DNA of 64,000 nt from Sphingobacteriales bacterium 44-15. GTDB lineage: Bacteria > Bacteroidota > Bacteroidia > Chitinophagales > Chitinophagaceae. Shown here piece after piece: positions 1-64,000 of the stretch (positions within the stretch are counted from its first letter, which is position 1; each line of letters opens with the position of its first letter). Where the stretch lies: contig MKWG01000007.1 of assembly GCA_001899685.1 (NCBI GenBank), forward strand, positions 1 to 64,000, in the 5' to 3' direction. Below the pieces are notes generated by a model. It was given only the letters and a program-made list of their open reading frames with translations, did not search any database and was not told the DNA's origin. The translations under genes were made by a program, and so were the position numbers.

Positions 1-122
1 TAAATGTGGATTGTAAAAAGAAAAAAAAGTAACAAAAAAAAGAAAAAGGTAATAGTAGTAATAGTGTCTACTTATATCAGGACATGACACTCAAAGCTCA
101 TAGCCCACAGCCATCTGCTTTT

Positions 123-809
123 TCACAAATATCTTATTTCCATTTCCCTTTCAGGCCTCTTTGCCTTCTTTTTTCCCGGCGGGATCTTTTCCCTGTATAT
201 TAAAATACCATAAAGAGCAATGAGCATGGTGATGCAGGATGCCATATAAAAAATAAGAAAATTATCTTTTTCCGAGACTTTATCAGGCAACAGATAGCTG
301 TAGATAAAATTGATAATAGAAACGCCGTATTCAAAAAACAAGGCATAGTATATAAACTGCATCGCGTGCTGATAATTGCTGTAGTGAATACCTTTCATGT
401 GCAGCAGGATGATCCACCCGAGATAATAAAGCGCCAGTAACACACCCAGTGCTACTAAAATACTTTCAACGGGACTTTCAAAGCCTGCTATGGCAATAGC
501 CGCAGTTTCAATAACAAAAAATGGGAGTATTACTTTTTTAATGCTGTTGCGCACTTCTTCTATGTAAGTTGTTTTGAATAGGATAAGCAGCAAAATAGGA
601 ACATCAAACAGGTTGTAAACACGCTGCAATACCAAGATTACTCTACCGGCAGATACATAATCTCCTTCAAAAATAATATTTATCAGCCCTGCCCATGCCC
701 AAAAAACGGCAAACCAGATCAATAATTTATCATGCATAAGCTTTCTGATCCCCAGTATGATCAACGGAAGAAAGAAGGCTACGGACGTTATTATTGATAG
801 GATCCCCAT
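123..809 (-). CDS. Hypothetical multi-pass membrane protein
   Basis: A 228-residue protein that I do not recognise as a named family. It is dominated by hydrophobic stretches (about residues 3-20, 30-48, 68-80, 93-110, 113-135, 150-172 and 183-203), consistent with roughly seven membrane helices. It ends in a basic tail rich in Lys, Arg and Pro, which suggests a cytoplasmic C-terminus. No catalytic motif or metal site is visible. The gene stands alone and is read away from the DUF3810 gene. The first 122 bases of the window beyond its stop are A/T-rich and hold no gene that I can see. It could be a sensor or transporter-like membrane protein, but nothing in the sequence decides this. Confidence 0.7.
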   Translation of the reverse strand: MGILSIITSVAFFLPLIILGIRKLMHDKLLIWFAVFWAWAGLINIIFEGDYVSAGRVILVLQRVYNLFDVPILLLILFKTTYIEEVRNSIKKVILPFFVIETAAIAIAGFESPVESILVALGVLLALYYLGWIILLHMKGIHYSNYQHAMQFIYYALFFEYGVSIINFIYSYLLPDKVSEKDNFLIFYMASCITMLIALYGILIYREKIPPGKKKAKRPEREMEIRYL

Positions 810-1085
810 TAGTTTGACAATTAACCCGTCTATATTTTTTTTAATATAAGCGGCAAAAAATCATACTTATTGTAAATATTTTAATATTGTAGCAGTTTTA
901 CCCGAAATACCAGGTGTGGAAAATACGGATTACGTTGTGTTACCATATTCAACCGCAATTGGATATCAGTATTCAGACGAGTTATTGCTTTGTATACCCG
1001 CTGATTGCAGCAGAATTAACAAAAATCAAACTATTTTGTTACCTGATATTATCATTTTTTAAGAAAGAATGTTGCTCAGTACAGC

Positions 1086-1178
1086 TACTGCTATGTCAAA
1101 CGTGAAATGGGAGAGGTGAAAGCTTGTCTCACGTTTCACGAAAATGAACAGACATAATTTGCTTGACTTAACACCACT
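1086..1178 (+). repeat. Dispersed intergenic repeat, copy a
   Basis: This is the first of three related intergenic sequences. It contains TGTCAAACGTGAAA near 1094, an internal CGTGAAA/TTTCACG inverted pair, and ends with TTGACTTAACACCACTAT (1163-1180). The reverse complement of that end begins ATAGTGGTGT, matching the start of copy b. It lies in the 398-base gap before the DUF3810 gene, in which I see no other gene. Confidence 0.5.
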
Positions 1179-1207
1179 ATAATTACAGGAAAGGAAATAA
1201 CCACGTA

Positions 1208-2305
1208 ATGGAAAACAGGAAGAACCGGAAGCAGGCCATAACATTAAGCATATTGCTGGCTGCAGCAGGCTGTATTTGGGTATTCTCACGTCAGAATAAT
1301 CTTGTAGAGCAATGGTATTCACAATCTTTGTATCCTGCTATCAGCAATACCCTCAGGGCTGCGTTTGGATGGATCCCAATCAGTATTGGCGATCTCTTGT
1401 ATACGGTGCTCATTATATATTTTGCAAGACAATTAATAAAGCTCATAACGATCATCCGTAAGCGCACTTACGGCAGCCTTAATATAAAATCCATCCTCCG
1501 CAGGTTTATTATCCGGATACTGTTACTGTACATTGTTTTTAATATTTTATGGGGGTTAAATTACGATCGCAGGGGGATAGCATTTCAAACTGGGATAAGC
1601 CGGGAGAAATACACCAAAGAACAACTGCTTCATATTACCGGCCTGCTGGTGAAAGAAGTAAATGCCTGTAAGGAAGGAATGGTGCGACAGCAAACTCCAT
1701 ATACCACCAACCAGTTACTTTTTAAAAAAGCCTGTGATGCCTACCAGTCAGCATCCGTTTATTATCCCTTCCTTCAATATCATCACAAGTCATTAAAAGC
1801 TTCCTTTTTCGGACTTGCAGGCAACTACCTCGGGTTTTCAGGATATTATAATCCTTTTTCCGGGGAAGCACAGGTAAATACAACCATACCTGTCTTCCTT
1901 CGCCCTTATGTGGTTTGTCATGAGATGGCGCATCAACTGGGATATGCCAAGGAGAACGAAGCGAACTTCGCCGGTTTTCTTGTAGCTACAGCTTCCGGTG
2001 ATACTGCTTTCATGTATTCAGCTTATCTCGATATTTTTTTATATGCCAATGGTAACCTGCGACGAACAGATTCTGTTGCTGCCAGAACGATGCAGCAACA
2101 GCTTTCACCGGCAGTTAAAGAAGATATGATAATAATGAAGGCCTTTTACAAAAAATATGAAAACCCGGTAGAGCCGGTCATTACATGGATATATAGCAGG
2201 TACCTTGAGTCGAACCGGCAACCTTCCGGCATGCGCTCTTACAGTGAAGTAGTGGCTTACCTTATCAGCTATTACAAGAAATACGGGAAGATCAGCGGCA
2301 AATGA
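1208..2305 (+). CDS. DUF3810-family membrane protein, putative zinc metallopeptidase
   Basis: A 365-residue protein with the layout of the DUF3810 family, common in Bacteroidota. There is an N-terminal membrane helix (about residues 9-26), two further hydrophobic segments (about 55-75 and 95-118), and then a large soluble domain. The soluble domain contains HEMAH followed by a downstream KENEANFAG segment (about residues 237-257). This looks like an HExxH zinc site with a nearby third-ligand glutamate, as in gluzincin-type metallopeptidases. The substrate is unknown. A perfect 8-bp hairpin starts at the stop codon (2305-2312 with 2316-2323). The family assignment is good; peptidase activity is inferred from the motif. 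Confidence 0.85.
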   Translation: MENRKNRKQAITLSILLAAAGCIWVFSRQNNLVEQWYSQSLYPAISNTLRAAFGWIPISIGDLLYTVLIIYFARQLIKLITIIRKRTYGSLNIKSILRRFIIRILLLYIVFNILWGLNYDRRGIAFQTGISREKYTKEQLLHITGLLVKEVNACKEGMVRQQTPYTTNQLLFKKACDAYQSASVYYPFLQYHHKSLKASFFGLAGNYLGFSGYYNPFSGEAQVNTTIPVFLRPYVVCHEMAHQLGYAKENEANFAGFLVATASGDTAFMYSAYLDIFLYANGNLRRTDSVAARTMQQQLSPAVKEDMIIMKAFYKKYENPVEPVITWIYSRYLESNRQPSGMRSYSEVVAYLISYYKKYGKISGK

Positions 2306-2317
2306 CCACTATGAGAT

Positions 2318-2468
2318 AGTGGTGTGTCAAACGTGAAAAGAGAGACGCGAAATGTAAGACATTTCTTTCACCTTTATCTCCTGCCTGCCATGCCTACGGC
2401 AGGTAAACCGGTAGGCAAGTCCCACGTTGCACGATAATATATAGATATAATCTGGTTGACTTAACACT
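2318..2468 (+). repeat. Dispersed intergenic repeat, copy b
   Basis: An approximately 150-bp intergenic element. It starts AGTGGTGTGTCAAAC (2318-2332) and ends GGTTGACTTAACACT (2454-2468), whose reverse complement AGTGTTAAGTCAACC is an imperfect match to the start, so it looks like a MITE with imperfect terminal inverted repeats. About 50 bp of its left half is repeated almost exactly, inverted, at copy c on the other side of the serine dehydratase gene. A palindromic insert (CTGCC..GGCAG type) occurs near 2382-2402. The right end overlaps the stop codon of the serine dehydratase gene. Confidence 0.55.
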
Positions 2469-3912
2469 AACATTCACTTAACCCAAGCGGTATATTAACT
2501 GCAAGCCCGCCTTCAGCGGTTTCTTTATACTTATTGTTCATATCTATGGCAGTTTCCCACATAGTCTTTACCACTCCATCAAGCGATACTTTTGCGAAGT
2601 CAGGAGTGCTTTGAAGCGCCAGTTGCGATGCAGTAATTGCTTTGATCGCTCCCATTGTATTCCGTTCAATGCAGGGCACCTGTACCAGCCCGGCTATAGG
2701 ATCGCAGGTAAGCCCTAAATGATGTTCCATTGCAATTTCAGCAGCCATCAGCGATTGCTTTTGGGTGCCGCCCATAGCTTCGGTGAGCGCTCCTGCAGCC
2801 ATCGCCGATGATACGCCTATCTCTGCCTGGCATCCCCCCATAGCGGCGGAAATTGTTGCTCCTTTTTTGAATATACTCCCAATCTCTGAAGCAGTAAGCA
2901 GAAACTGAATGATTGATTCCGGCGTATCGCCATTACAAAACACAGTATAATACATCAATACCGCAGGAATAACACCTGCTGCACCGTTAGTAGGTGCAGT
3001 CACCACTCTTCCGAAAGACGCATTCTGCTCATTTACCGCAAGGGCAAAACAGCTCACCCAGTCGAGCGTATACTTAAAGTCATTTCCCCCGGATCGGATA
3101 GCGCTCTTCCAGCCTTCAAAATCTTCATATTTTTTCCCGGCAAGCAGCTTTTTATTGAGCGCGGCAGCTCTCCGCTTTACAGATAATCCCCCGGGCAATA
3201 TCCCTTCCTGTCTGCATCCAAGATAAATACATTCACACATGACGTGATAAATATTCAGAAGCCCTGCCCGTGTTGACTCTTCACTCCGCCAGGTATTTTC
3301 ATTTTCCATTACCACTTCGTGAATAGCGAGTCCTGTTTTTATGCACCAATGCAAAAGATCGGAAGCTTTATTAATGGGAAAAGGCAATTGTACCGATGCT
3401 TTTTGTCTGCTTTGCTCTCCTTCCTGCTGCACAAATCCGCCGCCTGTAGAATAGTACGTGGAAGCCGTATTTTCTCCATTGCCCAGTTCGGCAAGAAAAG
3501 TGAGCGCATTAGGATGGTAAGGCAATGATTCGTTGGCAAGAAATATAATATCAGCAGCAGGGTCAAAATCAATTTCTCTAAAATGATCAAGCATGATTTT
3601 CCTGTCAGCAGCAATAGCAGCGATTTTTGATGCAATAGCATCCACTGCAAAAGTTTCAGGGTCTTCCCCGCAAAGTCCCAGTTGCACGGCTATATTGGTG
3701 CCATGCCCAACGCCTGTCTTGGCAAGAGAGCCATACAACAAGATTTTTAACCCTGTAACGCTGTGGAGCGTTCCATTCTTTTGGAGGCTGTTAACAAACA
3801 TTTGCGCCGCACGCCATGGACCAAGCGTGTGAGAGCTGGAAGGACCTATCCCTATCTTAAATATATCAAATACGGAAATAGCTTCGTGCGGCACTATAAA
3901 GGCTTTTTGCAA
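2467..3912 (-). CDS. sdaA: L-serine ammonia-lyase (L-serine dehydratase), iron-sulfur type
   Basis: A 481-residue single-chain L-serine dehydratase that deaminates L-serine to pyruvate and ammonia in the cytosol. The N-terminal beta domain carries [12 protein letters not shown] (about residues 21-32). The C-terminal alpha domain carries GGCQAEIG, a [10 protein letters not shown] segment and VPCIERN, whose cysteines are the expected ligands of the catalytic [4Fe-4S] cluster. The length fits the fused one-polypeptide form found in many Gram-negative bacteria. The gene is isolated and is flanked on both sides by inverted copies of the same short intergenic repeat. I see no accompanying transporter or regulator. 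Confidence 0.95.
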
Positions 3913-3976
3913 AGATAAGTGCTGAGCCTAATTATAATAGGCCTATTGTCCGGGCGGTCAATGGCGAAGAGGATAA

Positions 3977-4034
3977 AGTGAAAGAAATGTCTCACGTTTC
4001 GCGTCTCTCTTTTCACATTTGACACAGCACCAGT
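3977..4034 (-). repeat. Dispersed intergenic repeat, copy c (inverted)
   Basis: Read on the minus strand, this copy begins GGTGCTGTGTCAAATGTG and continues through GAGAGACGCGAAACGTGAGACATTTCTTTCAC-like sequence (given here only as a description of the match). It is nearly identical to the first 50 bp of copy b. It sits directly downstream of the FKBP gene stop codon and upstream of the serine dehydratase gene, in the opposite orientation to copies a and b. Confidence 0.55.
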
Positions 4035-4041
4035 TCAGCCT

Positions 4042-4566
4042 TTACTGCTGTACTCCTACCAGCTCCAGGTCGAAGATCAATATGGAATTGGATGGAATGA
4101 CTACCACAGTATTTCCCTGATCATCGGTGCTGGTTTTGGCCGTTGCGCCATATCCAAGGCTTGGCGGTATAAATAATTTCATTTTCCCCCCGGCTTTTAT
4201 ATGAGGAAGCCCCTTTTGCCAGCCGGCGATCAAATATCCCAGGGTGTACATTTCAGGTGTCCCTGCGGTTGTGCCGAATATACTGCCGTTGGCAAGCATA
4301 CCTGTATAATTTACACTGACAGCCGAACATACATCAGGAGACAAACCGGTACCAGTGTTCTGGATTATATAGTAAAAACCCGCGGGGTCTTTTGTTGCAT
4401 TTGTTATACCTACACTATCCAGGTACGCTTCTACCCTTGTTACTTCAGCCTCAGGAGCCTGTATGTTAAGATCCGTAAACGTGCACTCATCATTATTTTT
4501 TTTAAGACAGGAATAAAACACAAAACACATTACAGATGCAGTAACCAACAAAACAATTCTTTTCAT
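4042..4566 (-). CDS. FKBP-type peptidyl-prolyl cis-trans isomerase, lipoprotein
   Basis: A 174-residue FKBP isomerase that should act on periplasmic or outer-membrane proteins. I chose the ATG at 4566 because it starts MKRIVLL, followed by a signal peptide ending in the lipobox FYSC; an ATG 45 bases upstream would bury this signal. The FKBP domain occupies about residues 70-173, with typical elements: VNYTGML, a GWQKGLPHIKAGGK segment, the IPPSLGYG loop, and a final FDLELVGV strand. It may be co-transcribed with the small membrane-protein gene 72 bases upstream on the same strand. Confidence 0.9.
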   Translation of the reverse strand: MKRIVLLVTASVMCFVFYSCLKKNNDECTFTDLNIQAPEAEVTRVEAYLDSVGITNATKDPAGFYYIIQNTGTGLSPDVCSAVSVNYTGMLANGSIFGTTAGTPEMYTLGYLIAGWQKGLPHIKAGGKMKLFIPPSLGYGATAKTSTDDQGNTVVVIPSNSILIFDLELVGVQQ

Positions 4567-4637
4567 AAACGATTTTTCTCTTTTTTTAGCAATGATAGGA
4601 TATACAACCAAAACGTTGCATCCGGGTTTGGGAAATA

Positions 4638-5003
4638 CTATTCGTTTTCTTCTTTTCCCTTTAGTTCTTTATAGCGCTGCTCATTTCTTTCCCATTTGTA
4701 TCTTTTACTGAATATGGCAAAAAAAGAAGCTATTATCAGCACAGCCATAATCAAAACGGTAGGGCTGGACCCCGACCGCGCCTCCATATCAGCTCTTATA
4801 TACCAGCCGGAAAACAGGTTGATCAGTATAGGCAGCGCAAAGAGCAATCCCAGAGGGAGCCCGATCAAAAGCTGCCGCCAGGTTTTCCTTTCCTTAGTCC
4901 TGTTTTGTTCCCAATATTCCAAAAATGCTTTCTCTTCTTCTGTCAGCATCAGCAGTGCTTTAAAGCGGCAAATATAATCAAGCTCTTTAAAGTAGCGGCT
5001 CAT
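4638..5003 (-). CDS. Small two-helix membrane protein, function unknown
   Basis: A 121-residue protein with two predicted membrane helices (about residues 45-63 and 80-98) between a charged N-terminal region and a strongly charged C-terminal tail rich in Lys, Arg and Glu. I do not recognise a family function. The ATG at 5003 is the longest start. A second in-frame ATG at 4949 begins MLTEEEKAFLEYWE and looks equally plausible, since Bacteroidota genes often lack a Shine-Dalgarno signal to decide. It lies just upstream of the FKBP lipoprotein gene on the same strand and diverges from the HU/SPOR-like gene. Confidence 0.7.
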   Translation of the reverse strand: MSRYFKELDYICRFKALLMLTEEEKAFLEYWEQNRTKERKTWRQLLIGLPLGLLFALPILINLFSGWYIRADMEARSGSSPTVLIMAVLIIASFFAIFSKRYKWERNEQRYKELKGKEENE

Positions 5004-5143
5004 ACAACGCTTTGGGAAGCAATAAAATATACGGGGGACAGGAAATAAGGGTTTGCTTTAAACTTTGTTAAATGCTTAGTTTTTAGTTTTTTGTATCTTG
5101 CAAGACTATTGAAAGACCTATTATTTTAATAAAAGCCGGTATT

Positions 5144-6082
5144 TTGAAGATAGCACACCTGATAGCCCAGTATTTGCATCAGCATAAAAAAATGCGCCTG
5201 CAGGGTATAGGAGAATTTACACTTGATAATTTTTATGAAAATCCTTTTGATAATGAAAAGGGAAGAATAAAAGTTCCTGAAAATGCCATTCGCTTTGTAT
5301 ACGATAAAAAATCCCCGGAGGATACCGGGCTGATTGATTTTATTTCACAGCAAACAAAAAAGATCAAGCCTCTTGCTTCTTCCGACCTTGAAGATTACCT
5401 CAATATAGGACGGCAGCTTTTAAATGTGAGCAAGCAGTTTTATATAGAAGGATTAGGCACGCTTTTGCTGAACGACCTGGGAGAACTGGATTTTGTGCAG
5501 GGCAATGAAATGTTTGCCCCGCTGAATTTAGAAGAAAGCCGGCTCCCAAAGCAGAAGCTGGATGAGAACCCCGCTGAAATGAACTTTGAAGAATACAACC
5601 TGAAATCATCATCAACCGGCAATCTCAAAAAATTTCTGGTCATTACTGCCACAGCCGCGGGACTTTTCGTGCTCGGCTGGATTGGCTGGTATTTTTTTCA
5701 GCAATGGCAAAACGGAAAGAACGGCAAAAAAGAGGTTACCCCGGAGAACATTCAGCCGGTATTCTCTGCCACCCCGGCTGATTCTGCCAGGAATGACTCT
5801 TCAATAACGAACCTGGATTCCCTGCATGGCGCTGCCGGTATGAATACCGGTAATGCAGCATTACGACAGTATAATGTGGTCATTGAAACTTCCAGGCGCG
5901 CCAGGGCGCTGAGCCGTTATGATTCGCTTCGTAAGTGGGGTTATAATGTCGGTTTAAAAACTGACGATTCCGTCACCTTCAGGATCTATACCACCATCAA
6001 CGGACAATTGGCCGACAGTACCAGGGTGCTGGACTCTATTTCACGCTTTTTTGGACGTAAGGTCAAAATTGAACCTGAATAA
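5144..6082 (+). CDS. HU/CCDC81-like and SPOR-like membrane protein
   Basis: A 312-residue protein that starts with TTG (no in-frame ATG fits the conserved N-terminus). Residues 1-125 resemble the prokaryotic HU/CCDC81-type domain found in Bacteroidota, including an early LIAQYL segment and a short MRLQGIGEFTL strand. A single membrane helix follows at about residues 161-185. After a low-complexity linker, the last 70 residues begin YNVVIETS and have the Ala/Tyr/Leu spacing of a SPOR-like peptidoglycan-binding domain. The topology suggests a cytoplasmic DNA-binding-like domain tethered to a periplasmic wall-binding domain, perhaps at the septum. The domain calls are from pattern similarity and are moderately certain. 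The YhhN gene starts 7 bases after the stop. Confidence 0.75.
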   Translation: MKIAHLIAQYLHQHKKMRLQGIGEFTLDNFYENPFDNEKGRIKVPENAIRFVYDKKSPEDTGLIDFISQQTKKIKPLASSDLEDYLNIGRQLLNVSKQFYIEGLGTLLLNDLGELDFVQGNEMFAPLNLEESRLPKQKLDENPAEMNFEEYNLKSSSTGNLKKFLVITATAAGLFVLGWIGWYFFQQWQNGKNGKKEVTPENIQPVFSATPADSARNDSSITNLDSLHGAAGMNTGNAALRQYNVVIETSRRARALSRYDSLRKWGYNVGLKTDDSVTFRIYTTINGQLADSTRVLDSISRFFGRKVKIEPE

Positions 6083-6089
6083 AAAATGC

Positions 6090-6755
6090 ATGAAAAGAAT
6101 ATCCTTTCTTCTTTCATGTACCTATGCCTTACTGAGTCTTGCAGATGTCTTTTTTAGCTTTACGGATATCAGCTCATGGCGCTATATCACAAAGCCTTTG
6201 CTCATGCCGGCACTTATGTTATTGTTATGGCTGGAGACCGGGAGAAGTAATGTTTTCACGAAATTGGTATTCCTGGCACTCGCCTGTTCATGGGCAGGAG
6301 ATATCAGCTTAATGTTTACAGGATATTTTATATATGGATTGTTTTTTTTCCTGGCTGCCCATATTTTCTACCTGGTAAGCATACTGCAGATCAAAGGCCA
6401 AAAAGGAATTTTGCAGTTTCAGCCCCTGTTTGCACTTCCGATACTGGTATATCTCGTTCTTTTGCTGAGTTTGCTGAGTGGCTTTCTTGATAAGCTTAAA
6501 ATACCTGTATTCGTATATGGTATCGTGATCTGTAGCTTTTGGGCAGCCGCCATGAACCTCTTCTGGAAAACTGACAGGCATACCGCCTCACTCTTCTTTT
6601 TTGGATCACTTCAGTTTGTATTGTCCGACAGCCTGCTCGCTGTTAACCGTTTTGTATATCCCTATTATCTCCTGCCGGGATTGGTAATGGCTACTTATTG
6701 TTCCGCACAGTTCCTGCTCACGAGGGCAGCCATTTCATATAATAAAAAAATTTAG
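6090..6755 (+). CDS. YhhN family membrane protein (lysoplasmalogenase-like)
   Basis: A 221-residue polytopic membrane protein with about eight hydrophobic segments, matching the YhhN/TMEM86 family, whose eukaryotic members hydrolyse lysoplasmalogens. Family-type features are the conserved acidic residues in membrane helices, seen here as ADVFFSF, SWAGDISLMF and LSDSLLAVNRF. I chose the ATG at 6090 (MKRISFLL) because an upstream start at 6051 would lie inside the preceding gene. The gene is very close to the HU/SPOR-like gene and is probably co-transcribed with it. Substrate in bacteria is uncertain. Confidence 0.85.
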   Translation: MKRISFLLSCTYALLSLADVFFSFTDISSWRYITKPLLMPALMLLLWLETGRSNVFTKLVFLALACSWAGDISLMFTGYFIYGLFFFLAAHIFYLVSILQIKGQKGILQFQPLFALPILVYLVLLLSLLSGFLDKLKIPVFVYGIVICSFWAAAMNLFWKTDRHTASLFFFGSLQFVLSDSLLAVNRFVYPYYLLPGLVMATYCSAQFLLTRAAISYNKKI

Positions 6756-6876
6756 ACCCGGCATTGAACTGAATAAAAATCAGCCGGGCGGCTAACCATG
6801 CTCATAAAACAGGCAGGTAAAAAAAAGGATCTTACGGCTGCTTCAATTTCCGGAAAATAAATATTACGGATCAATT

Positions 6877-7623
6877 ATGGCGATAACACGATACGATTGT
6901 ATTACCTGTAAGGTCAGGAGCTGTTCTATTCTGAATACCTGTGATACACAAACGCTTACCGCTATCAGTACCTATAAGCTTCCCCGATCGCTGCAAAAAG
7001 GGGAAAGGCTGTTCTCAGAGGGCGACCCTGTGCTGGGGGTCTGCTTTATTAAAAAGGGATTTCTTAAAATAGAGCTCAACGGAAAGCAGGGCAGGCCGCT
7101 GATCCTACGGATCGCCGGCAAAGGCGCTGTTTTCGGGCACAGGGCAAACACCGGCCATTCCTGCCATACCTGTTCCGCAACAGCGGTATCTGAAGTACAG
7201 TATTGCTATGTGCCGTATGATCTGTTTGGTGAAATTACCGATAAAAGTCCTGTGCTCAGGCAGCAGATCATCAACCAGTTCCTGGATGAACTGGAACTCG
7301 TGGAAAAAAAAGCCGTTAACCTGGCGCATAAAACAGTGCGGGAAAAAGTGGCAGAGGCGATTCTGCTCCTCGCGGAAGCCTACCAGTACGAAGAAAAGAA
7401 ACAAAGCTTCCGCATCAGCTTCTGCAGGCAGGATATAGCCGACCTGGCGGGCACTACCAAAGAACAGGTCTCTAAAATATTAAAAGACTTCGAAAAAGAA
7501 GGACTGATCAAATGCGCGGCAAAAAAATTCAGCTATCTGCATACTGCCATGCTGCGGAATATTTCCAACCAGCAATTATTGCCCGGAGGAGGAAAATCAG
7601 AAAATAAATTTTGCACCTCTTGA
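6877..7623 (+). CDS. Crp/Fnr-family transcriptional regulator with N-terminal cysteine cluster
   Basis: A 248-residue regulator. Residues 1-25 contain four cysteines (C8, C11, C16, C22; spacing CX2CX4CX5C), followed by a cyclic-nucleotide-binding-fold sensor domain (about 35-145), a dimer helix, and a C-terminal winged HTH (about 185-235) with DIADLAGTTKEQVSKILKDFE as its recognition region. The cysteine cluster resembles FNR-type proteins that sense oxygen or NO through an iron-sulfur cluster, but cluster binding is only inferred. It is the nearest regulator to the heme-copper reductase operon beginning at 9444 and could control it. Its 3' end overlaps the convergent Fic gene by 27 bases. 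Confidence 0.88.
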   Translation: MAITRYDCITCKVRSCSILNTCDTQTLTAISTYKLPRSLQKGERLFSEGDPVLGVCFIKKGFLKIELNGKQGRPLILRIAGKGAVFGHRANTGHSCHTCSATAVSEVQYCYVPYDLFGEITDKSPVLRQQIINQFLDELELVEKKAVNLAHKTVREKVAEAILLLAEAYQYEEKKQSFRISFCRQDIADLAGTTKEQVSKILKDFEKEGLIKCAAKKFSYLHTAMLRNISNQQLLPGGGKSENKFCTS

Positions 7624-8373
7624 TTTATTATGCTTGTTTGCAGTAGTGATCTTTTGCCCTGCATTTTGAGAAGCCTGCTGCATTTCCTGCTTCATCCTGT
7701 TGATGGAGGTTTTTATAAAGAAAGAGGAAATCACATTCAGGGCATTGTGCTTATGTGAGAATTTCAGGGCATCAATATATTCCGGTTTTTGTTTTACTTC
7801 AATAATGATAAGCGGTTCGCCCGCTTTAGCCAGGATAAAATTAGATATCAATCTTCCTATCCGTCCATTACCGTCGGGAAAGGGATGCAGGTAGATAAAA
7901 TACTTATGAAATTTAGCTGATATTTCAATAGAGTGTGCCGCCTTCTTATCCATTGCCTGTTGTGTTTGCTCCATCAATGCCGGCACGCTTGCAATACTGG
8001 CTTCGTGATCGGGAAAGATGGTATCACCTGCTGCCATGGGCGACCGGGTATATTCTCCCGGTGCATAGCCCCTGGTATATTGAATGGTATTAGCTGTAAG
8101 GAGCTTATGTGTATCAATAAGAAGCTTTTCGTTGAGCGGTAGCACCAGGTTATTAAACAAATATTCAAAAGCCTTAAAGTGGTCAAGAATCTCAAAAGCC
8201 TCAAGCATGGATCTATCCCGGAGCTTGAGGTTAAGTCCGTGTTCTTTAAGCTCACGGGTATCATTTACGGTAAAGCTGTTACCCTCGATAGCACTGTAAG
8301 CTCCCCCAAAGTTCGTCCAATTAAAGTTAGAGTTTAGAATAACAGAGTTGTTAATTTTAAACTTTAAATACAA
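7597..8373 (-). CDS. Fic family protein (predicted AMPylase)
   Basis: A 258-residue Fic-domain protein, predicted to transfer AMP (or another nucleotide monophosphate) to protein hydroxyls. The signature HPFPDGNGRIGR is complete at residues 163-174, so catalysis is probably intact. An IEGNS element at about residues 29-33 occupies the place of the N-terminal inhibitory helix motif, although the usual Ser/Thr four residues before the Glu is Tyr here. No separate antitoxin gene adjoins it, which fits the self-inhibited Fic class. It converges with the Crp/Fnr gene, sharing 27 bases. Downstream of its start codon side lies the RAYT/hairpin region, suggesting a mobile or accessory neighbourhood. 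Confidence 0.9.
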   Translation of the reverse strand: MYLKFKINNSVILNSNFNWTNFGGAYSAIEGNSFTVNDTRELKEHGLNLKLRDRSMLEAFEILDHFKAFEYLFNNLVLPLNEKLLIDTHKLLTANTIQYTRGYAPGEYTRSPMAAGDTIFPDHEASIASVPALMEQTQQAMDKKAAHSIEISAKFHKYFIYLHPFPDGNGRIGRLISNFILAKAGEPLIIIEVKQKPEYIDALKFSHKHNALNVISSFFIKTSINRMKQEMQQASQNAGQKITTANKHNKSRGAKFIF

Positions 8374-8392
8374 ATGAAAAAACGATTTCCCC

Positions 8393-8418
8393 TATCGGTT
8401 GGTGTCTCACCATAGCCG
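8393..8418 (+). repeat. Diverged REP-like hairpin
   Basis: The sequence CCTATCGGTTGGTGTCTCACC shares its left flank (CCTATCGG) and loop (TCT) with the strong hairpin at 8529-8550. It can pair as TGGTG/CACCA plus CGG/CCG around an internal loop. It is probably a decayed copy of the same element. Confidence 0.4.
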
Positions 8419-8449
8419 TCAACTTAAGCCTGATCACTCTACATTAAGG

Positions 8450-8466
8450 GTAGCCCCTGACGGGGC
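8450..8466 (+). repeat. GTAG-headed short hairpin
   Basis: GTAG followed by a GCCCC/GGGGC stem (8453-8457 with 8462-8466). A GTAG tetranucleotide at the foot of a hairpin is characteristic of REP sequences mobilised by RAYT transposases. A second such unit follows at 8501. Confidence 0.45.
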
Positions 8467-8500
8467 ACAAAGAAAACATCCGGCATTTTTCTACAAACAG

Positions 8501-8516
8501 GTAGCCGCTATGCGGC
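8501..8516 (+). repeat. GTAG-headed short hairpin
   Basis: GTAG followed by a GCCGC/GCGGC stem (8504-8508 with 8512-8516) and a TAT loop. It has the same design as the unit at 8450-8466 but a different stem sequence, and it sits immediately before the hairpin at the end of the RAYT unit. Confidence 0.45.
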
Positions 8517-8528
8517 ATATTCCCCTAT

Positions 8529-8550
8529 CGGTGTGTGTCTTCACACACCG
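8529..8550 (+). repeat. REP-like hairpin at RAYT 3' end
   Basis: A perfect 9-bp stem CGGTGTGTG / CACACACCG with loop TCTT, preceded by CCTAT. It lies 7 bases beyond the stop codon of the RAYT gene. The same hairpin occurs inverted at 9153-9176 on the other side of the gene and again in direct orientation at 9202-9223. Confidence 0.7.
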
Positions 8551-8556
8551 AAAATC

Positions 8557-9102
8557 TCACTCCTTATAATGTGTCAAAAACCCAAATTCGTCAATACCTT
8601 TTAAATAGCACCTTGCACTACTCCGCCTGTAATCTTCAGGCTGGTCACATAAAGCCCATTTTTCAACCACAGGATTATTATGTATATATTCCAGTTTTTG
8701 TTCTAATGTTTTTATAGTACTTAATGGGATAGCCAGTTGGTCACGCTTCCAGAACTGATACTGGCGATCACTTTTGTTTGATGAAAAATTTAATAATTGC
8801 AGCTGGTTGTTTGCTTGCAGATATTTTTTTATTTGATGCGCGGTGAATTTGGTAAAACTGCCGGCCGGACTTTCTTTGCCATTTAATGCAAGGTGCGTCC
8901 ATATAAGGTGTATGTGGTTAGGCATGATTACATAACCAAAAATCCTGGACAGCTTATGCTCCACCAGATAACATAGAGATTGAATTATGATAAGCTTTAT
9001 GCTATCATCTTCTAACAAATGCTTAAAGTCAATAATAGTGTCAGTGTAAAAATAAATATCCTGCAATTCCATTTGGCCTTGCCTTTTGTGCTGTATGTTC
9101 AT
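8557..9102 (-). CDS. REP-associated tyrosine transposase (RAYT), Y1_Tnp family
   Basis: A 181-residue protein of the IS200/IS605-related Y1 transposase family, single-domain form. The HUH motif is HIHLIW (H63, H65) after VIMPN, and Tyr94 is the best candidate for the nucleophile. The C-terminal YIHNNPV and SSAR segments are typical of RAYT proteins, which nick and join single-stranded REP hairpins. The gene is flanked by the same hairpin in opposite orientations (8529-8550 and 9153-9176), giving a unit of about 650 bp. A truncated copy of the last 24 codons lies at 9230-9303. Ends, reading frame and catalytic motif all appear intact, so the element may be active. Confidence 0.88.
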   Translation of the reverse strand: MNIQHKRQGQMELQDIYFYTDTIIDFKHLLEDDSIKLIIIQSLCYLVEHKLSRIFGYVIMPNHIHLIWTHLALNGKESPAGSFTKFTAHQIKKYLQANNQLQLLNFSSNKSDRQYQFWKRDQLAIPLSTIKTLEQKLEYIHNNPVVEKWALCDQPEDYRRSSARCYLKGIDEFGFLTHYKE

Positions 9103-9152
9103 AGGTGCAATGTTTAGAGAAGTATTCTGACAAATATAGGTAAAAATTTATG

Positions 9153-9176
9153 CTGGTGTGTGAAGACACACACCAG
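9153..9176 (-). repeat. REP-like hairpin, inverted, at RAYT 5' side
   Basis: A perfect 10-bp stem CTGGTGTGTG / CACACACCAG with loop AAGA, the reverse complement of the TCTT loop at 8538-8541. It lies 50 bases upstream of the RAYT start codon and is the mirror image of the hairpin at 8529-8550, so together they bracket the transposase gene. Confidence 0.7.
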
Positions 9177-9201
9177 TAGGAAAAAGCAACGAAACCTCTA
9201 T

Positions 9202-9223
9202 CGGTGTGTGTCTTCACACACCG
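9202..9223 (+). repeat. REP-like hairpin, second direct copy
   Basis: Identical in stem (CGGTGTGTG / CACACACCG) and loop (TCTT) to the hairpin at 8529-8550, and again followed after a few bases by a RAYT stop codon, here that of the truncated copy at 9230-9303. Confidence 0.7.
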
Positions 9224-9229
9224 AAACAC

Positions 9230-9303
9230 TCACTCCTTATAATGTGTCAAAAACCCAAATTCATCAACACCTTTTAAATAAAATCTTGCACGACGCCAGC
9301 ATG
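9230..9303 (-). pseudogene. Truncated RAYT C-terminus
   Basis: This stretch, read on the minus strand, encodes a C-terminal tail ending FGFLTHYKE-stop. It matches the last 24 or so residues of the intact RAYT at 8557 with only a few substitutions (for example Val for Ile and Phe for Cys). Homology stops at about 9303 and no upstream reading frame continues it. It keeps its own downstream hairpin (9202-9223), so it is the 3' remnant of a second RAYT unit. Confidence 0.65.
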
Positions 9304-9443
9304 AATAATAACACTATTTATCCCAAAAAAAATACGAAAACGTAATTACCTGCACATTAATCCGCCGTCCTGTATTTTCCTGTATAACATCGCCATTAGC
9401 TTTACTATGGAAAAAGTTGTTATTCACTATAAAACAAATCAAC

Positions 9444-9629
9444 ATGGAAAACGATCAGCAACAGGAAAGCAGTAAAGCGCCATTTGCAAGGATGATCATG
9501 GATGATTTTATGTTATTGCTTTTCCTGGGCGTCACCATTTACGCTATTTTCTACCTGCTATGGGGAGTAATGGAGCTCTCCAATTTGCCGGCCATACCGG
9601 AAGAGATCAAGCAAACCCTGAACAAATAA
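9444..9629 (+). CDS. Small single-helix membrane subunit of heme-copper reductase
   Basis: A 61-residue peptide with one membrane helix (about residues 22-42, FMLLLFLGVTIYAIFYLLWG) between polar ends. I chose the ATG at 9444 (MENDQQQ) because the helix is then preceded by a short polar N-terminus; a start at 9417 would add nine residues. It begins the heme-copper reductase operon and is followed after 25 bases by subunit II. Small one-helix subunits of this kind (such as IIa) accompany B-family ba3-type enzymes, so a structural role in that complex is likely but not proven by sequence. Confidence 0.7.
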   Translation: MENDQQQESSKAPFARMIMDDFMLLLFLGVTIYAIFYLLWGVMELSNLPAIPEEIKQTLNK

Positions 9630-9654
9630 ATTCTTTACCCCCAAAAACCTGTGT

Positions 9655-10575
9655 ATGAGTTTATTCAGCCCGGCCGAAGGATGGTACGATAAAAAAGTAT
9701 CTAAGGATGAAAAAATGTGGATGGTCATCGCCCTTCTTCTTTGTATCAGCTTGTTTGTATGGATGATCATGTGGCATGTTTACGGAAAACAAAACCCCTC
9801 CAGTATTACTTACCGCACCAGCACCGCAGAATATGCAAAGCTGGGAGAAGCTTATACCAGGCAAAATATGATAGGGGTGGACAATGGTATCCCGGTGGTA
9901 CGCCCCCGCCCCAACAGTGATGTATTTGTTGTAAGCGAAATGTGGAGGTGGAGCCCGGTGCTGATCCTGCAAAAAGACCAGTCCTATAAATTTCACATCT
10001 CCTCCAAAGACGTAGTGCACGGATTTTCCATACAGCCGGTAAATATGAATTTCCAGGTGTACCCGCAATACGATTATGTGCTCGAATTCAAACCTACCGA
10101 AGCCGGGGAATATAATGTGATATGCAACGAGTTCTGCGGCATCGGGCACCATACCATGATCGGTAAGATGGTAGTGATTGAAAACGAAGCAGACCTGAAA
10201 CAATACGGGTACGAAAATTTTAAAAAAGCCCCTGATCCCTTACCTGAAAAAAAGAATGAGCCGCTGTCGGAAACAGAGATGGCCCTGCTGGGCGAACAGG
10301 TATATACGCTCAAAGGCTGCGGCGCCTGTCATAAAACAGATGGCAGCCACCAGATCGCACCGGCATGGAACGGCTTGTTCGGGAAAGAGGAACATGTGGT
10401 CGAGAACGGTAAGAAGACCAGCGTTAAAGTTGACGAAGCGTACATAAGAGAATCCATTAAGAATCCGCAACAAAAAATAACTGTCGGTTTCGAAACTACC
10501 GTTATGCCGGTATTCCCCGTAACGGATGATGAGATTGAACAACTGATCGCCTATATCAAAACATTAAAAAACTAA
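9655..10575 (+). CDS. Heme-copper reductase subunit II with fused cytochrome c domain
   Basis: A 306-residue electron-entry subunit. It has one N-terminal membrane helix (about residues 23-43). The cupredoxin domain carries a complete CuA site: a His in VVHGFSI (about residue 121), then C157, C161, H165 and M168 in CNEFCGIGHHTM. A C-terminal cytochrome c domain has CGACH (C222, C225, H226) and a probable Met ligand in VMPVFP near residue 287. The single N-terminal helix and cytochrome c extension are typical of B-family-like enzymes. CuA shows that the enzyme takes electrons from a cytochrome c-type or equivalent donor. It lies in an operon directly before subunit I (16-base gap). Confidence 0.9.
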   Translation: MSLFSPAEGWYDKKVSKDEKMWMVIALLLCISLFVWMIMWHVYGKQNPSSITYRTSTAEYAKLGEAYTRQNMIGVDNGIPVVRPRPNSDVFVVSEMWRWSPVLILQKDQSYKFHISSKDVVHGFSIQPVNMNFQVYPQYDYVLEFKPTEAGEYNVICNEFCGIGHHTMIGKMVVIENEADLKQYGYENFKKAPDPLPEKKNEPLSETEMALLGEQVYTLKGCGACHKTDGSHQIAPAWNGLFGKEEHVVENGKKTSVKVDEAYIRESIKNPQQKITVGFETTVMPVFPVTDDEIEQLIAYIKTLKN

Positions 10576-10591
10576 CCCTAAAACTGGTGCT

Positions 10592-12259
10592 ATGTTTCGT
10601 ACTTGCGATATAACAGGATTTAAAGTAGACCTCCGGTCAGAAAAGCTCATACGCTACAACGCGGTATTTGCCGTCATTTCTTTATTGCTTGCCGTAACCG
10701 CCGCCATATTGCTGGTATTTACCCGCTACCAGCCGGTGCATCTCCTGGGCGCTGAATGGTATTACCGGCTGGTTACTTTTCACGGGCTGAACGCGCTTAT
10801 TTTCTGGATCATCTTCTTCGAGATCGCCGGGCTGTATTTCGGTTCCACCGTAGTACTGAACACCCGATTTTGCGCTCCCCGTCTGGGATGGGTAGCTTTC
10901 GGCTTAATGGTAGCCGGGCTGGTGCTATCCGATATCATCATCCTGATGGGGAAGGCGGATGTAATGCTCACATCGTATACACCGCTCAAGGCGCATCCGC
11001 TGTATTACCTGGGAGTGATCCTGTTTGCAGTGGGGGCATTGCTGGGCGTTATATTATTCTTTGGTAACCTGATGATCGCCAGGAGAGAAAAGGCTTATGG
11101 AGAAACGATGCCGCTTTTTACCTATGGCTTAATGACCGCAGCCATCATCGCGGTTATTACGCTGGCTACGGGAGCGCTTATTTATATCCCTACCTTTTTA
11201 TGGTCACTCGGTCTGATTGACAATATTGACCCGGCTATGTACAAGCTGATCTGGTGGGGACTTGGGCACTCTTCCCAGCAGATCAATGTAGCGGCAATGG
11301 TATCCATCTGGTATATGACGTCATTTTTGGCGGTAGGCGGCACTTCCATAAATGAAAGAGTGTCGAGAACAGCCTTTGTATTGTACATCCTTTTTATCTG
11401 CCTGGCCTCCGCGCACCACCTGCTCACAGATCCGGGTGTAAGCAGCGCATGGAAAGTATGGAATACCAGCTATGCTATGTACCTCGCCGTGCTTGCCTCT
11501 ATGATACACGCTTTTGCCGTGCCTTCTTCATTCGAATCAGCTCAACGCAGATGGGGATACAATAAAGGATTGTTTCAATGGCTGTCAAAAGCTCCCTGGG
11601 GCAATCCTGCTTTTTCTTCCATAATATTAGCCATCATCGGTTTTGGATTTATCGGCGGTACCACAGGAGTGATCTTCGGAATGGAGCAGACCAATATCAT
11701 TGTGCATAACACCATTGCTATTCCCGGTCATTTTAAAGGAACCGTGGTCATTGGCACTACCCTCACGTTTATGGGCATCACCTATTATCTTATCCCGCTG
11801 ATCTTCCGGAGAAAGATCGTGGGCTTCGGATGGGCCAAATGGCAACCCTGGCTATTCTTTATCGGTATAGCGCTCCTGTCTGTTTCCATGATCGTGCTGG
11901 GGCAGTTAGGCGTTCCAAGACGTCATTGGGATTCTACTTTCTCCGGCGGCCCATTCACTTATAATTTCAATCCTGCAGTAGACTTTTTCTGGGCGCTGAT
12001 GATGCTGGGAGGCTCACTGGCATTTATATCCACCATAATATGGATACTGATCGTGGTGATCTCCGTTTTCTTTGGTCCTAAAGTAAAAGGTCCAGAGGAT
12101 ATGCAGCTCAGCATTTCGCCATTGGCGCCCACGGCCAAAGCGCATAAAGGATTTGAAGCACCCGGCACCCTTGTGCTCACTATATTGTTCTTACTGGTTT
12201 TTATAGCGCTCTTTTTCCTGAACTGGAAATGGCTTGCCGCAACATGGAATGTAAAATAA
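10592..12259 (+). CDS. Heme-copper reductase subunit I lacking the active-site Tyr (possible NO reductase-type)
   Basis: A 555-residue, about 13-14 helix catalytic subunit. Expected ligands present are H64 (low-spin heme, in TFHGLN), H226 (CuB), H275-H276 (CuB, in AHHLLTDPG) and H380 (high-spin heme, in PGHFK). Two key residues differ from oxygen reductases. The position four after H226, where oxidases have the His-crosslinked Tyr, is Gln230 (GHSSQQ). The residue two after H380, normally the second low-spin heme His, is Lys382. HCO families without the crosslinked Tyr are generally NO reductases, so this may be a CuA-type NO reductase; a divergent oxidase is the alternative. Family framework and DPG context are B-type-like. 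Confidence 0.88.
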   Translation: MFRTCDITGFKVDLRSEKLIRYNAVFAVISLLLAVTAAILLVFTRYQPVHLLGAEWYYRLVTFHGLNALIFWIIFFEIAGLYFGSTVVLNTRFCAPRLGWVAFGLMVAGLVLSDIIILMGKADVMLTSYTPLKAHPLYYLGVILFAVGALLGVILFFGNLMIARREKAYGETMPLFTYGLMTAAIIAVITLATGALIYIPTFLWSLGLIDNIDPAMYKLIWWGLGHSSQQINVAAMVSIWYMTSFLAVGGTSINERVSRTAFVLYILFICLASAHHLLTDPGVSSAWKVWNTSYAMYLAVLASMIHAFAVPSSFESAQRRWGYNKGLFQWLSKAPWGNPAFSSIILAIIGFGFIGGTTGVIFGMEQTNIIVHNTIAIPGHFKGTVVIGTTLTFMGITYYLIPLIFRRKIVGFGWAKWQPWLFFIGIALLSVSMIVLGQLGVPRRHWDSTFSGGPFTYNFNPAVDFFWALMMLGGSLAFISTIIWILIVVISVFFGPKVKGPEDMQLSISPLAPTAKAHKGFEAPGTLVLTILFLLVFIALFFLNWKWLAATWNVK

Positions 12260-12297
12260 AATCCAATACCCTGGGAAACCCTTGATTTTTTGAAACT

Positions 12298-12323
12298 AAT
12301 ACCGGGGCCAGCCCCCCGGTATT
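12298..12323 (+). promoter_or_regulatory. Intercistronic hairpin between subunit I and SCO-like gene
   Basis: A perfect 10-bp inverted repeat AATACCGGGG / CCCCGGTATT with a 6-base loop. It lies in the 79-base gap between the subunit I and SCO-like genes and is followed by AT-rich sequence but no T-run. It may be an mRNA stability or attenuation element rather than a full terminator. Confidence 0.55.
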
Positions 12324-12338
12324 ATTAACCCGGTTCAT

Positions 12339-13085
12339 GTGAAATACACATATTTATGGATAGCGCCCCTATGGTTTTTGTTGAGCGGGTTCAATCTCCC
12401 CAATGAAAAAAACTTTCTTGCACAAAAAGCCGCTAACATCCGGGTATTCGACGCTACCGGCAAAACCTTCGAGCTTTACTCCCTGCTGGGGAAAAAGCCG
12501 CTGATCATTTCGCCGGTATATACCCGGTGCCATTCGCTTTGTGGGGTGATCAGCAACGGAGTGCAAACAGCAATTAATGAACTGGGCACGCTGGGGCAGG
12601 ATTTTACCATGGTGAGCTTTTCTTTCGACAGCAGCGACAGGCAAATAAATCTTGCTGCCTATGAAAGCCGCTGGAAGATGGATGGAGTAAACTGGAAAAC
12701 CATTTCCGCTTCAGGGAAAGACATTCAGCGCCTGCTGTCATCCATTGGTTACGAGTATGACTATGACCCCGCAACAAAGGAGTTCAATCATCCTTCCATA
12801 CTTATTGTTTTGACGCCCGGCGGAAGAATATCAAGATTTATATACGGCGTAAATCCTTCCAAAAAAGATATAAAGCTGGCAGTGATAGAGGCTATGGCTG
12901 AAAAAATAAGACCAGGGCTCTTCAAAGGCTTTTACCTGCGCTGCTTTGGTTATGATCCGGCTTTAAAAACCTATAAGCCGGACTGGCGGTTTATTATATC
13001 CACGTCGGCCGGTTTGCTGATGATCAGCCTGGTGAGCGGGCTTTTTATAAAATCCTTTATCATCTCAAAAAATCAGGATGGATAA
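12339..13085 (+). CDS. SCO1/SenC-family copper chaperone-like protein, membrane anchored
   Basis: A 248-residue SCO-like protein, expected to assist copper loading of the CuA centre or to act as a thiol redox protein in the periplasm. It starts with GTG (the ATG two bases earlier is out of frame and followed at once by a stop). It has an N-terminal signal sequence, a thioredoxin-fold domain with the CxxxC copper site in RCHSLC (about residues 64-69), and the third ligand His in FNHPSI (about residue 150). Unusually, a second membrane helix lies near the C-terminus (about residues 219-240). Its stop overlaps the next start codon by 8 bases (13078-13085), implying translational coupling to the cytochrome b fusion gene. 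Confidence 0.88.
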   Translation: MKYTYLWIAPLWFLLSGFNLPNEKNFLAQKAANIRVFDATGKTFELYSLLGKKPLIISPVYTRCHSLCGVISNGVQTAINELGTLGQDFTMVSFSFDSSDRQINLAAYESRWKMDGVNWKTISASGKDIQRLLSSIGYEYDYDPATKEFNHPSILIVLTPGGRISRFIYGVNPSKKDIKLAVIEAMAEKIRPGLFKGFYLRCFGYDPALKTYKPDWRFIISTSAGLLMISLVSGLFIKSFIISKNQDG

Positions 13086-15027
13086 GCATACCAATGATAA
13101 TACAAATACGGTAAAAGAGCGTACCCGTGGACACCGTTTTTTTCAAAAGCTATCATCTCCGCTGGGGAAAATATATTCTACCAATCTGAACCCTCTATAT
13201 AACCTGGGTAGTATTGCCATACTGTTGTTCGTGATCGCCTGTATTTCGGGAATATATGTGTTTATTTTTTACAACATCAATCCCCGTCATGCCTGGGATT
13301 CGGTAGAGACAATGTCTGCCAATATCTTTAACGGGTGGATGCGAACGATACACCGGTATTCATCAGACCTGTTGGTTATTTTTATTTTACTGCATCTCGT
13401 GCATACTTTAATAACCTCCAAGTTCAAGCGGCTGGTATCCTGGATCAGCGGGGTGATCTCTTTCCTGATCGTTATTATCATAGGGGTAACCGGTTTCATA
13501 CTGGTATGGGATCAGAAAGCAAAGCTGACAGGCTATCTCACCGCCCGGCTTTTTTCATCACTTCCCATCTTCGATCCTTCCATCGCCGGGGCTTTTTTAA
13601 TGAACGACCTGGATACGGTGGGCGGCTTTTTTAAAGTGGCATTGTTCGGGCATATCGCGTTCTCACTGATTACTGTCATCGTTATCTGGATACATGTGCT
13701 GCGCATCTCCAAACCCAAAATTTTCCCTCCAAAAAAGCTGATCATATATTGCGTGATCGCCCTGGGGATCATCTCTATCCTGTTTCCGGTAAAAAGCGAT
13801 CCGCCTGCACAGGCTTCCAACCTGCCCACAGCAACAACCTTCGACTGGTATTACTATTTCGGTTATTACCTGATGAAGCTGTTCAGCGTTAACCAGAACT
13901 GGATGATCCTGACAGGCTCGGGATTGTTGCTTTGCATCGTACCCTATATTATTAAAAGAAAAAACAGGGCGCCTGTCTTTATTGATCTCAACAAATGCGA
14001 TGCCTGCAATCTTTGCTCCTATGATTGCCCCTATGAGGCTATTGATATGCTTACCAGAAACGGACAAAGGAAAGCTATCCTGTCGCCCGACAAATGTGTG
14101 GGCTGTGGTATATGCATCGGCTCCTGCGATGAACATGCCATCAGCCACCCGCAATTTCCGGCAGTAGATCTCGCTCCGCGGGGGAAAGCCGACGTTACGC
14201 TATACAGTTGCAGCTATTTTCCCGATCCGGAATTGCCCGCTAACCTGGATATCGTTCACTACAGCGTTCCCTGCATAGGCAGCGTCATGCCCCGGGATGT
14301 GCAGCAAATACTGGAGCACAACAGCCGGAAAGTTGTGCTGCTGAGCTGCGAGGACTGCTATTACCGCCTTGGAAAAACCTGGGCCATCAGCAGGTTCCTG
14401 CGAAAAAGAGCGCCTTTATTTTCCAAAAAATACAATGCTTCCAAACTGAAATTGTTTACCATAACCCAATACAGCAAAGAAAAGCTGCTCGACTTTCTTC
14501 ATCAAAATATTGAAGAGGATAAGCCCCCCGGGCAAATGGCCGTTGCTGATCATGAAAGGCCCCGGCATTTTACCGCGGTATTGATCCTTACCGTTTGCTT
14601 TGCCCTGATAATCCCTTTAAGCAGCACAGTAGTGCGGTTCTTTAATCCTGCTGAAAAAACATTATTCGTTAACTTTAAATACATCTCCACTCCCCAGGAA
14701 TACGAGCAAAACAAATCACTGGCGAAACATATGCAATCGTCCACACCGGTAGTAAAAAAGAGAAGCCCTGTGACGCTGAAAATATTTTCATCTCAAAACA
14801 ACGCTTTGATTTTTGAAAAGGAATTTACACCCCGGGGGATACGCCAGGATATTGCGATGTTTATCTATACACAGCTCACCCTTAAGGAAGATGCTGTAAA
14901 CATCCAGCTCCAGGAGACAGCCTTTCCCGAAAAACAATACCGGCTGAACAATGTGCCGTTGAAAAAAGGAGACGGAACATTTGTAGTATTTAAAGATAAT
15001 AACCTGGTTGTGGCAGGTTCAAAATAG
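13078..15027 (+). CDS. Cytochrome b - bis[4Fe-4S] ferredoxin - MvhD-like fusion protein
   Basis: A 649-residue membrane redox protein of unusual build. Residues 1-235 are a cytochrome b6-like four-helix bundle with two bis-His heme pairs: H92/H106 and H192/H206. Two further hydrophobic segments follow (about 240-255 and 275-300). A ferredoxin module carries CX2CX2CX3CP (C307, C310, C313, C317) and a second set (C340, C343, C346, C350). Residues 375-470 resemble the MvhD/hydrogenase delta iron-sulfur domain, with C378, C399 and the pair C424/C427. A last membrane helix lies at about 500-522, then a soluble tail without known motif. It is translationally coupled to the SCO-like gene and could pass electrons from quinol or ferredoxin to the reductase. 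The order of domains is read directly; the role is inferred. Confidence 0.85.
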   Translation: MDKHTNDNTNTVKERTRGHRFFQKLSSPLGKIYSTNLNPLYNLGSIAILLFVIACISGIYVFIFYNINPRHAWDSVETMSANIFNGWMRTIHRYSSDLLVIFILLHLVHTLITSKFKRLVSWISGVISFLIVIIIGVTGFILVWDQKAKLTGYLTARLFSSLPIFDPSIAGAFLMNDLDTVGGFFKVALFGHIAFSLITVIVIWIHVLRISKPKIFPPKKLIIYCVIALGIISILFPVKSDPPAQASNLPTATTFDWYYYFGYYLMKLFSVNQNWMILTGSGLLLCIVPYIIKRKNRAPVFIDLNKCDACNLCSYDCPYEAIDMLTRNGQRKAILSPDKCVGCGICIGSCDEHAISHPQFPAVDLAPRGKADVTLYSCSYFPDPELPANLDIVHYSVPCIGSVMPRDVQQILEHNSRKVVLLSCEDCYYRLGKTWAISRFLRKRAPLFSKKYNASKLKLFTITQYSKEKLLDFLHQNIEEDKPPGQMAVADHERPRHFTAVLILTVCFALIIPLSSTVVRFFNPAEKTLFVNFKYISTPQEYEQNKSLAKHMQSSTPVVKKRSPVTLKIFSSQNNALIFEKEFTPRGIRQDIAMFIYTQLTLKEDAVNIQLQETAFPEKQYRLNNVPLKKGDGTFVVFKDNNLVVAGSK

Positions 15028-15137
15028 GAGACATTTCAAATTGGCCCGGCAGGCATGCCTGCAAGACATGGAATATATCACTGAGCTTCGACGAGGAAAT
15101 GGATTATTTATAAATCCTGAATTATTGAGAAAGTTAT

Positions 15138-15331
15138 GGAGACTGCTTCACCACTTTGGCGGCACCTCTTACAATTAAGTGTTCTATACGTGGTTCGCAG
15201 CGACGGCAAAAGTGGTTTGTTGTTACAATCTTGCACTAAAGCAAAGTATACATTTACTCAGCCCCTCGCCGTCTTTGCGAGCCGCCATACGCATTTTAAA
15301 GATCAGGACTGATGCGCGGCGAAGCAATCCC
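15138..15331. repeat. Imperfect palindromic intergenic element
   Basis: Within the 740-base gap after the cytochrome b fusion gene, GGAGACTGCTTC (15138-15149) is an inverted match to GCGAAGCAATCCC (15319-15331), and TCGCCGTCTTTGCGAG lies between. This has the look of the widespread bacterial intergenic repeats with TTGCGAGG..GAAGCAATC arms, here decayed. A perfect palindrome GCAGGCATGCCTGC is at 15049-15062. I see no coding sequence in 15028-15767. Confidence 0.35.
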
Positions 15332-15473
15332 TTCATTACCAACTGCGGGGACTACTTCTCCTGACCTTCGGTTGGGATCGCAGTGCGAGAGTGTTGATAA
15401 TTTTCGCGCTTTCATTAGCACCAACCATTAATATGTAAAAAAAACATATATTAAAATACACTGATAAACATAT

Positions 15474-15534
15474 ACTAACGTTTAAAAGCTTAGTTAAAAA
15501 AGTTAAATCATAAAATTAAAGTTTAAACGTTAGT
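15474..15534. promoter_or_regulatory. 13-bp perfect inverted repeat, putative operator
   Basis: ACTAACGTTTAAA (15474-15486) is exactly the reverse complement of TTTAAACGTTAGT (15522-15534), with a 35-base AT-rich spacer. It lies immediately upstream of a TAnnTTTG promoter element. The half-site core GTTTAAACGT recurs at 18802-18811 in front of the NAD(P)-binding protein gene. It is likely a binding site for a dimeric regulator that is not identified here. Confidence 0.6.
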
Positions 15535-15545
15535 TTAAAGTAAAT

Positions 15546-15553
15546 TATCTTTG
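15546..15553 (+). promoter_or_regulatory. Bacteroidota-type promoter -7 element
   Basis: TATCTTTG matches the TAnnTTTG -7 consensus of Bacteroidota housekeeping sigma factors exactly and lies 12 bases after the putative operator. A clear -33 TTTG box is not seen. It would give the 50-residue ORF at 15768 a leader of about 200 bases. Confidence 0.5.
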
Positions 15554-15767
15554 CATAATAAATGCGCAATAAGAAAGACGGACAGCCGTTTATGAAAAGC
15601 TTTCAACAAATGATAATAAGCTGAAGATCTTCTGAGTTAACTCCACTATTGTTTTGCCATCACATTTTTAGATTGCCCCGGGATGAAAATGAGCATAAAT
15701 GCTAAAGTGCTCCATAATAATTTGATTTTACGGAATAAGCAGCCGTAGTGTATTAAAACTTCGTGAC

Positions 15768-15920
15768 ATGGAAACAATGATCAAAGAATTAAATTTCGAC
15801 AAGGAAATGGTAAGTAAGCTGGAAAATCAAAAAGTAGACATTGATGTACTATATGTTTACCTGATGAACGGGAAAATCACCATGAAAGAATACCTTTACC
15901 TTTGCGGTATCAAAAAGTAG
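15768..15920 (+). CDS. Small ORF, 50 residues, function unknown
   Basis: An ATG-initiated 50-codon ORF starting METMIKELNF and ending LYLCGIKK. It is hydrophilic and likely helical, with acidic and basic residues alternating, and no membrane helix. I do not recognise a family. Support for it being real is its context: an inverted-repeat operator and a consensus promoter element upstream (15474-15553), a typical start, and a strong Rho-independent terminator 34 bases after its stop. The long leader could itself be the functional RNA, in which case the peptide might be incidental. The FUSC gene follows beyond the terminator and so is probably separate. Confidence 0.55.
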   Translation: METMIKELNFDKEMVSKLENQKVDIDVLYVYLMNGKITMKEYLYLCGIKK

Positions 15921-15954
15921 ACAACAGAAAAAATATATAGCATTCCTTGTTATT

Positions 15955-15987
15955 AAGGCACTCCGGAAAGAGTGCCTTTCATATTTT
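15955..15987 (+). terminator. Rho-independent terminator after the 50-residue ORF
   Basis: A perfect 9-bp stem AAGGCACTC / GAGTGCCTT (15955-15963 with 15970-15978), loop CGGAAA, followed by TCATATTTT. It closes the transcription unit that starts at about 15560. Confidence 0.8.
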
Positions 15988-16093
15988 AAATTGAACCGCA
16001 AAAACAACTCAACCTAAATTGTAACTTGTGAAGAGGAACAGAATTATCCCAAGAACAGATAGTGATTAATTTCAGGAAAAGACATTACATGTT

Positions 16094-17149
16094 ATGTGGA
16101 AACAGCTATTTAAATTTAATAAAACAGACCGGGCCTGGCATCTTCCCGTTGTAGCGGGATTTTCCATCGCTGTTCCGTTATTATTGGGTTTGCTGTATAA
16201 CAATATTGAGGCAGGAAAACTCGCATCTATCGGAGCGCTTGTAATTCTGTATATCCAATCCAACAGACTGGTTAACAGAATGATGATCCTTATGGTTTGC
16301 GGATTCGGATTTATTTTCTCATTTGCTGTCGGTGTAGTTTTTTCATTTAGCGTGTGGCTGACGCCGCTGATGTTGGCATTATATACATTTGGCGTGCACT
16401 ATTCACTCAATCATCTTGAACTGACCCGTCCGCCAGGCAGTTTTTTCTTTATCATGGTAGCATCAATAGCTATTTCTCTTCCCCATAATCCTACAGAAAT
16501 CGCTCATAGTATCGGTAATTTTTCCATAGGAGTAATGATTGCCTGCATGATAGGATTATTTTACAGTATTCTTGTACTACGGGATTTCACTGACAAGCCT
16601 GATGTGATAGTGGTAAAGAAAAATGCATACGTGAACATAACGGAATCCATAATTTTCGGTATCATGGTAGGGCTATCTTTGCTGGCAGCCATCTTATTGA
16701 AACTTGAAAACCCCTACTGGGTACCCATCTCCTGTATGGCAGTAATGCAGGGCGGAACTACCAGGCACATCTGGACCAGGGCAATGCAAAGGATATTAGG
16801 TACTTTTATAGGTCTCGGCCTGACCTGGTTTATTTTGCAAATGAATATAACGACGTTAGGAATATGTATAAGCATTTTACTTCTTCAAACCATTGTTGAG
16901 TTTCTTGTCGTAAGAAATTATGGAATAGCCGTTGTCTTTATTTCCATGTTAACCATATTTCTTGCTGAAGCTAATATGAGTTTAATGGAAAATCCCAATC
17001 ATTTAATTGCAACAAGATTTCTTGATATACTGATAGGGAGTATAATCGGAGCAGCCGGTGGCTGGATGCTGTATCATGAGCAAATTCATTTTTTTACAAA
17101 AAAGCAGCTCTTAAAGACGAAAGTTATTATGAAAAGATACAGGCTATGA
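16094..17149 (+). CDS. FUSC family transporter-like membrane protein
   Basis: A 351-residue membrane protein with the pattern of the FUSC (fusaric acid resistance/aromatic acid exporter) family: two groups of hydrophobic helices (about residues 20-160 and 185-335) separated by a short polar linker. The second half carries the family-like segment NPYWVPISCMAVMQGGTTRHIWTRA-type region (about residues 205-230) followed by TFIGLGL. Typical family members export aromatic or xenobiotic acids across the inner membrane, but the substrate here is unknown. This one lacks the large cytoplasmic domain of longer homologues. It stands alone, between the terminator at 15955 and the convergent minus-strand redox operon. 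Confidence 0.82.
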   Translation: MWKQLFKFNKTDRAWHLPVVAGFSIAVPLLLGLLYNNIEAGKLASIGALVILYIQSNRLVNRMMILMVCGFGFIFSFAVGVVFSFSVWLTPLMLALYTFGVHYSLNHLELTRPPGSFFFIMVASIAISLPHNPTEIAHSIGNFSIGVMIACMIGLFYSILVLRDFTDKPDVIVVKKNAYVNITESIIFGIMVGLSLLAAILLKLENPYWVPISCMAVMQGGTTRHIWTRAMQRILGTFIGLGLTWFILQMNITTLGICISILLLQTIVEFLVVRNYGIAVVFISMLTIFLAEANMSLMENPNHLIATRFLDILIGSIIGAAGGWMLYHEQIHFFTKKQLLKTKVIMKRYRL

Positions 17150-17219
17150 TAAAGCAGCAATGCTGCCGTCCGGCAGCCCGGCATCACCAACCTGTTTGAT
17201 CCTGTTTGATCTCTTTGTG

Positions 17220-18113
17220 TCAGTTATTATAAGGGTTAATTAAAACCGATGTCATGGTAAGCGAACCTGCCACTGCTTTATCATTGAAGAATGAGACCTG
17301 GTCCCTATTTCCTCTTAATCCCAAAGCATATAAAAGAGGCAGATAATGCTCGGGTGTTGGAATCGCCAGCATAGCCTCCCTGCCTAAACTTTCATAATTG
17401 ATCAGCGGCTTATAATCGCCTGCTGTTATCAAATCTTTAAACTTATCATTCATTTGTAATGCCCAGTCATATCCATAACCAGGCACGTCCATTTTGTTCC
17501 ATGCCACCATACGCAGGTTATGAACCATATTGCCGCTTCCAATAATCAAAACGCCCTTTTTCCTTAATGTATACAGTTCTTTAGCAAGGTCGTAATGGTA
17601 TTGCGGACCTTTTGTATAATCAATACTGAGCTGCAGCACCGGGATTTTTGCATCAGGATACATGTGCCTAACCACTGTCCAGGCGCCATGATCAAGACCC
17701 CAGTCGTGATCCAGCTCTACCTGGGTGGAATGGATCAGCGAGGCTGTTTCCTTCGCCAGGTCAGGATTGCCGGGGACATTGTATTGAACGTCGAAAAGCG
17801 CTTGCGGGAAGCCTCCAAAATCGTGAATGGTCTTTGGGAAATCCATAGCGGTGATCCTGGTGCCTCTGCTGAACCAATGCGCCGAAACCACCAGCACCGC
17901 TGACGGTACAGGGATCTCTTTAGCCATCTGGGTCCAACGGCTGCTGAATTCATTGTCTTCAATTCCATTCATAGGAGAGCCGTGCCCGATGAACAATACG
18001 GGCATCAGGTCTTCCTGTTCTTTTAATTCATCTGTAAAATTTTTGAATGCTGCTAATGTTGTCATACTTACTGCTCCTGTTATTACTATTTTAATAAACT
18101 GATCCCTTTTCAT
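17220..18113 (-). CDS. ygiD: 4,5-DOPA dioxygenase extradiol-like protein (LigB family)
   Basis: A 297-residue LigB/DODA-type ring-opening dioxygenase-like protein. It retains the expected zinc or iron ligand histidines: GHGSPMNGI (about residue 44), SAHWFSRG (about 79), LDHGAW (about 142) and VHNLR (about 198). An N-terminal stretch (MKRDQFIKIVITGAVSMTTLA) could be a signal peptide or anchor, which is unusual for the E. coli YgiD form. It is the last gene of a minus-strand operon with an NAD(P)-binding protein (20-base gap), YceI and an F420-type oxidoreductase, a combination that suggests handling of aromatic or quinone-like compounds or redox stress. Physiological substrate is unknown. Confidence 0.87.
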   Translation of the reverse strand: MKRDQFIKIVITGAVSMTTLAAFKNFTDELKEQEDLMPVLFIGHGSPMNGIEDNEFSSRWTQMAKEIPVPSAVLVVSAHWFSRGTRITAMDFPKTIHDFGGFPQALFDVQYNVPGNPDLAKETASLIHSTQVELDHDWGLDHGAWTVVRHMYPDAKIPVLQLSIDYTKGPQYHYDLAKELYTLRKKGVLIIGSGNMVHNLRMVAWNKMDVPGYGYDWALQMNDKFKDLITAGDYKPLINYESLGREAMLAIPTPEHYLPLLYALGLRGNRDQVSFFNDKAVAGSLTMTSVLINPYNN

Positions 18114-18133
18114 CCAACAGCTTTGTCCGGTTA

Positions 18134-18784
18134 TTAATAGGCCACTGTAAAACGTTGGCGGATATGTTTTGGCTTTTCCAATTCATCCACAATGGCTACT
18201 GCCACGTCCTCTACAGAAATGACACTTTTATTATTGGCATCAAATACAGGATTTTCCAGACCTGTTCTGTATGTCCCCTTTCTAATGCCCGAAGTGCCCT
18301 GGTGCATTTCAATGGCGGGAGACAGAAAAGTCCAGTCAAGTTCTTTTTCTTCTTTCAGGATATTCAGATAATCTCTCGCTGCCAAAGCCCCCGGCTTCCA
18401 CTCTTTTGGAAACTCATCTGTATCTACAATTTGCCGGTTGGGAGCAATAAATAAACTGCCTGCGCCGCCGTTAACGATCAAACGTTTTATCCCGGCTTTT
18501 TTAACAGCAGCCTGGATAGTTTTTGCTCCCGCAATAAACTCATTATAAAGATCCGGGTTTGTCCAGCCGGCATTGTATGCGCTGATTACGGCATCCTGTC
18601 CTTTTACAGCAGCTTCTACGGCGTTTTCATCCAGGACATCTGCCGCAACAACAGTTAAATTTTCTGCCTTTTTCACTTTTTCAGGATGGCGTACAATAGC
18701 CGTTACCTGGTGACCTCTCTGTAATAGTTCGTTTAAAATGGCAGTGCCCACAAAGCCTGATGCCCCTATTAATGCTACTTTCAT
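18134..18784 (-). CDS. NAD(P)-binding protein, atypical short-chain dehydrogenase/NmrA-like
   Basis: A 216-residue Rossmann protein with the nucleotide-binding motif GASGFVG (residues 7-13) and a following VTAIVRHPEKV strand typical of NADPH-preferring NmrA/SDR_a5-like proteins. The usual SDR YxxxK pair is not evident, so it may be a redox sensor or a reductase of the quinone/flavin type. It is the third gene in a minus-strand series of four enzymes. The 10-base sequence GTTTAAACGT found 18 bases upstream of its start also occurs in the inverted-repeat operator at 15522, hinting at common control. Confidence 0.85.
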   Translation of the reverse strand: MKVALIGASGFVGTAILNELLQRGHQVTAIVRHPEKVKKAENLTVVAADVLDENAVEAAVKGQDAVISAYNAGWTNPDLYNEFIAGAKTIQAAVKKAGIKRLIVNGGAGSLFIAPNRQIVDTDEFPKEWKPGALAARDYLNILKEEKELDWTFLSPAIEMHQGTSGIRKGTYRTGLENPVFDANNKSVISVEDVAVAIVDELEKPKHIRQRFTVAY

Positions 18785-18801
18785 TTTATTTTTATTTAAA
18801 T

Positions 18802-18811
18802 GTTTAAACGT
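18802..18811. promoter_or_regulatory. Putative operator half-site upstream of NAD(P)-binding gene
   Basis: GTTTAAACGT, identical to ten bases of the right arm of the inverted repeat at 15474-15534. It lies in the 64-base gap between YceI and the NAD(P)-binding protein gene. A ten-base match in AT-rich DNA may be chance, so confidence is low. Confidence 0.35.
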
Positions 18812-18848
18812 ATACGGAATACTTTTCTCTTTTCATTTTTGCCGGCTG

Positions 18849-19424
18849 CTATTTTTGGATAAACTCACCGTCAGCTTTGATCCGTACTTCGTCGCTGATC
18901 ATGGGTGCCGGGAATTTCGGACCTACGTTAAAATCTGAACGCTTTATAGTTCCTGTTAGCTGAAAACCGGCAGTGGTTGCCTTAGACTGCGGATTTTCTA
19001 TGGTTCCTCTATACACCAGGTCCATGGTTACCGGTTTGGTAATATCACGAATGGTAAGGTTACCGGACAGCTTGTATTTATCCTTTCCCGCTTTTTCAAT
19101 GGAAGTGCTTTTGAACGTCATCGTTGGATATTTTTCCACATCAAAAAAGTCGGCGCTCTTAAGATGGTTATTTCTTTGCTCAACCCTTGTATCAATAGAG
19201 CCGATTTCTGCAGTCAGATCAAATACAGCGTCACTGAAATCTTTTTTTGACGATGTTACTGCAACATTAAAATTATTAAAGGTGCCTGAGACATCGGAGA
19301 TGCCGAGGTGCGTAACGGTAAACCCTAATTGCGAGTGGGGTGGATCGTTTTTCCATGTAGTAAGCACCGTGGTAAAAGCGGTCAGTACGAATAATGCTGA
19401 TAAAAAAAATACTGTCTTTTTCAT
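18849..19424 (-). CDS. YceI-family periplasmic lipid-binding protein
   Basis: A 191-residue YceI-domain protein. It has an N-terminal signal peptide (about residues 1-20, MKKTVFFLSALFVLTAFTTV), then the lipocalin-like beta-barrel fold expected to hold an isoprenoid or quinone-like ligand in the periplasm. Family segments are HSQLGFTVTHLGISDVSGTF (about 31-50), a DTRVEQRNNHLKSADFFDV region (about 76-95) and the C-terminal FNVGPKFPAPMISDEV. It is the second enzyme-class gene of the minus-strand operon, between the F420-type oxidoreductase (31 bases upstream) and the NAD(P)-binding protein. Confidence 0.92.
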   Translation of the reverse strand: MKKTVFFLSALFVLTAFTTVLTTWKNDPPHSQLGFTVTHLGISDVSGTFNNFNVAVTSSKKDFSDAVFDLTAEIGSIDTRVEQRNNHLKSADFFDVEKYPTMTFKSTSIEKAGKDKYKLSGNLTIRDITKPVTMDLVYRGTIENPQSKATTAGFQLTGTIKRSDFNVGPKFPAPMISDEVRIKADGEFIQK

Positions 19425-19455
19425 GATGTGATTTTTATTTATTGAATTAAAAAAA

Positions 19456-20118
19456 TTAATTGTGAAGGATTTTCCAGCCGGCCAGCCAGTTGTAATTGTA
19501 TTTCATACCCAACCGGATGAGCAAAAGCTGCATGTTCTCCAATATTCTGCTTGCAGACAGATCACCGGCGACAACCGGGTTGAATCCTGCCACAGCTACT
19601 AATTCCGCCACTGTTTGCAAGGCTTCATCATCATTGCCTGCTATAAAAGCATCCGCCTGCTTACCATCAATTACAGGTGTGGAGAAGTTTGCGGCAAAAC
19701 TGGTATTGAACGCTTTGATCACTTTAGAATTAGGCAACAATTTTTGCAGCTCTTCCGCAGCGCTTGTATCCGGCCGCGTTACTAATCCATCATAGCTGCT
19801 GTTTAAAGGATTGGAAATACTGATAACGATCTTTTGATTTGCCATTTCCCTGATCTTTTCAGCCACTTCTTTTTCTGCCTCAAAGGGGACTGCCAGGATA
19901 ATGATATCAGCTTCCCAGCTTGCCTGCACCTTGCAATCCATTGCTTCCACATCTGCTGACGGCTGCACTGCTTTTATTTGCCCGATTAAAGTCCGGGTTT
20001 TCTCCTGCTGGTTGGCATAAAGTAACAACCTGTAATTACCTTTTGAGAGGCTCCGGGAAATCGCACTCCCCATACTGCCGGCAGCGCCTATAACAGCTAT
20101 TGTCTGTTTCGTTTTCAT
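19456..20118 (-). CDS. NADP oxidoreductase, coenzyme F420-dependent type
   Basis: A 220-residue Rossmann protein of the F420-dependent NADP reductase/ProC-like family. It shows a dinucleotide-binding GAAGSMGSAIS motif at about residues 11-21, a hydrophobic IIILAVPFEAE strand, a SNPLN segment near residue 105, and a VIKAFNTSFAANF segment typical of the family. Bacteria of this group do not make F420, so the real reductant is probably NADPH acting on ferric or other substrates. It leads the minus-strand series with YceI, an NAD(P)-binding protein and the DOPA dioxygenase-like gene. The regulator gene upstream (20231) reads in the same direction. Confidence 0.85.
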   Translation of the reverse strand: MKTKQTIAVIGAAGSMGSAISRSLSKGNYRLLLYANQQEKTRTLIGQIKAVQPSADVEAMDCKVQASWEADIIILAVPFEAEKEVAEKIREMANQKIVISISNPLNSSYDGLVTRPDTSAAEELQKLLPNSKVIKAFNTSFAANFSTPVIDGKQADAFIAGNDDEALQTVAELVAVAGFNPVVAGDLSASRILENMQLLLIRLGMKYNYNWLAGWKILHN

Positions 20119-20230
20119 CGTCTGTCGTTTTAACAGAGCAAAATTACTCTACGGCAATGCCCCGTTCCATTGCGTACAGACAGGAAAAAACGTTGACTTT
20201 GGTCAACGCTTTTGTAAAAACAATTTCAAT

Positions 20231-20809
20231 TTATCTGGATGAGATCCGGCGCCTGATACGGCTAAGCGTTTCAGGCTGAAGCCCCATATAAGAAGCGATC
20301 ATGTGTTGAGGAACACGCTGAACGATATCAGGGTAAAGGGTGATAAAGCTGGAGTATCGCTCTTCTAATGAAGAACTGATAATAGAAGTTAATCTTTTTT
20401 GCATGGCTATATAAGCGCCCGTTATTTTCAGCCGTGTATAGGTCTCATATTTGGCTACTTTCTGCAACAGCTCTTCGTGTGCAGATTTGCTGATAAGTAC
20501 GAGCTCGCTATCTTCCAGGGCATCGATATGATAGGTAGCGGTTTCACCTGTAAGAAAGCTGTACAGATCAGAAATGGTCCATCCTTCCAGCGCGAACTGG
20601 ATGATACGTTCATTGCCGCTCTCATCTAAAGAATATTGCCGTAAGGCCCCCTTCTCTACAAAAGCTACGAATTTACAAACATCACCTTCCTGCAAAAGAT
20701 ATTGCTTTTTCCGCAACTTTTTAGGGGTAAGATATTTTTTAATGAGGTCTTGCTCTTCCGGCGTAAGCGCGATCTTTTTATTGAATTCCCGGAAAAATAA
20801 TTCGTACAT
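20231..20809 (-). CDS. Crp/Fnr-family transcriptional regulator
   Basis: A regulator of 192 residues (start ATG at 20809, MYELFFREF; a start 15 bases upstream is possible). The cyclic-nucleotide-binding fold (about residues 25-125) is followed by a C-terminal HTH in which PQHMIASYMGLQPETLSRIRRR is the recognition part. It lacks the N-terminal cysteine cluster of the Crp/Fnr protein at 6877. Such short Bacteroidota members often control neighbouring genes, and it lies 112 bases upstream of the four-gene oxidoreductase/YceI/dioxygenase operon on the same strand, so it is a good candidate regulator of that operon. Confidence 0.9.
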   Translation of the reverse strand: MYELFFREFNKKIALTPEEQDLIKKYLTPKKLRKKQYLLQEGDVCKFVAFVEKGALRQYSLDESGNERIIQFALEGWTISDLYSFLTGETATYHIDALEDSELVLISKSAHEELLQKVAKYETYTRLKITGAYIAMQKRLTSIISSSLEERYSSFITLYPDIVQRVPQHMIASYMGLQPETLSRIRRRISSR

Positions 20810-20909
20810 AATGAGGTATCGCAATGCTTTGGAGCAAAAATACCTTATTATTCCAGATTCTGCAGCATTTCATCCCGAAGGGAACGCCTTTCGGAAAGCA
20901 TACCATTTA

Positions 20910-21290
20910 TTAAGGGATCAGTGATCCGTTATCCTCCAACTGTTTTGTTATAGATCTCACTGCTACTTCATTGATCTTTGCCCAATTCCGTTTCCCTGTT
21001 GGCAACTGAATGTTTGAGGGTGCTGTATGTGAAATAAATAACTCCACTTCACCAGGCGTTTTGGCTTCCAATGGCACATAAAGCACAGCTACATCACCAT
21101 TGAACCCGGCTGATTTGTCAACGCGGCCTTCGGGGGTAAGCCGGCCATAAAGCGGTTTTGCCGTGTAGTGCCCATAAATTTTATCCCTGATCCTGAGATC
21201 GTGAAAGCTATTGCGACGCAGGGGATAGCGAAAATAATATCCAATGCGGTGCGTTTTTCTCAGTGCGTCCAGGTCAAGATCATCAATCAT
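20910..21290 (-). CDS. Hypothetical protein
   Basis: A 126-residue protein that I do not recognise. It is soluble, basic in its first third (Arg/His rich: RKTHRIGYYFRYPLRRNS), and contains several short beta-like stretches such as DVAVLYVPLEA and EVELFISHTAPS. No signal peptide, membrane helix or catalytic motif is visible. It lies between the Crp-like gene and the divergent alpha/beta hydrolase gene. It might be a C-terminal piece of a larger protein, but I see no preceding frame that continues it. Confidence 0.55.
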   Translation of the reverse strand: MIDDLDLDALRKTHRIGYYFRYPLRRNSFHDLRIRDKIYGHYTAKPLYGRLTPEGRVDKSAGFNGDVAVLYVPLEAKTPGEVELFISHTAPSNIQLPTGKRNWAKINEVAVRSITKQLEDNGSLIP

Positions 21291-21482
21291 TAACAGATCC
21301 CCTGTTTAAATTTCTATCTTTCCGTTATTGTTAATTATCTCTGATAAAGATAAAATAAAATTTATTGAGCATATTTTGGCGTGATTTACCCTCAAAGTTG
21401 TCGTTTTTACACAGCATTCAGTCTTAAAATGCTTTCCATCTTTGTCTTGTCAATAAAACTCAACCTAAAATTAGACAGTGTT

Positions 21483-22358
21483 ATGAAAAATTTATTCAAA
21501 ATAGCTAATCCTGTTAAATCAATACTACTGATTGCAGTTATTATGTTTACAGTCTCCCGTTCAAATGGTCAGCAAATCAAACCTGCCCGCAGTGGCTATG
21601 CACCTGTTAACAGTATTAAAGTTTACTACGAAGTATATGGCGAAGGCAGACCTCTCGTTTTACTGCATGGCGCTTTTATGACCATTGATATGAACTGGGG
21701 CCAATTGATCCCTGAGCTGTCAAAAACCAGGAAAGTAATTGCCATAGAATTGCAGGGACACGGGCATACGCAGTTTTCAGACAGGAAATTATCACATGCT
21801 ACTTTAGCAAAAGATGTGGAAGGCGTGCTGGATTACCTGAAAGTTGATAGTGCTGATGTGGCAGGATATAGTTTTGGCGGCTCCGTGGCTTACCAGTTTG
21901 CTATACAAAGCCCTGAACGGTTAAGGAAATTAGTGATCATTTCTTCTACTTATAAGAGTAATGGCTGGTTACCCGAAATAAACAATGCGTTTAAAATGAT
22001 GAAGCCCGAACTTTTTACGAACACACCTATGCAAGCGGCGTATGATGCGGTGGCGCCTGATAAAACAAAATGGACAAAGTTCTTAGAACAGATGATTGCT
22101 TTCGCTGGTCTACCATTCGACTTCGGCGATGCTAATATTTCTAAAATTGCTGCGCCCGTGTTAATTATATCCGGCGACAACGATGGACTGGATAAAATTG
22201 AGCTGATGAAAACATATAAATTGTTGGGAGGCGGTGTTTCTGCTGATCTGGGAGCAATGCCAAAATCGCAATTGGCTATTATACCTTCACAGGGGCATGT
22301 CAGCCTGATGATGCAAACATCAACGATTCTGACCTACCTGAACAATTTTTTAAAATGA
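21483..22358 (+). CDS. Secreted alpha/beta hydrolase
   Basis: A 291-residue alpha/beta hydrolase-fold protein. I chose the ATG at 21483 (MKNLFKIAN) because it gives a normal signal peptide ending near SNGQQ; an ATG 102 bases upstream would precede it with an unlikely tail. The oxyanion HG is in LLHGAFM, the nucleophile elbow is GYSFGGS, the acid is in ISGDNDG and the catalytic His is in PSQGHVS near the C-terminus, so the catalytic triad is complete. The fold suits esterases, lactonases and haloperoxidases; the substrate cannot be named from sequence. It is monocistronic, with a hydrolase-free gap downstream. Confidence 0.88.
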   Translation: MKNLFKIANPVKSILLIAVIMFTVSRSNGQQIKPARSGYAPVNSIKVYYEVYGEGRPLVLLHGAFMTIDMNWGQLIPELSKTRKVIAIELQGHGHTQFSDRKLSHATLAKDVEGVLDYLKVDSADVAGYSFGGSVAYQFAIQSPERLRKLVIISSTYKSNGWLPEINNAFKMMKPELFTNTPMQAAYDAVAPDKTKWTKFLEQMIAFAGLPFDFGDANISKIAAPVLIISGDNDGLDKIELMKTYKLLGGGVSADLGAMPKSQLAIIPSQGHVSLMMQTSTILTYLNNFLK

Positions 22359-22450
22359 CCTGGTGGAATACACCCTTTATAGTTAGTGGTTGAAATTTTT
22401 GATACGTGCATTATTGTAATTGATTTGTTTCTTACTGTGTATGGACAACT

Positions 22451-23240
22451 CTACATTTTATCAAGCAATTCTTTTTTTAATAACTCATAAGCAATATTGT
22501 GATCATACACTTCATCAGGACGTATCAAACCAACAATGTCACCCACGAAATATTTATTTTGTAATTTCAATTCCATATTCTGTATAAATTCCTTTTGCGA
22601 AGGAACACTTCCAACACTAAACACCATATACTTCCGGTAACATTCAAGCATAAGCTCTATGTTCAAATTATTCTTGGTAAATGCCTGATACAAATCATAT
22701 AAATCACGCCCTTTACGTCGCTGATATAAAGCACGGATTTTTGTTCCAAGGAGTTCTTCCAACTTATATGTAGTTAAAGAACATGAACCTTCAAACCAAT
22801 TTGACTGTACACTAAAATCTTTCTTTTCCAAGCCCAATTCTGAAAAATGCTCTCTGCAATTTATTTCAATCTTCAACCGTAATGGTATTACCGGGGCAAT
22901 TTCAGATTCAAATCTGAATTTCATTGCAGCCATTGTGTCGCCAACCTCAACTTTTGCATTGCCCTATAAAATCAAGTACAGCCCTAAGTCTGTTCAATAC
23001 TTCGCCTATCGGCTCTGCTCTCATCTGCACCAGGTCTATATCTTCGGAATAACGGGGTTGGGGCAGTAAATACAATTTATGCAAAGCTGTGCCGCCACGA
23101 AACACTAAATGCCCGGCTAAGTAGTCGTCATTAAATATTTGTACTAATGCGCGACAGATTACCAAATCCTGCTCAATCTGTTCATTGGTTCGCCATGCAA
23201 CTGTATTGCTCCATTCTATAATATCGCTTTGTGGTATCAT
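22451..23240 (-). pseudogene. AbiEii-type nucleotidyltransferase toxin, frameshifted
   Basis: Two adjoining frames encode one AbiEii/AbiGii-like toxin of type IV toxin-antitoxin systems, a nucleotidyltransferase. The upstream part (22947-23240) has the active-site region FRGGTALHKLYLL and RYSEDIDLV. The downstream part (22451-22933) has TYKLEELLGTKIRALYQRRKGRDLYDL. Removing one base near 22958 joins them as GQAKVEVGDTMAAMKF, with natural spacing. As it stands the protein ends after 97 residues, so the toxin is probably inactive unless this is a sequencing error or a regulated frameshift. Its start overlaps the antitoxin stop by 4 bases. Confidence 0.85.
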
Positions 23241-24073
23241 TCGTCAATTTCAATTTCTGTGTTCACTATAACTTTCCACCGTTCATCTGATGGATAGCCT
23301 TTTTTTACTGCCGATGTTTTCAAAGGAATGCGGAAAAAATGAAGTTCCGCTTTTTGGCTTATTTCGTAAAGATGCTTACCAATATCCTTCTTTAAGATCA
23401 CTTCCAATAAAAAGCCTAACCTTTGAATAGCTGCAACTGCCACTTCTTGTAAAAACTGTTCAGTTATATGTTCTTGCTTTATAGCTTCTGCTAATTCATT
23501 TAAAACAGTAGCAGCCCTATCAAGCCCACCAACCCGCTTATCAAATTGTACCAAATCCATTGCTGTCAATCCAGGATTAGATATGGTAATAGAACCTGTT
23601 TCTGTTTTCCTTTTTTCCAAGTACAATTCAGGCACCCTTTTTTTACTGATGTAATTTATCTTGATACCCCTTTTGATTGTTGGTCGTAATGCCGGAAAAT
23701 TGGTAACTACAAAATATTCCTGCGGTTGCTGATGTGCTGCACCATGAAATGCAGCAGCATTTAATAAACCCACATAATAAGGTCTTTCTAAAAATTTCAT
23801 CAGTCCGTCAATGAACAATGCAGGCGGCAAGACACCCCTGGAAGCATATTGGGAAGTAATGATTAAATAATAGCCTTTATGTATGGATATTATTTTCTTT
23901 TTTCCCGCCAATCTTGTTAGCGTCAACTTAATTGCTGCTTCTGTATTATTGGCAAAAGCATTCCTGACCTCATTAAGGCTAAAAGAATGTCTGCCCTTTG
24001 ATGCAAGATTTTCTACCCAATCGGTTATTGATAAATAGGCTTCCAAAGAGTAAAATTTTGCGAAAGGTATCAC
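23237..24073 (-). CDS. AbiEi-type antitoxin (type IV toxin-antitoxin system)
   Basis: A 278-residue AbiEi-like antitoxin. The N-terminal winged-helix region (about residues 10-75) has the LTRLAGKKKIISIHKGYYLI element typical of the family's DNA-binding wing; the remainder includes the segment RPYYVGLLNAAAFHGAAHQ and a Leu-rich C-terminal part. AbiEi represses its own operon and counters the AbiEii nucleotidyltransferase. Here it precedes the toxin gene with a 4-base start/stop overlap, the standard bicistronic arrangement. Since the partner is frameshifted, this module may be decaying. Confidence 0.9.
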   Translation of the reverse strand: MIPFAKFYSLEAYLSITDWVENLASKGRHSFSLNEVRNAFANNTEAAIKLTLTRLAGKKKIISIHKGYYLIITSQYASRGVLPPALFIDGLMKFLERPYYVGLLNAAAFHGAAHQQPQEYFVVTNFPALRPTIKRGIKINYISKKRVPELYLEKRKTETGSITISNPGLTAMDLVQFDKRVGGLDRAATVLNELAEAIKQEHITEQFLQEVAVAAIQRLGFLLEVILKKDIGKHLYEISQKAELHFFRIPLKTSAVKKGYPSDERWKVIVNTEIEIDE

Positions 24074-24312
24074 TTTTTGATAATTTTTGCAAAAAATTAC
24101 TCTCCTGAACTAACTATAACCATATATTATCCGTAAAAATTTCAATACTTCTATTCAGCAGTAACATCAAAGATTTTTTACTGTAAAAAGACACTATGGA
24201 TAAAAAGAACATTGAAAATAATGCTCTGGAACCCTTTGAGTACCCGAACTCATTATAAGTTCTGTATTTATTGATAATGATTTTCCGGGTTTGTCAGGAT
24301 CAATGATCGAAC

Positions 24313-24348
24313 ACAAAAAAGCCTTCAAAATCAAAGATCTTGAAGGCT
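24313..24348 (-). terminator. Rho-independent terminator of tRNA-Lys
   Basis: On the minus strand an AGCCTTCAA / TTGAAGGCT stem (24321-24328 with 24340-24347) is followed by a run of six T. It lies 12 bases after the tRNA 3' end. Confidence 0.8.
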
Positions 24349-24359
24349 TAACTGTTAAA

Positions 24360-24435
<76 letters not shown>

Positions 24436-24537
24436 GGCTTATTTTATACATCCCATGACCGGGTTTCAGTCGGGGGTGCAAAAGTATTAAAATATGGTCA
24501 AAACCCGGCAACTTTTCTTTGCCTAAATTGCGCCAGA

Positions 24538-25404
24538 ATGCAAAAGCTCAAAGAAAAACTGAAAATCATTGAATGCCCGCGAGATGCTATGCAGGGGTGG
24601 CCGCATTTTATCCCAACGGAAAAAAAAGTGGAATACCTCAACAGCCTGCTGAAAGTAGGCTTTGATACCATTGATTTCGGGAGCTTTGTTTCTCCCAAAG
24701 CCATTCCCCAGATGGCGGATACGCACGAGGTAATACAACGGCTTGATGTAACCGGCACTGCAACAAAACTATTGGCCATTGTTGCCAATGAGCGGGGCGC
24801 GCTTGAAGCTTCCGCTTATGAAGCTATTACTTATCTCGGCTATCCCTTCTCCGTCTCAGAAACTTTCCAGCAACGCAATACCAACAGCTCCATAGCTGTT
24901 GCGGTTGATACGGTTAAAAAAATTCAGGAAATATGCACCCGGCACGGCAAGAAGCTGGTGTTGTATATCTCAATGGGGTTTGGTAATCCTTACGGAGATC
25001 CTTATGATGAAACGATAGTATACGAATGGGTGGAAAAAATGCAGCAGCTTGGCATTCGCATTATTTCTCTTGCTGATACCGTAGGCGTAGCTACACCGGA
25101 GCAGGTAGCCGATATGACCGCTTATGTAATTGAACATTTCCCGGGAATAGAGACCGGGGTGCACCTGCATTCAACGCCGCTGAACAGGATATTTAAAATA
25201 GAAGCAGCTTACAAGGCCGGGTGCCGCCGCTTTGACGGAGCTTTAATGGGGATAGGCGGGTGCCCTATGGCTAATGACGATCTTGTGGGCAATATGGATA
25301 CAGTCCAGATGCTTCATTTTTTTTCAAAACTTGACGAGCAGCCTGAAGTGAATGAAGCTGCCCTTCAGCACAGCCTGCAGCTTGCAGCCACTACTTTTAT
25401 CTGA
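24538..25404 (+). CDS. Hydroxymethylglutaryl-CoA lyase
   Basis: A 288-residue HMG-CoA lyase that cleaves HMG-CoA to acetoacetate and acetyl-CoA in leucine/ketone-body catabolism. It keeps the family hallmarks: an N-terminal IIECPRDAMQGW (the usual EVGPRDGLQ position), the metal-binding GVHLHSTPLN pair of histidines (about residue 212-218), and the C-terminal GIGGCPMANDD loop with the catalytic Cys (about residue 245). The length is typical. It is followed after 3 bases by the GSCFA-domain gene, suggesting one transcript. It starts at the ATG 102 bases downstream of the tRNA-Lys on the other strand. Confidence 0.93.
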   Translation: MQKLKEKLKIIECPRDAMQGWPHFIPTEKKVEYLNSLLKVGFDTIDFGSFVSPKAIPQMADTHEVIQRLDVTGTATKLLAIVANERGALEASAYEAITYLGYPFSVSETFQQRNTNSSIAVAVDTVKKIQEICTRHGKKLVLYISMGFGNPYGDPYDETIVYEWVEKMQQLGIRIISLADTVGVATPEQVADMTAYVIEHFPGIETGVHLHSTPLNRIFKIEAAYKAGCRRFDGALMGIGGCPMANDDLVGNMDTVQMLHFFSKLDEQPEVNEAALQHSLQLAATTFI

Positions 25405-25407
25405 ACT

Positions 25408-26424
25408 ATGGACTTCAGGATACCTTTTGATATTAAAGCACTGCCACAGCGCATCCGGCATAAGCAAAGCATACTGCTCACAGGCTCATGCTTTACCGAG
25501 CATATGGTAAAATATCTTGCAGAAAATAAGTTTACCGTATTGGGCAATCCCAATGGTATCTTATTTAATCCTGTAAGCATAACTTCCTCGCTGCTTTCTT
25601 ATATAGAGCCCAAACAATACACTAAAGACGATCTCTTTTATTTTAATGAGAGCTGGCATAGCTGGGATCATCACAGCAGGTTTTCGGCCATTGAATCCGC
25701 AGATGCCCTCACGCAGATAAATGCTTCCCAAACTGCCGCTCATCATTTTCTTAAAAGCGCCGGCTGGCTGGTGATCACTTTAGGTTCAGCTTTTGTATAT
25801 GAATGGACTGAAAAAAACTCCCCGCTTTACCCCGTCAACCGCCGCCGCAATGATGTAGTGGCCAACTGCCACAAAATACCGCAGGACAAATTCAGGAAAA
25901 GACTGATGAGCGCAGAAGAAGTATTGTCGTCGCTTGATGAGCTTATTTACAGGTTGTTCCTGTTCAACCCGGGATTGAGGATCATTTTTACTATCAGCCC
26001 CGTACGTCATCTCAGGGATGGGCTGATTGAGAACAATAAAAGTAAAGCGGTATTGATACAGGCAGTGCACACCATAGCAGATAAATTTGAAAAACTGTTC
26101 TATTTCCCCGCGTATGAGCTTTTGATAGATGAGCTCAGGGATTACAGGTTCTATGCAGAGGATATGGTACATCCCAACTATTTGGCAACAGACTATGTAT
26201 GGGAGAAATTCACGGCCGCCTGTATTGATCCCTCCGCATATACATTAATGAAAGAAATGCAAAAGATCAATATGGCATTGAAGCACCGTCCCTTTAACCC
26301 TGCATCAGCAGCGCACCGGCAGTTTCTCCGGCAACATGCGGAAAAAGTAAAGCAGCTCAAAGAACAATTTCCTTACATAGATTTTACAAATGAAATGAAT
26401 TACTTCGGCTATACGCAGGCGTAA
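25408..26424 (+). CDS. GSCFA-domain protein
   Basis: A 338-residue protein of the GSCFA family, named after the motif here seen as TGSCFTEHM (about residues 26-34). These SGNH/lipase-like proteins are frequent in Bacteroidota and of uncertain role. Further family segments are GNPNGILFNPVS (about 46-57), a TLGSAFVYEW segment and a conserved SPVRH (about 195-199). The Ser of the GSCF block may be the nucleophile. No signal peptide is evident. It begins 4 bases after the HMG-CoA lyase stop and is probably co-transcribed with it. Confidence 0.88.
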   Translation: MDFRIPFDIKALPQRIRHKQSILLTGSCFTEHMVKYLAENKFTVLGNPNGILFNPVSITSSLLSYIEPKQYTKDDLFYFNESWHSWDHHSRFSAIESADALTQINASQTAAHHFLKSAGWLVITLGSAFVYEWTEKNSPLYPVNRRRNDVVANCHKIPQDKFRKRLMSAEEVLSSLDELIYRLFLFNPGLRIIFTISPVRHLRDGLIENNKSKAVLIQAVHTIADKFEKLFYFPAYELLIDELRDYRFYAEDMVHPNYLATDYVWEKFTAACIDPSAYTLMKEMQKINMALKHRPFNPASAAHRQFLRQHAEKVKQLKEQFPYIDFTNEMNYFGYTQA

Positions 26425-26750
26425 GTGATAATAAGGGCAGCGATTAGCTGGCACCTTCCTTTATCAAGATGAAGTTACAAAACCATCATTTTTTGATTTC
26501 TTTTCAGAAGTTTACCTCATCTTTCCTTAATATCTTAGTTACATATAAGGATGTTGCATTAGCAGCATCGCGCAGGCTCGCAGAAGACAGTAAATGGTAG
26601 ATTAAGCTTTATTAATAAAGCCCAACCGAACGGCAAAACAATGACGCGAGCAAGCTTGGAAGAACAAGAAGAAGTCATTGGAAAGCAGGATTTTTTCATA
26701 AGACAGGATTTTATTTAAGAATTTTCAAAGCAGAACATATAAACATTACT
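26425..26750. other. Intergenic region upstream of the rhamnoside locus
   Basis: A 326-base gap. The only frame is a 25-codon ORF at 26641-26718 that looks accidental. The AT-rich last 60 bases are likely to hold the promoter of the first rhamnosidase gene, but I see no clear TAnnTTTG element or operator. Confidence 0.4.
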
Positions 26751-29700
26751 ATGAACAGGAATTTATTATCAATGAAAGCAAGGTATTGTCTGTTACTCTC
26801 CATAGGAATTTTGCTTACCGGTTATAGCCGGGCACAAACCAGTCTCACCGTAGAAAACCCTCGTGTAGAGTACCAGAAGGATCCTTTGGGGATTGACATT
26901 ACAAATCCCAGGTTCAGTTGGGAACTTACTTCCTACGGAACAAACAAAAAACAAAAGGCATATCAGGTAATGGTATCAACTGATATCACTGCGCTTATGC
27001 AGGATAAAGCCAATGCCTGGGACAGTAAAAAAATATCCGGCAATACTACGAATCAAATTTATTATAAAGGCAGTTCCTTACAGGCAAGCACATTGTATTA
27101 CTGGAAAGTGAGGGTTTGGGATGAAAAGGGCAAGGCGTCCGGATGGAGTAGCATCGGGAGATTCCTTGTAGGACCTTTAACAGCTAATGACTGGAAGGCG
27201 CAATGGATCGGCGAACAGGAAACACCGGTTACTATTGAAGACAAATATTACAATTACGAAGGATACCGTTCTCAGCAGGCTTCAACACCTGATACATACA
27301 AATGGGTGATGATAGATCTTGGAGATGCGCAATCGTTTGACGCTGTAAAAATTTATCCAATTGCCGGCAAAGAGCAAATATTCCCATTACGATTTACTAT
27401 TGAAGCAGCTTCAGCTCCCGATTTTAAAAATGCCAAACTCATTGCGGATGAATCTGATAAAGACAATACTATGCAGTCGGCGGGGTTCTATTATAAGACG
27501 TTTTCCATTCCGGTGGTTGCAAGATATGTCCGTCTGAATGTTACCCATTTAGCCGCCCTCAATAAGGATAAACAACAGTACGAATTTGGCATATCGGAAA
27601 TGGAAGTGCTGAAAGATCAAAACAATGTCGCTCTGCATCAACCGGTTTTTGTTTCCGATACATCCAAACTTGATTATCGGTACGAATCAAAATGGATCAC
27701 TGATGAATTTATCAGACCCAGCAAACTACAAAAATATGCCGACAAAATACCTCCTTCACCATTGCTCCGCAAAGAAATAAAGATCAGCAAAAAAATAAAA
27801 TCTGCATTTTACTCTACTTCTGCTCTTGGCGTTTATGAATCATATATCAATGGTGAAAAAGTTGGCAATCAGGTGCTGACGCCGGAATTCACAGACTATG
27901 ACAGTCACCTGCAATTCCAGACTTTTGAAGTAACTGAATTACTGAAGGAGGGGGCTAATGCGCTAGGGGCTGAGTTGGCCGACGGCTGGTACCTTGGTGC
28001 GCGCTGGTCTTATCCCAATCGCGGAGGATACGGCTACTTTCGCAAGTTTATTGGTCAACTGCTACTCTTTTATGAAGACGGTACATCAGAAATAATAGGT
28101 ACAGACGGCACCTGGAAAATACAACCGCAGGGACCAGTACGGGAAGCGTCTAATTTTATTGGCGAAACATACGACGCTGCATACGAGCACAAAGGATGGA
28201 AGCATGCCGGTTATAACGACACCTGCTGGAAAGCGGTTTCAGCATACCCTTCAGAAATGCATCATCTTACTGCCCAGTTGAACGAACCTATGCGCATTAT
28301 TAAAGAACTAAAGCCGGTAGCTATGCATAAATCCGGCCCGAACAAATATGTCTTCGACCTTGGACAGAACATGGTTGGATGGGTGAGGCTGAACCTGCCA
28401 TATAATCCTGGGAGCCCCATTCGTTTCCGTCATGCTGAAGTGCTTTATGATGACGGAACGTTGTATACAGATAACCTTAGAGGTGCTAAACAAATTGATC
28501 TCTACAAACCGGCTGATGAACAAAATATTTCATACGAGCCCCGTTTTACTTTTCATGGATTCCGTTACGTGGAAGTAGAAGGGTTGACACGGGAACCCAG
28601 CCTTGACAATATTACCGGAAAAGTAGTAGCATCGTCATCTCCTGTTGTAAGTAGTTTTGAAACTTCTGATAAAGATGTGAACAAGCTGTGGTCTAATATC
28701 AGATGGACGTTATGGGGCAACCTTACCTCTATTCCAACAGACTGCCCTCAGCGTGATGAAAGGGAAGGGTGGATGGCAGATGCACAGGTGTTTTCACAAA
28801 CTGCTATTTATAATCTGGACATGGCTGGTTTTTATACAAAATGGGCCCGTGATATTCGTGATTCACAATTAGACGATGGACGCTTTCCGGATATTGCGCC
28901 ACACGATGGTACCTGGCGCAACTTCTTCAACGGTCCCGGATGGGCGGATGCAGGAACGATAATTCCCTGGCGCGTTTACGAGAACTACAGCGACATTAAA
29001 ATACTGGGGGATCAATACGAAGCGATGAAAAAATTTGTTGATCACAATCATAAAAACAACCCCGACCTTATCTGGCGGAATGGCAGGGGGAATGATTATA
29101 ACGACTGGCTTAACGGCAACTGGATCGTTGCCAAAGATTATCCGAAGGAAGGTGGGAGTGTTCCGAATGAAGTTTTTGCAACAGCTTATTTCGCTTTTTC
29201 TGCTGAGATTGTTGCACAATCAGCCAGGCTGTTGAATAAAACCGAAGATTATACTTATTACAGCAAGCTGGCTGCCAGCATCCGCCAGGCATTTGTAAAA
29301 GAGTTCGTTTCAGCCGATGGGAAAATCAAAGGCGATACACAAACAGGCTATGCTATTGCATTGCAATTCGGGCTGCTTCCCGTGGAGCTCCGTCCCAAAG
29401 CAGCCGCGCTAATGGTGGAAGCTGTTAAAAAATATGATTACCGCATTTCTACCGGTATACATGGCACCTACATGCTTATGGAGCAGCTTGCAGCTTATGG
29501 CTATAGCGATGTAGCCTACAGGCTTTTGCTAAGCCGTCGCTTTCCATCCTGGTTTTACTCTATTGATCAGGGAGCAACTACTATCTGGGAACGATGGGAT
29601 GGTTATGTAGCAGGTCGCGGCTTTCAGGATGCAGGCATGAACTCTTTCAACCATGTGGCTATCGGTGCGGTAGGCGAATGGCTTTATCGACACATCCTTG

Positions 29701-29954
29701 GTATCCAGTTGGATGAGAAAAACCCCGGCTTTCGTCATTTTTATGTAAAACCCAAACCCGGCACATCACTCACCTGGGCTAAAGGCCATTACCATAGCAT
29801 CAACGGAAATATTGAAGTATCATGGACAAAAAAAGACAGCCTTTTTATTTTAGATCTCACTGTTCCAGCCAATACAACAGCAACAGTAGTGCTTCCGAAT
29901 AGCAAAACATATAAACTAGGCTCGGGAACACATCATTTAACAACAGAGCTATAA
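26751..29954 (+). CDS. Alpha-L-rhamnosidase, GH78, with discoidin-like insert
   Basis: A 1067-residue secreted glycosidase that removes terminal alpha-L-rhamnose. It has a signal sequence (about residues 10-28), then Bac_rhamnosid N-domains beginning LTVENPRVEYQKDPLGID (about 31-48). An insert at about residues 170-290 (IDLGDAQSFDAVKIYPI) resembles an F5/8-type carbohydrate-binding module. The (alpha/alpha)6 catalytic domain has the canonical TDCPQRDEREGW (about residue 662-673), which holds the general acid, and GATTIWERWDG (about 942-952), with the general base Glu. It opens the rhamnoside locus, 290 bases before the SusC gene. It is the most canonical of the three GH78 proteins here. Confidence 0.95.
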   Translation: MNRNLLSMKARYCLLLSIGILLTGYSRAQTSLTVENPRVEYQKDPLGIDITNPRFSWELTSYGTNKKQKAYQVMVSTDITALMQDKANAWDSKKISGNTTNQIYYKGSSLQASTLYYWKVRVWDEKGKASGWSSIGRFLVGPLTANDWKAQWIGEQETPVTIEDKYYNYEGYRSQQASTPDTYKWVMIDLGDAQSFDAVKIYPIAGKEQIFPLRFTIEAASAPDFKNAKLIADESDKDNTMQSAGFYYKTFSIPVVARYVRLNVTHLAALNKDKQQYEFGISEMEVLKDQNNVALHQPVFVSDTSKLDYRYESKWITDEFIRPSKLQKYADKIPPSPLLRKEIKISKKIKSAFYSTSALGVYESYINGEKVGNQVLTPEFTDYDSHLQFQTFEVTELLKEGANALGAELADGWYLGARWSYPNRGGYGYFRKFIGQLLLFYEDGTSEIIGTDGTWKIQPQGPVREASNFIGETYDAAYEHKGWKHAGYNDTCWKAVSAYPSEMHHLTAQLNEPMRIIKELKPVAMHKSGPNKYVFDLGQNMVGWVRLNLPYNPGSPIRFRHAEVLYDDGTLYTDNLRGAKQIDLYKPADEQNISYEPRFTFHGFRYVEVEGLTREPSLDNITGKVVASSSPVVSSFETSDKDVNKLWSNIRWTLWGNLTSIPTDCPQRDEREGWMADAQVFSQTAIYNLDMAGFYTKWARDIRDSQLDDGRFPDIAPHDGTWRNFFNGPGWADAGTIIPWRVYENYSDIKILGDQYEAMKKFVDHNHKNNPDLIWRNGRGNDYNDWLNGNWIVAKDYPKEGGSVPNEVFATAYFAFSAEIVAQSARLLNKTEDYTYYSKLAASIRQAFVKEFVSADGKIKGDTQTGYAIALQFGLLPVELRPKAAALMVEAVKKYDYRISTGIHGTYMLMEQLAAYGYSDVAYRLLLSRRFPSWFYSIDQGATTIWERWDGYVAGRGFQDAGMNSFNHVAIGAVGEWLYRHILGIQLDEKNPGFRHFYVKPKPGTSLTWAKGHYHSINGNIEVSWTKKDSLFILDLTVPANTTATVVLPNSKTYKLGSGTHHLTTEL

Positions 29955-30244
29955 CGCAGTTGCCTGCATCCCCTTTTTAAGGCTATTTAAAAAATAATGC
30001 TCATTTAATTTTCTAAGTGGTGTATAATTCTCCCCATTACATTTTCATCATGTTATAAACACATATTTTTTGGATATATAAAAGGGAGTTTTTGAAGAGC
30101 TATAGAAGTAATTTTAATTTATAATTGAGATGAAAATATTTCCAAATAACAAAACTAAATTGCCAATGAATCAAAAACCACCTCCTTTTTAGTGCAATCC
30201 TGCCTCAATTCTATTTTTTCTAAATACTAAAAAAAATTGCCATC

Positions 30245-33200
30245 ATGAAAGAGTTTTTTCATTACGCAATAATGCGTAACGGATTTTTATTACCTAAAAA
30301 AACAAAATTATTAATACTGTTTCATGCAGTCCTTATGCTTATTTCTTTTTCAGCTACTGCAACAAACAAGACCGAAGGTGATAAAGTGGTCACCGGAAAA
30401 GTGAAAGACATTAACGGGAATCCTGTTGCAAATGTTACTGTTACAGTAAAAGGATCTAAAGTATCAACGCTTACAAACGACGAGGGATATTATCAGATCA
30501 TAGTGCTCGATGATAACGCTGTACTTATATTTTCACACACAACGTATCAAACTACAGAATTACCGGTAGGAAACTCAACTTCTCTTGATGTCATATTTCA
30601 ATTGGCCACAAAAGATTTATCGGAAGTAGTATTGATAGGATATGGTTCTCAAAAAAAGAGAGACCTAACAGGTTCCATTGCAACTTTACCCATGAAAGAT
30701 CTGGAAGATCAGCCTGTTGGTCAGATCGCTCAAAAAATACAAGGCAGGATTGCAGGCGTGCAGGTTAGCCAGACATCAGGCCAACCCGGGAAAGGAATGT
30801 CTATAAGAATAAGAGGAGCCGCGTCTGTGAATGCCGGTAACACTCCTTTATATGTGGTGGATGAATCACCTATAGTCGGAGATATTAATAGTATTAACCC
30901 CAATGAAATAGAAAGTATTTCTGTTTTAAAAGGACCTTCGGCTGCATCAATATATGGGTCGCGTGCTGCAAATGGGGTGGTGTTAATAACTACAAAGCAG
31001 GCTCGCCAGGGAAGATCGAGTGTACAGGTAAATGTTAATTACGGAGAAGGTAAGGTGCCTGAAAAAGGGAGACCCGATCTGATGAATGCTAAAGAATTTC
31101 TTACATGGCAAAAGATGCTGTTTGAAGATAGGATGAAATATGAAGGATATCCTGAAATACCGGAATTGTACCGGAATCCGGAGCAATGGACCGGGCCGGA
31201 TACGGATTGGATGGACGTATTATTGCGTAAGTCAAGAATGAACAGCTACAATCTTACCTTATTAGCAGGGAAAGATAAATTCACATCAGCCACTACAATA
31301 GGATATTATAAGGAAAACGGAGTGATGCTCAATACAGGTTTTGAGCGATTTTCTCTTCGGTCCAATAATGAGTACAAGATAAATGATAATGTAAGAATAG
31401 GATTGAATATTGCGCCTACTTATCAAACAGGTCAGAATTTTAATACCGATGGTACCTACAATTTAATATTCGCAGCGTTGACTACTCCACCAATATTTTC
31501 ACCTGATGAAACCAATGACGATGGAAGCAGGAAATTAAGATTTTCAGGGCCGGGTTTATTCACACAGCCCAATTGGGTTGTTACCCTGGAGGACGCTATC
31601 AACAGGGAAAAAAACATAAGGCTGTTATCTAATGCATTTCTTGAGATAAAATTCCTGAAAGATTTTAAATTCAGAACTGCGGTTTCAGTTGATGCCAGCA
31701 ACAGGTCCAACAGGGTGTTCAATCCGAGTTCAGTAGGTAATATATGGGCGCCTCCGCCAAGTATTCCATCGGGATCATACAGCACTACCAACTATTTTTC
31801 CTGGTTAACAGAAAATACACTGGCATATAATAAAACAATAGCAGATGATCACCAGATTGAAGTATTAGCAGGATATTCAGCTCAAAAATTTCACCAGGAA
31901 TATAACAGTCTTTCCGGAAGCAATTTTCCGGATGATCTGGTATCATGGATAGACGCTGCTGCGGTAAAAAATGGCAGTAATAATACAACAGAATGGTCTC
32001 TCTTATCTATGTATGGTCGTTTGAACTATAATTTCAGAGGTAAATATTTGCTCTCGGCTTCGTTAAGGAGGGATGGTTCATCCAGGTTTGGGACTGACAA
32101 TAAATGGGGGTCGTTTCCATCTTTTTCAGCAGGTTGGATTGTTTCTGATGAAAATTTTATGCAAAAAATTCCGGCTATCAGTTATCTGAAATTACGCGGT
32201 GAATACGGACTGGTAGGTAATTTTAATATAGGGGATTACCGGCAATATGGAGGAGTGTCAACAAGCAACTATGTTTTTGGAGGTGCGCTGGCGCAGGGAA
32301 GAAGTCTGACATCCCTGGGCAATTCGTTACTTACCTGGGAAACAACAGCAGGATTTGATATTGGACTGGATATATCTTTCCTGAATAATCGCATTGCGCT
32401 GACCGCTGATTATTATCAAAAAGAAGTGGACGATATGCTTTACCAGGTTGATATACCTCTTGGTACCGGCTTTTCAAGCATTCAATCTAACATAGGCGGC
32501 TTTAAATTCTGGGGATATGAATTTGCCATCAGCACACAAAACCTTACAGGTGCATTGAAGTGGAACACGGATTTCAATATTTCTTTCAACAGGAACAAGG
32601 TGGTTAAACTGGGAACAAATAATGCTCCTATTGACGGAGTGGGCGAACAGGGAACGTACTGGAAAACTGAAGTGGGCAAGCCTATGGGTCAATTTTGGGG
32701 TTATGTGTATGATGGTGTATATATGACCCAGCAGGAATTTAACACACAACCCAAAGCTGTTATTTCTTCTGTGGGAACAGTGAGGTATAAAGACCTTAAT
32801 AAAGACGGTGTGATCACTAATGCAGACAGGACCTTTATCGGAAACCCCACACCCAAATTCGTATTAGGGCTGAACAACAGCTTTGTTTATAAGAGCTTTG
32901 ACCTGGGTGTGGTAATGTTCGGTGCGTTTGGCCAGGATATTATCAACGGGCAACTGGAATGGTCTGAAAATCAGGATGGTGTTTTTAATGTCCAGAAACA
33001 TTGGCTGGACTACTGGAGATCAGAAGAAGACCCGGGAAGCGGGGCGCAACCAAGAGCTACAGGCGCTGCCAATAACTTTTTCCGGTATGCAAATAGCCGG
33101 TTTGTTGAAGATGGCTCTTACCTGACCATTAAGAATATTACTTTAGGATATGCAATCCCTGCATTTAAAAATATCTTCAAAAAGTCGAGGGTATATCTTT

Positions 33201-33349
33201 CCTGTCAGCAGGTTGCTGTATTTACAAAGTACAAAGGAATGAATCCCGAAGCAAGTATAAATGGGTTAAATGGGTTGAGGGAAGGAGTAGATGCAGGCGC
33301 TTACCCGGTTCCAAGAACCTTTGCAATTGGGTTGGATATTAATTTTTGA
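30245..33349 (+). CDS. SusC/RagA family TonB-linked outer membrane protein
   Basis: A 1034-residue TonB-dependent transporter that imports oligosaccharides with its SusD partner. A signal segment (about residues 20-40) is followed by a carboxypeptidase-D regulatory-like repeat (about 49-120, VTGKVKDINGNPVANVTV), a plug domain with the typical VVLIGYGSQKKRDLTGSI, SIRIRGAASVNAGNTPLYVVD and IYGSRAANGVVLITTK elements, and a long beta-barrel ending in a terminal Phe (LDINF). There is no STN signalling domain, so it should not act through a FecR/sigma pair; an AraC gene at 45133 is the probable regulator. The SusD gene starts 21 bases after it. Confidence 0.95.
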   Translation: MKEFFHYAIMRNGFLLPKKTKLLILFHAVLMLISFSATATNKTEGDKVVTGKVKDINGNPVANVTVTVKGSKVSTLTNDEGYYQIIVLDDNAVLIFSHTTYQTTELPVGNSTSLDVIFQLATKDLSEVVLIGYGSQKKRDLTGSIATLPMKDLEDQPVGQIAQKIQGRIAGVQVSQTSGQPGKGMSIRIRGAASVNAGNTPLYVVDESPIVGDINSINPNEIESISVLKGPSAASIYGSRAANGVVLITTKQARQGRSSVQVNVNYGEGKVPEKGRPDLMNAKEFLTWQKMLFEDRMKYEGYPEIPELYRNPEQWTGPDTDWMDVLLRKSRMNSYNLTLLAGKDKFTSATTIGYYKENGVMLNTGFERFSLRSNNEYKINDNVRIGLNIAPTYQTGQNFNTDGTYNLIFAALTTPPIFSPDETNDDGSRKLRFSGPGLFTQPNWVVTLEDAINREKNIRLLSNAFLEIKFLKDFKFRTAVSVDASNRSNRVFNPSSVGNIWAPPPSIPSGSYSTTNYFSWLTENTLAYNKTIADDHQIEVLAGYSAQKFHQEYNSLSGSNFPDDLVSWIDAAAVKNGSNNTTEWSLLSMYGRLNYNFRGKYLLSASLRRDGSSRFGTDNKWGSFPSFSAGWIVSDENFMQKIPAISYLKLRGEYGLVGNFNIGDYRQYGGVSTSNYVFGGALAQGRSLTSLGNSLLTWETTAGFDIGLDISFLNNRIALTADYYQKEVDDMLYQVDIPLGTGFSSIQSNIGGFKFWGYEFAISTQNLTGALKWNTDFNISFNRNKVVKLGTNNAPIDGVGEQGTYWKTEVGKPMGQFWGYVYDGVYMTQQEFNTQPKAVISSVGTVRYKDLNKDGVITNADRTFIGNPTPKFVLGLNNSFVYKSFDLGVVMFGAFGQDIINGQLEWSENQDGVFNVQKHWLDYWRSEEDPGSGAQPRATGAANNFFRYANSRFVEDGSYLTIKNITLGYAIPAFKNIFKKSRVYLSCQQVAVFTKYKGMNPEASINGLNGLREGVDAGAYPVPRTFAIGLDINF

Positions 33350-33370
33350 TCACTTCAAAAGAATATAAGA

Positions 33371-34894
33371 ATGAAAAAACTATTGTACATCATAGCTTCA
33401 GGATTATTATTACCGTCATGTTCAAAAGACTTTTTGGAACTTACGCCGGAAAGCTCAATAACTGATGGGAATTTTTTCAAAGAGCAGTCACATTTCGACC
33501 AGGCCTTAGTAGGAGCTTATGCATCGTTAAGAGGCGTAAAAGGTTCCAGAGCTGCTTATGTGATGGGAGAAATGCGTTCCGATAATACTTTTTATGAGTT
33601 CAACCCTACTGACAGAGGAGTACAATATATTAATATGGAGCTGGCTGATGGTTTTTTAGATGATGCTGCCAGTAATGTGACCAATGAAATGTATAATAAT
33701 GCCTATGCCTCTATAGCAAGAGCAAATAGCATAATAGATAATATTACAACGCTGGAGCTAAAACCAGAGTTTGTGAACAAGGTTGTGGGAGAGGCTAAAT
33801 TTATAAGAGCTTTATGCTATTTCGATCTTGTTCGCTTTTATGGCCCTGTTCCACTATATATAAATAAAGTAAGTGGCGTTTCCGATGCTTATTTACAACG
33901 CTCCCCAGTTGAAGATGTTTATACCGCCATCGAAAACGATTTAAAAGATGCGATTTCAAAACTGGAAAATCCATCATTTCCTCAAACCGGAAGAGCATCT
34001 AAAGGGTCTGCTAAAATGCTTTTGGCAGACGTATATATGACTCAAAAGAAATTTGATCTTGCTTATCCTGAATTGAACGATATAATGGCAATGGGCTACG
34101 ATTTGCTTGATGACTACGGATCAGTATATGATCTGGGAAATAAGAATAGTGTGGAGTCCATCTTTGAAATACAATATCAGCAGGGTAATCAGGGACAGCA
34201 AAGCAGTTTTGTATATGCATTTCTTCCGATAACGGACGATGCCAGCATGCTTACCGGTACCGTTGGGCGTGTTTCTGCCGGAGGATGGAATGTGCCTACC
34301 CAGGAGATGATAAACACCTATGAACCACAAGACAAAAGACTTGAAGCTTCCATTAGTATCATAGAAGGTACCGGACCTGTTGGACAGATGGTAATAGAAT
34401 CTGTACACAGTCCTGTAGGCTATACCACCCCTCCTGGCAAAAGATCATATCGTTTTATAAACAAATACCTTCATCAGCACAGCTTAATAAACAATACCGA
34501 TGATAATTTTCCTGTATACCGGTTTTCAGAAGCGTTGCTGGCCATAGCAGAAACATTAAACGAACTCAACAGGGGAGCCGAAGCGTTACCCTTTCTGAAC
34601 AAGGTCAGGCACAGGGCAGGTCTTCCTGATGTAACAGAAACGAATAAGGAAATACTTAGGGAAGTAATTTTACATGAGAGAAGGATTGAACTGGCTTTTG
34701 AAAACAAGAGGTGGCATGACCTGGTGAGAACAGGAAAAGCTATAGAAGTAATGAATCAGAATGGAGTGTATTTAAAAGCATTATATCCCAACCTGCCGGA
34801 AAACAGTTATACTGTCAATCAGGACCGCCTGCTGTTTCCCATTCCATTAAGAGAAATACAGATCGGAAACCTGGAGCAGAACAACGGATATTAA
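33371..34894 (+). CDS. SusD/RagB family outer membrane lipoprotein
   Basis: A 507-residue SusD-like glycan-binding lipoprotein that caps the SusC transporter on the cell surface. The signal peptide ends in a lipobox LLPSC (Cys at about residue 17), followed by SKDFLELTPES. SusD features include the TPR-like helices with FIRALCYFDLVRFYGPVPLY (about residues 145-164) and the C-terminal RRIELAFENKRWHDLVRTGKA and LFPIPLREIQ segments. It is directly downstream of the SusC gene and is followed by a terminator-like hairpin at 34906, which may lower expression of the glycosidase genes beyond it. Confidence 0.95.
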   Translation: MKKLLYIIASGLLLPSCSKDFLELTPESSITDGNFFKEQSHFDQALVGAYASLRGVKGSRAAYVMGEMRSDNTFYEFNPTDRGVQYINMELADGFLDDAASNVTNEMYNNAYASIARANSIIDNITTLELKPEFVNKVVGEAKFIRALCYFDLVRFYGPVPLYINKVSGVSDAYLQRSPVEDVYTAIENDLKDAISKLENPSFPQTGRASKGSAKMLLADVYMTQKKFDLAYPELNDIMAMGYDLLDDYGSVYDLGNKNSVESIFEIQYQQGNQGQQSSFVYAFLPITDDASMLTGTVGRVSAGGWNVPTQEMINTYEPQDKRLEASISIIEGTGPVGQMVIESVHSPVGYTTPPGKRSYRFINKYLHQHSLINNTDDNFPVYRFSEALLAIAETLNELNRGAEALPFLNKVRHRAGLPDVTETNKEILREVILHERRIELAFENKRWHDLVRTGKAIEVMNQNGVYLKALYPNLPENSYTVNQDRLLFPIPLREIQIGNLEQNNGY

Positions 34895-34905
34895 TAATTT
34901 CACTT

Positions 34906-34943
34906 ATTCCTTACCGGTGCTATCCTGGTAAGGAATATATTTT
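34906..34943 (+). terminator. Hairpin terminator after SusD gene
   Basis: A perfect 10-bp stem ATTCCTTACC / GGTAAGGAAT (34906-34915 with 34927-34936), an 11-base loop, then ATATTTTT. It lies between the SusD and second GH78 genes, 15 bases before the latter's start codon. Confidence 0.7.
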
Positions 34944-34958
34944 TGCAATTGTTTTACT

Positions 34959-37679
34959 ATGCCTGTAAAGCTAAGTATCAGTTTTTTTGTTTATTTCTTT
35001 TTTAAGATTACAACAGCGTGGTCGCAAATTAGTGTGAGCCAGGCACTCTGTGATAACATGGTAAATCCAACAGGAGTTCATCAGCAATCTCTGTTCTTTT
35101 CCTGGGAAATGCAATCGGAACACAACGATCAGATTCAAACAGCATACCAGTTGGTTATTGGCTCTTCATTGAACCATGTAAAGTCAGGAAAGTTTGATGT
35201 ATATAATAGTGGAGTGGTCACAACAAGCCGGAGTATACAGGTTCCGTATACAGGCAACATGTTAAAACCAGCTCAAACCTATTTCTGGAAAGTTCGCGTG
35301 TGGGATAAGAATAATGTATCATCCGAATGGAGTAAGATACAGTTTTTTACTACAGGCATATTTTTCAGTGATAGCTGGCAGGGCGCGCAATGGATCGGAT
35401 ATGAAGATATACCCTATGCTATACGGGTAGTGCCATTTGTACATGGCAAAATGAAAGAAGCTGATCCCAAACGGGTGTTAAATGCACCTTTACCATTTTT
35501 CCGGAAAAATTTTTCGATCTCAAAAAAAATTGATAATGTTTTGCTCTTTATAAGTGGCTTGGGCCATTATAAAGCTTCTGTAAACGGACAAATTGTTGGG
35601 AATGCATTTTTGGCGCCTGGCTGGACGAACTATGACAGGACAGTTTTGTATAATACCTACGATATTACTGATCTTGTTTCGAAAGGGAAGAATACCATTG
35701 GGGTTTTACTCGGAAATGGATTTTATAATATATCGCAGGAGAGATATGTAAAAGCTACTGGCACTTTCGGAAAGCCTAAAACAATTGTGCTAATCAAGAT
35801 CAATTATTCTGATGGTACTACAGAATACGTTGTTTCTGACAATAGCTGGAAAGCGGCTCTTTCACCCATTACTTTCAGTAATATTTACGGCGGCGAGGAT
35901 TATGATGCACTCCTGGAACAACCGGGATGGAACATAAATGATTTTGATGACAGACAATGGAATCATGCTATTGTTGTACGTGCTCCCAGTGGAAAGCTTT
36001 TGCCGGAAAAGGACTATCCCGTGGCGATCTGCGATTCATTTTTAACAGGCAGGGTAAAAAAAGTAAATAACAGTACACTTGTATATGATTTTGGACAAAA
36101 TGTTTCCGGAGTTCCAAGAATTAAACTTAAAGGACGGGCAGGGCAACGGGTGAAAATAATTCCTTCTGAGTTAATACATGAGAATGGAACAGTAAACCAG
36201 GCAGACGGAGTTACACCCCATTATTATGTATATACATTAAAAGGCGGCGGTGAAGAAATTTGGCAACCCTCTTTTTCCTATTTTGCCGTAAGATATGTTC
36301 AGGTGGAGAATGCTACAAACGAACATCTGGATTCCCTCCCATTAGTTACTGACTTAACATTGCTTCACAACAGAAATAGCTCCCCGTCCAATGGCAGCTT
36401 CGCGTGTTCAAAAGATTTATTTAACAGCATTTACAGGCTTATTGGCTGGGCGATAAAAAGTAATTTACAAAGTTATATTACCGACAATCCTCAAAGGGAA
36501 AAGCTAAGCTGGCAGGGAGAACAGAATTTTATGCGGGTAGCGATTAACTATGATTATTGCGTCTACAATCTATACCGCAGTTTAACTCAGAATATGATAG
36601 ATGCGCAGCATGAAAATGGGTTGATGCCGGACATAGCACCCGAATATGTTCGGTTTCAGGGGGCATTTGTTGATTCGCCGGAATGGGGAACTACTGCAAT
36701 ACTGAACAGTTGGTTTTTGTATAAATATTATGGAGATACTTCAATAATCAGAACGACCTATAATATGATGACAAGGTATGCCTCCTACCTGGAGAAAAAA
36801 TCTGAAAATCACATACTTGAATATGGGCTGGGTGATTGGCTGGATATAGGAAAGGTTACACCAATGGGAATTACAGCTACGGCGTATTATTACCATGCTG
36901 TAGCATCGTTGTCTCAAATGGCATTGGTAATTGGAAAACCGGCGGACGCAGCCTATTATCATCATCTGTCGGAAAATATTAAACAGGCCTTCAATGAAAA
37001 ATATTTCAATGACTCCCTCAAGATTTATGCAACGGGGAGCCAGACCGCTATGGCTATGCCATTAAGTTTTGGAATGGCAGAAGACAAAGCAGGCGTGCTG
37101 AAAAGCCTCGTTGAACAGATTCAAAATACAGATTCGAACAGATTGACAGCCGGAGATGTTGGACACAGGTATTTGATCAAGGCTTTATTTGAGAATGACC
37201 GGGCTGATGTACTTTATAATATTACTAATCGTGACGATGCCCCGGGATATGGCTATTTATTAAAAAAAGGCGCAACATCTTTGCCCGAAACATGGGATGG
37301 AAAATACTCCCAAAATCAGTTGGCAATGGGGCATATACTGGAGTGGTTTTATGGAGGAATTTCAGGAATAACACAGGCTGAAAATTCAGTTGCTTTTAAT
37401 CATATTGTGATTCACCCGCAACCGGTTGGCGATATCAATTGGGCTAACTGCAGCTTTCATTCACCTTACGGATGGATTAAAAGCGATTGGGAGATTAAGG
37501 ATGAAGTATTTTCAAGCCGTATTGAAATACCGGTTAATACCAAAGCAACAGTAATACTTCCGGCTAAAGCAAATGCAGAGGTACGGATGAATGGAGAAAA
37601 GATCAAAAACGCAAGAAGGGAAAAGGATACGATCTCTTTACCCGTTCATTCAGGTAAATATACGATAAGCATAAAGTAG
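34959..37679 (+). CDS. Alpha-L-rhamnosidase, GH78, divergent
   Basis: A 906-residue secreted GH78-type protein with a signal sequence (about residues 1-23). The N-terminal domains share the family pattern (FSWEMQSEHNDQIQTAYQLVIGS, about residues 47-69). In the catalytic domain the acid region reads TDNPQREKLSWQGEQ (about residue 506-520), where Asn replaces the usual Cys of DCPHREK and Ser replaces Gly. The region of the second acid is GATSLPETWDG (about 772-782), with Glu kept. It is therefore probably active but of altered specificity. It starts 64 bases after the SusD gene, beyond a hairpin terminator, and is followed 9 bases later by a third GH78. Confidence 0.92.
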   Translation: MPVKLSISFFVYFFFKITTAWSQISVSQALCDNMVNPTGVHQQSLFFSWEMQSEHNDQIQTAYQLVIGSSLNHVKSGKFDVYNSGVVTTSRSIQVPYTGNMLKPAQTYFWKVRVWDKNNVSSEWSKIQFFTTGIFFSDSWQGAQWIGYEDIPYAIRVVPFVHGKMKEADPKRVLNAPLPFFRKNFSISKKIDNVLLFISGLGHYKASVNGQIVGNAFLAPGWTNYDRTVLYNTYDITDLVSKGKNTIGVLLGNGFYNISQERYVKATGTFGKPKTIVLIKINYSDGTTEYVVSDNSWKAALSPITFSNIYGGEDYDALLEQPGWNINDFDDRQWNHAIVVRAPSGKLLPEKDYPVAICDSFLTGRVKKVNNSTLVYDFGQNVSGVPRIKLKGRAGQRVKIIPSELIHENGTVNQADGVTPHYYVYTLKGGGEEIWQPSFSYFAVRYVQVENATNEHLDSLPLVTDLTLLHNRNSSPSNGSFACSKDLFNSIYRLIGWAIKSNLQSYITDNPQREKLSWQGEQNFMRVAINYDYCVYNLYRSLTQNMIDAQHENGLMPDIAPEYVRFQGAFVDSPEWGTTAILNSWFLYKYYGDTSIIRTTYNMMTRYASYLEKKSENHILEYGLGDWLDIGKVTPMGITATAYYYHAVASLSQMALVIGKPADAAYYHHLSENIKQAFNEKYFNDSLKIYATGSQTAMAMPLSFGMAEDKAGVLKSLVEQIQNTDSNRLTAGDVGHRYLIKALFENDRADVLYNITNRDDAPGYGYLLKKGATSLPETWDGKYSQNQLAMGHILEWFYGGISGITQAENSVAFNHIVIHPQPVGDINWANCSFHSPYGWIKSDWEIKDEVFSSRIEIPVNTKATVILPAKANAEVRMNGEKIKNARREKDTISLPVHSGKYTISIK

Positions 37680-37688
37680 TCTTTCAGA

Positions 37689-40556
37689 ATGTCAATAGAC
37701 CACCAGAAAAAATATCTTTTTTTCGCACACCAGTGTAAAGCCGCGCACAGGATAGTATCTACCCCCAAAGTACGATCCCTTTGGGTATTGATTATTTTTT
37801 ATATTTTACCCGTTGCATTTAAAAATACTTTTCAACAGATTTCACTCAGAGTCAATAATCTTAAGTGTGAGTATTTAACTAATCCTTTAGGGATTGATGA
37901 ACCCAAGCCAGGTTTTAGCTGGCAGATGATAGCTACAGATACAAACGATCGCGGGCAAATTCAAACAGCATGGCAAATCCAGGTGGCGTCAACGACTGGA
38001 CTGCTTAATACAGGCAAGCCCGACATCTGGAACAGCGGAAAAATAATAAGTGCCGGTTGCAATAATATCATCTACAACGGGACTGCCCTTCGATCGGATA
38101 AAAAATATTACTGGCGGGTAAAGGTTTGGGATAAGCATAACCTCCCTTCTGACTGGAGCGATATTGCTTACTGGAGAACTGGTCTGTTACTTCCCGCAGA
38201 CTGGAAGGGTAAATGGATAAAGGACAGTAAACCATTGCCTGGTGCAGATAGCATGCTGTACGGTAATATTCCGGCTCCCCTTTTCAGGAAACAATTCCCT
38301 GTTCACAAAAAAATCAAGGCTGCTGTATTGTATGTGGGTGGATTGGGCTATTTTGAAGCGTACATCAATGGAAAACGTGTAACCAATGCAATGCTTGAGC
38401 CCGGGCAGACGGATTATTCCAAAAGGATTTTTTACAGCACTTATGATGTTGCTTCAGTTTTAGAGCAAAAGGATAACTGTATAGGGATAATGTGCGGTAA
38501 TGGTTGGTATAACTCTCTGCCTTTGCGCATGTGGGGAAGGCTTGATCTAAGGAAAGCTTTAACTACAGGACAGCCTGCTTTTATTGTACAGTTAAATATT
38601 GAGTTTGAGGATGGAAGCATGGCATCTGTATTTTCAGATGATAGCTGGGCCGTAGCAGACGGCCCAGTAATACGTAATAATGTATATTTAGGAGAGTATT
38701 ATGATAACCGTAGAGCGATTCCTGGATGGAACACAACTTTCTTTAACGATAGTGCCTGGAGAACAGCAATTGTTACCCTCCCTCCGGCAGAGCGGTTGCA
38801 ATCACAACTTCAACCTCCTGTTATAATTAAGGATACGCTTACCCCTATAAGCTTTCACAGATCCGGAGATAAGCAGATTGTGGATTTTGGACGAAATTTC
38901 GGAGGTGTAATACGCCTGAAAGTTAAAACAACGGAAGGTAGAATTATCCGGATACGATATGGTGAGTTGCTTTATCCGGATGGCAGTCTAAATGTAATGA
39001 CCAGCACGGCAGGACAGATCAAAAAACAAGGAATAGGTGGACCCGGCGCGCCGGATACAGCCTATCAGCAGGATGTTTTTATAACTGCCGGGGCAGGGAT
39101 AGAGGTATTCCAGCCAAGGTTTACCTATCATGGTTTCCGGTATGCAGAAATAAGCGGTTGCTCCACCACCCTGGGAAAAGAAAATATAGAAGGTTTGGTG
39201 ATGCATGCCGATGTGCCGGATGCAGGTAGCTTTACTTGCTCCGACACATTGATCAATGCTATTCAGCAGGTTTGCCGGAATACCTTTTTAAGTAACCTGT
39301 TTGGGGTTCAGTCAGATTGCCCCCATCGTGAAAAATTTGGGTATGGCGGAGATATTTTGGCAACTTGCGAAGCGCTTATTAATAATTTTGACATGAGCCG
39401 GTTTTATGGAAAAACCGTTGTCGATTTTGCCGATGCAGCACGGCCAGATGGGGGATTGACCGAAACGGCTCCATTTGTAGGAATAGCTGATCAGGGACTG
39501 GGAAAGCATAACGCAGGGCCGATAGAATGGGGAACGGTTCATCCGGAGCTCCTGTATCGCCTGTATCAGTATTACGGCAATAAAGGGCTAGTTGAGGCCC
39601 AATATCCTATAGCACAAAAATGGCTGTCTTTCTTAAAGGAGCAAGCCAAAGATCATATTATTGATAAAACCATCGGGGATCATGAGAGCATTGACAAAAA
39701 GGACCTATCAGTAAGCGGCACATCTTTTTATTATTACAACGTGAATTTGCTGGCATATATGGCAGGTGTACTCGGAAAAAAGGAGGACGTGGCCGAATAC
39801 CATCTTCTTGCACAAAAAATAAAAAATGCTTTTAAAGAAAGATTTGTTGATACCACGTCAGGAAAGGTAGGTTTTGCAACACAAGCTACCCAATCTTATG
39901 CCCTGTATTTTAAATTGCTGCCCCGAACGCTTGCGAATAAGGCATTGGAAGTTTTGGAACAGGAAATTAAAGTCAGGCATAAAGGACATATTGCTACGGG
40001 TATGTTTGGCACCAAGTTCATAACAGAAATGCTCAGTCGCTATAATAAAGCAGACCTGGCATATGAGGTGGTCGCTAAATCCGGTTTCCCCGGATGGGAA
40101 CACATGCTGGGAAACGGGGCAACGACTATCTGGGAACACTGGCAATTTAGCGACGATACTTTTTCCCATAATCACCCAATGTTTGGCGTAGTCAGCGAAT
40201 GGTTTTTCAGGCATTTGGCAGGAATACGCCCGGCGGACGATGCTGTAGGGTTCAATAAGATCATTATTCATCCTAAACTGGCAAAACTCACTTTCGCCAG
40301 AGCTGATTATATATCTGTTTTAGGAAAAGTATCCAGCGACTGGAAAATCAGGAATGGTCAGTTTTATCTTAACGTAACAATACCCGTAAATGCAAAAGCA
40401 GATCTGTTTATACCGGTTAGAAGTATTCGTGATATTACAGAAAGCGGACGGCGGTTGTCTGAAGTAAAGGGAATAACAATGATTAAAGCCGGAGGAGATG
40501 TAGTGCAACTGAAAATAGGATCGGGGCGCTATTATTTTGTTGCAGCACTGCAATAA
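37689..40556 (+). CDS. Alpha-L-rhamnosidase, GH78
   Basis: A 955-residue GH78-type protein. The N-terminus is longer than usual, with a hydrophobic segment at about residues 30-45 that may be a signal anchor; an internal start is possible but none is clearly better. N-terminal domains begin ISLRVNNLKCEYLTNPLGID (about 50-69). The catalytic domain carries SDCPHREKFGYGGD (about 542-555), the second canonical GH78 form, and GATTIWEHWQF (about 810-820) with the base Glu. With the two other GH78 proteins, it suggests a substrate with several differently linked rhamnose residues. Confidence 0.93.
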   Translation: MSIDHQKKYLFFAHQCKAAHRIVSTPKVRSLWVLIIFYILPVAFKNTFQQISLRVNNLKCEYLTNPLGIDEPKPGFSWQMIATDTNDRGQIQTAWQIQVASTTGLLNTGKPDIWNSGKIISAGCNNIIYNGTALRSDKKYYWRVKVWDKHNLPSDWSDIAYWRTGLLLPADWKGKWIKDSKPLPGADSMLYGNIPAPLFRKQFPVHKKIKAAVLYVGGLGYFEAYINGKRVTNAMLEPGQTDYSKRIFYSTYDVASVLEQKDNCIGIMCGNGWYNSLPLRMWGRLDLRKALTTGQPAFIVQLNIEFEDGSMASVFSDDSWAVADGPVIRNNVYLGEYYDNRRAIPGWNTTFFNDSAWRTAIVTLPPAERLQSQLQPPVIIKDTLTPISFHRSGDKQIVDFGRNFGGVIRLKVKTTEGRIIRIRYGELLYPDGSLNVMTSTAGQIKKQGIGGPGAPDTAYQQDVFITAGAGIEVFQPRFTYHGFRYAEISGCSTTLGKENIEGLVMHADVPDAGSFTCSDTLINAIQQVCRNTFLSNLFGVQSDCPHREKFGYGGDILATCEALINNFDMSRFYGKTVVDFADAARPDGGLTETAPFVGIADQGLGKHNAGPIEWGTVHPELLYRLYQYYGNKGLVEAQYPIAQKWLSFLKEQAKDHIIDKTIGDHESIDKKDLSVSGTSFYYYNVNLLAYMAGVLGKKEDVAEYHLLAQKIKNAFKERFVDTTSGKVGFATQATQSYALYFKLLPRTLANKALEVLEQEIKVRHKGHIATGMFGTKFITEMLSRYNKADLAYEVVAKSGFPGWEHMLGNGATTIWEHWQFSDDTFSHNHPMFGVVSEWFFRHLAGIRPADDAVGFNKIIIHPKLAKLTFARADYISVLGKVSSDWKIRNGQFYLNVTIPVNAKADLFIPVRSIRDITESGRRLSEVKGITMIKAGGDVVQLKIGSGRYYFVAALQ

Positions 40557-40662
40557 AGTAATCCAATCCTGAAAAGAATAAGGAAAATGACTTACAATCA
40601 GCGGGGGAAAATGGTATCGTATACATTGACTAATAAAAATTTTTATAACTAACCTTTACACA

Positions 40663-41409
40663 ATGCGAGGACTTAAAAATAAAATTGTTGTAATTACCGG
40701 AGGGCTTGGTGATCTGGGTTACGCAACTGCCATCCGCCTGAAGGAGGAAGGCTGTACAGTAGTATTGCTCGATCTTCAACCCGATACTGGTAATAAAGCT
40801 ACGGCGATCGGCGCCAGGTTTCTGCAGGCTGATATTAGTGATGAAGATGCTGTAGCATCCATATCCGCTTCTATAGAGAAGGAAGTCGGCCCGGTACATA
40901 TCCTGGTGAATACAGCGGCATATTTCATTTTTAAAGGTATCGAAGCCACTGCCGAAGAGTGGCAGAAGATCAATGCCGTAAATATTGGCGGCACTTCATT
41001 AATGGCAAAATATATGGTACTCCAAATGAAAAAGAATGGCGGAGGAAGTATTATCAATTTTTCATCGGTCAGCGGTTTTGTAGGGCAGGCAAATTTTGCC
41101 ACCTATAATGCTACCAAATTTGCAATCAGGGGATTGACCAAATGTTGGGCACAGGACTTGGCCCCCTTTAACATAAGAGTGAACACCCTTTGTCCCGGTT
41201 ATATTTACACGAAGGCATTTGTGGACTCCTGTAATAAGCTGGAGCTGGATATTGAAGAGGAAAATAAAAGAGCTTCGGCTATGCATTTACTTAACCGGCA
41301 GGGCAGACCGGAAGAAGTAGCGGCAGCCGCTGCTTTTTTGGCAAGCGATGACGCTTCATTTATTACAGGGAGTGATTTACTTGTTGACGGAGGATATCTC
41401 GCAAAATAA
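40663..41409 (+). CDS. SDR family NAD(P)-dependent oxidoreductase
   Basis: A 248-residue classical short-chain dehydrogenase. It has the nucleotide-binding TGGLGDLG (residues 12-19), NTAA at about 83-86 in place of the usual NNAG, a catalytic Ser near residue 136, and Tyr148/Lys152 in YNATK. It ends with the typical ITGSDLLVDGGY. In the context of the rhamnoside locus it may oxidise L-rhamnose at C1 or a downstream keto-deoxy acid, but sequence alone does not fix the substrate. It opens a string of catabolic genes after the three rhamnosidases, 20 bases before the cyclase-like gene. Confidence 0.92.
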   Translation: MRGLKNKIVVITGGLGDLGYATAIRLKEEGCTVVLLDLQPDTGNKATAIGARFLQADISDEDAVASISASIEKEVGPVHILVNTAAYFIFKGIEATAEEWQKINAVNIGGTSLMAKYMVLQMKKNGGGSIINFSSVSGFVGQANFATYNATKFAIRGLTKCWAQDLAPFNIRVNTLCPGYIYTKAFVDSCNKLELDIEEENKRASAMHLLNRQGRPEEVAAAAAFLASDDASFITGSDLLVDGGYLAK

Positions 41410-41429
41410 TATAAACTCAAACTTGTTTT

Positions 41430-42053
41430 ATGAAATTGATAGACCTGTCGCATCCGCTCATTCATGGTCAGCAAACTTTTCCCAGCGATCCCAAGCTGAG
41501 TATTGTCCCACACGGAAATACGAAAACTCTCCGATACAATATTTCACAGATTGTGATAGGTTCGCATCAGGGTACACACCTCGATGCAATGTATCATTTT
41601 CTGGATGATGGCAAGACGCTTGATCAGATGCCGCTGGAATGGTTTTACGGAACTACACACCTGCTGCGCATCCCCAAAAAAGCAAATGAAGAAATTACAA
41701 CGGAGGATTTTCTTCCTTATGAAGACCTGCTTACACCCGAAGCCAAAATTATTTTTGAAACAGGCTGGCACAAACATTTTGGCAAAGATTATTTCTTCAG
41801 CGATTTTCCTTCGCTGACACAAGAAGCCGCCAGGTTTTTGGTCGGTAAAAAAATACGCCTGCTGGGAATGGATATGCCAACTCCCGGCAAAGACTGGTTT
41901 GAATTGCACCACATATTGCTGCCTGCAGAAATAGTGATTGTTGAAACGCTGGCTAACCTTGACAAGGCACCCGATACATTTACGTTCATGGGATTCCCGC
42001 TGAATTTTAAAGGGCGCGACGGATCTCCTGTCAGGGCAGTAGCGCTGGTATAA
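41430..42053 (+). CDS. Cyclase family metal-dependent hydrolase
   Basis: A 207-residue member of the cyclase (kynurenine formamidase/isatin hydrolase-like) family. It has the metal-binding motif HQGTHLDAMYH at residues 46-56 (HxGTHxDxxxH), so a divalent metal site is complete. Known members hydrolyse cyclic amides, lactams or lactones. Next to a sugar dehydrogenase it could be a sugar-lactone hydrolase (a lactonase step after rhamnose oxidation), but this is inference only. It sits 20 bases after the SDR gene and 24 bases before the zinc alcohol dehydrogenase gene. Confidence 0.88.
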   Translation: MKLIDLSHPLIHGQQTFPSDPKLSIVPHGNTKTLRYNISQIVIGSHQGTHLDAMYHFLDDGKTLDQMPLEWFYGTTHLLRIPKKANEEITTEDFLPYEDLLTPEAKIIFETGWHKHFGKDYFFSDFPSLTQEAARFLVGKKIRLLGMDMPTPGKDWFELHHILLPAEIVIVETLANLDKAPDTFTFMGFPLNFKGRDGSPVRAVALV

Positions 42054-42077
42054 AAGAAAAATAAATATAATTTAAAG

Positions 42078-43100
42078 ATGAAGGCGTTATTTTATCCGGC
42101 ATATGATCAGCTCACAATAGAAGAACTGCCCGTCCCTGCATATGCAGATAATGAAGTACTGGTAAAAGTGGCAGCCTGCGGGATTTGCGGCAGCGAACTG
42201 GAGACATTTAAAACGAGGAGCCGGAGGCGTATCCCTCCACTCATTATGGGACATGAATTTTGCGGTACCATCCTGGAGAAAGGTAAAAAAGTAGCCGGTT
42301 GGGAAAATGGCGAGCGTGTAATAAGTAACTCAGTTGTATCATGCGGGCATTGCGAAAACTGCATTTCAGGCAAATCTAACCTGTGCAGCAACCGCCAGAT
42401 ATTTGGGATGCACAGGAACGGAGCATTTGGCATGTATGTAAATGTTCCTGCCTCATCGCTTATTAAAATGCCTGCAACTGCAAAACCAAATGAAGTATGC
42501 CTTTCGGAGCCTTTGGCCAATGGCATTCACATGGTAAATCTCACCAGGCATATTCCTATAAAAAATGTTCTGGTAATTGGTGCAGGTCCTATCGGACTAA
42601 TGGCACAACAGGCTTTCAAGGTATTGCGACATGCCAACATTATTGTTTCAGACTTAAAAGATGAAAGATTGAACATAGCAAAGAAGCTTGGTGCTTCAGG
42701 TATCATTAACCCGTCAAGAAATAATGGAGATATCTCTGGAAACTATCTGAAACATGGACACTTTGATGTTGTGGTAGATGCTGTAGGTTCGGCCGAAACA
42801 AATAAAACAGGACTCAAAGTTGTACGCCCCGGCGGCGTATTGCTGGCCATAGGTTTATATAAAAACAATAATTCATTATACAGCTATGATATTGTATTGT
42901 CCGAAAAGACAGTGATGGGAAGTTATGCAGCTACACAACAGGAAATTGAAGAAGCTGCCCTTCTTATCGTATCAGGAAAAGTAGATGTAAGCTCATGGGT
43001 AAACTATTACGACATAGATGAAGGAACCCAAGCCTTTTACAACATGATGGAAGCGAGGGGAAACCACATTAAATCAGTAATTATATTTGAACATGAATAA
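42078..43100 (+). CDS. Zinc-dependent medium-chain alcohol/polyol dehydrogenase
   Basis: A 340-residue MDR-family dehydrogenase. The catalytic zinc ligands appear as CGICGSE and GHEFCG (about residues 35-58), the structural zinc cysteines as CGHCENCISGKSNLC (about 91-105), and the Rossmann loop as VIGAGPIGL (about 167-175). It resembles polyol and galactitol-1-phosphate dehydrogenases. Within the locus it is probably an oxidation step on the released sugar or on a sugar acid. Its stop overlaps the next start by 8 bases (43093-43100). Confidence 0.9.
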   Translation: MKALFYPAYDQLTIEELPVPAYADNEVLVKVAACGICGSELETFKTRSRRRIPPLIMGHEFCGTILEKGKKVAGWENGERVISNSVVSCGHCENCISGKSNLCSNRQIFGMHRNGAFGMYVNVPASSLIKMPATAKPNEVCLSEPLANGIHMVNLTRHIPIKNVLVIGAGPIGLMAQQAFKVLRHANIIVSDLKDERLNIAKKLGASGIINPSRNNGDISGNYLKHGHFDVVVDAVGSAETNKTGLKVVRPGGVLLAIGLYKNNNSLYSYDIVLSEKTVMGSYAATQQEIEEAALLIVSGKVDVSSWVNYYDIDEGTQAFYNMMEARGNHIKSVIIFEHE

Positions 43101-44040
43101 AGTTTTGATAACAGATTACGGGTTTCAAAATATAGACCAGGAGTATAAAATCTTACAATCGGCCGGTTATAGCGTGGAAACAGCACAATGCCGTACTGCA
43201 GAAGAAGTCATTGAAAAAGCTAGGGATGCAGAAGGTCTGCTGGTGCAATGGGCGCCAGTAACTGCAAAAGTTATTAAGCAATTGAATAACTGCAGAGCAA
43301 TTGTTAGATATGGGATCGGCGTAGATAACGTTGATTTGAAAGCCGCAAAGGAAAAAGGTATCAAAGTATTTAATGTTCCCGATTACTGTATTGCAGAAGT
43401 CGCAGACCATACGGTATCGCTTGCTTTAGCCCTTGCCCGCCAGCTTACACTTACGAATAATCGCATTCATGAAAATGTCTGGAAGATTACCCCCCCGAAT
43501 GAGATGCCAGCGTTCAGGGATATGATATTTGCCAGCATAGGTTATGGCAGAATTGCAGATAATGTACTAAAGCGTGCAGTTGTATTCGGGTTCAGCCCCG
43601 CTGCTTATGATCCTTACGTAGATCCGGGAAAGCTACAGGCAGATGGCGTACGGCAGCTGAGCTTTAATGAAATAATTAACCAGGCTGACATCATATCGCT
43701 GCATCTGCCCTTAACAACAGATACACATCACCTGATGAATAAAGATGTGCTTGAAAAAATGAAAAAAAACGCCATTCTGGTAAATACATCACGCGGCGGG
43801 CTTATTGATACCGTAGCGCTTGCAAAAGTATTGGCAACAGGAAAGCTATATGCCGGTATTGATGTTTTTGAAGAAGAACCATTGCCGCTGGAACATCCGC
43901 TCCGCCGGTGCAATAACGCAATCCTTACCTCTCATACTGCATGGTACAGCGAAAGAAGTGTACCTACATTGCAAAGAATGGCTGCGGAACAACTGGCAGG
44001 CGCGCTGAAAGGTAATGTGATAAAAAACAGGCTTGTGTAG
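43093..44040 (+). CDS. D-2-hydroxyacid dehydrogenase (CtBP/phosphoglycerate dehydrogenase-like)
   Basis: A 315-residue NAD-dependent 2-hydroxyacid dehydrogenase. I chose the ATG at 43093, which overlaps the preceding stop; a TTG six bases upstream is less likely. It has the RYGIGVDNVD substrate segment (about residues 72-81), the nucleotide loop GYGRIADNV in which Ala replaces the last Gly of GxGxxG, NTSRGGLID, and the catalytic His in TSHTAWYSERS (about residue 283). It would reduce or oxidise a 2-keto/2-hydroxy acid produced from the sugar. Part of the same tightly packed cassette. Confidence 0.9.
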   Translation: MNKVLITDYGFQNIDQEYKILQSAGYSVETAQCRTAEEVIEKARDAEGLLVQWAPVTAKVIKQLNNCRAIVRYGIGVDNVDLKAAKEKGIKVFNVPDYCIAEVADHTVSLALALARQLTLTNNRIHENVWKITPPNEMPAFRDMIFASIGYGRIADNVLKRAVVFGFSPAAYDPYVDPGKLQADGVRQLSFNEIINQADIISLHLPLTTDTHHLMNKDVLEKMKKNAILVNTSRGGLIDTVALAKVLATGKLYAGIDVFEEEPLPLEHPLRRCNNAILTSHTAWYSERSVPTLQRMAAEQLAGALKGNVIKNRLV

Positions 44041-44071
44041 GTTTACCTGTTGTCATAAAACAACTAATTAT

Positions 44072-45070
44072 ATGTTCATTATTGAAACGTATCAGCTTGC
44101 CATTCTCTTTTCGGTTATTACAATGATTTGCTGGGGATCATGGCCTAATACACAAAAATTAGTAGCCCGCAATTGGCGCTTTGAATTATTTTACTGGGAT
44201 TATGTTTTGGGGATATTATTGATTACAGTCTTATTGGCTGTTACACTGGGTAGCAACGGAAGCTCCGGAGTGCCGTTTCGGGAAGACATAACCGGCGCCG
44301 GCAGGGCCGGGTTATTTTCTGCATTCCTGGGCGGCGTTATTTTTAATGCTGCCAATATTTTATTTGTTGCAGCTATTGCCATTGCAGGTATGTCTGTAGC
44401 ATTTCCTGTAGGTGCGGGAATTGGCCTGGTACTTGGCGTAGTTACAAATTATATTGCGGTGCCTTCGGGTAATGCTATATTCCTTCTTGCAGGAGTGGCA
44501 TTAATTGTCATGGCCATTATTATTTCTTCGACTGCTTATAAGCGGCTATCTGCAGTTAAGAACGAAGTTTCAACAAAGGGTGTAATATTATCTGCCGCGG
44601 CAGGTATACTTTTCGGTTTTTTTTACCGCTTTATTGCAAAGTCCATGTATACTGATTTTTCATTGCCTGAACCAGGCAGGATGGGTCCTTACAGCGCTAC
44701 GGTATTATTTGGCACAGGGGTATTATTAAGCAATTTTGTATTCAATACTTTTTTAATGAAGAGGCCGCTGGAAGGGACACCGGTTTCTTTTGGCGATTAT
44801 TTCAAAGGCAGTTGGAAGGATCATGCAATGGGTATGCTGGGTGGTATTATATGGGGAGCAGGATTAGTGTTTAGCATTTTATCTGCCGGAAAAACAGGGT
44901 TTGCCATTTCTTTCGGATTAGGGCAGGGCAATGCATTGATTGCAGCAATATGGGGAGTATTTATATGGAAAGAGTTTAAACAAGCGCCACCGGGCACAAC
45001 AAGACTTCTATACCTGATGTTTGCGTGTTACATTGCAGGGCTTCTTTGCATCATGTATGCAAAAAGTTAA
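44072..45070 (+). CDS. DMT-superfamily sugar permease (RhaT/GRP-like)
   Basis: A 332-residue inner-membrane protein with about ten hydrophobic helices. I chose the ATG at 44072 (MFIIETY), since the 13 residues from an upstream start look like run-on sequence. The opening MICWGSWPNTQKL resembles glucose/ribose permeases and L-rhamnose/H+ symporters, and the AFPVGAGIGLVLGVV segment (about residues 110-124) fits the same superfamily. In this locus it is the likely importer of free rhamnose or an oxidised product across the inner membrane. The assignment to RhaT itself is not certain. Confidence 0.82.
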   Translation: MFIIETYQLAILFSVITMICWGSWPNTQKLVARNWRFELFYWDYVLGILLITVLLAVTLGSNGSSGVPFREDITGAGRAGLFSAFLGGVIFNAANILFVAAIAIAGMSVAFPVGAGIGLVLGVVTNYIAVPSGNAIFLLAGVALIVMAIIISSTAYKRLSAVKNEVSTKGVILSAAAGILFGFFYRFIAKSMYTDFSLPEPGRMGPYSATVLFGTGVLLSNFVFNTFLMKRPLEGTPVSFGDYFKGSWKDHAMGMLGGIIWGAGLVFSILSAGKTGFAISFGLGQGNALIAAIWGVFIWKEFKQAPPGTTRLLYLMFACYIAGLLCIMYAKS

Positions 45071-45132
45071 AGTAATATTGCAGGATATTTAAAAATTATG
45101 TTTATTTATCTTACAATTGAAACACGATTGTT

Positions 45133-45996
45133 ATGCAACCCCTTCTTATAAAAGTAAATGTTCCCCAAAAGTCTTCGTTTAGCATTAACCGTTATGCTTA
45201 TGAGGATAAATTTCCAGGAATATGGCATTTTCATGAAGAGTTTGAGCTTACACTTATTGAGAAAAGCAGCGGAAGCAGGATGGTAGGTGATAATATTGAC
45301 AGGTTTAAGCCGGGAGACCTTATTTTTATTGGTAAAAACCTCCCGCACACATGGCGGAATGATAATCTCGCTGAAAAACAAAGTACTGAAGCCCTTGTCA
45401 TTCATTTTGTAGAAGACTTTTGGGGGCAACATTTTTTTCAGTTACCGGAAATGTATAAGATAAAGCGTTTAATGGAACGTTCAAAAAGAGGATTGAGAAT
45501 AACAGGAGATACCAATAAGAAAATTGTCCGTTTGATGCGCAAAATTGAAATGGTCTCAGGCTCCTCCTGGAGTGTTATTTACCTTTTAACTATTCTTCAG
45601 GTACTTGCTGAAACCAATGAAGCTGAAGAGCTTTCTACAGAAGGGTTTATCAATTCCATCAAACTGGCCGATTCAGACCGGCTGAAATGTGTGTATGAAT
45701 ATATCATGAATAATTTCCTCGAAGGACTTGATTTGGTCCAGGCTGCATCAATTGCCAATATGAGCCCGACCAGCTTCAGCAGATATTTTAAAAGCAGAAC
45801 ACGAAAATCATTTACCCAGTTTGTAATTGAAATGAAAATAGGATATGCATGCAAATTGCTGATAAATGAAAAAAAAACTGTTTCAGAAGTATGTTATGAA
45901 AGCGGATTCCAGAACCTCAGCAATTTTAACTACCAGTTTAAAGACATTACAGGGCTTACGCCTAAAAAATATCAATTAGCGCATGCTTTAACATAA
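45133..45996 (+). CDS. AraC-family transcriptional regulator
   Basis: A 287-residue regulator. The N-terminal cupin-like ligand domain (about residues 20-95) contains WHFHEEFELTLI and FIGKNLPHTWRND, and the C-terminal two-HTH AraC domain (about 185-285) ends LSNFNYQFKDITGLTPKKYQ. It closes the rhamnoside locus and is the most likely activator of it, probably sensing rhamnose or a catabolite. A degraded relative of its N-terminal half lies at 51236-51499. Confidence 0.93.
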   Translation: MQPLLIKVNVPQKSSFSINRYAYEDKFPGIWHFHEEFELTLIEKSSGSRMVGDNIDRFKPGDLIFIGKNLPHTWRNDNLAEKQSTEALVIHFVEDFWGQHFFQLPEMYKIKRLMERSKRGLRITGDTNKKIVRLMRKIEMVSGSSWSVIYLLTILQVLAETNEAEELSTEGFINSIKLADSDRLKCVYEYIMNNFLEGLDLVQAASIANMSPTSFSRYFKSRTRKSFTQFVIEMKIGYACKLLINEKKTVSEVCYESGFQNLSNFNYQFKDITGLTPKKYQLAHALT

Positions 45997-46022
45997 AACG
46001 GAGCAAATAAGACCAACCGCTC

Positions 46023-47075
46023 TCATTTCACTTTCTTTCTCCTCTCCATCACTTCCCGCCAGGTAGTGAGGATAATACCATGTTCTTTAATATACTGCTT
46101 CAATGATGGATCCGTCATGGCAAGCATATCTCCTTTGCGGTGCAGGCCGGAAGCGGAAATATGTGAAAATATTTCAGAAGGTGCGGTACAGTGCATGATC
46201 ACCATAGTAAGTCCGGGCTTTAATATCCCGAGAGCTTCTTCATATTTCTGTGCATAAAAATGCTGCAGCGCCGCATCATTGTTTTTTGCGCTGTCGGGTA
46301 TCGCCCAATCACCGCTATTGCTGTGCAGATCATCCAGTACCGGCAATCCGGCGTTCCATACCATTTTACCTACTGCGGCAGCGCTTTTCAATGCAGCAGG
46401 TTCTTCGAGCTTTGTTCCCGGCACCCATTTTCCGGCTTTTTGCAACGCCTCTTTTTCCCGCTCTATATAATCAGCACGGAGATAGCTGTTGTGCCCGCCG
46501 GGGATCATCACCGGTATTTTCTTTTCAATACCCAGTTGTATATATTTTTCAAGGTATGCCTGTGAAGCAAACAAAGTGCCCATGTGACTGTCAAGATGCG
46601 TAGGTGTAAAGCCCATTGACAGTGCCCTGTCCAACTGCGCTCTTATTTCTTTATCCACTTCTGCTGCGGAAGCATGCTTTACCACATCCGGCGCTTCCGG
46701 CCACAGGCAGCCCTCACTATCTGTCAATCCGGGTACAGCTGATTTGCCCGCAACAGGTACCCACCTGTAATCATGCCATTCGGCGTTGAGTGTAAGATGC
46801 AGTCCGGCGTCTATATCAGGATTAGCTTTAATATATCTTACTATCTGGGGTACCCAGGGACAGGGCATCATTACACTCAGCGAAGTAGCCGTACCATTCG
46901 TAATGGCATTCATTACACCTAAATTAGAATCGTACGACATGCCCGCATCATCCACATGAAGAATGATCACTTTGGCTCCTTTGGGCCATCCTAACATTTC
47001 GGCATAAGTGGGCTGCTGCGCATAGGCATGGCAGAAAGTAACAGTGGCAATCAACAGGAAGGTAGTACGAAGCAT
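46023..47075 (-). CDS. YdjC/ChbG-family deacetylase-like protein
   Basis: A 350-residue secreted protein of the YdjC/ChbG (carbohydrate deacetylase) family. The ATG at 47075 gives a clean signal peptide (MLRTTFLLIATVTFCHAYAQ); a longer frame starts 60 bases upstream in repeat-like sequence. The metal site is suggested by ILHVDDAGMS (about residue 33-41), GLHLTLN (about 98-104) and THLDSHMG (about 160-167). Known members deacetylate chito-oligosaccharides. Substrate here is unknown. The gene converges with the AraC gene, with only 26 bases between stops. Confidence 0.87.
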   Translation of the reverse strand: MLRTTFLLIATVTFCHAYAQQPTYAEMLGWPKGAKVIILHVDDAGMSYDSNLGVMNAITNGTATSLSVMMPCPWVPQIVRYIKANPDIDAGLHLTLNAEWHDYRWVPVAGKSAVPGLTDSEGCLWPEAPDVVKHASAAEVDKEIRAQLDRALSMGFTPTHLDSHMGTLFASQAYLEKYIQLGIEKKIPVMIPGGHNSYLRADYIEREKEALQKAGKWVPGTKLEEPAALKSAAAVGKMVWNAGLPVLDDLHSNSGDWAIPDSAKNNDAALQHFYAQKYEEALGILKPGLTMVIMHCTAPSEIFSHISASGLHRKGDMLAMTDPSLKQYIKEHGIILTTWREVMERRKKVK

Positions 47076-47171
47076 AGAAGAGATTTCGGGTTTCAGGTTT
47101 CGGGTTACAGGTTTCAGGCAAGGTTCACGTCTCACCTTTCACGTCTCACATCTTACCACTTATCACTTTCC

Positions 47172-47777
47172 TCACAAGTACAGCGCATCTACCAGCTTGA
47201 GATGGCTGCTGAAAGTATATACTCGCGGTTCGCCTGTAGGAATATTGATTTCGGCAATATGCTGCGGGCTGATATTTTCCAGGTACATCATTAAAGCCCG
47301 GAGACTGTTGCCGTGAGCCACCACCAATACATTCCTGCCTGCTATAATAAGGGGTTCTATTGCCTGCTGGTAAAAGGGGATAACTCTTGCTGCCGTATCT
47401 TTCAGGCTTTCCCCGCCAGGCGGTTGCACATCATAGCTCCGCCGCCATATCGCCACCTGTTCATTGCCATATTTATCAGCCATCTCCTTCTTATTCAGTC
47501 CCTGCAGCTCACCATAGCTTCTCTCATTCATAGCGCTGTCTTTTATTACGGGGATATCAGTCTGACCAATATCTTCCAGAATTATAGAAAGCGTTTCTTC
47601 AGCGCGGGAAAGTGTGGAAGTAAAAGCCTGGTCAAAAACAATATGCTTCAATTTCCTGCCTGCGGCACGCGCTTCTTCCCTTCCGGCTTCTGTCAGAGGC
47701 ACGTCTATATCGCCTGTGAATTTATTTTCCAGGTTCCATTGCGACTGCCCATGACGGACGATTACTAATAAAGACAT
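47172..47777 (-). CDS. gpmA: 2,3-bisphosphoglycerate-dependent phosphoglycerate mutase
   Basis: A 201-residue phosphoglycerate mutase that interconverts 3- and 2-phosphoglycerate in glycolysis. It keeps the phosphohistidine motif RHGQSQWN (residues 8-15), the family segment KFTGDIDVPLTEAG (about 19-32), ERSYGELQGLNK, and the second His in VVAHGNSLRALM (about 154-165). The length is shorter than the E. coli enzyme and matches the Bacteroidota form. It is on the minus strand between the YdjC-like gene and a DUF3592-like protein gene. Confidence 0.93.
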   Translation of the reverse strand: MSLLVIVRHGQSQWNLENKFTGDIDVPLTEAGREEARAAGRKLKHIVFDQAFTSTLSRAEETLSIILEDIGQTDIPVIKDSAMNERSYGELQGLNKKEMADKYGNEQVAIWRRSYDVQPPGGESLKDTAARVIPFYQQAIEPLIIAGRNVLVVAHGNSLRALMMYLENISPQHIAEINIPTGEPRVYTFSSHLKLVDALYL

Positions 47778-47826
47778 AACAGAAGTTTGAATGCCAAAGA
47801 TATTCTCATATTTTTAAATGACCTCG

Positions 47827-48264
47827 TTATACTAACTTTATAAAAGGTCTTTTCTTTTGCAGGCTTATCCGGACACCATAAGGAATAATCGCCGGGTGGA
47901 GAAAAATGATCAGTATCAGCAGCAAAAAAATTCCCCCATATATGACCGAGTCCATCCATATACCGAAAAATGTATCCAATCTGGCATCAGCAGGGTTGTC
48001 GGGTTGAAATAATATGGGCAGTTCCTGATCTTTGGCGTACAGCTCATTATCACCGGTATTGAAAAAAACGGTATCTCTTCCTGTTGAGGAAAACATTATA
48101 ACAGAATAATGCCGCTGCATTTGTCCGGCAATATCCATTCCCTGAAAGGCCACCTGCCCTACCGCACTTTTTGCAGAACAGATCCATTCAATCCTGAATG
48201 AGATCACAGGTATTATTACTATTGCAAAAAGTATTAAAAAGAAAAAATTTCTTTTAAGAAGCAT
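47827..48264 (-). CDS. DUF3592-like membrane protein
   Basis: A 145-residue protein with an N-terminal membrane helix (about residues 6-24) and a second near residues 107-127, enclosing a periplasmic loop of beta character. This layout resembles the DUF3592 family. No catalytic motif is seen. It is 49 bases upstream of the phosphoglycerate mutase gene on the same strand. Function unknown. Confidence 0.65.
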   Translation of the reverse strand: MLLKRNFFFLILFAIVIIPVISFRIEWICSAKSAVGQVAFQGMDIAGQMQRHYSVIMFSSTGRDTVFFNTGDNELYAKDQELPILFQPDNPADARLDTFFGIWMDSVIYGGIFLLLILIIFLHPAIIPYGVRISLQKKRPFIKLV

Positions 48265-48391
48265 ATTTCAGATTCTGATACCAAACATATTAAACAAGCC
48301 CTGAAATAAAAAGTTATAATAATATCAGCTTATTATGCCCCGCAAAAAAGATAAAGCTTATTATCTTTAGAGCCTAACAAAAAATTGTCGT

Positions 48392-49759
48392 ATGAGCCAT
48401 CGTAACTTCAACCGCAGGGAATTTATCAAAGGAACTTCAGCAGCCCTTGCGCTTGCCTCCCTTAAAGCCAATGGCATGAATGTATCAATGCCTGCCCCTA
48501 AACGGCGTGTAGCCCTTATCGGTACCGGCTGGTACGGCAAAAGTGACCTGTTCCGGCTGATACAGGTCGCTCCGGTTGAAGTGGTGGGTCTCTGCGATCC
48601 TGATCAGCACCAATTGCAAAATGCAGCCGATATGGTAAGCCAGCGGCAGACAAGCCATAAAAAACCGCCCACCTATGGTGATTATCGCAAAATGCTGGCG
48701 GAGCAAAAGCCGGAAATTGTGCTTGTCGGGTCTCCCGATCACTGGCATGCATTACAGGCGATAGAAGCCATAAAGTCAGGAGCGCATGTATATGTACAAA
48801 AGCCCATCAGCGTGGATGTGCTGGAAGGAGAAGCCATGGTGGCGGCCGCAAGAAAATATAACCGTGTGGTGCAGGTAGGAACGCAGCGTAAAAGCACTCC
48901 TCATCTTATAGAAGCAAAGAAAAATATTGTAGATGCAGGATTACTTGGAAAAATATCGCATGTGGAAATGTGCTGCTATTATCATATGCGCAACAATGGC
49001 AATCCACCGGTACAACCTGTGCCCGATTTCTTTGATTACGAAATGTGGACAGGTCCCGCACCTATGCGTCCTTATGACGGATTGCCTCACCTGCGCTGGT
49101 GGCGCACTTTCATGGAATACGGTAACGGCATCATGGGCGACATGTGCATTCACATGTTTGATACGGTAAGATGGATGCTGCAATTAGGTTGGCCGGAACG
49201 CATCAGCTCCACAGGTGGTATTTATGTAGATAAAACCGGCAAAAGCAATATTGCCGATACGCAGTCTGCTATTTTTGAATATCCCGAGCTCAATTGCGTA
49301 TGGCAGCACAGGAGCTGGGGCACACCTGCCGACCCTGAATATCCCTGGTCATTCAAATTGTACGGCGATAAGGGAACGCTCTGTGCAAGCACCATGCAAT
49401 ATGATTTCATACCGGAAGGCAAGGGAGAAAAAATTCACAAAGATGTGGTATATGAAAAAGAAAAATATCCCGAAGATCTTACAGAACCTAATATTGAGCT
49501 TAATGCTGCGCCGGCTACCCGCCTGCACATGCTCGATTTTCTTAAAGCGATAGAAAATAAAACCAGACCGGTGGCCGATATAGAACAGGGGCATATTTCT
49601 ACTGCAAGCTGCATCATAGCTAACCTCTCCATGAAGCTGGGCCGCCCGCTGCGGTACGACCCGCTCAAAAAAGAAATTATTGGGGATGCGGAAGCTACCC
49701 GCTTGCTGCAACGCCCTTACCGGCAGCCATGGGTGCATCCTTTTGCGGGGACGGTATGA
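48392..49759 (+). CDS. Gfo/Idh/MocA-family oxidoreductase, Tat-exported
   Basis: A 455-residue NAD(P)-dependent sugar oxidoreductase-like protein. The N-terminus carries a Tat signal (NRREFIKGTSAALALASLKA, about residues 7-26), so the protein is probably exported folded. The Rossmann motif is ALIGTGWYGK (about 40-49), and the EKP-like motif reads VQKPISVDV (about 136-144). The C-terminal GFO domain follows. Secreted members of this family occur widely in polysaccharide-degrading Bacteroidota and act on sugars or glycosides with bound cofactor. It stands alone with its own terminator at 49838. Confidence 0.92.
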   Translation: MSHRNFNRREFIKGTSAALALASLKANGMNVSMPAPKRRVALIGTGWYGKSDLFRLIQVAPVEVVGLCDPDQHQLQNAADMVSQRQTSHKKPPTYGDYRKMLAEQKPEIVLVGSPDHWHALQAIEAIKSGAHVYVQKPISVDVLEGEAMVAAARKYNRVVQVGTQRKSTPHLIEAKKNIVDAGLLGKISHVEMCCYYHMRNNGNPPVQPVPDFFDYEMWTGPAPMRPYDGLPHLRWWRTFMEYGNGIMGDMCIHMFDTVRWMLQLGWPERISSTGGIYVDKTGKSNIADTQSAIFEYPELNCVWQHRSWGTPADPEYPWSFKLYGDKGTLCASTMQYDFIPEGKGEKIHKDVVYEKEKYPEDLTEPNIELNAAPATRLHMLDFLKAIENKTRPVADIEQGHISTASCIIANLSMKLGRPLRYDPLKKEIIGDAEATRLLQRPYRQPWVHPFAGTV

Positions 49760-49837
49760 TAATATCATCTTTGGTAAATCCTTGTCTGTGATTGAAAGTA
49801 GTAAATTATTTAGATAGGGATGTTCCCAAGCAGGATG

Positions 49838-49868
49838 AAGCCGGAGCAATCCGGCTTTACTTTTTATG
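49838..49868 (+). terminator. Rho-independent terminator after Gfo/Idh/MocA gene
   Basis: A perfect 7-bp stem AAGCCGG / CCGGCTT (49838-49844 with 49851-49857), loop AGCAAT, followed by TACTTTTTAT. The rest of the 342-base gap up to 50101 holds no gene that I can see, only a small CCCTC/GAGGG hairpin near 50032. Confidence 0.75.
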
Positions 49869-50101
49869 GAAACATCTCTAATTCATAACGCTCTCCATTC
49901 TTGTTATAGCATTTACGTTCGATGATGCGTTTGCCTTAGGGAATGGGGAAAATATCAGTAATACAAATCTGAGGTCATATGAAAATCATCACCCCGGGAA
50001 AGCGGACTATACCTCATGGTCAATAGCCAACCCTCTTCAAGAGGGAAAAGGTAGACGGCCTATTTGCATAAATCAGTCAAATACAGCTATGCCGGACTAC
50101 A

Positions 50102-51091
50102 TTATTTTTTCCCCGCAAAAGAAGCGGGATAATTGCAGGACTGCTCCTTTGTACCATGCATATCACGAATCCAGGTATCAAATTCACGCTTTCCTTCTTT
50201 TAACACAATAACACGGCCTCCCAGCTCAGGATCGTTCTGGTTCCGGAGTTTCGATGCCCGGCCGTATGCCAGTGCTACGTCGTAATACGTTACGATATAA
50301 TCATTATAATGATCATGCCCCGCAAAAGTTCCCATTACATCGCCACTTTCAAGCATTGCCGCAAACATACCGGTATTAATTTCAGGAGCGCAAACCTTTT
50401 CTCTTTTCTTTCCTATTACAACGGCGTCTTTATTGTTCATGGCAAGGTCGTATTCCGGAAACGGAATGTGGAAAAAAGCCAAAGCCGGGTACGGAGTACC
50501 TCTATTAGCCGTGGTATAGGTCTTACTTTTGGCACGGTACCAATCCACCTGTTTATTGGTAAACCATCCCCAGCCGCCAACCCGGGGTTTTAATGTGCTG
50601 TAATCATTGGAATCCATAAAATAGAGCAATGCCGCAGCCTTATTATCTTTTCCCAAAACGGTTAATACGAAATTGGAGTTCCCGTCGGTTTCTCCTTCAT
50701 CTTTATTCAAACAACCCGGACGGCTTTGCAGAAACGCTGCCAGATCCTTCCTGGAAAGATTATGCTCAGAATCATGATTACCAAAAACCATTACCCAGGG
50801 AACGCCTGTTTCCTGAAATAATCTAACAAACATCATATAGCCCTTCTGCGGATCATTTTCCGTAACAATATCACCGGTCACTACTACCAAATCAGGTTTT
50901 TCTGCTTCAATAATTTTTTTCAGGTATTCAAATATGCCCAGGTTTTCTCCTTTGGAGGTATTTACGTGAGTATCCGTAAACTGAATAATTTTAAATTCAC
51001 CTGTCGTATTAAACCGTAAAGCAGCTTTGTTTTGCGCCACCGTTACTCCCGACAGGACCAGAAAAAGCCAATTGAAAAAAAATTGTTTCAT
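50102..51091 (-). CDS. Secreted metallophosphoesterase (purple acid phosphatase-like)
   Basis: A 329-residue calcineurin-type phosphoesterase with a signal peptide (about residues 1-19). The two-metal site motifs are complete: FTDTHVN (about 39-45), VVTGDIV (about 71-77), FGNHDSEH (about 103-110), FFHIPFPEY (about 211-219) and AGHDHYND (about 260-267). This matches DCR2/Siw14-like secreted phosphodiesterases or phosphatases of Bacteroidota. It lies next to the AraC remnant and may belong to the second glycan locus. Substrate unknown. Confidence 0.9.
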   Translation of the reverse strand: MKQFFFNWLFLVLSGVTVAQNKAALRFNTTGEFKIIQFTDTHVNTSKGENLGIFEYLKKIIEAEKPDLVVVTGDIVTENDPQKGYMMFVRLFQETGVPWVMVFGNHDSEHNLSRKDLAAFLQSRPGCLNKDEGETDGNSNFVLTVLGKDNKAAALLYFMDSNDYSTLKPRVGGWGWFTNKQVDWYRAKSKTYTTANRGTPYPALAFFHIPFPEYDLAMNNKDAVVIGKKREKVCAPEINTGMFAAMLESGDVMGTFAGHDHYNDYIVTYYDVALAYGRASKLRNQNDPELGGRVIVLKEGKREFDTWIRDMHGTKEQSCNYPASFAGKK

Positions 51092-51235
51092 CGTTTATTT
51101 TAAATTATTGAATACGCGGCAAACACCTCTACTGTATGTATCAATCCATTACCATTGATTTTCATTGCGCTATAAACCCTTATAAAAACTCCTTTTTCCC
51201 GACAAATTGCCGAAGATAAGCAATCCCTGGGCCAA

Positions 51236-51499
51236 ATGCTGCCGCATGTGTGGGTGAATGACAGTGAATATATTAACGGTAGCGAGAAAAAAGCGGCTAA
51301 CGCCATTGTGGTACAGTTCGTGGAAGATTTCCTGGGTGAAATTTTTTTGCAGATTTCCAAGATTGAGAGACTTACAAAAATATTGAAGCTATTGGCCAAC
51401 GGGCTGGAAATAAAAGGCAATACCCGGAAACGCATCAATGAACTGATGAAGCAAATACCGGATGCCAGCGGGTTACGGCGCCTTAGCTTTTTGCGTTGA
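51236..51499 (+). pseudogene. AraC-family regulator remnant
   Basis: This frame encodes LPHVWVND, then VVQFVEDFLGE, and a following helix-rich region. It aligns over about 80 residues with the ligand domain of the AraC protein at 45133 (LPHTWRND, VIHFVEDFWGQ, then RITGDTNKKIVRLMRKIE against EIKGNTRKRINELMKQI). The front of the cupin domain is missing, and the frame stops before any HTH region, so it cannot work as a regulator. The ATG at its start is incidental. It is the leftover of a paralogous AraC gene that may once have served the second glycan locus. Confidence 0.75.
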
Positions 51500-51683
51500 G
51501 GAGACCTGTCGGCTTCATATCATTGTTCATCCATCCCTTTAATCGGCAGTAGTACAAATCTCACGCAAAAAAAGGTGGCTTATTCGGATACTGGTAACGG
51601 TGCGATAAATCTCTGCGTTCTGATAAATTAAAAGTTTTATGATGATTCTTAAGCTAAAGAAAGCGACATTGAATACACTATGG

Positions 51684-53981
51684 TTAATGAGGATGTAGTG
51701 GGTACTCCAGGGACCGTTTCAATACTGAAAAGAGCCGACGACTGCTGCCATCCCGATTGGTTTTGTAAAGATGCCATGTGTTTTCATCTATTTCTTCCAG
51801 ATGGAACTGTAATTCCGGCCGGGAAAGCTCTTTTTTTACCCAACGTGGAAATGCGTTCGCGGCGCGGGCATTTTCCCAGGTTCTGATCGCTTTAAAAATG
51901 TCATATTTTCCGGGGCATTTTTCAACAGATTTTTGATTCAGTTCCATAAGATAAGTAGCTCCGACTCCAACTGATACGGCTTCAATATGCTCATATTGTT
52001 CAACCGTGGAGTGTTCATTAATGCCAAAATTATTTCCGAAAGTAGCCGGGAAATAATTGGCGTAAGCAACATCCCTGATATCTTTTCCCTCGCTGGTAGT
52101 GCTGCCCCACACTCTTTTTTCCAGATCATACATATTAGTGCCTCCTCCCACATTCCATACGCTCTGGTAATGCCATGAGCCTTCCGAAAGGGTAGCGCCT
52201 GATATTCTTAAATAAGGAATTTTATGATATGCCGCCCTATCGAACATCTTCCTGAAGAAACGTTTTACGCCATAATATCCCTGTCCGGTATTAAACAAAA
52301 ATTCCTGTCCGTCAAGATCCATAAAACGTAGACCATTGATATAGCTTACATCAGCATAGTAGGCCGCAATTTGATCCTGCAGATCAACATCGGGGATCAG
52401 CCCGTCATAACCGTAGTTAATAGTCACCTGCAGCTTATATACTTCATCATTAGCCGGATGATCAGAAGCTGTTGTTCCCCAATATCCGCGTTTTACATGC
52501 AAAAGGAAGTGTGGTTTTGTTTTGGAAACGCCCATATAATGTATAAGCTCTTTCCCGATTTTAACCATATTCAGGTCCTGTGCATGCCCTTCCCAACTGC
52601 CTGTTTCATCAAGGTAAGCGGGATCATTTACTTCTATCAATGTGTCGGAAGCCTGTATACTTTTTACCAGGATCCGTTTCTGCTGATAGCAAAGGCTGTC
52701 GCTGGGCACAGGGCTGGCATCTTTCGTACCCTGAGCCAGGGAAGTGCAGATGGTATGCCGCCCGAGCAGGATACCTTGCGGATTTGACAGATCAGTCAGC
52801 TCTTTATGTGAAAGATCGCCCGAAGCAAGATGGAACGGCTTCTTTTCAAATTGCCTGCCGTCTATATAACCTTCATTGCCGCGGTCAGCCTTATAGAAGG
52901 GGAGATCTTCTGCTTCTATGGCTTTATATCCCATTTGCGAAACATAGGAAACGGTGCTGTCATATAAATTCCCGCGGGCGCTCACATCAGGAATATACCT
53001 TGCAGGGTCCTTCACCCATTTGCCGTTGATAGTGGGATAAGGAAGTCCTTCCGACAAAACAATATCCTGTATCACATCCAGCAAAGCCGTACTGTCGGGA
53101 CTGCCCCAAAGGGCAATAGCTGATCCGATAAAATCAACGCCGGGTAATGGCTTTACGTCTATATGATTAGGTATGTTAGTGGGTAAGAATGGGATCAGCG
53201 AAAAGGAAATGTTACGGGCTTTCCTTCTGTCGCGTGCATGATACGCCAGCGAAATATTGCCCGTGCTGTCTACCATAGCTGCATTACCGTACAGGATCCT
53301 GTAGTAAGGCTCCGGATGAGCATAGAACGCTACATCGCTGATACCATCGCCGCCGATAGGGAAGAGCTGGCCTTCGTGCAGCCCTGAAGGGAGCGGGTAA
53401 AGTTTTTTATCCGGGCTGTGAATAACATACTGAAAAGGCGCTGCATCTCCTGCAAGGTTGGAAGTGCCGCCAATGGTAATATCATTCAGCGCCAATATGC
53501 CGATAGCATAATTCACTGCATCGCTGGTATCGCGTGCCACGCCTATCACTTCGCCGAAAAGATTGGAAATATTCGTATGATATGGGCCCCATTGAACGTC
53601 GTCAATACCGTTTCGTGGCGACAATGATTTCAATTGGAGCTTCAGATATTTGGCATGTGATGATATACTGATCTCAGCTACAGAACCATTAGTAAACCGG
53701 ATAGTAAAAGTCTTCTTGCCTGCATCATAACTGGCCGAAACAGGATTATAATATAGCTTTTTGTCATTATTATAAAGACAAAGCAAAGGAGACGCCTTAC
53801 CATGTCGGGCAAACTCACGGGATTGCTTACCTGAAATACTTTTCATTCCGGTGATGCATCCTTTGCTGTTAATCTCAATTTTAAAATAGTCGGTGCTGAA
53901 ATGATATTGAGCATAAGATCCGGACATCAGCAGGACTGTTGCTAATATCAAACCTGCTTTCCTGAATTGTTCTGATTTCAT
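51684..53981 (-). CDS. Secreted protein, probable glycan-active TIM-barrel family, paralogue 1
   Basis: A 765-residue secreted protein with a signal peptide (about residues 1-24). I do not recognise a named family. The first 250 residues form a beta-rich region starting TDYFKIEINSKGCITGMKSI that resembles the N-terminal sandwich of several glycoside hydrolase clans. A middle segment (about 470-530) with MVKIGKELIHYMGVS and VKRGYWGTTASDHPA is a small beta insert also common in phage-tail and hydrolase proteins. The probable barrel core has LRFMDLDGQEFLF (about 563-575), with acidic residues placed like a nucleophile strand. It is homologous throughout to the protein at 54140. A role in the second SusC/SusD locus is inferred from position. 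Confidence 0.8.
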   Translation of the reverse strand: MKSEQFRKAGLILATVLLMSGSYAQYHFSTDYFKIEINSKGCITGMKSISGKQSREFARHGKASPLLCLYNNDKKLYYNPVSASYDAGKKTFTIRFTNGSVAEISISSHAKYLKLQLKSLSPRNGIDDVQWGPYHTNISNLFGEVIGVARDTSDAVNYAIGILALNDITIGGTSNLAGDAAPFQYVIHSPDKKLYPLPSGLHEGQLFPIGGDGISDVAFYAHPEPYYRILYGNAAMVDSTGNISLAYHARDRRKARNISFSLIPFLPTNIPNHIDVKPLPGVDFIGSAIALWGSPDSTALLDVIQDIVLSEGLPYPTINGKWVKDPARYIPDVSARGNLYDSTVSYVSQMGYKAIEAEDLPFYKADRGNEGYIDGRQFEKKPFHLASGDLSHKELTDLSNPQGILLGRHTICTSLAQGTKDASPVPSDSLCYQQKRILVKSIQASDTLIEVNDPAYLDETGSWEGHAQDLNMVKIGKELIHYMGVSKTKPHFLLHVKRGYWGTTASDHPANDEVYKLQVTINYGYDGLIPDVDLQDQIAAYYADVSYINGLRFMDLDGQEFLFNTGQGYYGVKRFFRKMFDRAAYHKIPYLRISGATLSEGSWHYQSVWNVGGGTNMYDLEKRVWGSTTSEGKDIRDVAYANYFPATFGNNFGINEHSTVEQYEHIEAVSVGVGATYLMELNQKSVEKCPGKYDIFKAIRTWENARAANAFPRWVKKELSRPELQFHLEEIDENTWHLYKTNRDGSSRRLFSVLKRSLEYPLHPH

Positions 53982-54139
53982 GTAAAAACTAATTCTGGTT
54001 ATAGTATCTATTCTGCTATATTTAATTCAATTTAACACAAGAATTCCATTCACGCTGAGTATAATGATATATCAAAATGAGAATTAAAATATTATTATAA
54101 ACAATATTTCTTTCTCACAAGGTAGAGTTTTATGATTTT

Positions 54140-56647
54140 TTATCTCTCCGCATGTAGTATTTCTGCAGGTCCTACAGATTTAAAATCAAATGTTACGGAA
54201 GGGGATTGAGAACCGGAGAAATCACTGCTCAGCGTTATAAGGTTTTCCCCGCTGGCCCAGGTACCCACCTGATCTGGTCCTATCCTTTTTATTTTATTCC
54301 AGTAAGCATCACAGAGATATATACCCGTTTCATCACCAAGTAGCTTATCGCCTGCTTTCAACGATTCACTGATCTCAATTACCTGATAATTATTGATCTC
54401 TATCTTAAGATTTGAAATTGTTGCCGACTTGTTCCCTTCCGTACCATGTACTATAGCATACAATCGTACGGGCTGGGCCTGATAAGGATTGTTGAAGCGG
54501 AAATGCGTGGCTATCGGTTCCCCTGTTTGCACCCTCCGGAATTTGTGTATGTTACCGGTTGAGAGCGTAACGGGATAGAGTGACCATGTATCTTTTCCTG
54601 CCGCAGAAAGATGGAATTCATTTTGAGGATTACTTAACCTTTGAAGCTGTTCTTTTGTAAAGGCTTTCATCCTTCTTGCTTCCTGCCATTGCTTCACAGC
54701 TTCAAAAATAGAATCTTTAAAACCGTTTTTTTCGATGCTTTCGTCTATGCGTAACAGATAGCCGGCATCAAAAGCTGCACTACGCGCCTGTATCCATTCT
54801 GTTTCTTCAACACGATAATCGGGGCCCATGCTGAACCATCCGAGCATATGCGGAATATAGTTTCTCTTAAAGTAGCGCTGATTCTCAATGCGGTAATTAA
54901 CCTGGCTTTGACGCAGTGCATTATACCAGGGCTCTCCCCAATTCATAAAAGAAAAAATATGCCAGTAGTAATGGAAGGTACCTGCACCACAGGTAAGCAC
55001 ATATTGGTTCAGGCTTCGGTACCAGAGATCAATAAACCGCGCTGCGCCATATGCACCATGACCGGTAGGTGACCCACCGCCGAAACCATCGAAATCCATT
55101 AGACCTAATCCTGTTTCGTTACAAACTGCTGCAAGTCTTTTGGCAAAATCATCCTGGAGATGGATATCGGGAAAAAAACCCTGGTAGTCGTTATTCACCA
55201 GTTTATCAACTTTACTGTTTGCAGGATGTGCTGAAACCTGAGTGCCAAACTGCCCTCTTTTGCAATCCAGTAAGCGCCATGGCTCTTCTTTGGATATTTC
55301 CCGATAGCCAATCAATTCTTTCCCGATTTTTACGGTATGTGTTCCAAACTGGTTCTCAAAATAATCTGGCTCTTTAATATAAATCACAGCATCATCAACG
55401 CCTGCGTCCTGAGTCAGTGTAGTGGTACCGGACTTACACAGGCTGTCGCTTGGAATAGGGGAAACATAGGGGTCATTGGTTCCGGTAAACATTGTTAATG
55501 TATGCACGCCCAGTGCAATACTGTCTTTCCATGCCGCATTTGTAACCTGCCTGATCCCCGGGGCTCCCTCGGGATATCGCGTAGTTTTCAACCCAAAATG
55601 CCCCCAGCTTTGGAACAGGTCGCCAATATGAATCAGCTTAAATCCAAACTGCCTGGCATATGCTATTCCTTTATTCATATCTTTTCCTTCATACATCAGG
55701 TAAGCTTCACCCGGAATAGTCGAGCGCTTTATCCATTGCCCATTGAGCATCGGGTGTGGAAGATTTTCCTTCAATTCAATTTTTTCAATAACATTGAGCG
55801 TTTCAGTTTGCGGGCAGCCGAAAAATGCAATTGCAGAATTCTGGAAGTCAACGTCAATAGGTTCCACATACTGCAGGTTAGTTCCTTTTTCCCGGGTAAT
55901 GCCATTTTTTACCACTCTTGGTATCCTCCTGTCACGGGAAAAAAGCTGAAGCGCGCTTCCATAGCTCTTCTTCACCGCAGCACTTCCCCGGTACATACGT
56001 ACATAAGCAGGCATATCACCCGTAACATTTACATTTACTTCCACTTCTTTACCAATCTGGTCTTTTAACGAATCCGGAATAAACTGCCCGGGTAAAGGGT
56101 CAATAAAAGAACCGCCACCAGCATCATCATTCCCCTCCGGCAATCCTTCAATGGTATTAATATTGAGCGCCTGAAGCCCTATCGCAAACTGATCATCATG
56201 CACTACACAGATGGTTTCACCTATAGATTCTCGTATGGAAGTAGCGTATGGCCCCCACACAATCGCCTCTATGCCATTTCGCGGGAGCAAGGATTGTAAA
56301 ATAAGCTTTAGATATGTGCCTACACTGACAATTTTAATCTCGGCTATTGAGCCGTTACTATATTTAAGTGCAATGATGTTATTTTTCCTGTTAAAAGATG
56401 CAGATACAGGTTTTAGATAAGTGCTGTCTTTATAAAGTGATAATAAGGCACACGCCTGCCCTGAAGGAAAATAGTTTTTCCCAGACCGTTTGTCTGAAAG
56501 TCCGGTTAAATTCCCGTTTTTATTAACTGCAAATTTCAGATACTGCGTTTCTAATACTATATCCTGTGCCTGAATATTATTTACAACCCCAAAAAATAAA
56601 AAGAGGTAACAGAACTTGCTGATAATAGGAAGAATGTAATATTTCAT
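54140..56647 (-). CDS. Secreted protein, probable glycan-active TIM-barrel family, paralogue 2
   Basis: An 835-residue secreted protein (ATG at 56647 gives the signal peptide MKYYILPIISKFCYLFLFFG; a frame start 57 bases earlier is less likely). It is a clear paralogue of the protein at 51684: matching blocks are SLLPRNGIEAIVWGPY against SLSPRNGIDDVQWGPY, VKIGKELIGYREIS against the same insert, and GLMDFDGFGGGS at about residues 522-533 against LRFMDLDGQEFLF. It carries an extra C-terminal beta domain of about 130 residues (KFRRVQTGEPIATHFRFNNP onward) that the shorter copy lacks and that may bind carbohydrate. Catalytic residues are not established. Confidence 0.8.
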   Translation of the reverse strand: MKYYILPIISKFCYLFLFFGVVNNIQAQDIVLETQYLKFAVNKNGNLTGLSDKRSGKNYFPSGQACALLSLYKDSTYLKPVSASFNRKNNIIALKYSNGSIAEIKIVSVGTYLKLILQSLLPRNGIEAIVWGPYATSIRESIGETICVVHDDQFAIGLQALNINTIEGLPEGNDDAGGGSFIDPLPGQFIPDSLKDQIGKEVEVNVNVTGDMPAYVRMYRGSAAVKKSYGSALQLFSRDRRIPRVVKNGITREKGTNLQYVEPIDVDFQNSAIAFFGCPQTETLNVIEKIELKENLPHPMLNGQWIKRSTIPGEAYLMYEGKDMNKGIAYARQFGFKLIHIGDLFQSWGHFGLKTTRYPEGAPGIRQVTNAAWKDSIALGVHTLTMFTGTNDPYVSPIPSDSLCKSGTTTLTQDAGVDDAVIYIKEPDYFENQFGTHTVKIGKELIGYREISKEEPWRLLDCKRGQFGTQVSAHPANSKVDKLVNNDYQGFFPDIHLQDDFAKRLAAVCNETGLGLMDFDGFGGGSPTGHGAYGAARFIDLWYRSLNQYVLTCGAGTFHYYWHIFSFMNWGEPWYNALRQSQVNYRIENQRYFKRNYIPHMLGWFSMGPDYRVEETEWIQARSAAFDAGYLLRIDESIEKNGFKDSIFEAVKQWQEARRMKAFTKEQLQRLSNPQNEFHLSAAGKDTWSLYPVTLSTGNIHKFRRVQTGEPIATHFRFNNPYQAQPVRLYAIVHGTEGNKSATISNLKIEINNYQVIEISESLKAGDKLLGDETGIYLCDAYWNKIKRIGPDQVGTWASGENLITLSSDFSGSQSPSVTFDFKSVGPAEILHAER

Positions 56648-56876
56648 TTTATCAAAGACAGAAATTATATAAAATGGTTTAGGAAAGATGGAGCACACTT
56701 TCACGCTCCATCTTCTTTAACTATGCTGTGCAACTTATGCTTAGCTAATGTAAACGTCGTATTCTTTTTTCCCCAGAGGTGGCTGGTGAATTCCCCTTCA
56801 CTATTCATTATTGCCTGTGTCTGTTTCTTACCTTTTACAAAATTATACGGCATATTATAATTAGCCTAACACAGAA

Positions 56877-58625
56877 TTATTGTAAAGGATCAAAAGTACC
56901 GTCCCAGTTATTATTCTGTAATAACTTTGGATTTCTGTTTATATATTGTAATGGAATGCCGTAGATGTAATACTGGTCTTTGATCGCAATATCAGAGAAC
57001 TCTGTTGGAATTACTGTAGTGGAAAATTTTGTCCACACTGTGTTAATGTCATCTTTGGGAGAAACATCTGTTTGTCCTGTCTTTAACACAATGCCAATGC
57101 CATGACGCTGCGGCAACCCTCTGAGATAATCAAACATTTTCCACCTGCGCAGGTCATCCAGCCTTTTTCTCTCAAACGCAAATTCTACGAATCTCTCATT
57201 CTGATATGCTTTCCTTACATCATCTTTTGTGCTTGCAGTAATGCCATAACTCCCAGCTCCCCCGGGTAAAATACCGGCCCTGTTTCTAATGCTATAAAGT
57301 ACATCCAGCGCTTCCTGCGTTTTGTTCAATTCGTTAGCAGCCTCGCCGTAATTCATTAATACTTCTGCATACCTGATCTCCACCCAGTCTACTCCTGCGT
57401 TGTACACCGTTCCTTTTACGATTGTCTTATCTATTCCCTTGATTCGGTAAAAGCTTGAATTGGACCACAGAGGATCAGGTGTAATCTGATTGTGCGTGCC
57501 AACGATACCTGTAGGTGAGTTATAATCCGTTACCTCATCAAAGTATGTCCACAAATACGTATTGGCATCTTTCATTCCCTGCAGGTATTGGTAAGGAGAA
57601 CCGTTGTAATAAATGGTTTCATAAAAACGGTCGTCTCTGTTCCTGAACAATGTATCATACGACCTCGTTACGTCTTTCCATGCAGAGCCGTCTTTCATCG
57701 GGAAAGCATCTGCAAGTTCCAAAGATGGGCGGTCATACCCTACATCATCTTTGGAGAAGTCAAGCGGGATCAGTCCCCCCTGGAAGTAAGTAGCCTGAGG
57801 ATAATTATACCGCTTTACCATCACCACTTCCTTGTTCAGTTCATTGTCCCATATTTTGTTATAAGGCATATACAAACCCTTTCCAACACCGTCCAAAAAA
57901 TTCTTTGCTGCAATATTAGCATCATAAGCCTGTTGCCATTTGCTTTGATCGTTGGATGGATTAAATAAAGGACTTGCAAAAAACAACAATACCCTTCCTT
58001 TAAATGCCATTGCCGCACCTTTATCTATTCTCCCTACATCTTCTCCGCTCCAGGTATCTGGCAGCAAGGCAATCGCATCGTCCAGGTCTTTGATAATTTG
58101 TGTTATACATTCCGATGTTTTACTCCGGGCAACCTGCAGATCTTCAAGGTTAGTAGTAACCCCCTGTGCACTGAGTATAAGCGGAACACCTCCGTAAGAT
58201 TTTGTAAGATTGTAATATCCCCAGGCACGCCAGAACAATCCCTGCCCTTTGATATAAGCCTTGCTGATTTCATCGAACGTGGCTTTATCAATATTATCAA
58301 GCAAAATATTTACCGAACGGATATTAGTGTAAGTGTCTTTGTAAATATCATACGAGTCATAAGTTGCTGTACCCCTAAACCAACCGTTGGTTTGTTTTTG
58401 GTAGGCTACGCCCTCATCTGTGCCATTACCATCCCCGGAGGAAGCCCCGGGCATCATATTGGCGTATATATTGTCCAGGTATGCTTTTGCTATAGCAGCA
58501 TTGCTCCAAACATCAGACGGGTTTACCGCTGTGAGATTGGTTTTATCCAACACTTTATTGCAACTGCTCACAACAGCAGCCAGCATAATAAAGGCGGTAT
58601 ATAGTATATAAGAGTTCTTTTTCAT
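56877..58625 (-). CDS. SusD/RagB family outer membrane lipoprotein
   Basis: A 582-residue SusD-like surface glycan-binding lipoprotein. The signal peptide ends in the lipobox VVSSC (Cys at about residue 22). Typical segments are GLFWRAWGYYNLTKSYGGVPL (about residues 129-149), the RYAEVLMNYGEAANEL region (about 423-438), and NERFVEFAFERKRLDDLRRWK (about 481-501). It follows the STN-containing SusC gene by 35 bases on the minus strand and is their partner. The next genes in the same direction are the two paralogous secreted proteins. Confidence 0.94.
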   Translation of the reverse strand: MKKNSYILYTAFIMLAAVVSSCNKVLDKTNLTAVNPSDVWSNAAIAKAYLDNIYANMMPGASSGDGNGTDEGVAYQKQTNGWFRGTATYDSYDIYKDTYTNIRSVNILLDNIDKATFDEISKAYIKGQGLFWRAWGYYNLTKSYGGVPLILSAQGVTTNLEDLQVARSKTSECITQIIKDLDDAIALLPDTWSGEDVGRIDKGAAMAFKGRVLLFFASPLFNPSNDQSKWQQAYDANIAAKNFLDGVGKGLYMPYNKIWDNELNKEVVMVKRYNYPQATYFQGGLIPLDFSKDDVGYDRPSLELADAFPMKDGSAWKDVTRSYDTLFRNRDDRFYETIYYNGSPYQYLQGMKDANTYLWTYFDEVTDYNSPTGIVGTHNQITPDPLWSNSSFYRIKGIDKTIVKGTVYNAGVDWVEIRYAEVLMNYGEAANELNKTQEALDVLYSIRNRAGILPGGAGSYGITASTKDDVRKAYQNERFVEFAFERKRLDDLRRWKMFDYLRGLPQRHGIGIVLKTGQTDVSPKDDINTVWTKFSTTVIPTEFSDIAIKDQYYIYGIPLQYINRNPKLLQNNNWDGTFDPLQ

Positions 58626-58660
58626 TGCATGAATAATTTAATTTGTCTGACCAGGTAAGT

Positions 58661-61600
58661 TTACAGGTTAATATTAAATCCAAGTGAAAAGGTCTTCATG
58701 ATCGGGTAACTCATAAACTGAGATACTTCCGGATCATAGTATCTGAACTTAGACAAAACAAACAGGTTGGTTCCCGATGCGAAGAATTGTACATTAGACA
58801 AGCCTGCTTTGCTTACCAGATTTGACGGAAGCCGGTAACCTATGGAGAGATATTTCATCCGTACAAAGCTTCCGTCATACAGGTTATAGGAAGAATTATT
58901 TGCATAAGTAGCCCTGCTGTCGCCCCATGAAAAGGGCTTGGGCGCCTTAGCATTAATATTATCCTCTGTCCAGTAATCTTCCCAGAATTTGGTATAGGTC
59001 CAATAGCTTCCAACGTTCTTTCCGAAAGCGTCATTGTAAAATATTTTGAACCCTGCAAGACCTGCAAACAAAGCATTTACAGAAAATCCTTTGTATTCAA
59101 ATCCCAGGTTAAGTCCATAAGAAACCGGCGCCTGGGAAAGGCTGTAGTTAGCAAGGTTTACCCTGTCGTAGTTATCCACTTTTCCATCGGGTTTCCCTTC
59201 AGGACCATACACGTCTTCAAATTGCAGCATACCCAATACCGGCGTCTGCCCAAGAATAGTAAATCCGGCAGGCAGCTTATCAAGGTCTGCCTGTGTGCGG
59301 TATATGCCGGTACTTCTATACCCGATCATATAATTGAGCGTTTTTCCATTGGGGTCGTCTACAGGAATAGCATTGGCGGCAACATCTTTAAGGATCACTT
59401 TATTGGTAGCAAGCCCAAAGTTTCCCTTTACACTGTAATAAAAATCTTTCCCGGCATGATTATTATATCCCAGCTCAAACTCAAGGCCTTTGGCATTTAC
59501 CACGCCATAATTGGTATTGGGCAAATTAGCGCCAAACTCAGTGGGTATTGCCAATATTCTTGCACCAAGAATATCATAAGTATGCCTGTGCCAGAGTTCT
59601 GCAGTGAAAGTAAAATTGTTCAAAAACCGGGTATCAATACCAAAGTTCAATGAATTTGATTTCTCCCAGGTGAGCGCAGCATTGGGTATGCCGCCATACT
59701 GGAGGCGTGGATTTGTAGTGCCATTGGTACCCATATAGTAGATGCCACTCTGGATATTATACTGATCCTGCCATGCCCAGCTATTGGCAATAGCATCGTT
59801 TCCGGTAGAAGCATAAGACAATCTCAGTTTTAGCATGTTAAGAACATTTTTGAGATTGCCGGCGCTCTTATAAAAATTTTCCTCCGATATTTTCCAGCCG
59901 GCCGCTACTGAAGGGAACCAGCCCCATCTTTTATCTGGTGCAAACCTGATAGAACCATCCCTTCTTACAGAGGCAGAAAAAAGATACTTATCGGCATATT
60001 CATAATTTATCCTGCCTATATAAGATAATCTTCCGTCCTGGCTTTCTTTTGCATCATTGCTCCAGTCTTTGCTATTACCGCTGGCTGCAAAAAACTGGTC
60101 TGTGGGAAACAGAGGAAAGTTATACCTGTAGGTTTTAAAAAAGTTGTAATCATATTCGTATTGCTCATACACGGCCAGGGCATTAATATGATGATTACCA
60201 AATGTCCTGTCGTAGCTTAACTGCACATTAAACTGGTATGCATTTGTTTTTGTGTATTCATTACCGATATATTCAGTGCCGGGATCGCCGCTCAGCACGG
60301 TCCCGGTAAATTTAGAAGTGTCGATTACTCCGGATGAAGACATCTGGTAGTTATACAGCAATTGTTTTTTCGCGAAATTTTTTATGAAACTATTGTCGAA
60401 ATTTTTGCTGAAGGAGGCCTTTGCCGATAGACCTTGTACAAAAGGAATTTTATATTCGGCAGTCAGTAGTGCATCAATTTGTTGATTACTATTACGCCAG
60501 TAGCCGCCATTTCTCATCATTTCAATCTGGTTGCCCAGCCATCCGGGATTAACAGGATTGCCATCTACGTAGGGCCGGGTGCTGTATGCATTGTAAAATA
60601 GTTTCCCCCATAAATTATTAAGATCGTCAGAGCCATAGTCATAGGTAAAGTTAAAACGGTTTCTTGTGCCATAATTGTTGCTTATATTTAAGCCCAGTGT
60701 AAAGTCTTTTGTAACTTTCACAGATACATTGCCACGCAGATTATATTTCTTATACCATACATTGGGAAGAAAGCCATTTTCAGAATAGAACGATCCGCCA
60801 AGATAGTAATTAACGCGATCTGTCCCACCGGATATGCTCAAAGCATGGCGCTGATTGTCCGGATCCTGGTAGGCTGCATCATACCAGGCCATACCATCAG
60901 GATTCCATGATCTGACATCAGCCTCATCAGCCGCTGTAATATTATTTTGGCCAAAAACATAACGGTTCAATGCAAGCGATGTGGTAAGATCGAGATATTC
61001 CGGCATTTTACCGGGTTTTGATAAACTAAAAGTAGTACTGTAGGATATCTGTGCCTTGCCTGACTTCCCGGTTTTGGTGGTAATCAGTATTACTCCATTG
61101 GAAGAGCGGGATCCGTAAATAGCAGCTGAAGCCGCATCTTTCAATACAGAAATTTCATCTACTTCATTTGGGTCAAGCGCATCAAAGCTTGTCTTATCCC
61201 GCACCACGCCGTCTATTACATACACAGGATCTTTGCTGGCATCTGAATTGAAGGTAGAAAGCGCTCTAACCCTTATGCCTGAAGAAATGCCAGGTGTACC
61301 TGTATTGGTTTGAACAAATGTGCCTGACAACCGGCCTGCAAGTACATTGGAAAGGTTTGATGTCGGAATAAGGGCAATATCTGTAGATTTCATTGTAGAA
61401 ACAGCAGAAGTAAGGTTTGCTTTACGCTGGGTGCCATACCCGACGACTACCATTTCCTCCAGGTTTTGTACCTCCACTTTAAGAACAATGCTCCAGTTTT
61501 GTTGACCGTTTACTGAAACTTCCTGCGTTTGATAACCCACAAAAGAAAATATCAGCTTGTCGCTGTTTTCGGCTGTGATGGTAAAGGCACCGTTCTCGTC

Positions 61601-62152
61601 TGAAACCGTAGTGATATTTTTCCCTTTTACGCGGATGCTGGCGCCCGGCAAAGGGTTTCCGCTCTGATCCTTTACTATACCTTTAACTTCAATAGGGGGA
61701 GGAAGCAATATTTCAGGATCCTCATCTGTAGAAAATTCTTTCTTTCTGATTACAATAGTTTTATCAAAGATGGCGTAATTGAGCGGCTGATTCTGGAAGC
61801 ATTCATCCAGCGTTTGTTGAATAGAGGCATTAAGAAGATTAAGAGAGACCTTATTGGCTTTTCTCATCAGTTTTTCGTTGAAAAAAAACTGGTACCCGCT
61901 TTGTTTTCCGATTTCATCAAATACTTTTTCCAGCGAAACATTTTTAACATTCATTGTAATTTGCTGGCTGAATCCCCTGGCGCTTACCTGTAAACAAGCC
62001 GTCAGAAGAATGATGGCAGTAAGCTTCATAATAAACAGCATTTTTTTAAACCGGCTATTTCGCCACCAGCGAAAAGAGCACAGTTTTTTGGTTTTGGTTA
62101 TTGTTCCGGGATTGGCAATAAAAACCCGGACAAAGTGCGCATTAATTTGCAT
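58661..62152 (-). CDS. SusC/RagA TonB-linked outer membrane protein with STN signalling domain
   Basis: A 1163-residue TonB-dependent transporter. I chose the ATG at 62152 (MQINAHFV), giving a long N-terminal stretch before the signal helix (LTAIILLTACLQVSA); an upstream ATG at 62242 is less likely. An STN domain follows (about residues 60-135, ITMNVKNVSLEKVFDEIGKQ), then a carboxypeptidase-D-like repeat (VKGIVKDQSGNPLPGASIRV), a plug with VVVGYGTQRKANLTSAVS and IYGSRSSNGVILITTKTG, and the barrel ending FNINL. The STN domain lets this protein signal through the FecR anti-sigma factor encoded directly upstream, unlike the SusC at 30245. Confidence 0.94.
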   Translation of the reverse strand: MQINAHFVRVFIANPGTITKTKKLCSFRWWRNSRFKKMLFIMKLTAIILLTACLQVSARGFSQQITMNVKNVSLEKVFDEIGKQSGYQFFFNEKLMRKANKVSLNLLNASIQQTLDECFQNQPLNYAIFDKTIVIRKKEFSTDEDPEILLPPPIEVKGIVKDQSGNPLPGASIRVKGKNITTVSDENGAFTITAENSDKLIFSFVGYQTQEVSVNGQQNWSIVLKVEVQNLEEMVVVGYGTQRKANLTSAVSTMKSTDIALIPTSNLSNVLAGRLSGTFVQTNTGTPGISSGIRVRALSTFNSDASKDPVYVIDGVVRDKTSFDALDPNEVDEISVLKDAASAAIYGSRSSNGVILITTKTGKSGKAQISYSTTFSLSKPGKMPEYLDLTTSLALNRYVFGQNNITAADEADVRSWNPDGMAWYDAAYQDPDNQRHALSISGGTDRVNYYLGGSFYSENGFLPNVWYKKYNLRGNVSVKVTKDFTLGLNISNNYGTRNRFNFTYDYGSDDLNNLWGKLFYNAYSTRPYVDGNPVNPGWLGNQIEMMRNGGYWRNSNQQIDALLTAEYKIPFVQGLSAKASFSKNFDNSFIKNFAKKQLLYNYQMSSSGVIDTSKFTGTVLSGDPGTEYIGNEYTKTNAYQFNVQLSYDRTFGNHHINALAVYEQYEYDYNFFKTYRYNFPLFPTDQFFAASGNSKDWSNDAKESQDGRLSYIGRINYEYADKYLFSASVRRDGSIRFAPDKRWGWFPSVAAGWKISEENFYKSAGNLKNVLNMLKLRLSYASTGNDAIANSWAWQDQYNIQSGIYYMGTNGTTNPRLQYGGIPNAALTWEKSNSLNFGIDTRFLNNFTFTAELWHRHTYDILGARILAIPTEFGANLPNTNYGVVNAKGLEFELGYNNHAGKDFYYSVKGNFGLATNKVILKDVAANAIPVDDPNGKTLNYMIGYRSTGIYRTQADLDKLPAGFTILGQTPVLGMLQFEDVYGPEGKPDGKVDNYDRVNLANYSLSQAPVSYGLNLGFEYKGFSVNALFAGLAGFKIFYNDAFGKNVGSYWTYTKFWEDYWTEDNINAKAPKPFSWGDSRATYANNSSYNLYDGSFVRMKYLSIGYRLPSNLVSKAGLSNVQFFASGTNLFVLSKFRYYDPEVSQFMSYPIMKTFSLGFNINL

Positions 62153-62276
62153 AACTTTGGTTTGTTTTGGGTGAATGAATAAATAGTCTTTCCTGACTTT
62201 GTTATTGAAGTTGACCCAAATACTCAGCCAGGAGTGTTGCAACCACTGCTGGCTTTTTTATTGTCAACTAAACAGT

Positions 62277-63485
62277 TTATAGCTTACCTGCTTCAGCAGG
62301 CCGTATTTCAACGACTTTATTGTTAATACTTACATCTATCTCACTATATTCCAGGATCTTCAAAAATTCAGAAAGCTTAACATTCTTGGAAATGCCTCCG
62401 CTTAAGGTATCAGCAGGTATCTTGCCGGGGTAGTTGATTTCTATATCATACCATCTGGCAGCCTGCCGCATGATAGTTTGTATGCCCGCTTTCTTGAAAA
62501 GGAACCTCCCGTTTTTCCAGGCCATTACTGATTCTATATCCGCATTTTTTTCCACACTGATATATTTACTTATCTGTGCCTGTTGCCCGGGTTGAATAAG
62601 CACAGGCTGTAACCCGGCTTTGGTGACACGAACTGCACCCTCAAGCAAGGTAACTGCAGTTCCCGGCTCCTCATCATAAGCATTGACATTGAAGTGAGTT
62701 CCCAGTACCTGCACTTCTTCCTCCTCACCATTTTCATGTTTTATGCGAACTGTAAAAGGGACCTTTTCTCCGGTCTTGCTTATCTTTTCAGCAACTTCAA
62801 AATAAGCTTCCCCCGACATTTCTATTGTTCTTGTAGCAGATTCAAAAAACGTAACCGGGTAATGAACAGAGGATGCCGCATTCAGCCAGACCCTGGTACC
62901 GTCTGATAAAACCACTGCATATTCACGCCCATTCGGAGTCGTTATTGTATTATATGTCTGTATGCCGCCGGCATTTGCAGCTTCGCTGTACCTCAGCATT
63001 CCGTTGTTATTCAATATACTGGTAGCGCCTTGAGTTGCAAGTTTACCATTTCGTGTGCTGTCAAGAGAAATTTTTGATCCATTGTCAAGAGTAAGGATCG
63101 CACCCGTCCTTCCCGGCAAGACATCGTGAACGGTTAATAGGGTTTCTCTGCCTGAGGTCTGTGCAATAGGAGGCTGCTTTTCACCCCTAAAAAATAAAAC
63201 ATATGCAACTACTGATGCAATGGCAAACACAACCACTGCGGCGGCTATCTGCCAGCGCATCCATATTTTCCTGGTAGAGCTTGTCAGAGACCGCTCCCGG
63301 GCTACTTCAGACATAATACGACTGTGTAGTATGCTTTTAAACGCTTTTTTGTCTTCCTCGCTCCATTCCCAATCGCTACTATTTTCGAGAGAAGCATACC
63401 ATTCTTCAATAGTCTGTCTTTCTTCTTCAGAACATTCTCCCAGCCTGTAGCGTATAAGTAATTCTTTTGCTTCTTCGTTGGTCAT
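62277..63485 (-). CDS. FecR family anti-sigma factor
   Basis: A 402-residue transmembrane anti-sigma regulator. The cytoplasmic N-terminal part (about residues 1-80) holds back the ECF sigma factor; a single membrane helix lies at about 80-102 (IAAAVVVFAIASVVAYVLFF). The periplasmic FecR domain (about 130-300) contains SDGTRVWLNAASSVHYP and GEAYFEVAE. A C-terminal DUF4974/STN-like part (about 320-395, KAGIQTIMRQAARWYDIEINYP) should meet the STN domain of the SusC protein. It lies between the sigma factor gene and the SusC gene, the standard order of this cascade. Confidence 0.94.
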   Translation of the reverse strand: MTNEEAKELLIRYRLGECSEEERQTIEEWYASLENSSDWEWSEEDKKAFKSILHSRIMSEVARERSLTSSTRKIWMRWQIAAAVVVFAIASVVAYVLFFRGEKQPPIAQTSGRETLLTVHDVLPGRTGAILTLDNGSKISLDSTRNGKLATQGATSILNNNGMLRYSEAANAGGIQTYNTITTPNGREYAVVLSDGTRVWLNAASSVHYPVTFFESATRTIEMSGEAYFEVAEKISKTGEKVPFTVRIKHENGEEEEVQVLGTHFNVNAYDEEPGTAVTLLEGAVRVTKAGLQPVLIQPGQQAQISKYISVEKNADIESVMAWKNGRFLFKKAGIQTIMRQAARWYDIEINYPGKIPADTLSGGISKNVKLSEFLKILEYSEIDVSINNKVVEIRPAEAGKL

Positions 63486-63601
63486 AGTATCTATTTAGTT
63501 AAACAAAAGCAACATCTTATATACTATGTTCCTGAAAAAAAGTACAGGTAGTAGAAGAAGAGAAAAATATTTGAAAAAAATTAAGGATAGCAGGTCTGAG
63601 G

Positions 63602-64000
63602 TTAATGAAACAGTATTGTTAGTCCAATAAAAAATAATATAAACAATTCATTTACAGCATTCCGTATGATTTTGATAGCGTTGCTTACCTGCTTCTTAAC
63701 GGTTGTTTCTGTAATCCCCATTTGTTTTGCAATCTCCTTGTAGCTTAAATGCTCTCTTCTACTTAGAATGAACACTTCCTGCATCTTAGGGGGCAGCTTG
63801 GAAACAGCATGGGCAATCTTTCCTTCCAATTCCTCATATTCAACATCATTCTGCCCTGCAGGTGCTGTTTCGTTAAACATTTGAGAAAGACTGGAAAGAA
63901 AATTGCGCTTAGAAGTATTTTTTTCAATATATCTGATAGACAGATTTCTGACACTTTTAAGGAGATATGCACCAAGAGCGCCTGAAATAACAATTTCACC
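63602..64000 (-). CDS. ECF RNA polymerase sigma factor (5' end outside window)
   Basis: The visible 132 residues are the C-terminal part of an ECF sigma-70 factor. They start inside region 2 (AYLLKSVRNLSIRYIEKNTSK) and contain region 4 with its HTH, HAVSKLPPKMQEVFILSRREHLSYKEIAKQMGITETTVKKQVSNA given here only as a description of the block at 63697-63830. The frame runs past the right edge of the window, so the start is not seen. A short frame beginning with the ATG at 63880 is only an internal part of this gene. It should direct transcription of the FecR/SusC/SusD locus. Confidence 0.88.
   Translation of the reverse strand, partial: GEIVISGALGAYLLKSVRNLSIRYIEKNTSKRNFLSSLSQMFNETAPAGQNDVEYEELEGKIAHAVSKLPPKMQEVFILSRREHLSYKEIAKQMGITETTVKKQVSNAIKIIRNAVNELFILFFIGLTILFH

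Follow-up and report, generated by a model that had tools for sequence, protein, structure and literature searches.

The heme-copper superfamily is characterised by a six-histidine signature that includes His ligation of the electron-transferring heme (PMC3475470, part of the text). The window analysed here, a stretch of 64,000 nucleotides from Sphingobacteriales bacterium 44-15 (contig C7 of a 6.0 Mb genome in 46 contigs), encodes a subunit I in which five of these columns hold histidine and the sixth holds a lysine, Lys382. The tyrosine that is cross-linked in ba3-type oxidases is replaced as well, by Gln230. Does such a protein reduce NO or O2, and what holds its low-spin heme? Here we argue that the operon (Table 1), taken as a whole, probably encodes an eNOR-type, CuA-containing NO reductase with a His64/Lys382 low-spin heme. 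That the enzyme is a NO reductase is highly probable.

Table 1. Genes of the operon and the upstream regulator, in window coordinates
Feature	Position	Strand	Basis
FNR/CRP-family regulator, N-terminal Cys residues	6877..7623	+	Pfam cNMP_binding, HTH_Crp_2
61-aa protein, one probable TM segment	9444..9629	+	translation, position
Subunit II, CuA domain and C-terminal cytochrome c	9655..10575	+	Pfam COX2, Cytochrom_C
Subunit I, eNOR type by sequence, Gln230 and Lys382	10592..12259	+	555 aa, ATG start
SCO1/SenC-like copper chaperone	12339..13085	+	Pfam SCO1-SenC; CxxxC at 64, H151; position kept in relatives
Cytochrome b with two [4Fe-4S] ferredoxin motifs and FlpD-like domain	13078..15027	+	Pfam; Cys/His positions

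By homology, ORF 10592-12259 encodes subunit I of a B-family heme-copper enzyme. Despite the lysine in the six-His signature the protein is still homologous to the superfamily, scoring 220 bits against Pfam COX1, and phmmer aligns it over most of the chain with the Thermus thermophilus ba3 oxygen reductase (1EHK; E 7e-46), the best aligned of the solved structures. A profile of the family again placed ba3 oxidases at the top of the solved structures, and none of the 26 structure sequences that it matched is labelled as a NO reductase. In the phmmer alignment H64, H226, H275/H276 and H380 occupy the ba3 ligand columns, which we take to be H72, H233, H282/283 and H384; the core ligands are thus kept, as the original prediction had it. 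Its two departures from the pattern are borne out too: Q230 sits under the cross-link Tyr (Tyr237 in our presumed numbering) and K382 aligns with the ligand of the low-spin heme (presumably His386). With five ligand-His columns in common and these two residues exchanged for Gln and Lys, the activity of the window protein would be expected to differ from that of ba3. Canonical cNOR and qNOR carry a Glu in an HxxxE active-site motif, which is absent from subunit I, where the sequence reads HSSQQ. The Asn described at the Tyr column of the Bacillus azotoformans subunit I (PMC3475470, part of the text) is likewise not the residue found here. Purifying selection acts on the gene: dN/dS is 0.035 with one close relative and 0.029 with another, and a third pair was saturated. 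Its nearest named relatives, among the best 80 of 437 found in a scan of genome contigs, are Chitinophagaceae metagenome bins.

The glutamine assigns the protein to a family. Reportedly, this family, eNOR, was treated by Hemp and Gennis in 2008 and by Murali et al. in PNAS in 2024. HxxxQ is present in all of the best 80 of the 437 loci, and all 17 more distant B-family rows have Tyr at the cross-link column and His at the 382 column. In trees of 117, 50 and 54 rows, the Gln rows without exception group into a single clade (support 100), apart from the Tyr-bearing B-family outgroup; the outgroup branch is long in all three trees, the tool warns of it, and the rows that place the clade do not include published reference eNOR sequences. 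A Gln in this position is the identifying feature of eNOR, a known NO reductase family (PMC8756737, part of the text), and the cupredoxin CuA subunit II characteristic of eNOR adjoins subunit I in the window, its motif complete (H122, C157, C161, H165, M168). On these sequence features the window protein is of eNOR type and not of a new family: the B-family subunit I, the CuA subunit and the Gln are the same, and it shares a clade with the Gln proteins of His type. The Gln variant is already known and already named; only the Lys, in place of the His that eNOR has as second low-spin heme residue, could be novel. Neither the alignment, with Gln at the Tyr column, nor the trees, which keep the protein apart from the Tyr oxidases, contradicts the prediction that NO is reduced.

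How widespread is the lysine? At the 382 column, the best 80 of the 437 loci read HFK in 54 cases and HFH in 25, the last (L034, CP058702.1) having an ambiguous codon. That codon reads AAN, and L034 is left out of the 54; it is present in the 117-row tree and absent from the two smaller ones. Sixty-two Lys rows entered the tree set, namely the 54 loci, seven more from a scan of the window's order, and the window itself. A scan of Aquificota gave matches in 21 of 136 genomes, with Lys in 20 of the 20 loci that cover the site, some of these being genes already counted. The quick 117-row tree included column 382 and was made after five fetched rows (L081, L082, L084, L086, L123) had been dropped, whereas the 50- and 54-row trees excluded this column and had their rows thinned at 86% identity. 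In L055, L060 and L068 a stop lies inside the match, and the translations end there. The 50-row tree unites the Lys proteins of Bacteroidota (Kapaibacterium included), an HR21 bin and Aquificota in a clade with support 100/100 that is nested among His-bearing eNORs. Lys is invariant across this clade wherever the codon is readable.

A second group of Lys proteins came from a search of named plasmids, which returned 49 records, five of which were inspected. Two T. thermophilus proteins (WP_244347299.1 and WP_201351426.1, annotated as cbb3-type oxidase subunit I; named carriers are strains SNM6-6 and HB5018) combine Gln with HFK, as the window protein does, and are 49% identical to it over 84-86% of its length. 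Plasmid proteins of Thermomicrobium roseum and Defluviimonas have Gln with HFH, and that of Haloarcula is a Tyr oxidase. The 54-row tree joins the two Thermus proteins to the L094/L098 lineage (98/90), outside the window clade, so that Lys needs two gains on this tree. Forcing all Lys rows into a single clade costs 30.8 log-likelihood units with a p-AU of 0.047 in the presence of long branches, a borderline rejection of a single origin. The two-origin reading is weakened by the unstable placement of L094/L098, which on long branches falls with Proteobacteria (117 rows), has no fixed partner (50 rows) or joins Thermus (54 rows). We conclude that the lysine probably arose a second time in the Thermus plasmid lineage.

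Coupled substitutions were also considered as evidence of convergence and rejected. Twenty-eight columns, 382 included, separate the window's Lys clade from the His-type rows; besides 382, both Thermus rows share only 420, 429 and 436 with it, and at least three such residues, up to 10, also occur in 9 of 29 His-type rows.

The likelier reading of this column is that Lys382 takes the place of His as a ligand of the low-spin heme. It draws on the invariance of Lys, on the probable second origin, on the invariance of H64 and of the Arg pair R443/R444 in the sets compared, and on a column comparison in which no other residue that could bind iron proved to be shared by the two Lys lineages and rare among the His rows. 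His/Lys ligation, which the original prediction called unusual, is plausible and backed by the invariance and the probable second origin. A rival account, which we regard as rather unlikely, keeps the NO reductase and leaves Lys382 unbound to heme: the low-spin heme would be five-coordinate, otherwise bound or lost, and the lysine would be structural or serve proton transfer. The 28 diagnostic columns speak for this account insofar as the surroundings of the site may be remodelled. The eNOR papers may discuss a Lys ligand. Ligation by Lys in a heme-copper protein was not found in the open-licence literature searched, which does not include the 2024 PNAS study and gives weak evidence of absence; the word lysine is absent from the texts of PMC11388526 and PMC8756737. 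On the other side, Lys stands exactly at the ligand column, probably twice over, His64 and the Arg pair do not vary in the sets compared, and the two Lys lineages share no His or Met that could stand in.

In the window, the neighbours of the subunit I gene have counterparts in the relatives. Clusters of neighbours were built for the best 80 of the 437 loci plus the window, comprising 55 Lys-type loci (window included) and 25 of His type. Subunit II belongs to a cluster present at 52/55 Lys-type and 14/25 His-type loci, and the cytochrome b protein to one present at 54/55 and 12/25. In the window, subunit II ends in a fused cytochrome c (CxxCH at 222). This fusion, found in most Bacteroidota Lys-type loci, sets them apart from the eNOR family; where a CuA ORF was found, CxxCH after CuA is absent in Aquificota, Kapaibacterium and the His-type loci. 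Just upstream of subunit II stands the small membrane-protein ORF, with counterparts of 29-90% identity at 52/55 Lys-type (L034 counted) and 16/25 His-type loci; its 61-aa product had no NCBIfam match and by position resembles subunit IIa of B-type oxidases. The cytochrome b protein has His pairs at 92/106 and 192/206, each spaced by 14 residues. Its gene is divergently oriented in Aquificota. It is probably an electron-transfer partner of the enzyme and perhaps, as a fusion, a quinol dehydrogenase. Similar cytochrome b/ferredoxin/FlpD-like fusions accompany eNOR in several phyla.

Many relatives have an FNR-type regulator a short distance upstream of the operon; its cluster occurs at 32/55 Lys-type and 1/25 His-type loci. 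In the window, the two are separated by a Fic gene and one for a Y1-transposase-like protein, and the regulator scores below the cut-offs of the NCBIfam Fnr models. A TTGA-N6-TCAA box was not found in the 250 bases before the small ORF of the window; such boxes occur in 4 (L013, L016, L070, L076) of 69 stretches scanned, and one of the 69, that from L012, is only 5 bases long. The Y1-transposase-like protein (181 aa, 8557-9225) has no Pfam match, and two GTGTGTGAAGACACACAC-type palindromes lie beside its gene; its MPNHIHLIW motif is presumably that of Y1-transposase-like proteins.

Taken together, the operon suggests a path for the electrons. The enzyme would catalyse 2 NO + 2 e- + 2 H+ -> N2O + H2O, with NO as the presumed substrate. 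A periplasmic donor would feed electrons to the cytochrome c fused to subunit II and then to its CuA, from which they would reach the low-spin heme, held by His64 and putatively Lys382, and go on to a site made of the high-spin heme (His380) and CuB (His226, His275, His276), with Gln230 in the place of the Tyr. Lacking the Tyr, this site would be without an electron and proton donor for splitting O2, which would favour NO. The SCO protein would load copper, and the cytochrome b/ferredoxin protein would probably connect the quinone pool to the donor.

If NO is the substrate, genes for its production and for further reduction of N2O bear on the assignment. NirS (cytochrome cd1; PF02239, 370-397 bits in three Lys-type neighbours) is encoded beside the eNOR gene at 8 of the first set's 55 Lys-type loci, those of Cyclobacteriaceae (L039), Flavobacteriales (L041, L054) and Aquificota (L044, L045, L046, L048, L049), and in all six further Aquificota stretches. 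Within flanks of at most 7 kb, many of them cut earlier by the contig end, nirS was not found beside a Lys-type gene of the first set in Chitinophagales, the window's group. The cd1 nitrite reductase of H. thermophilus TK-6 has been purified (PMC3111988, part of the text), and an eNOR shares an operon with nirK in Ardenticatena (PMC4653789, part of the text). A survey of 50 genomes, those of 49 of the best 80 loci and that of the window, covered 35 of Lys type (the ambiguous L034 included) and 15 of His type. Matches to nosZ (TIGR04246) above cut-off occur in 31/35 Lys-type and 1/15 His-type genomes, a contrast confounded by phylum, as the His-type genomes belong mostly to other phyla; in G555 the nosZ gene is split, and His-type G562 and G568 have nosZ matches of about 480 bits. 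For nirK above cut-off the counts are 16/35 and 7/15, for nirS at E<=1e-60 they are 7/35 and 7/15, and at these thresholds one or the other is present in 23/35 and 13/15. Within the window's order, nosZ exceeds its cut-off in 7 of 9 eNOR-bearing genomes versus 89 of 239 others, and the window genome carries both nosZ and nirK on contig C22. The prediction of NO rather than O2 reduction thus gains support from the Gln clade, from nirS adjacency in some lineages and from the co-occurrence of the eNOR gene with nosZ and with nirK or nirS.

The same surroundings bear on whether the enzyme conserves energy. It could instead remove toxic NO, an alternative that we regard as rather unlikely. Genes of NO-stress type adjoin some copies: in some Aquificota (L049, L050, L051, L157) the opposite flank carries hemerythrin, Rrf2 and NnrS-like genes (the last below cut-off), and the Thermus plasmid gene has Rrf2 and ScdA_N/DUF542 genes beside it, as well as a gene for a NirK-like multicopper oxidase (TIGR02376 at 155 bits against a cut-off of 296). 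Moreover, 12 of the 35 Lys-type genomes gave neither nirK nor nirS at threshold. The nirS linkage and the frequent nosZ fit a respiratory chain. A proton channel is also at issue: two ba3 positions that we take to belong to a proton channel, Y244 and S261, have V237 and N254 as their equivalents in the window protein, and Y241, S303 and the eNOR-specific H306 do not vary among the Gln rows compared. Models assign eNOR a proton channel (PMC8756737, part of the text), which speaks against detoxification alone.

The other heme-copper proteins of the carriers bear on the substrate. The window genome has five COX1-family matches, namely an aa3 and a cbb3 oxidase, subunit I itself, a short fragment and a C-family protein lacking the Tyr, with no canonical cNOR or qNOR among them. 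Direct inspection of the COX1-family matches of G000 and G559 showed no canonical NorB. At least one Tyr-bearing oxidase is already present in the window genome and in each of eight other Lys-type genomes inspected. This argues against reading the enzyme, its missing Tyr notwithstanding, as an oxidase that tolerates NO or reduces O2 with high affinity, a role that we consider very unlikely. Such a role has been argued for sNOR, another Tyr-less group, in nitrifiers (PMC6967387, part of the text), and the upstream FNR-type regulator would suit control by low oxygen. The invariant Gln of the best 80 loci and the links to nirS and nosZ point away from it. Both sNOR and bNOR (Nitrosomonas NorSY, Bacillus CbaA) are CuA-containing B-family relatives proposed as NO reductases, and sNOR clusters also carry senC, like the SCO gene of the window operon (PMC6967387 and PMC3475470, parts of the texts).

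The preferred enzyme, an eNOR-type NO reductase, need not be the only one in its host. A canonical cNOR NorB is also encoded by four Aquificota genomes (G601, G611, G609, G585) and by the Lys-type Bacteroidota genome G550 (L128), so that eNOR is not the sole NO reductase in these. A search of the 50 genomes for a DNA pattern encoding HLWVEG, presumably the canonical cNOR/qNOR motif, was rejected as a sign of NorB: of its two matches L128 is a real NorB and L129 a chance match. As Aquificota NorB reads HLWVEA and escapes it, the pattern is unusable for claiming absence. In the window genome, the C-family protein L083 (C3:397019-398257) is cbb3-like, with 715 aa and Phe at the cbb3 Tyr position (HHFVFSAIPWW), and lacks the Glu seen in cNOR; L175 in G529 is likewise a Tyr-less C-family protein. 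L083 is possibly another unusual NO reductase, and that it could also reduce NO counts against the NO-reductase reading of the operon.

A wider scenario can be put forward tentatively, as a real possibility that stops short of probable. NO reductases with a His/Lys low-spin heme may have arisen two or more times from ancestral eNORs of His/His type and been kept in the Bacteroidota-Aquificota clade; the Lys would tune the heme potential, probably lowering it, or be a ligand switchable with redox state or pH, and several lineages would pair the enzyme with nirS as a compact unit from nitrite to N2O. The conserved, probably twice-evolved Lys offers a natural experiment on the role of low-spin heme ligands, and T. 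thermophilus strains with the plasmid copy, and perhaps a Hydrogenobacter, make the question testable. Annotation rules that insist on six histidines would pass over probable NO reductases, and a NO reductase may after all exist in some genomes that have nir and nosZ and lack canonical nor, the window's among them. The product of the probable NO reduction, N2O, is a greenhouse gas, and the gene for the enzyme resembles that of an oxygen-consuming respiratory enzyme.

Two further kinds of heme-copper-like protein were observed in the carriers. A subunit I paralog of about 420 residues lies next to or near eNOR in L155 (6595-7893), L153, L154, L156, L158, L122 and L039, and more weakly in L055, L057, L062, L064, L068, L070, L071, L074, L087-L090 and L092. 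It keeps GHxQQ and AHYH and has no CuB His pair there (full reading in L154 and L155), and is a possible electron-transfer companion of eNOR; the type is not among the five COX1-family matches of the window genome. Short heme-copper-like proteins in Lys-type genomes (L193, L182) read RTLVN or GHTLVN at the active-site helix, together with AHFHTY, and are possibly related to sNOR, gNOR or nNOR.
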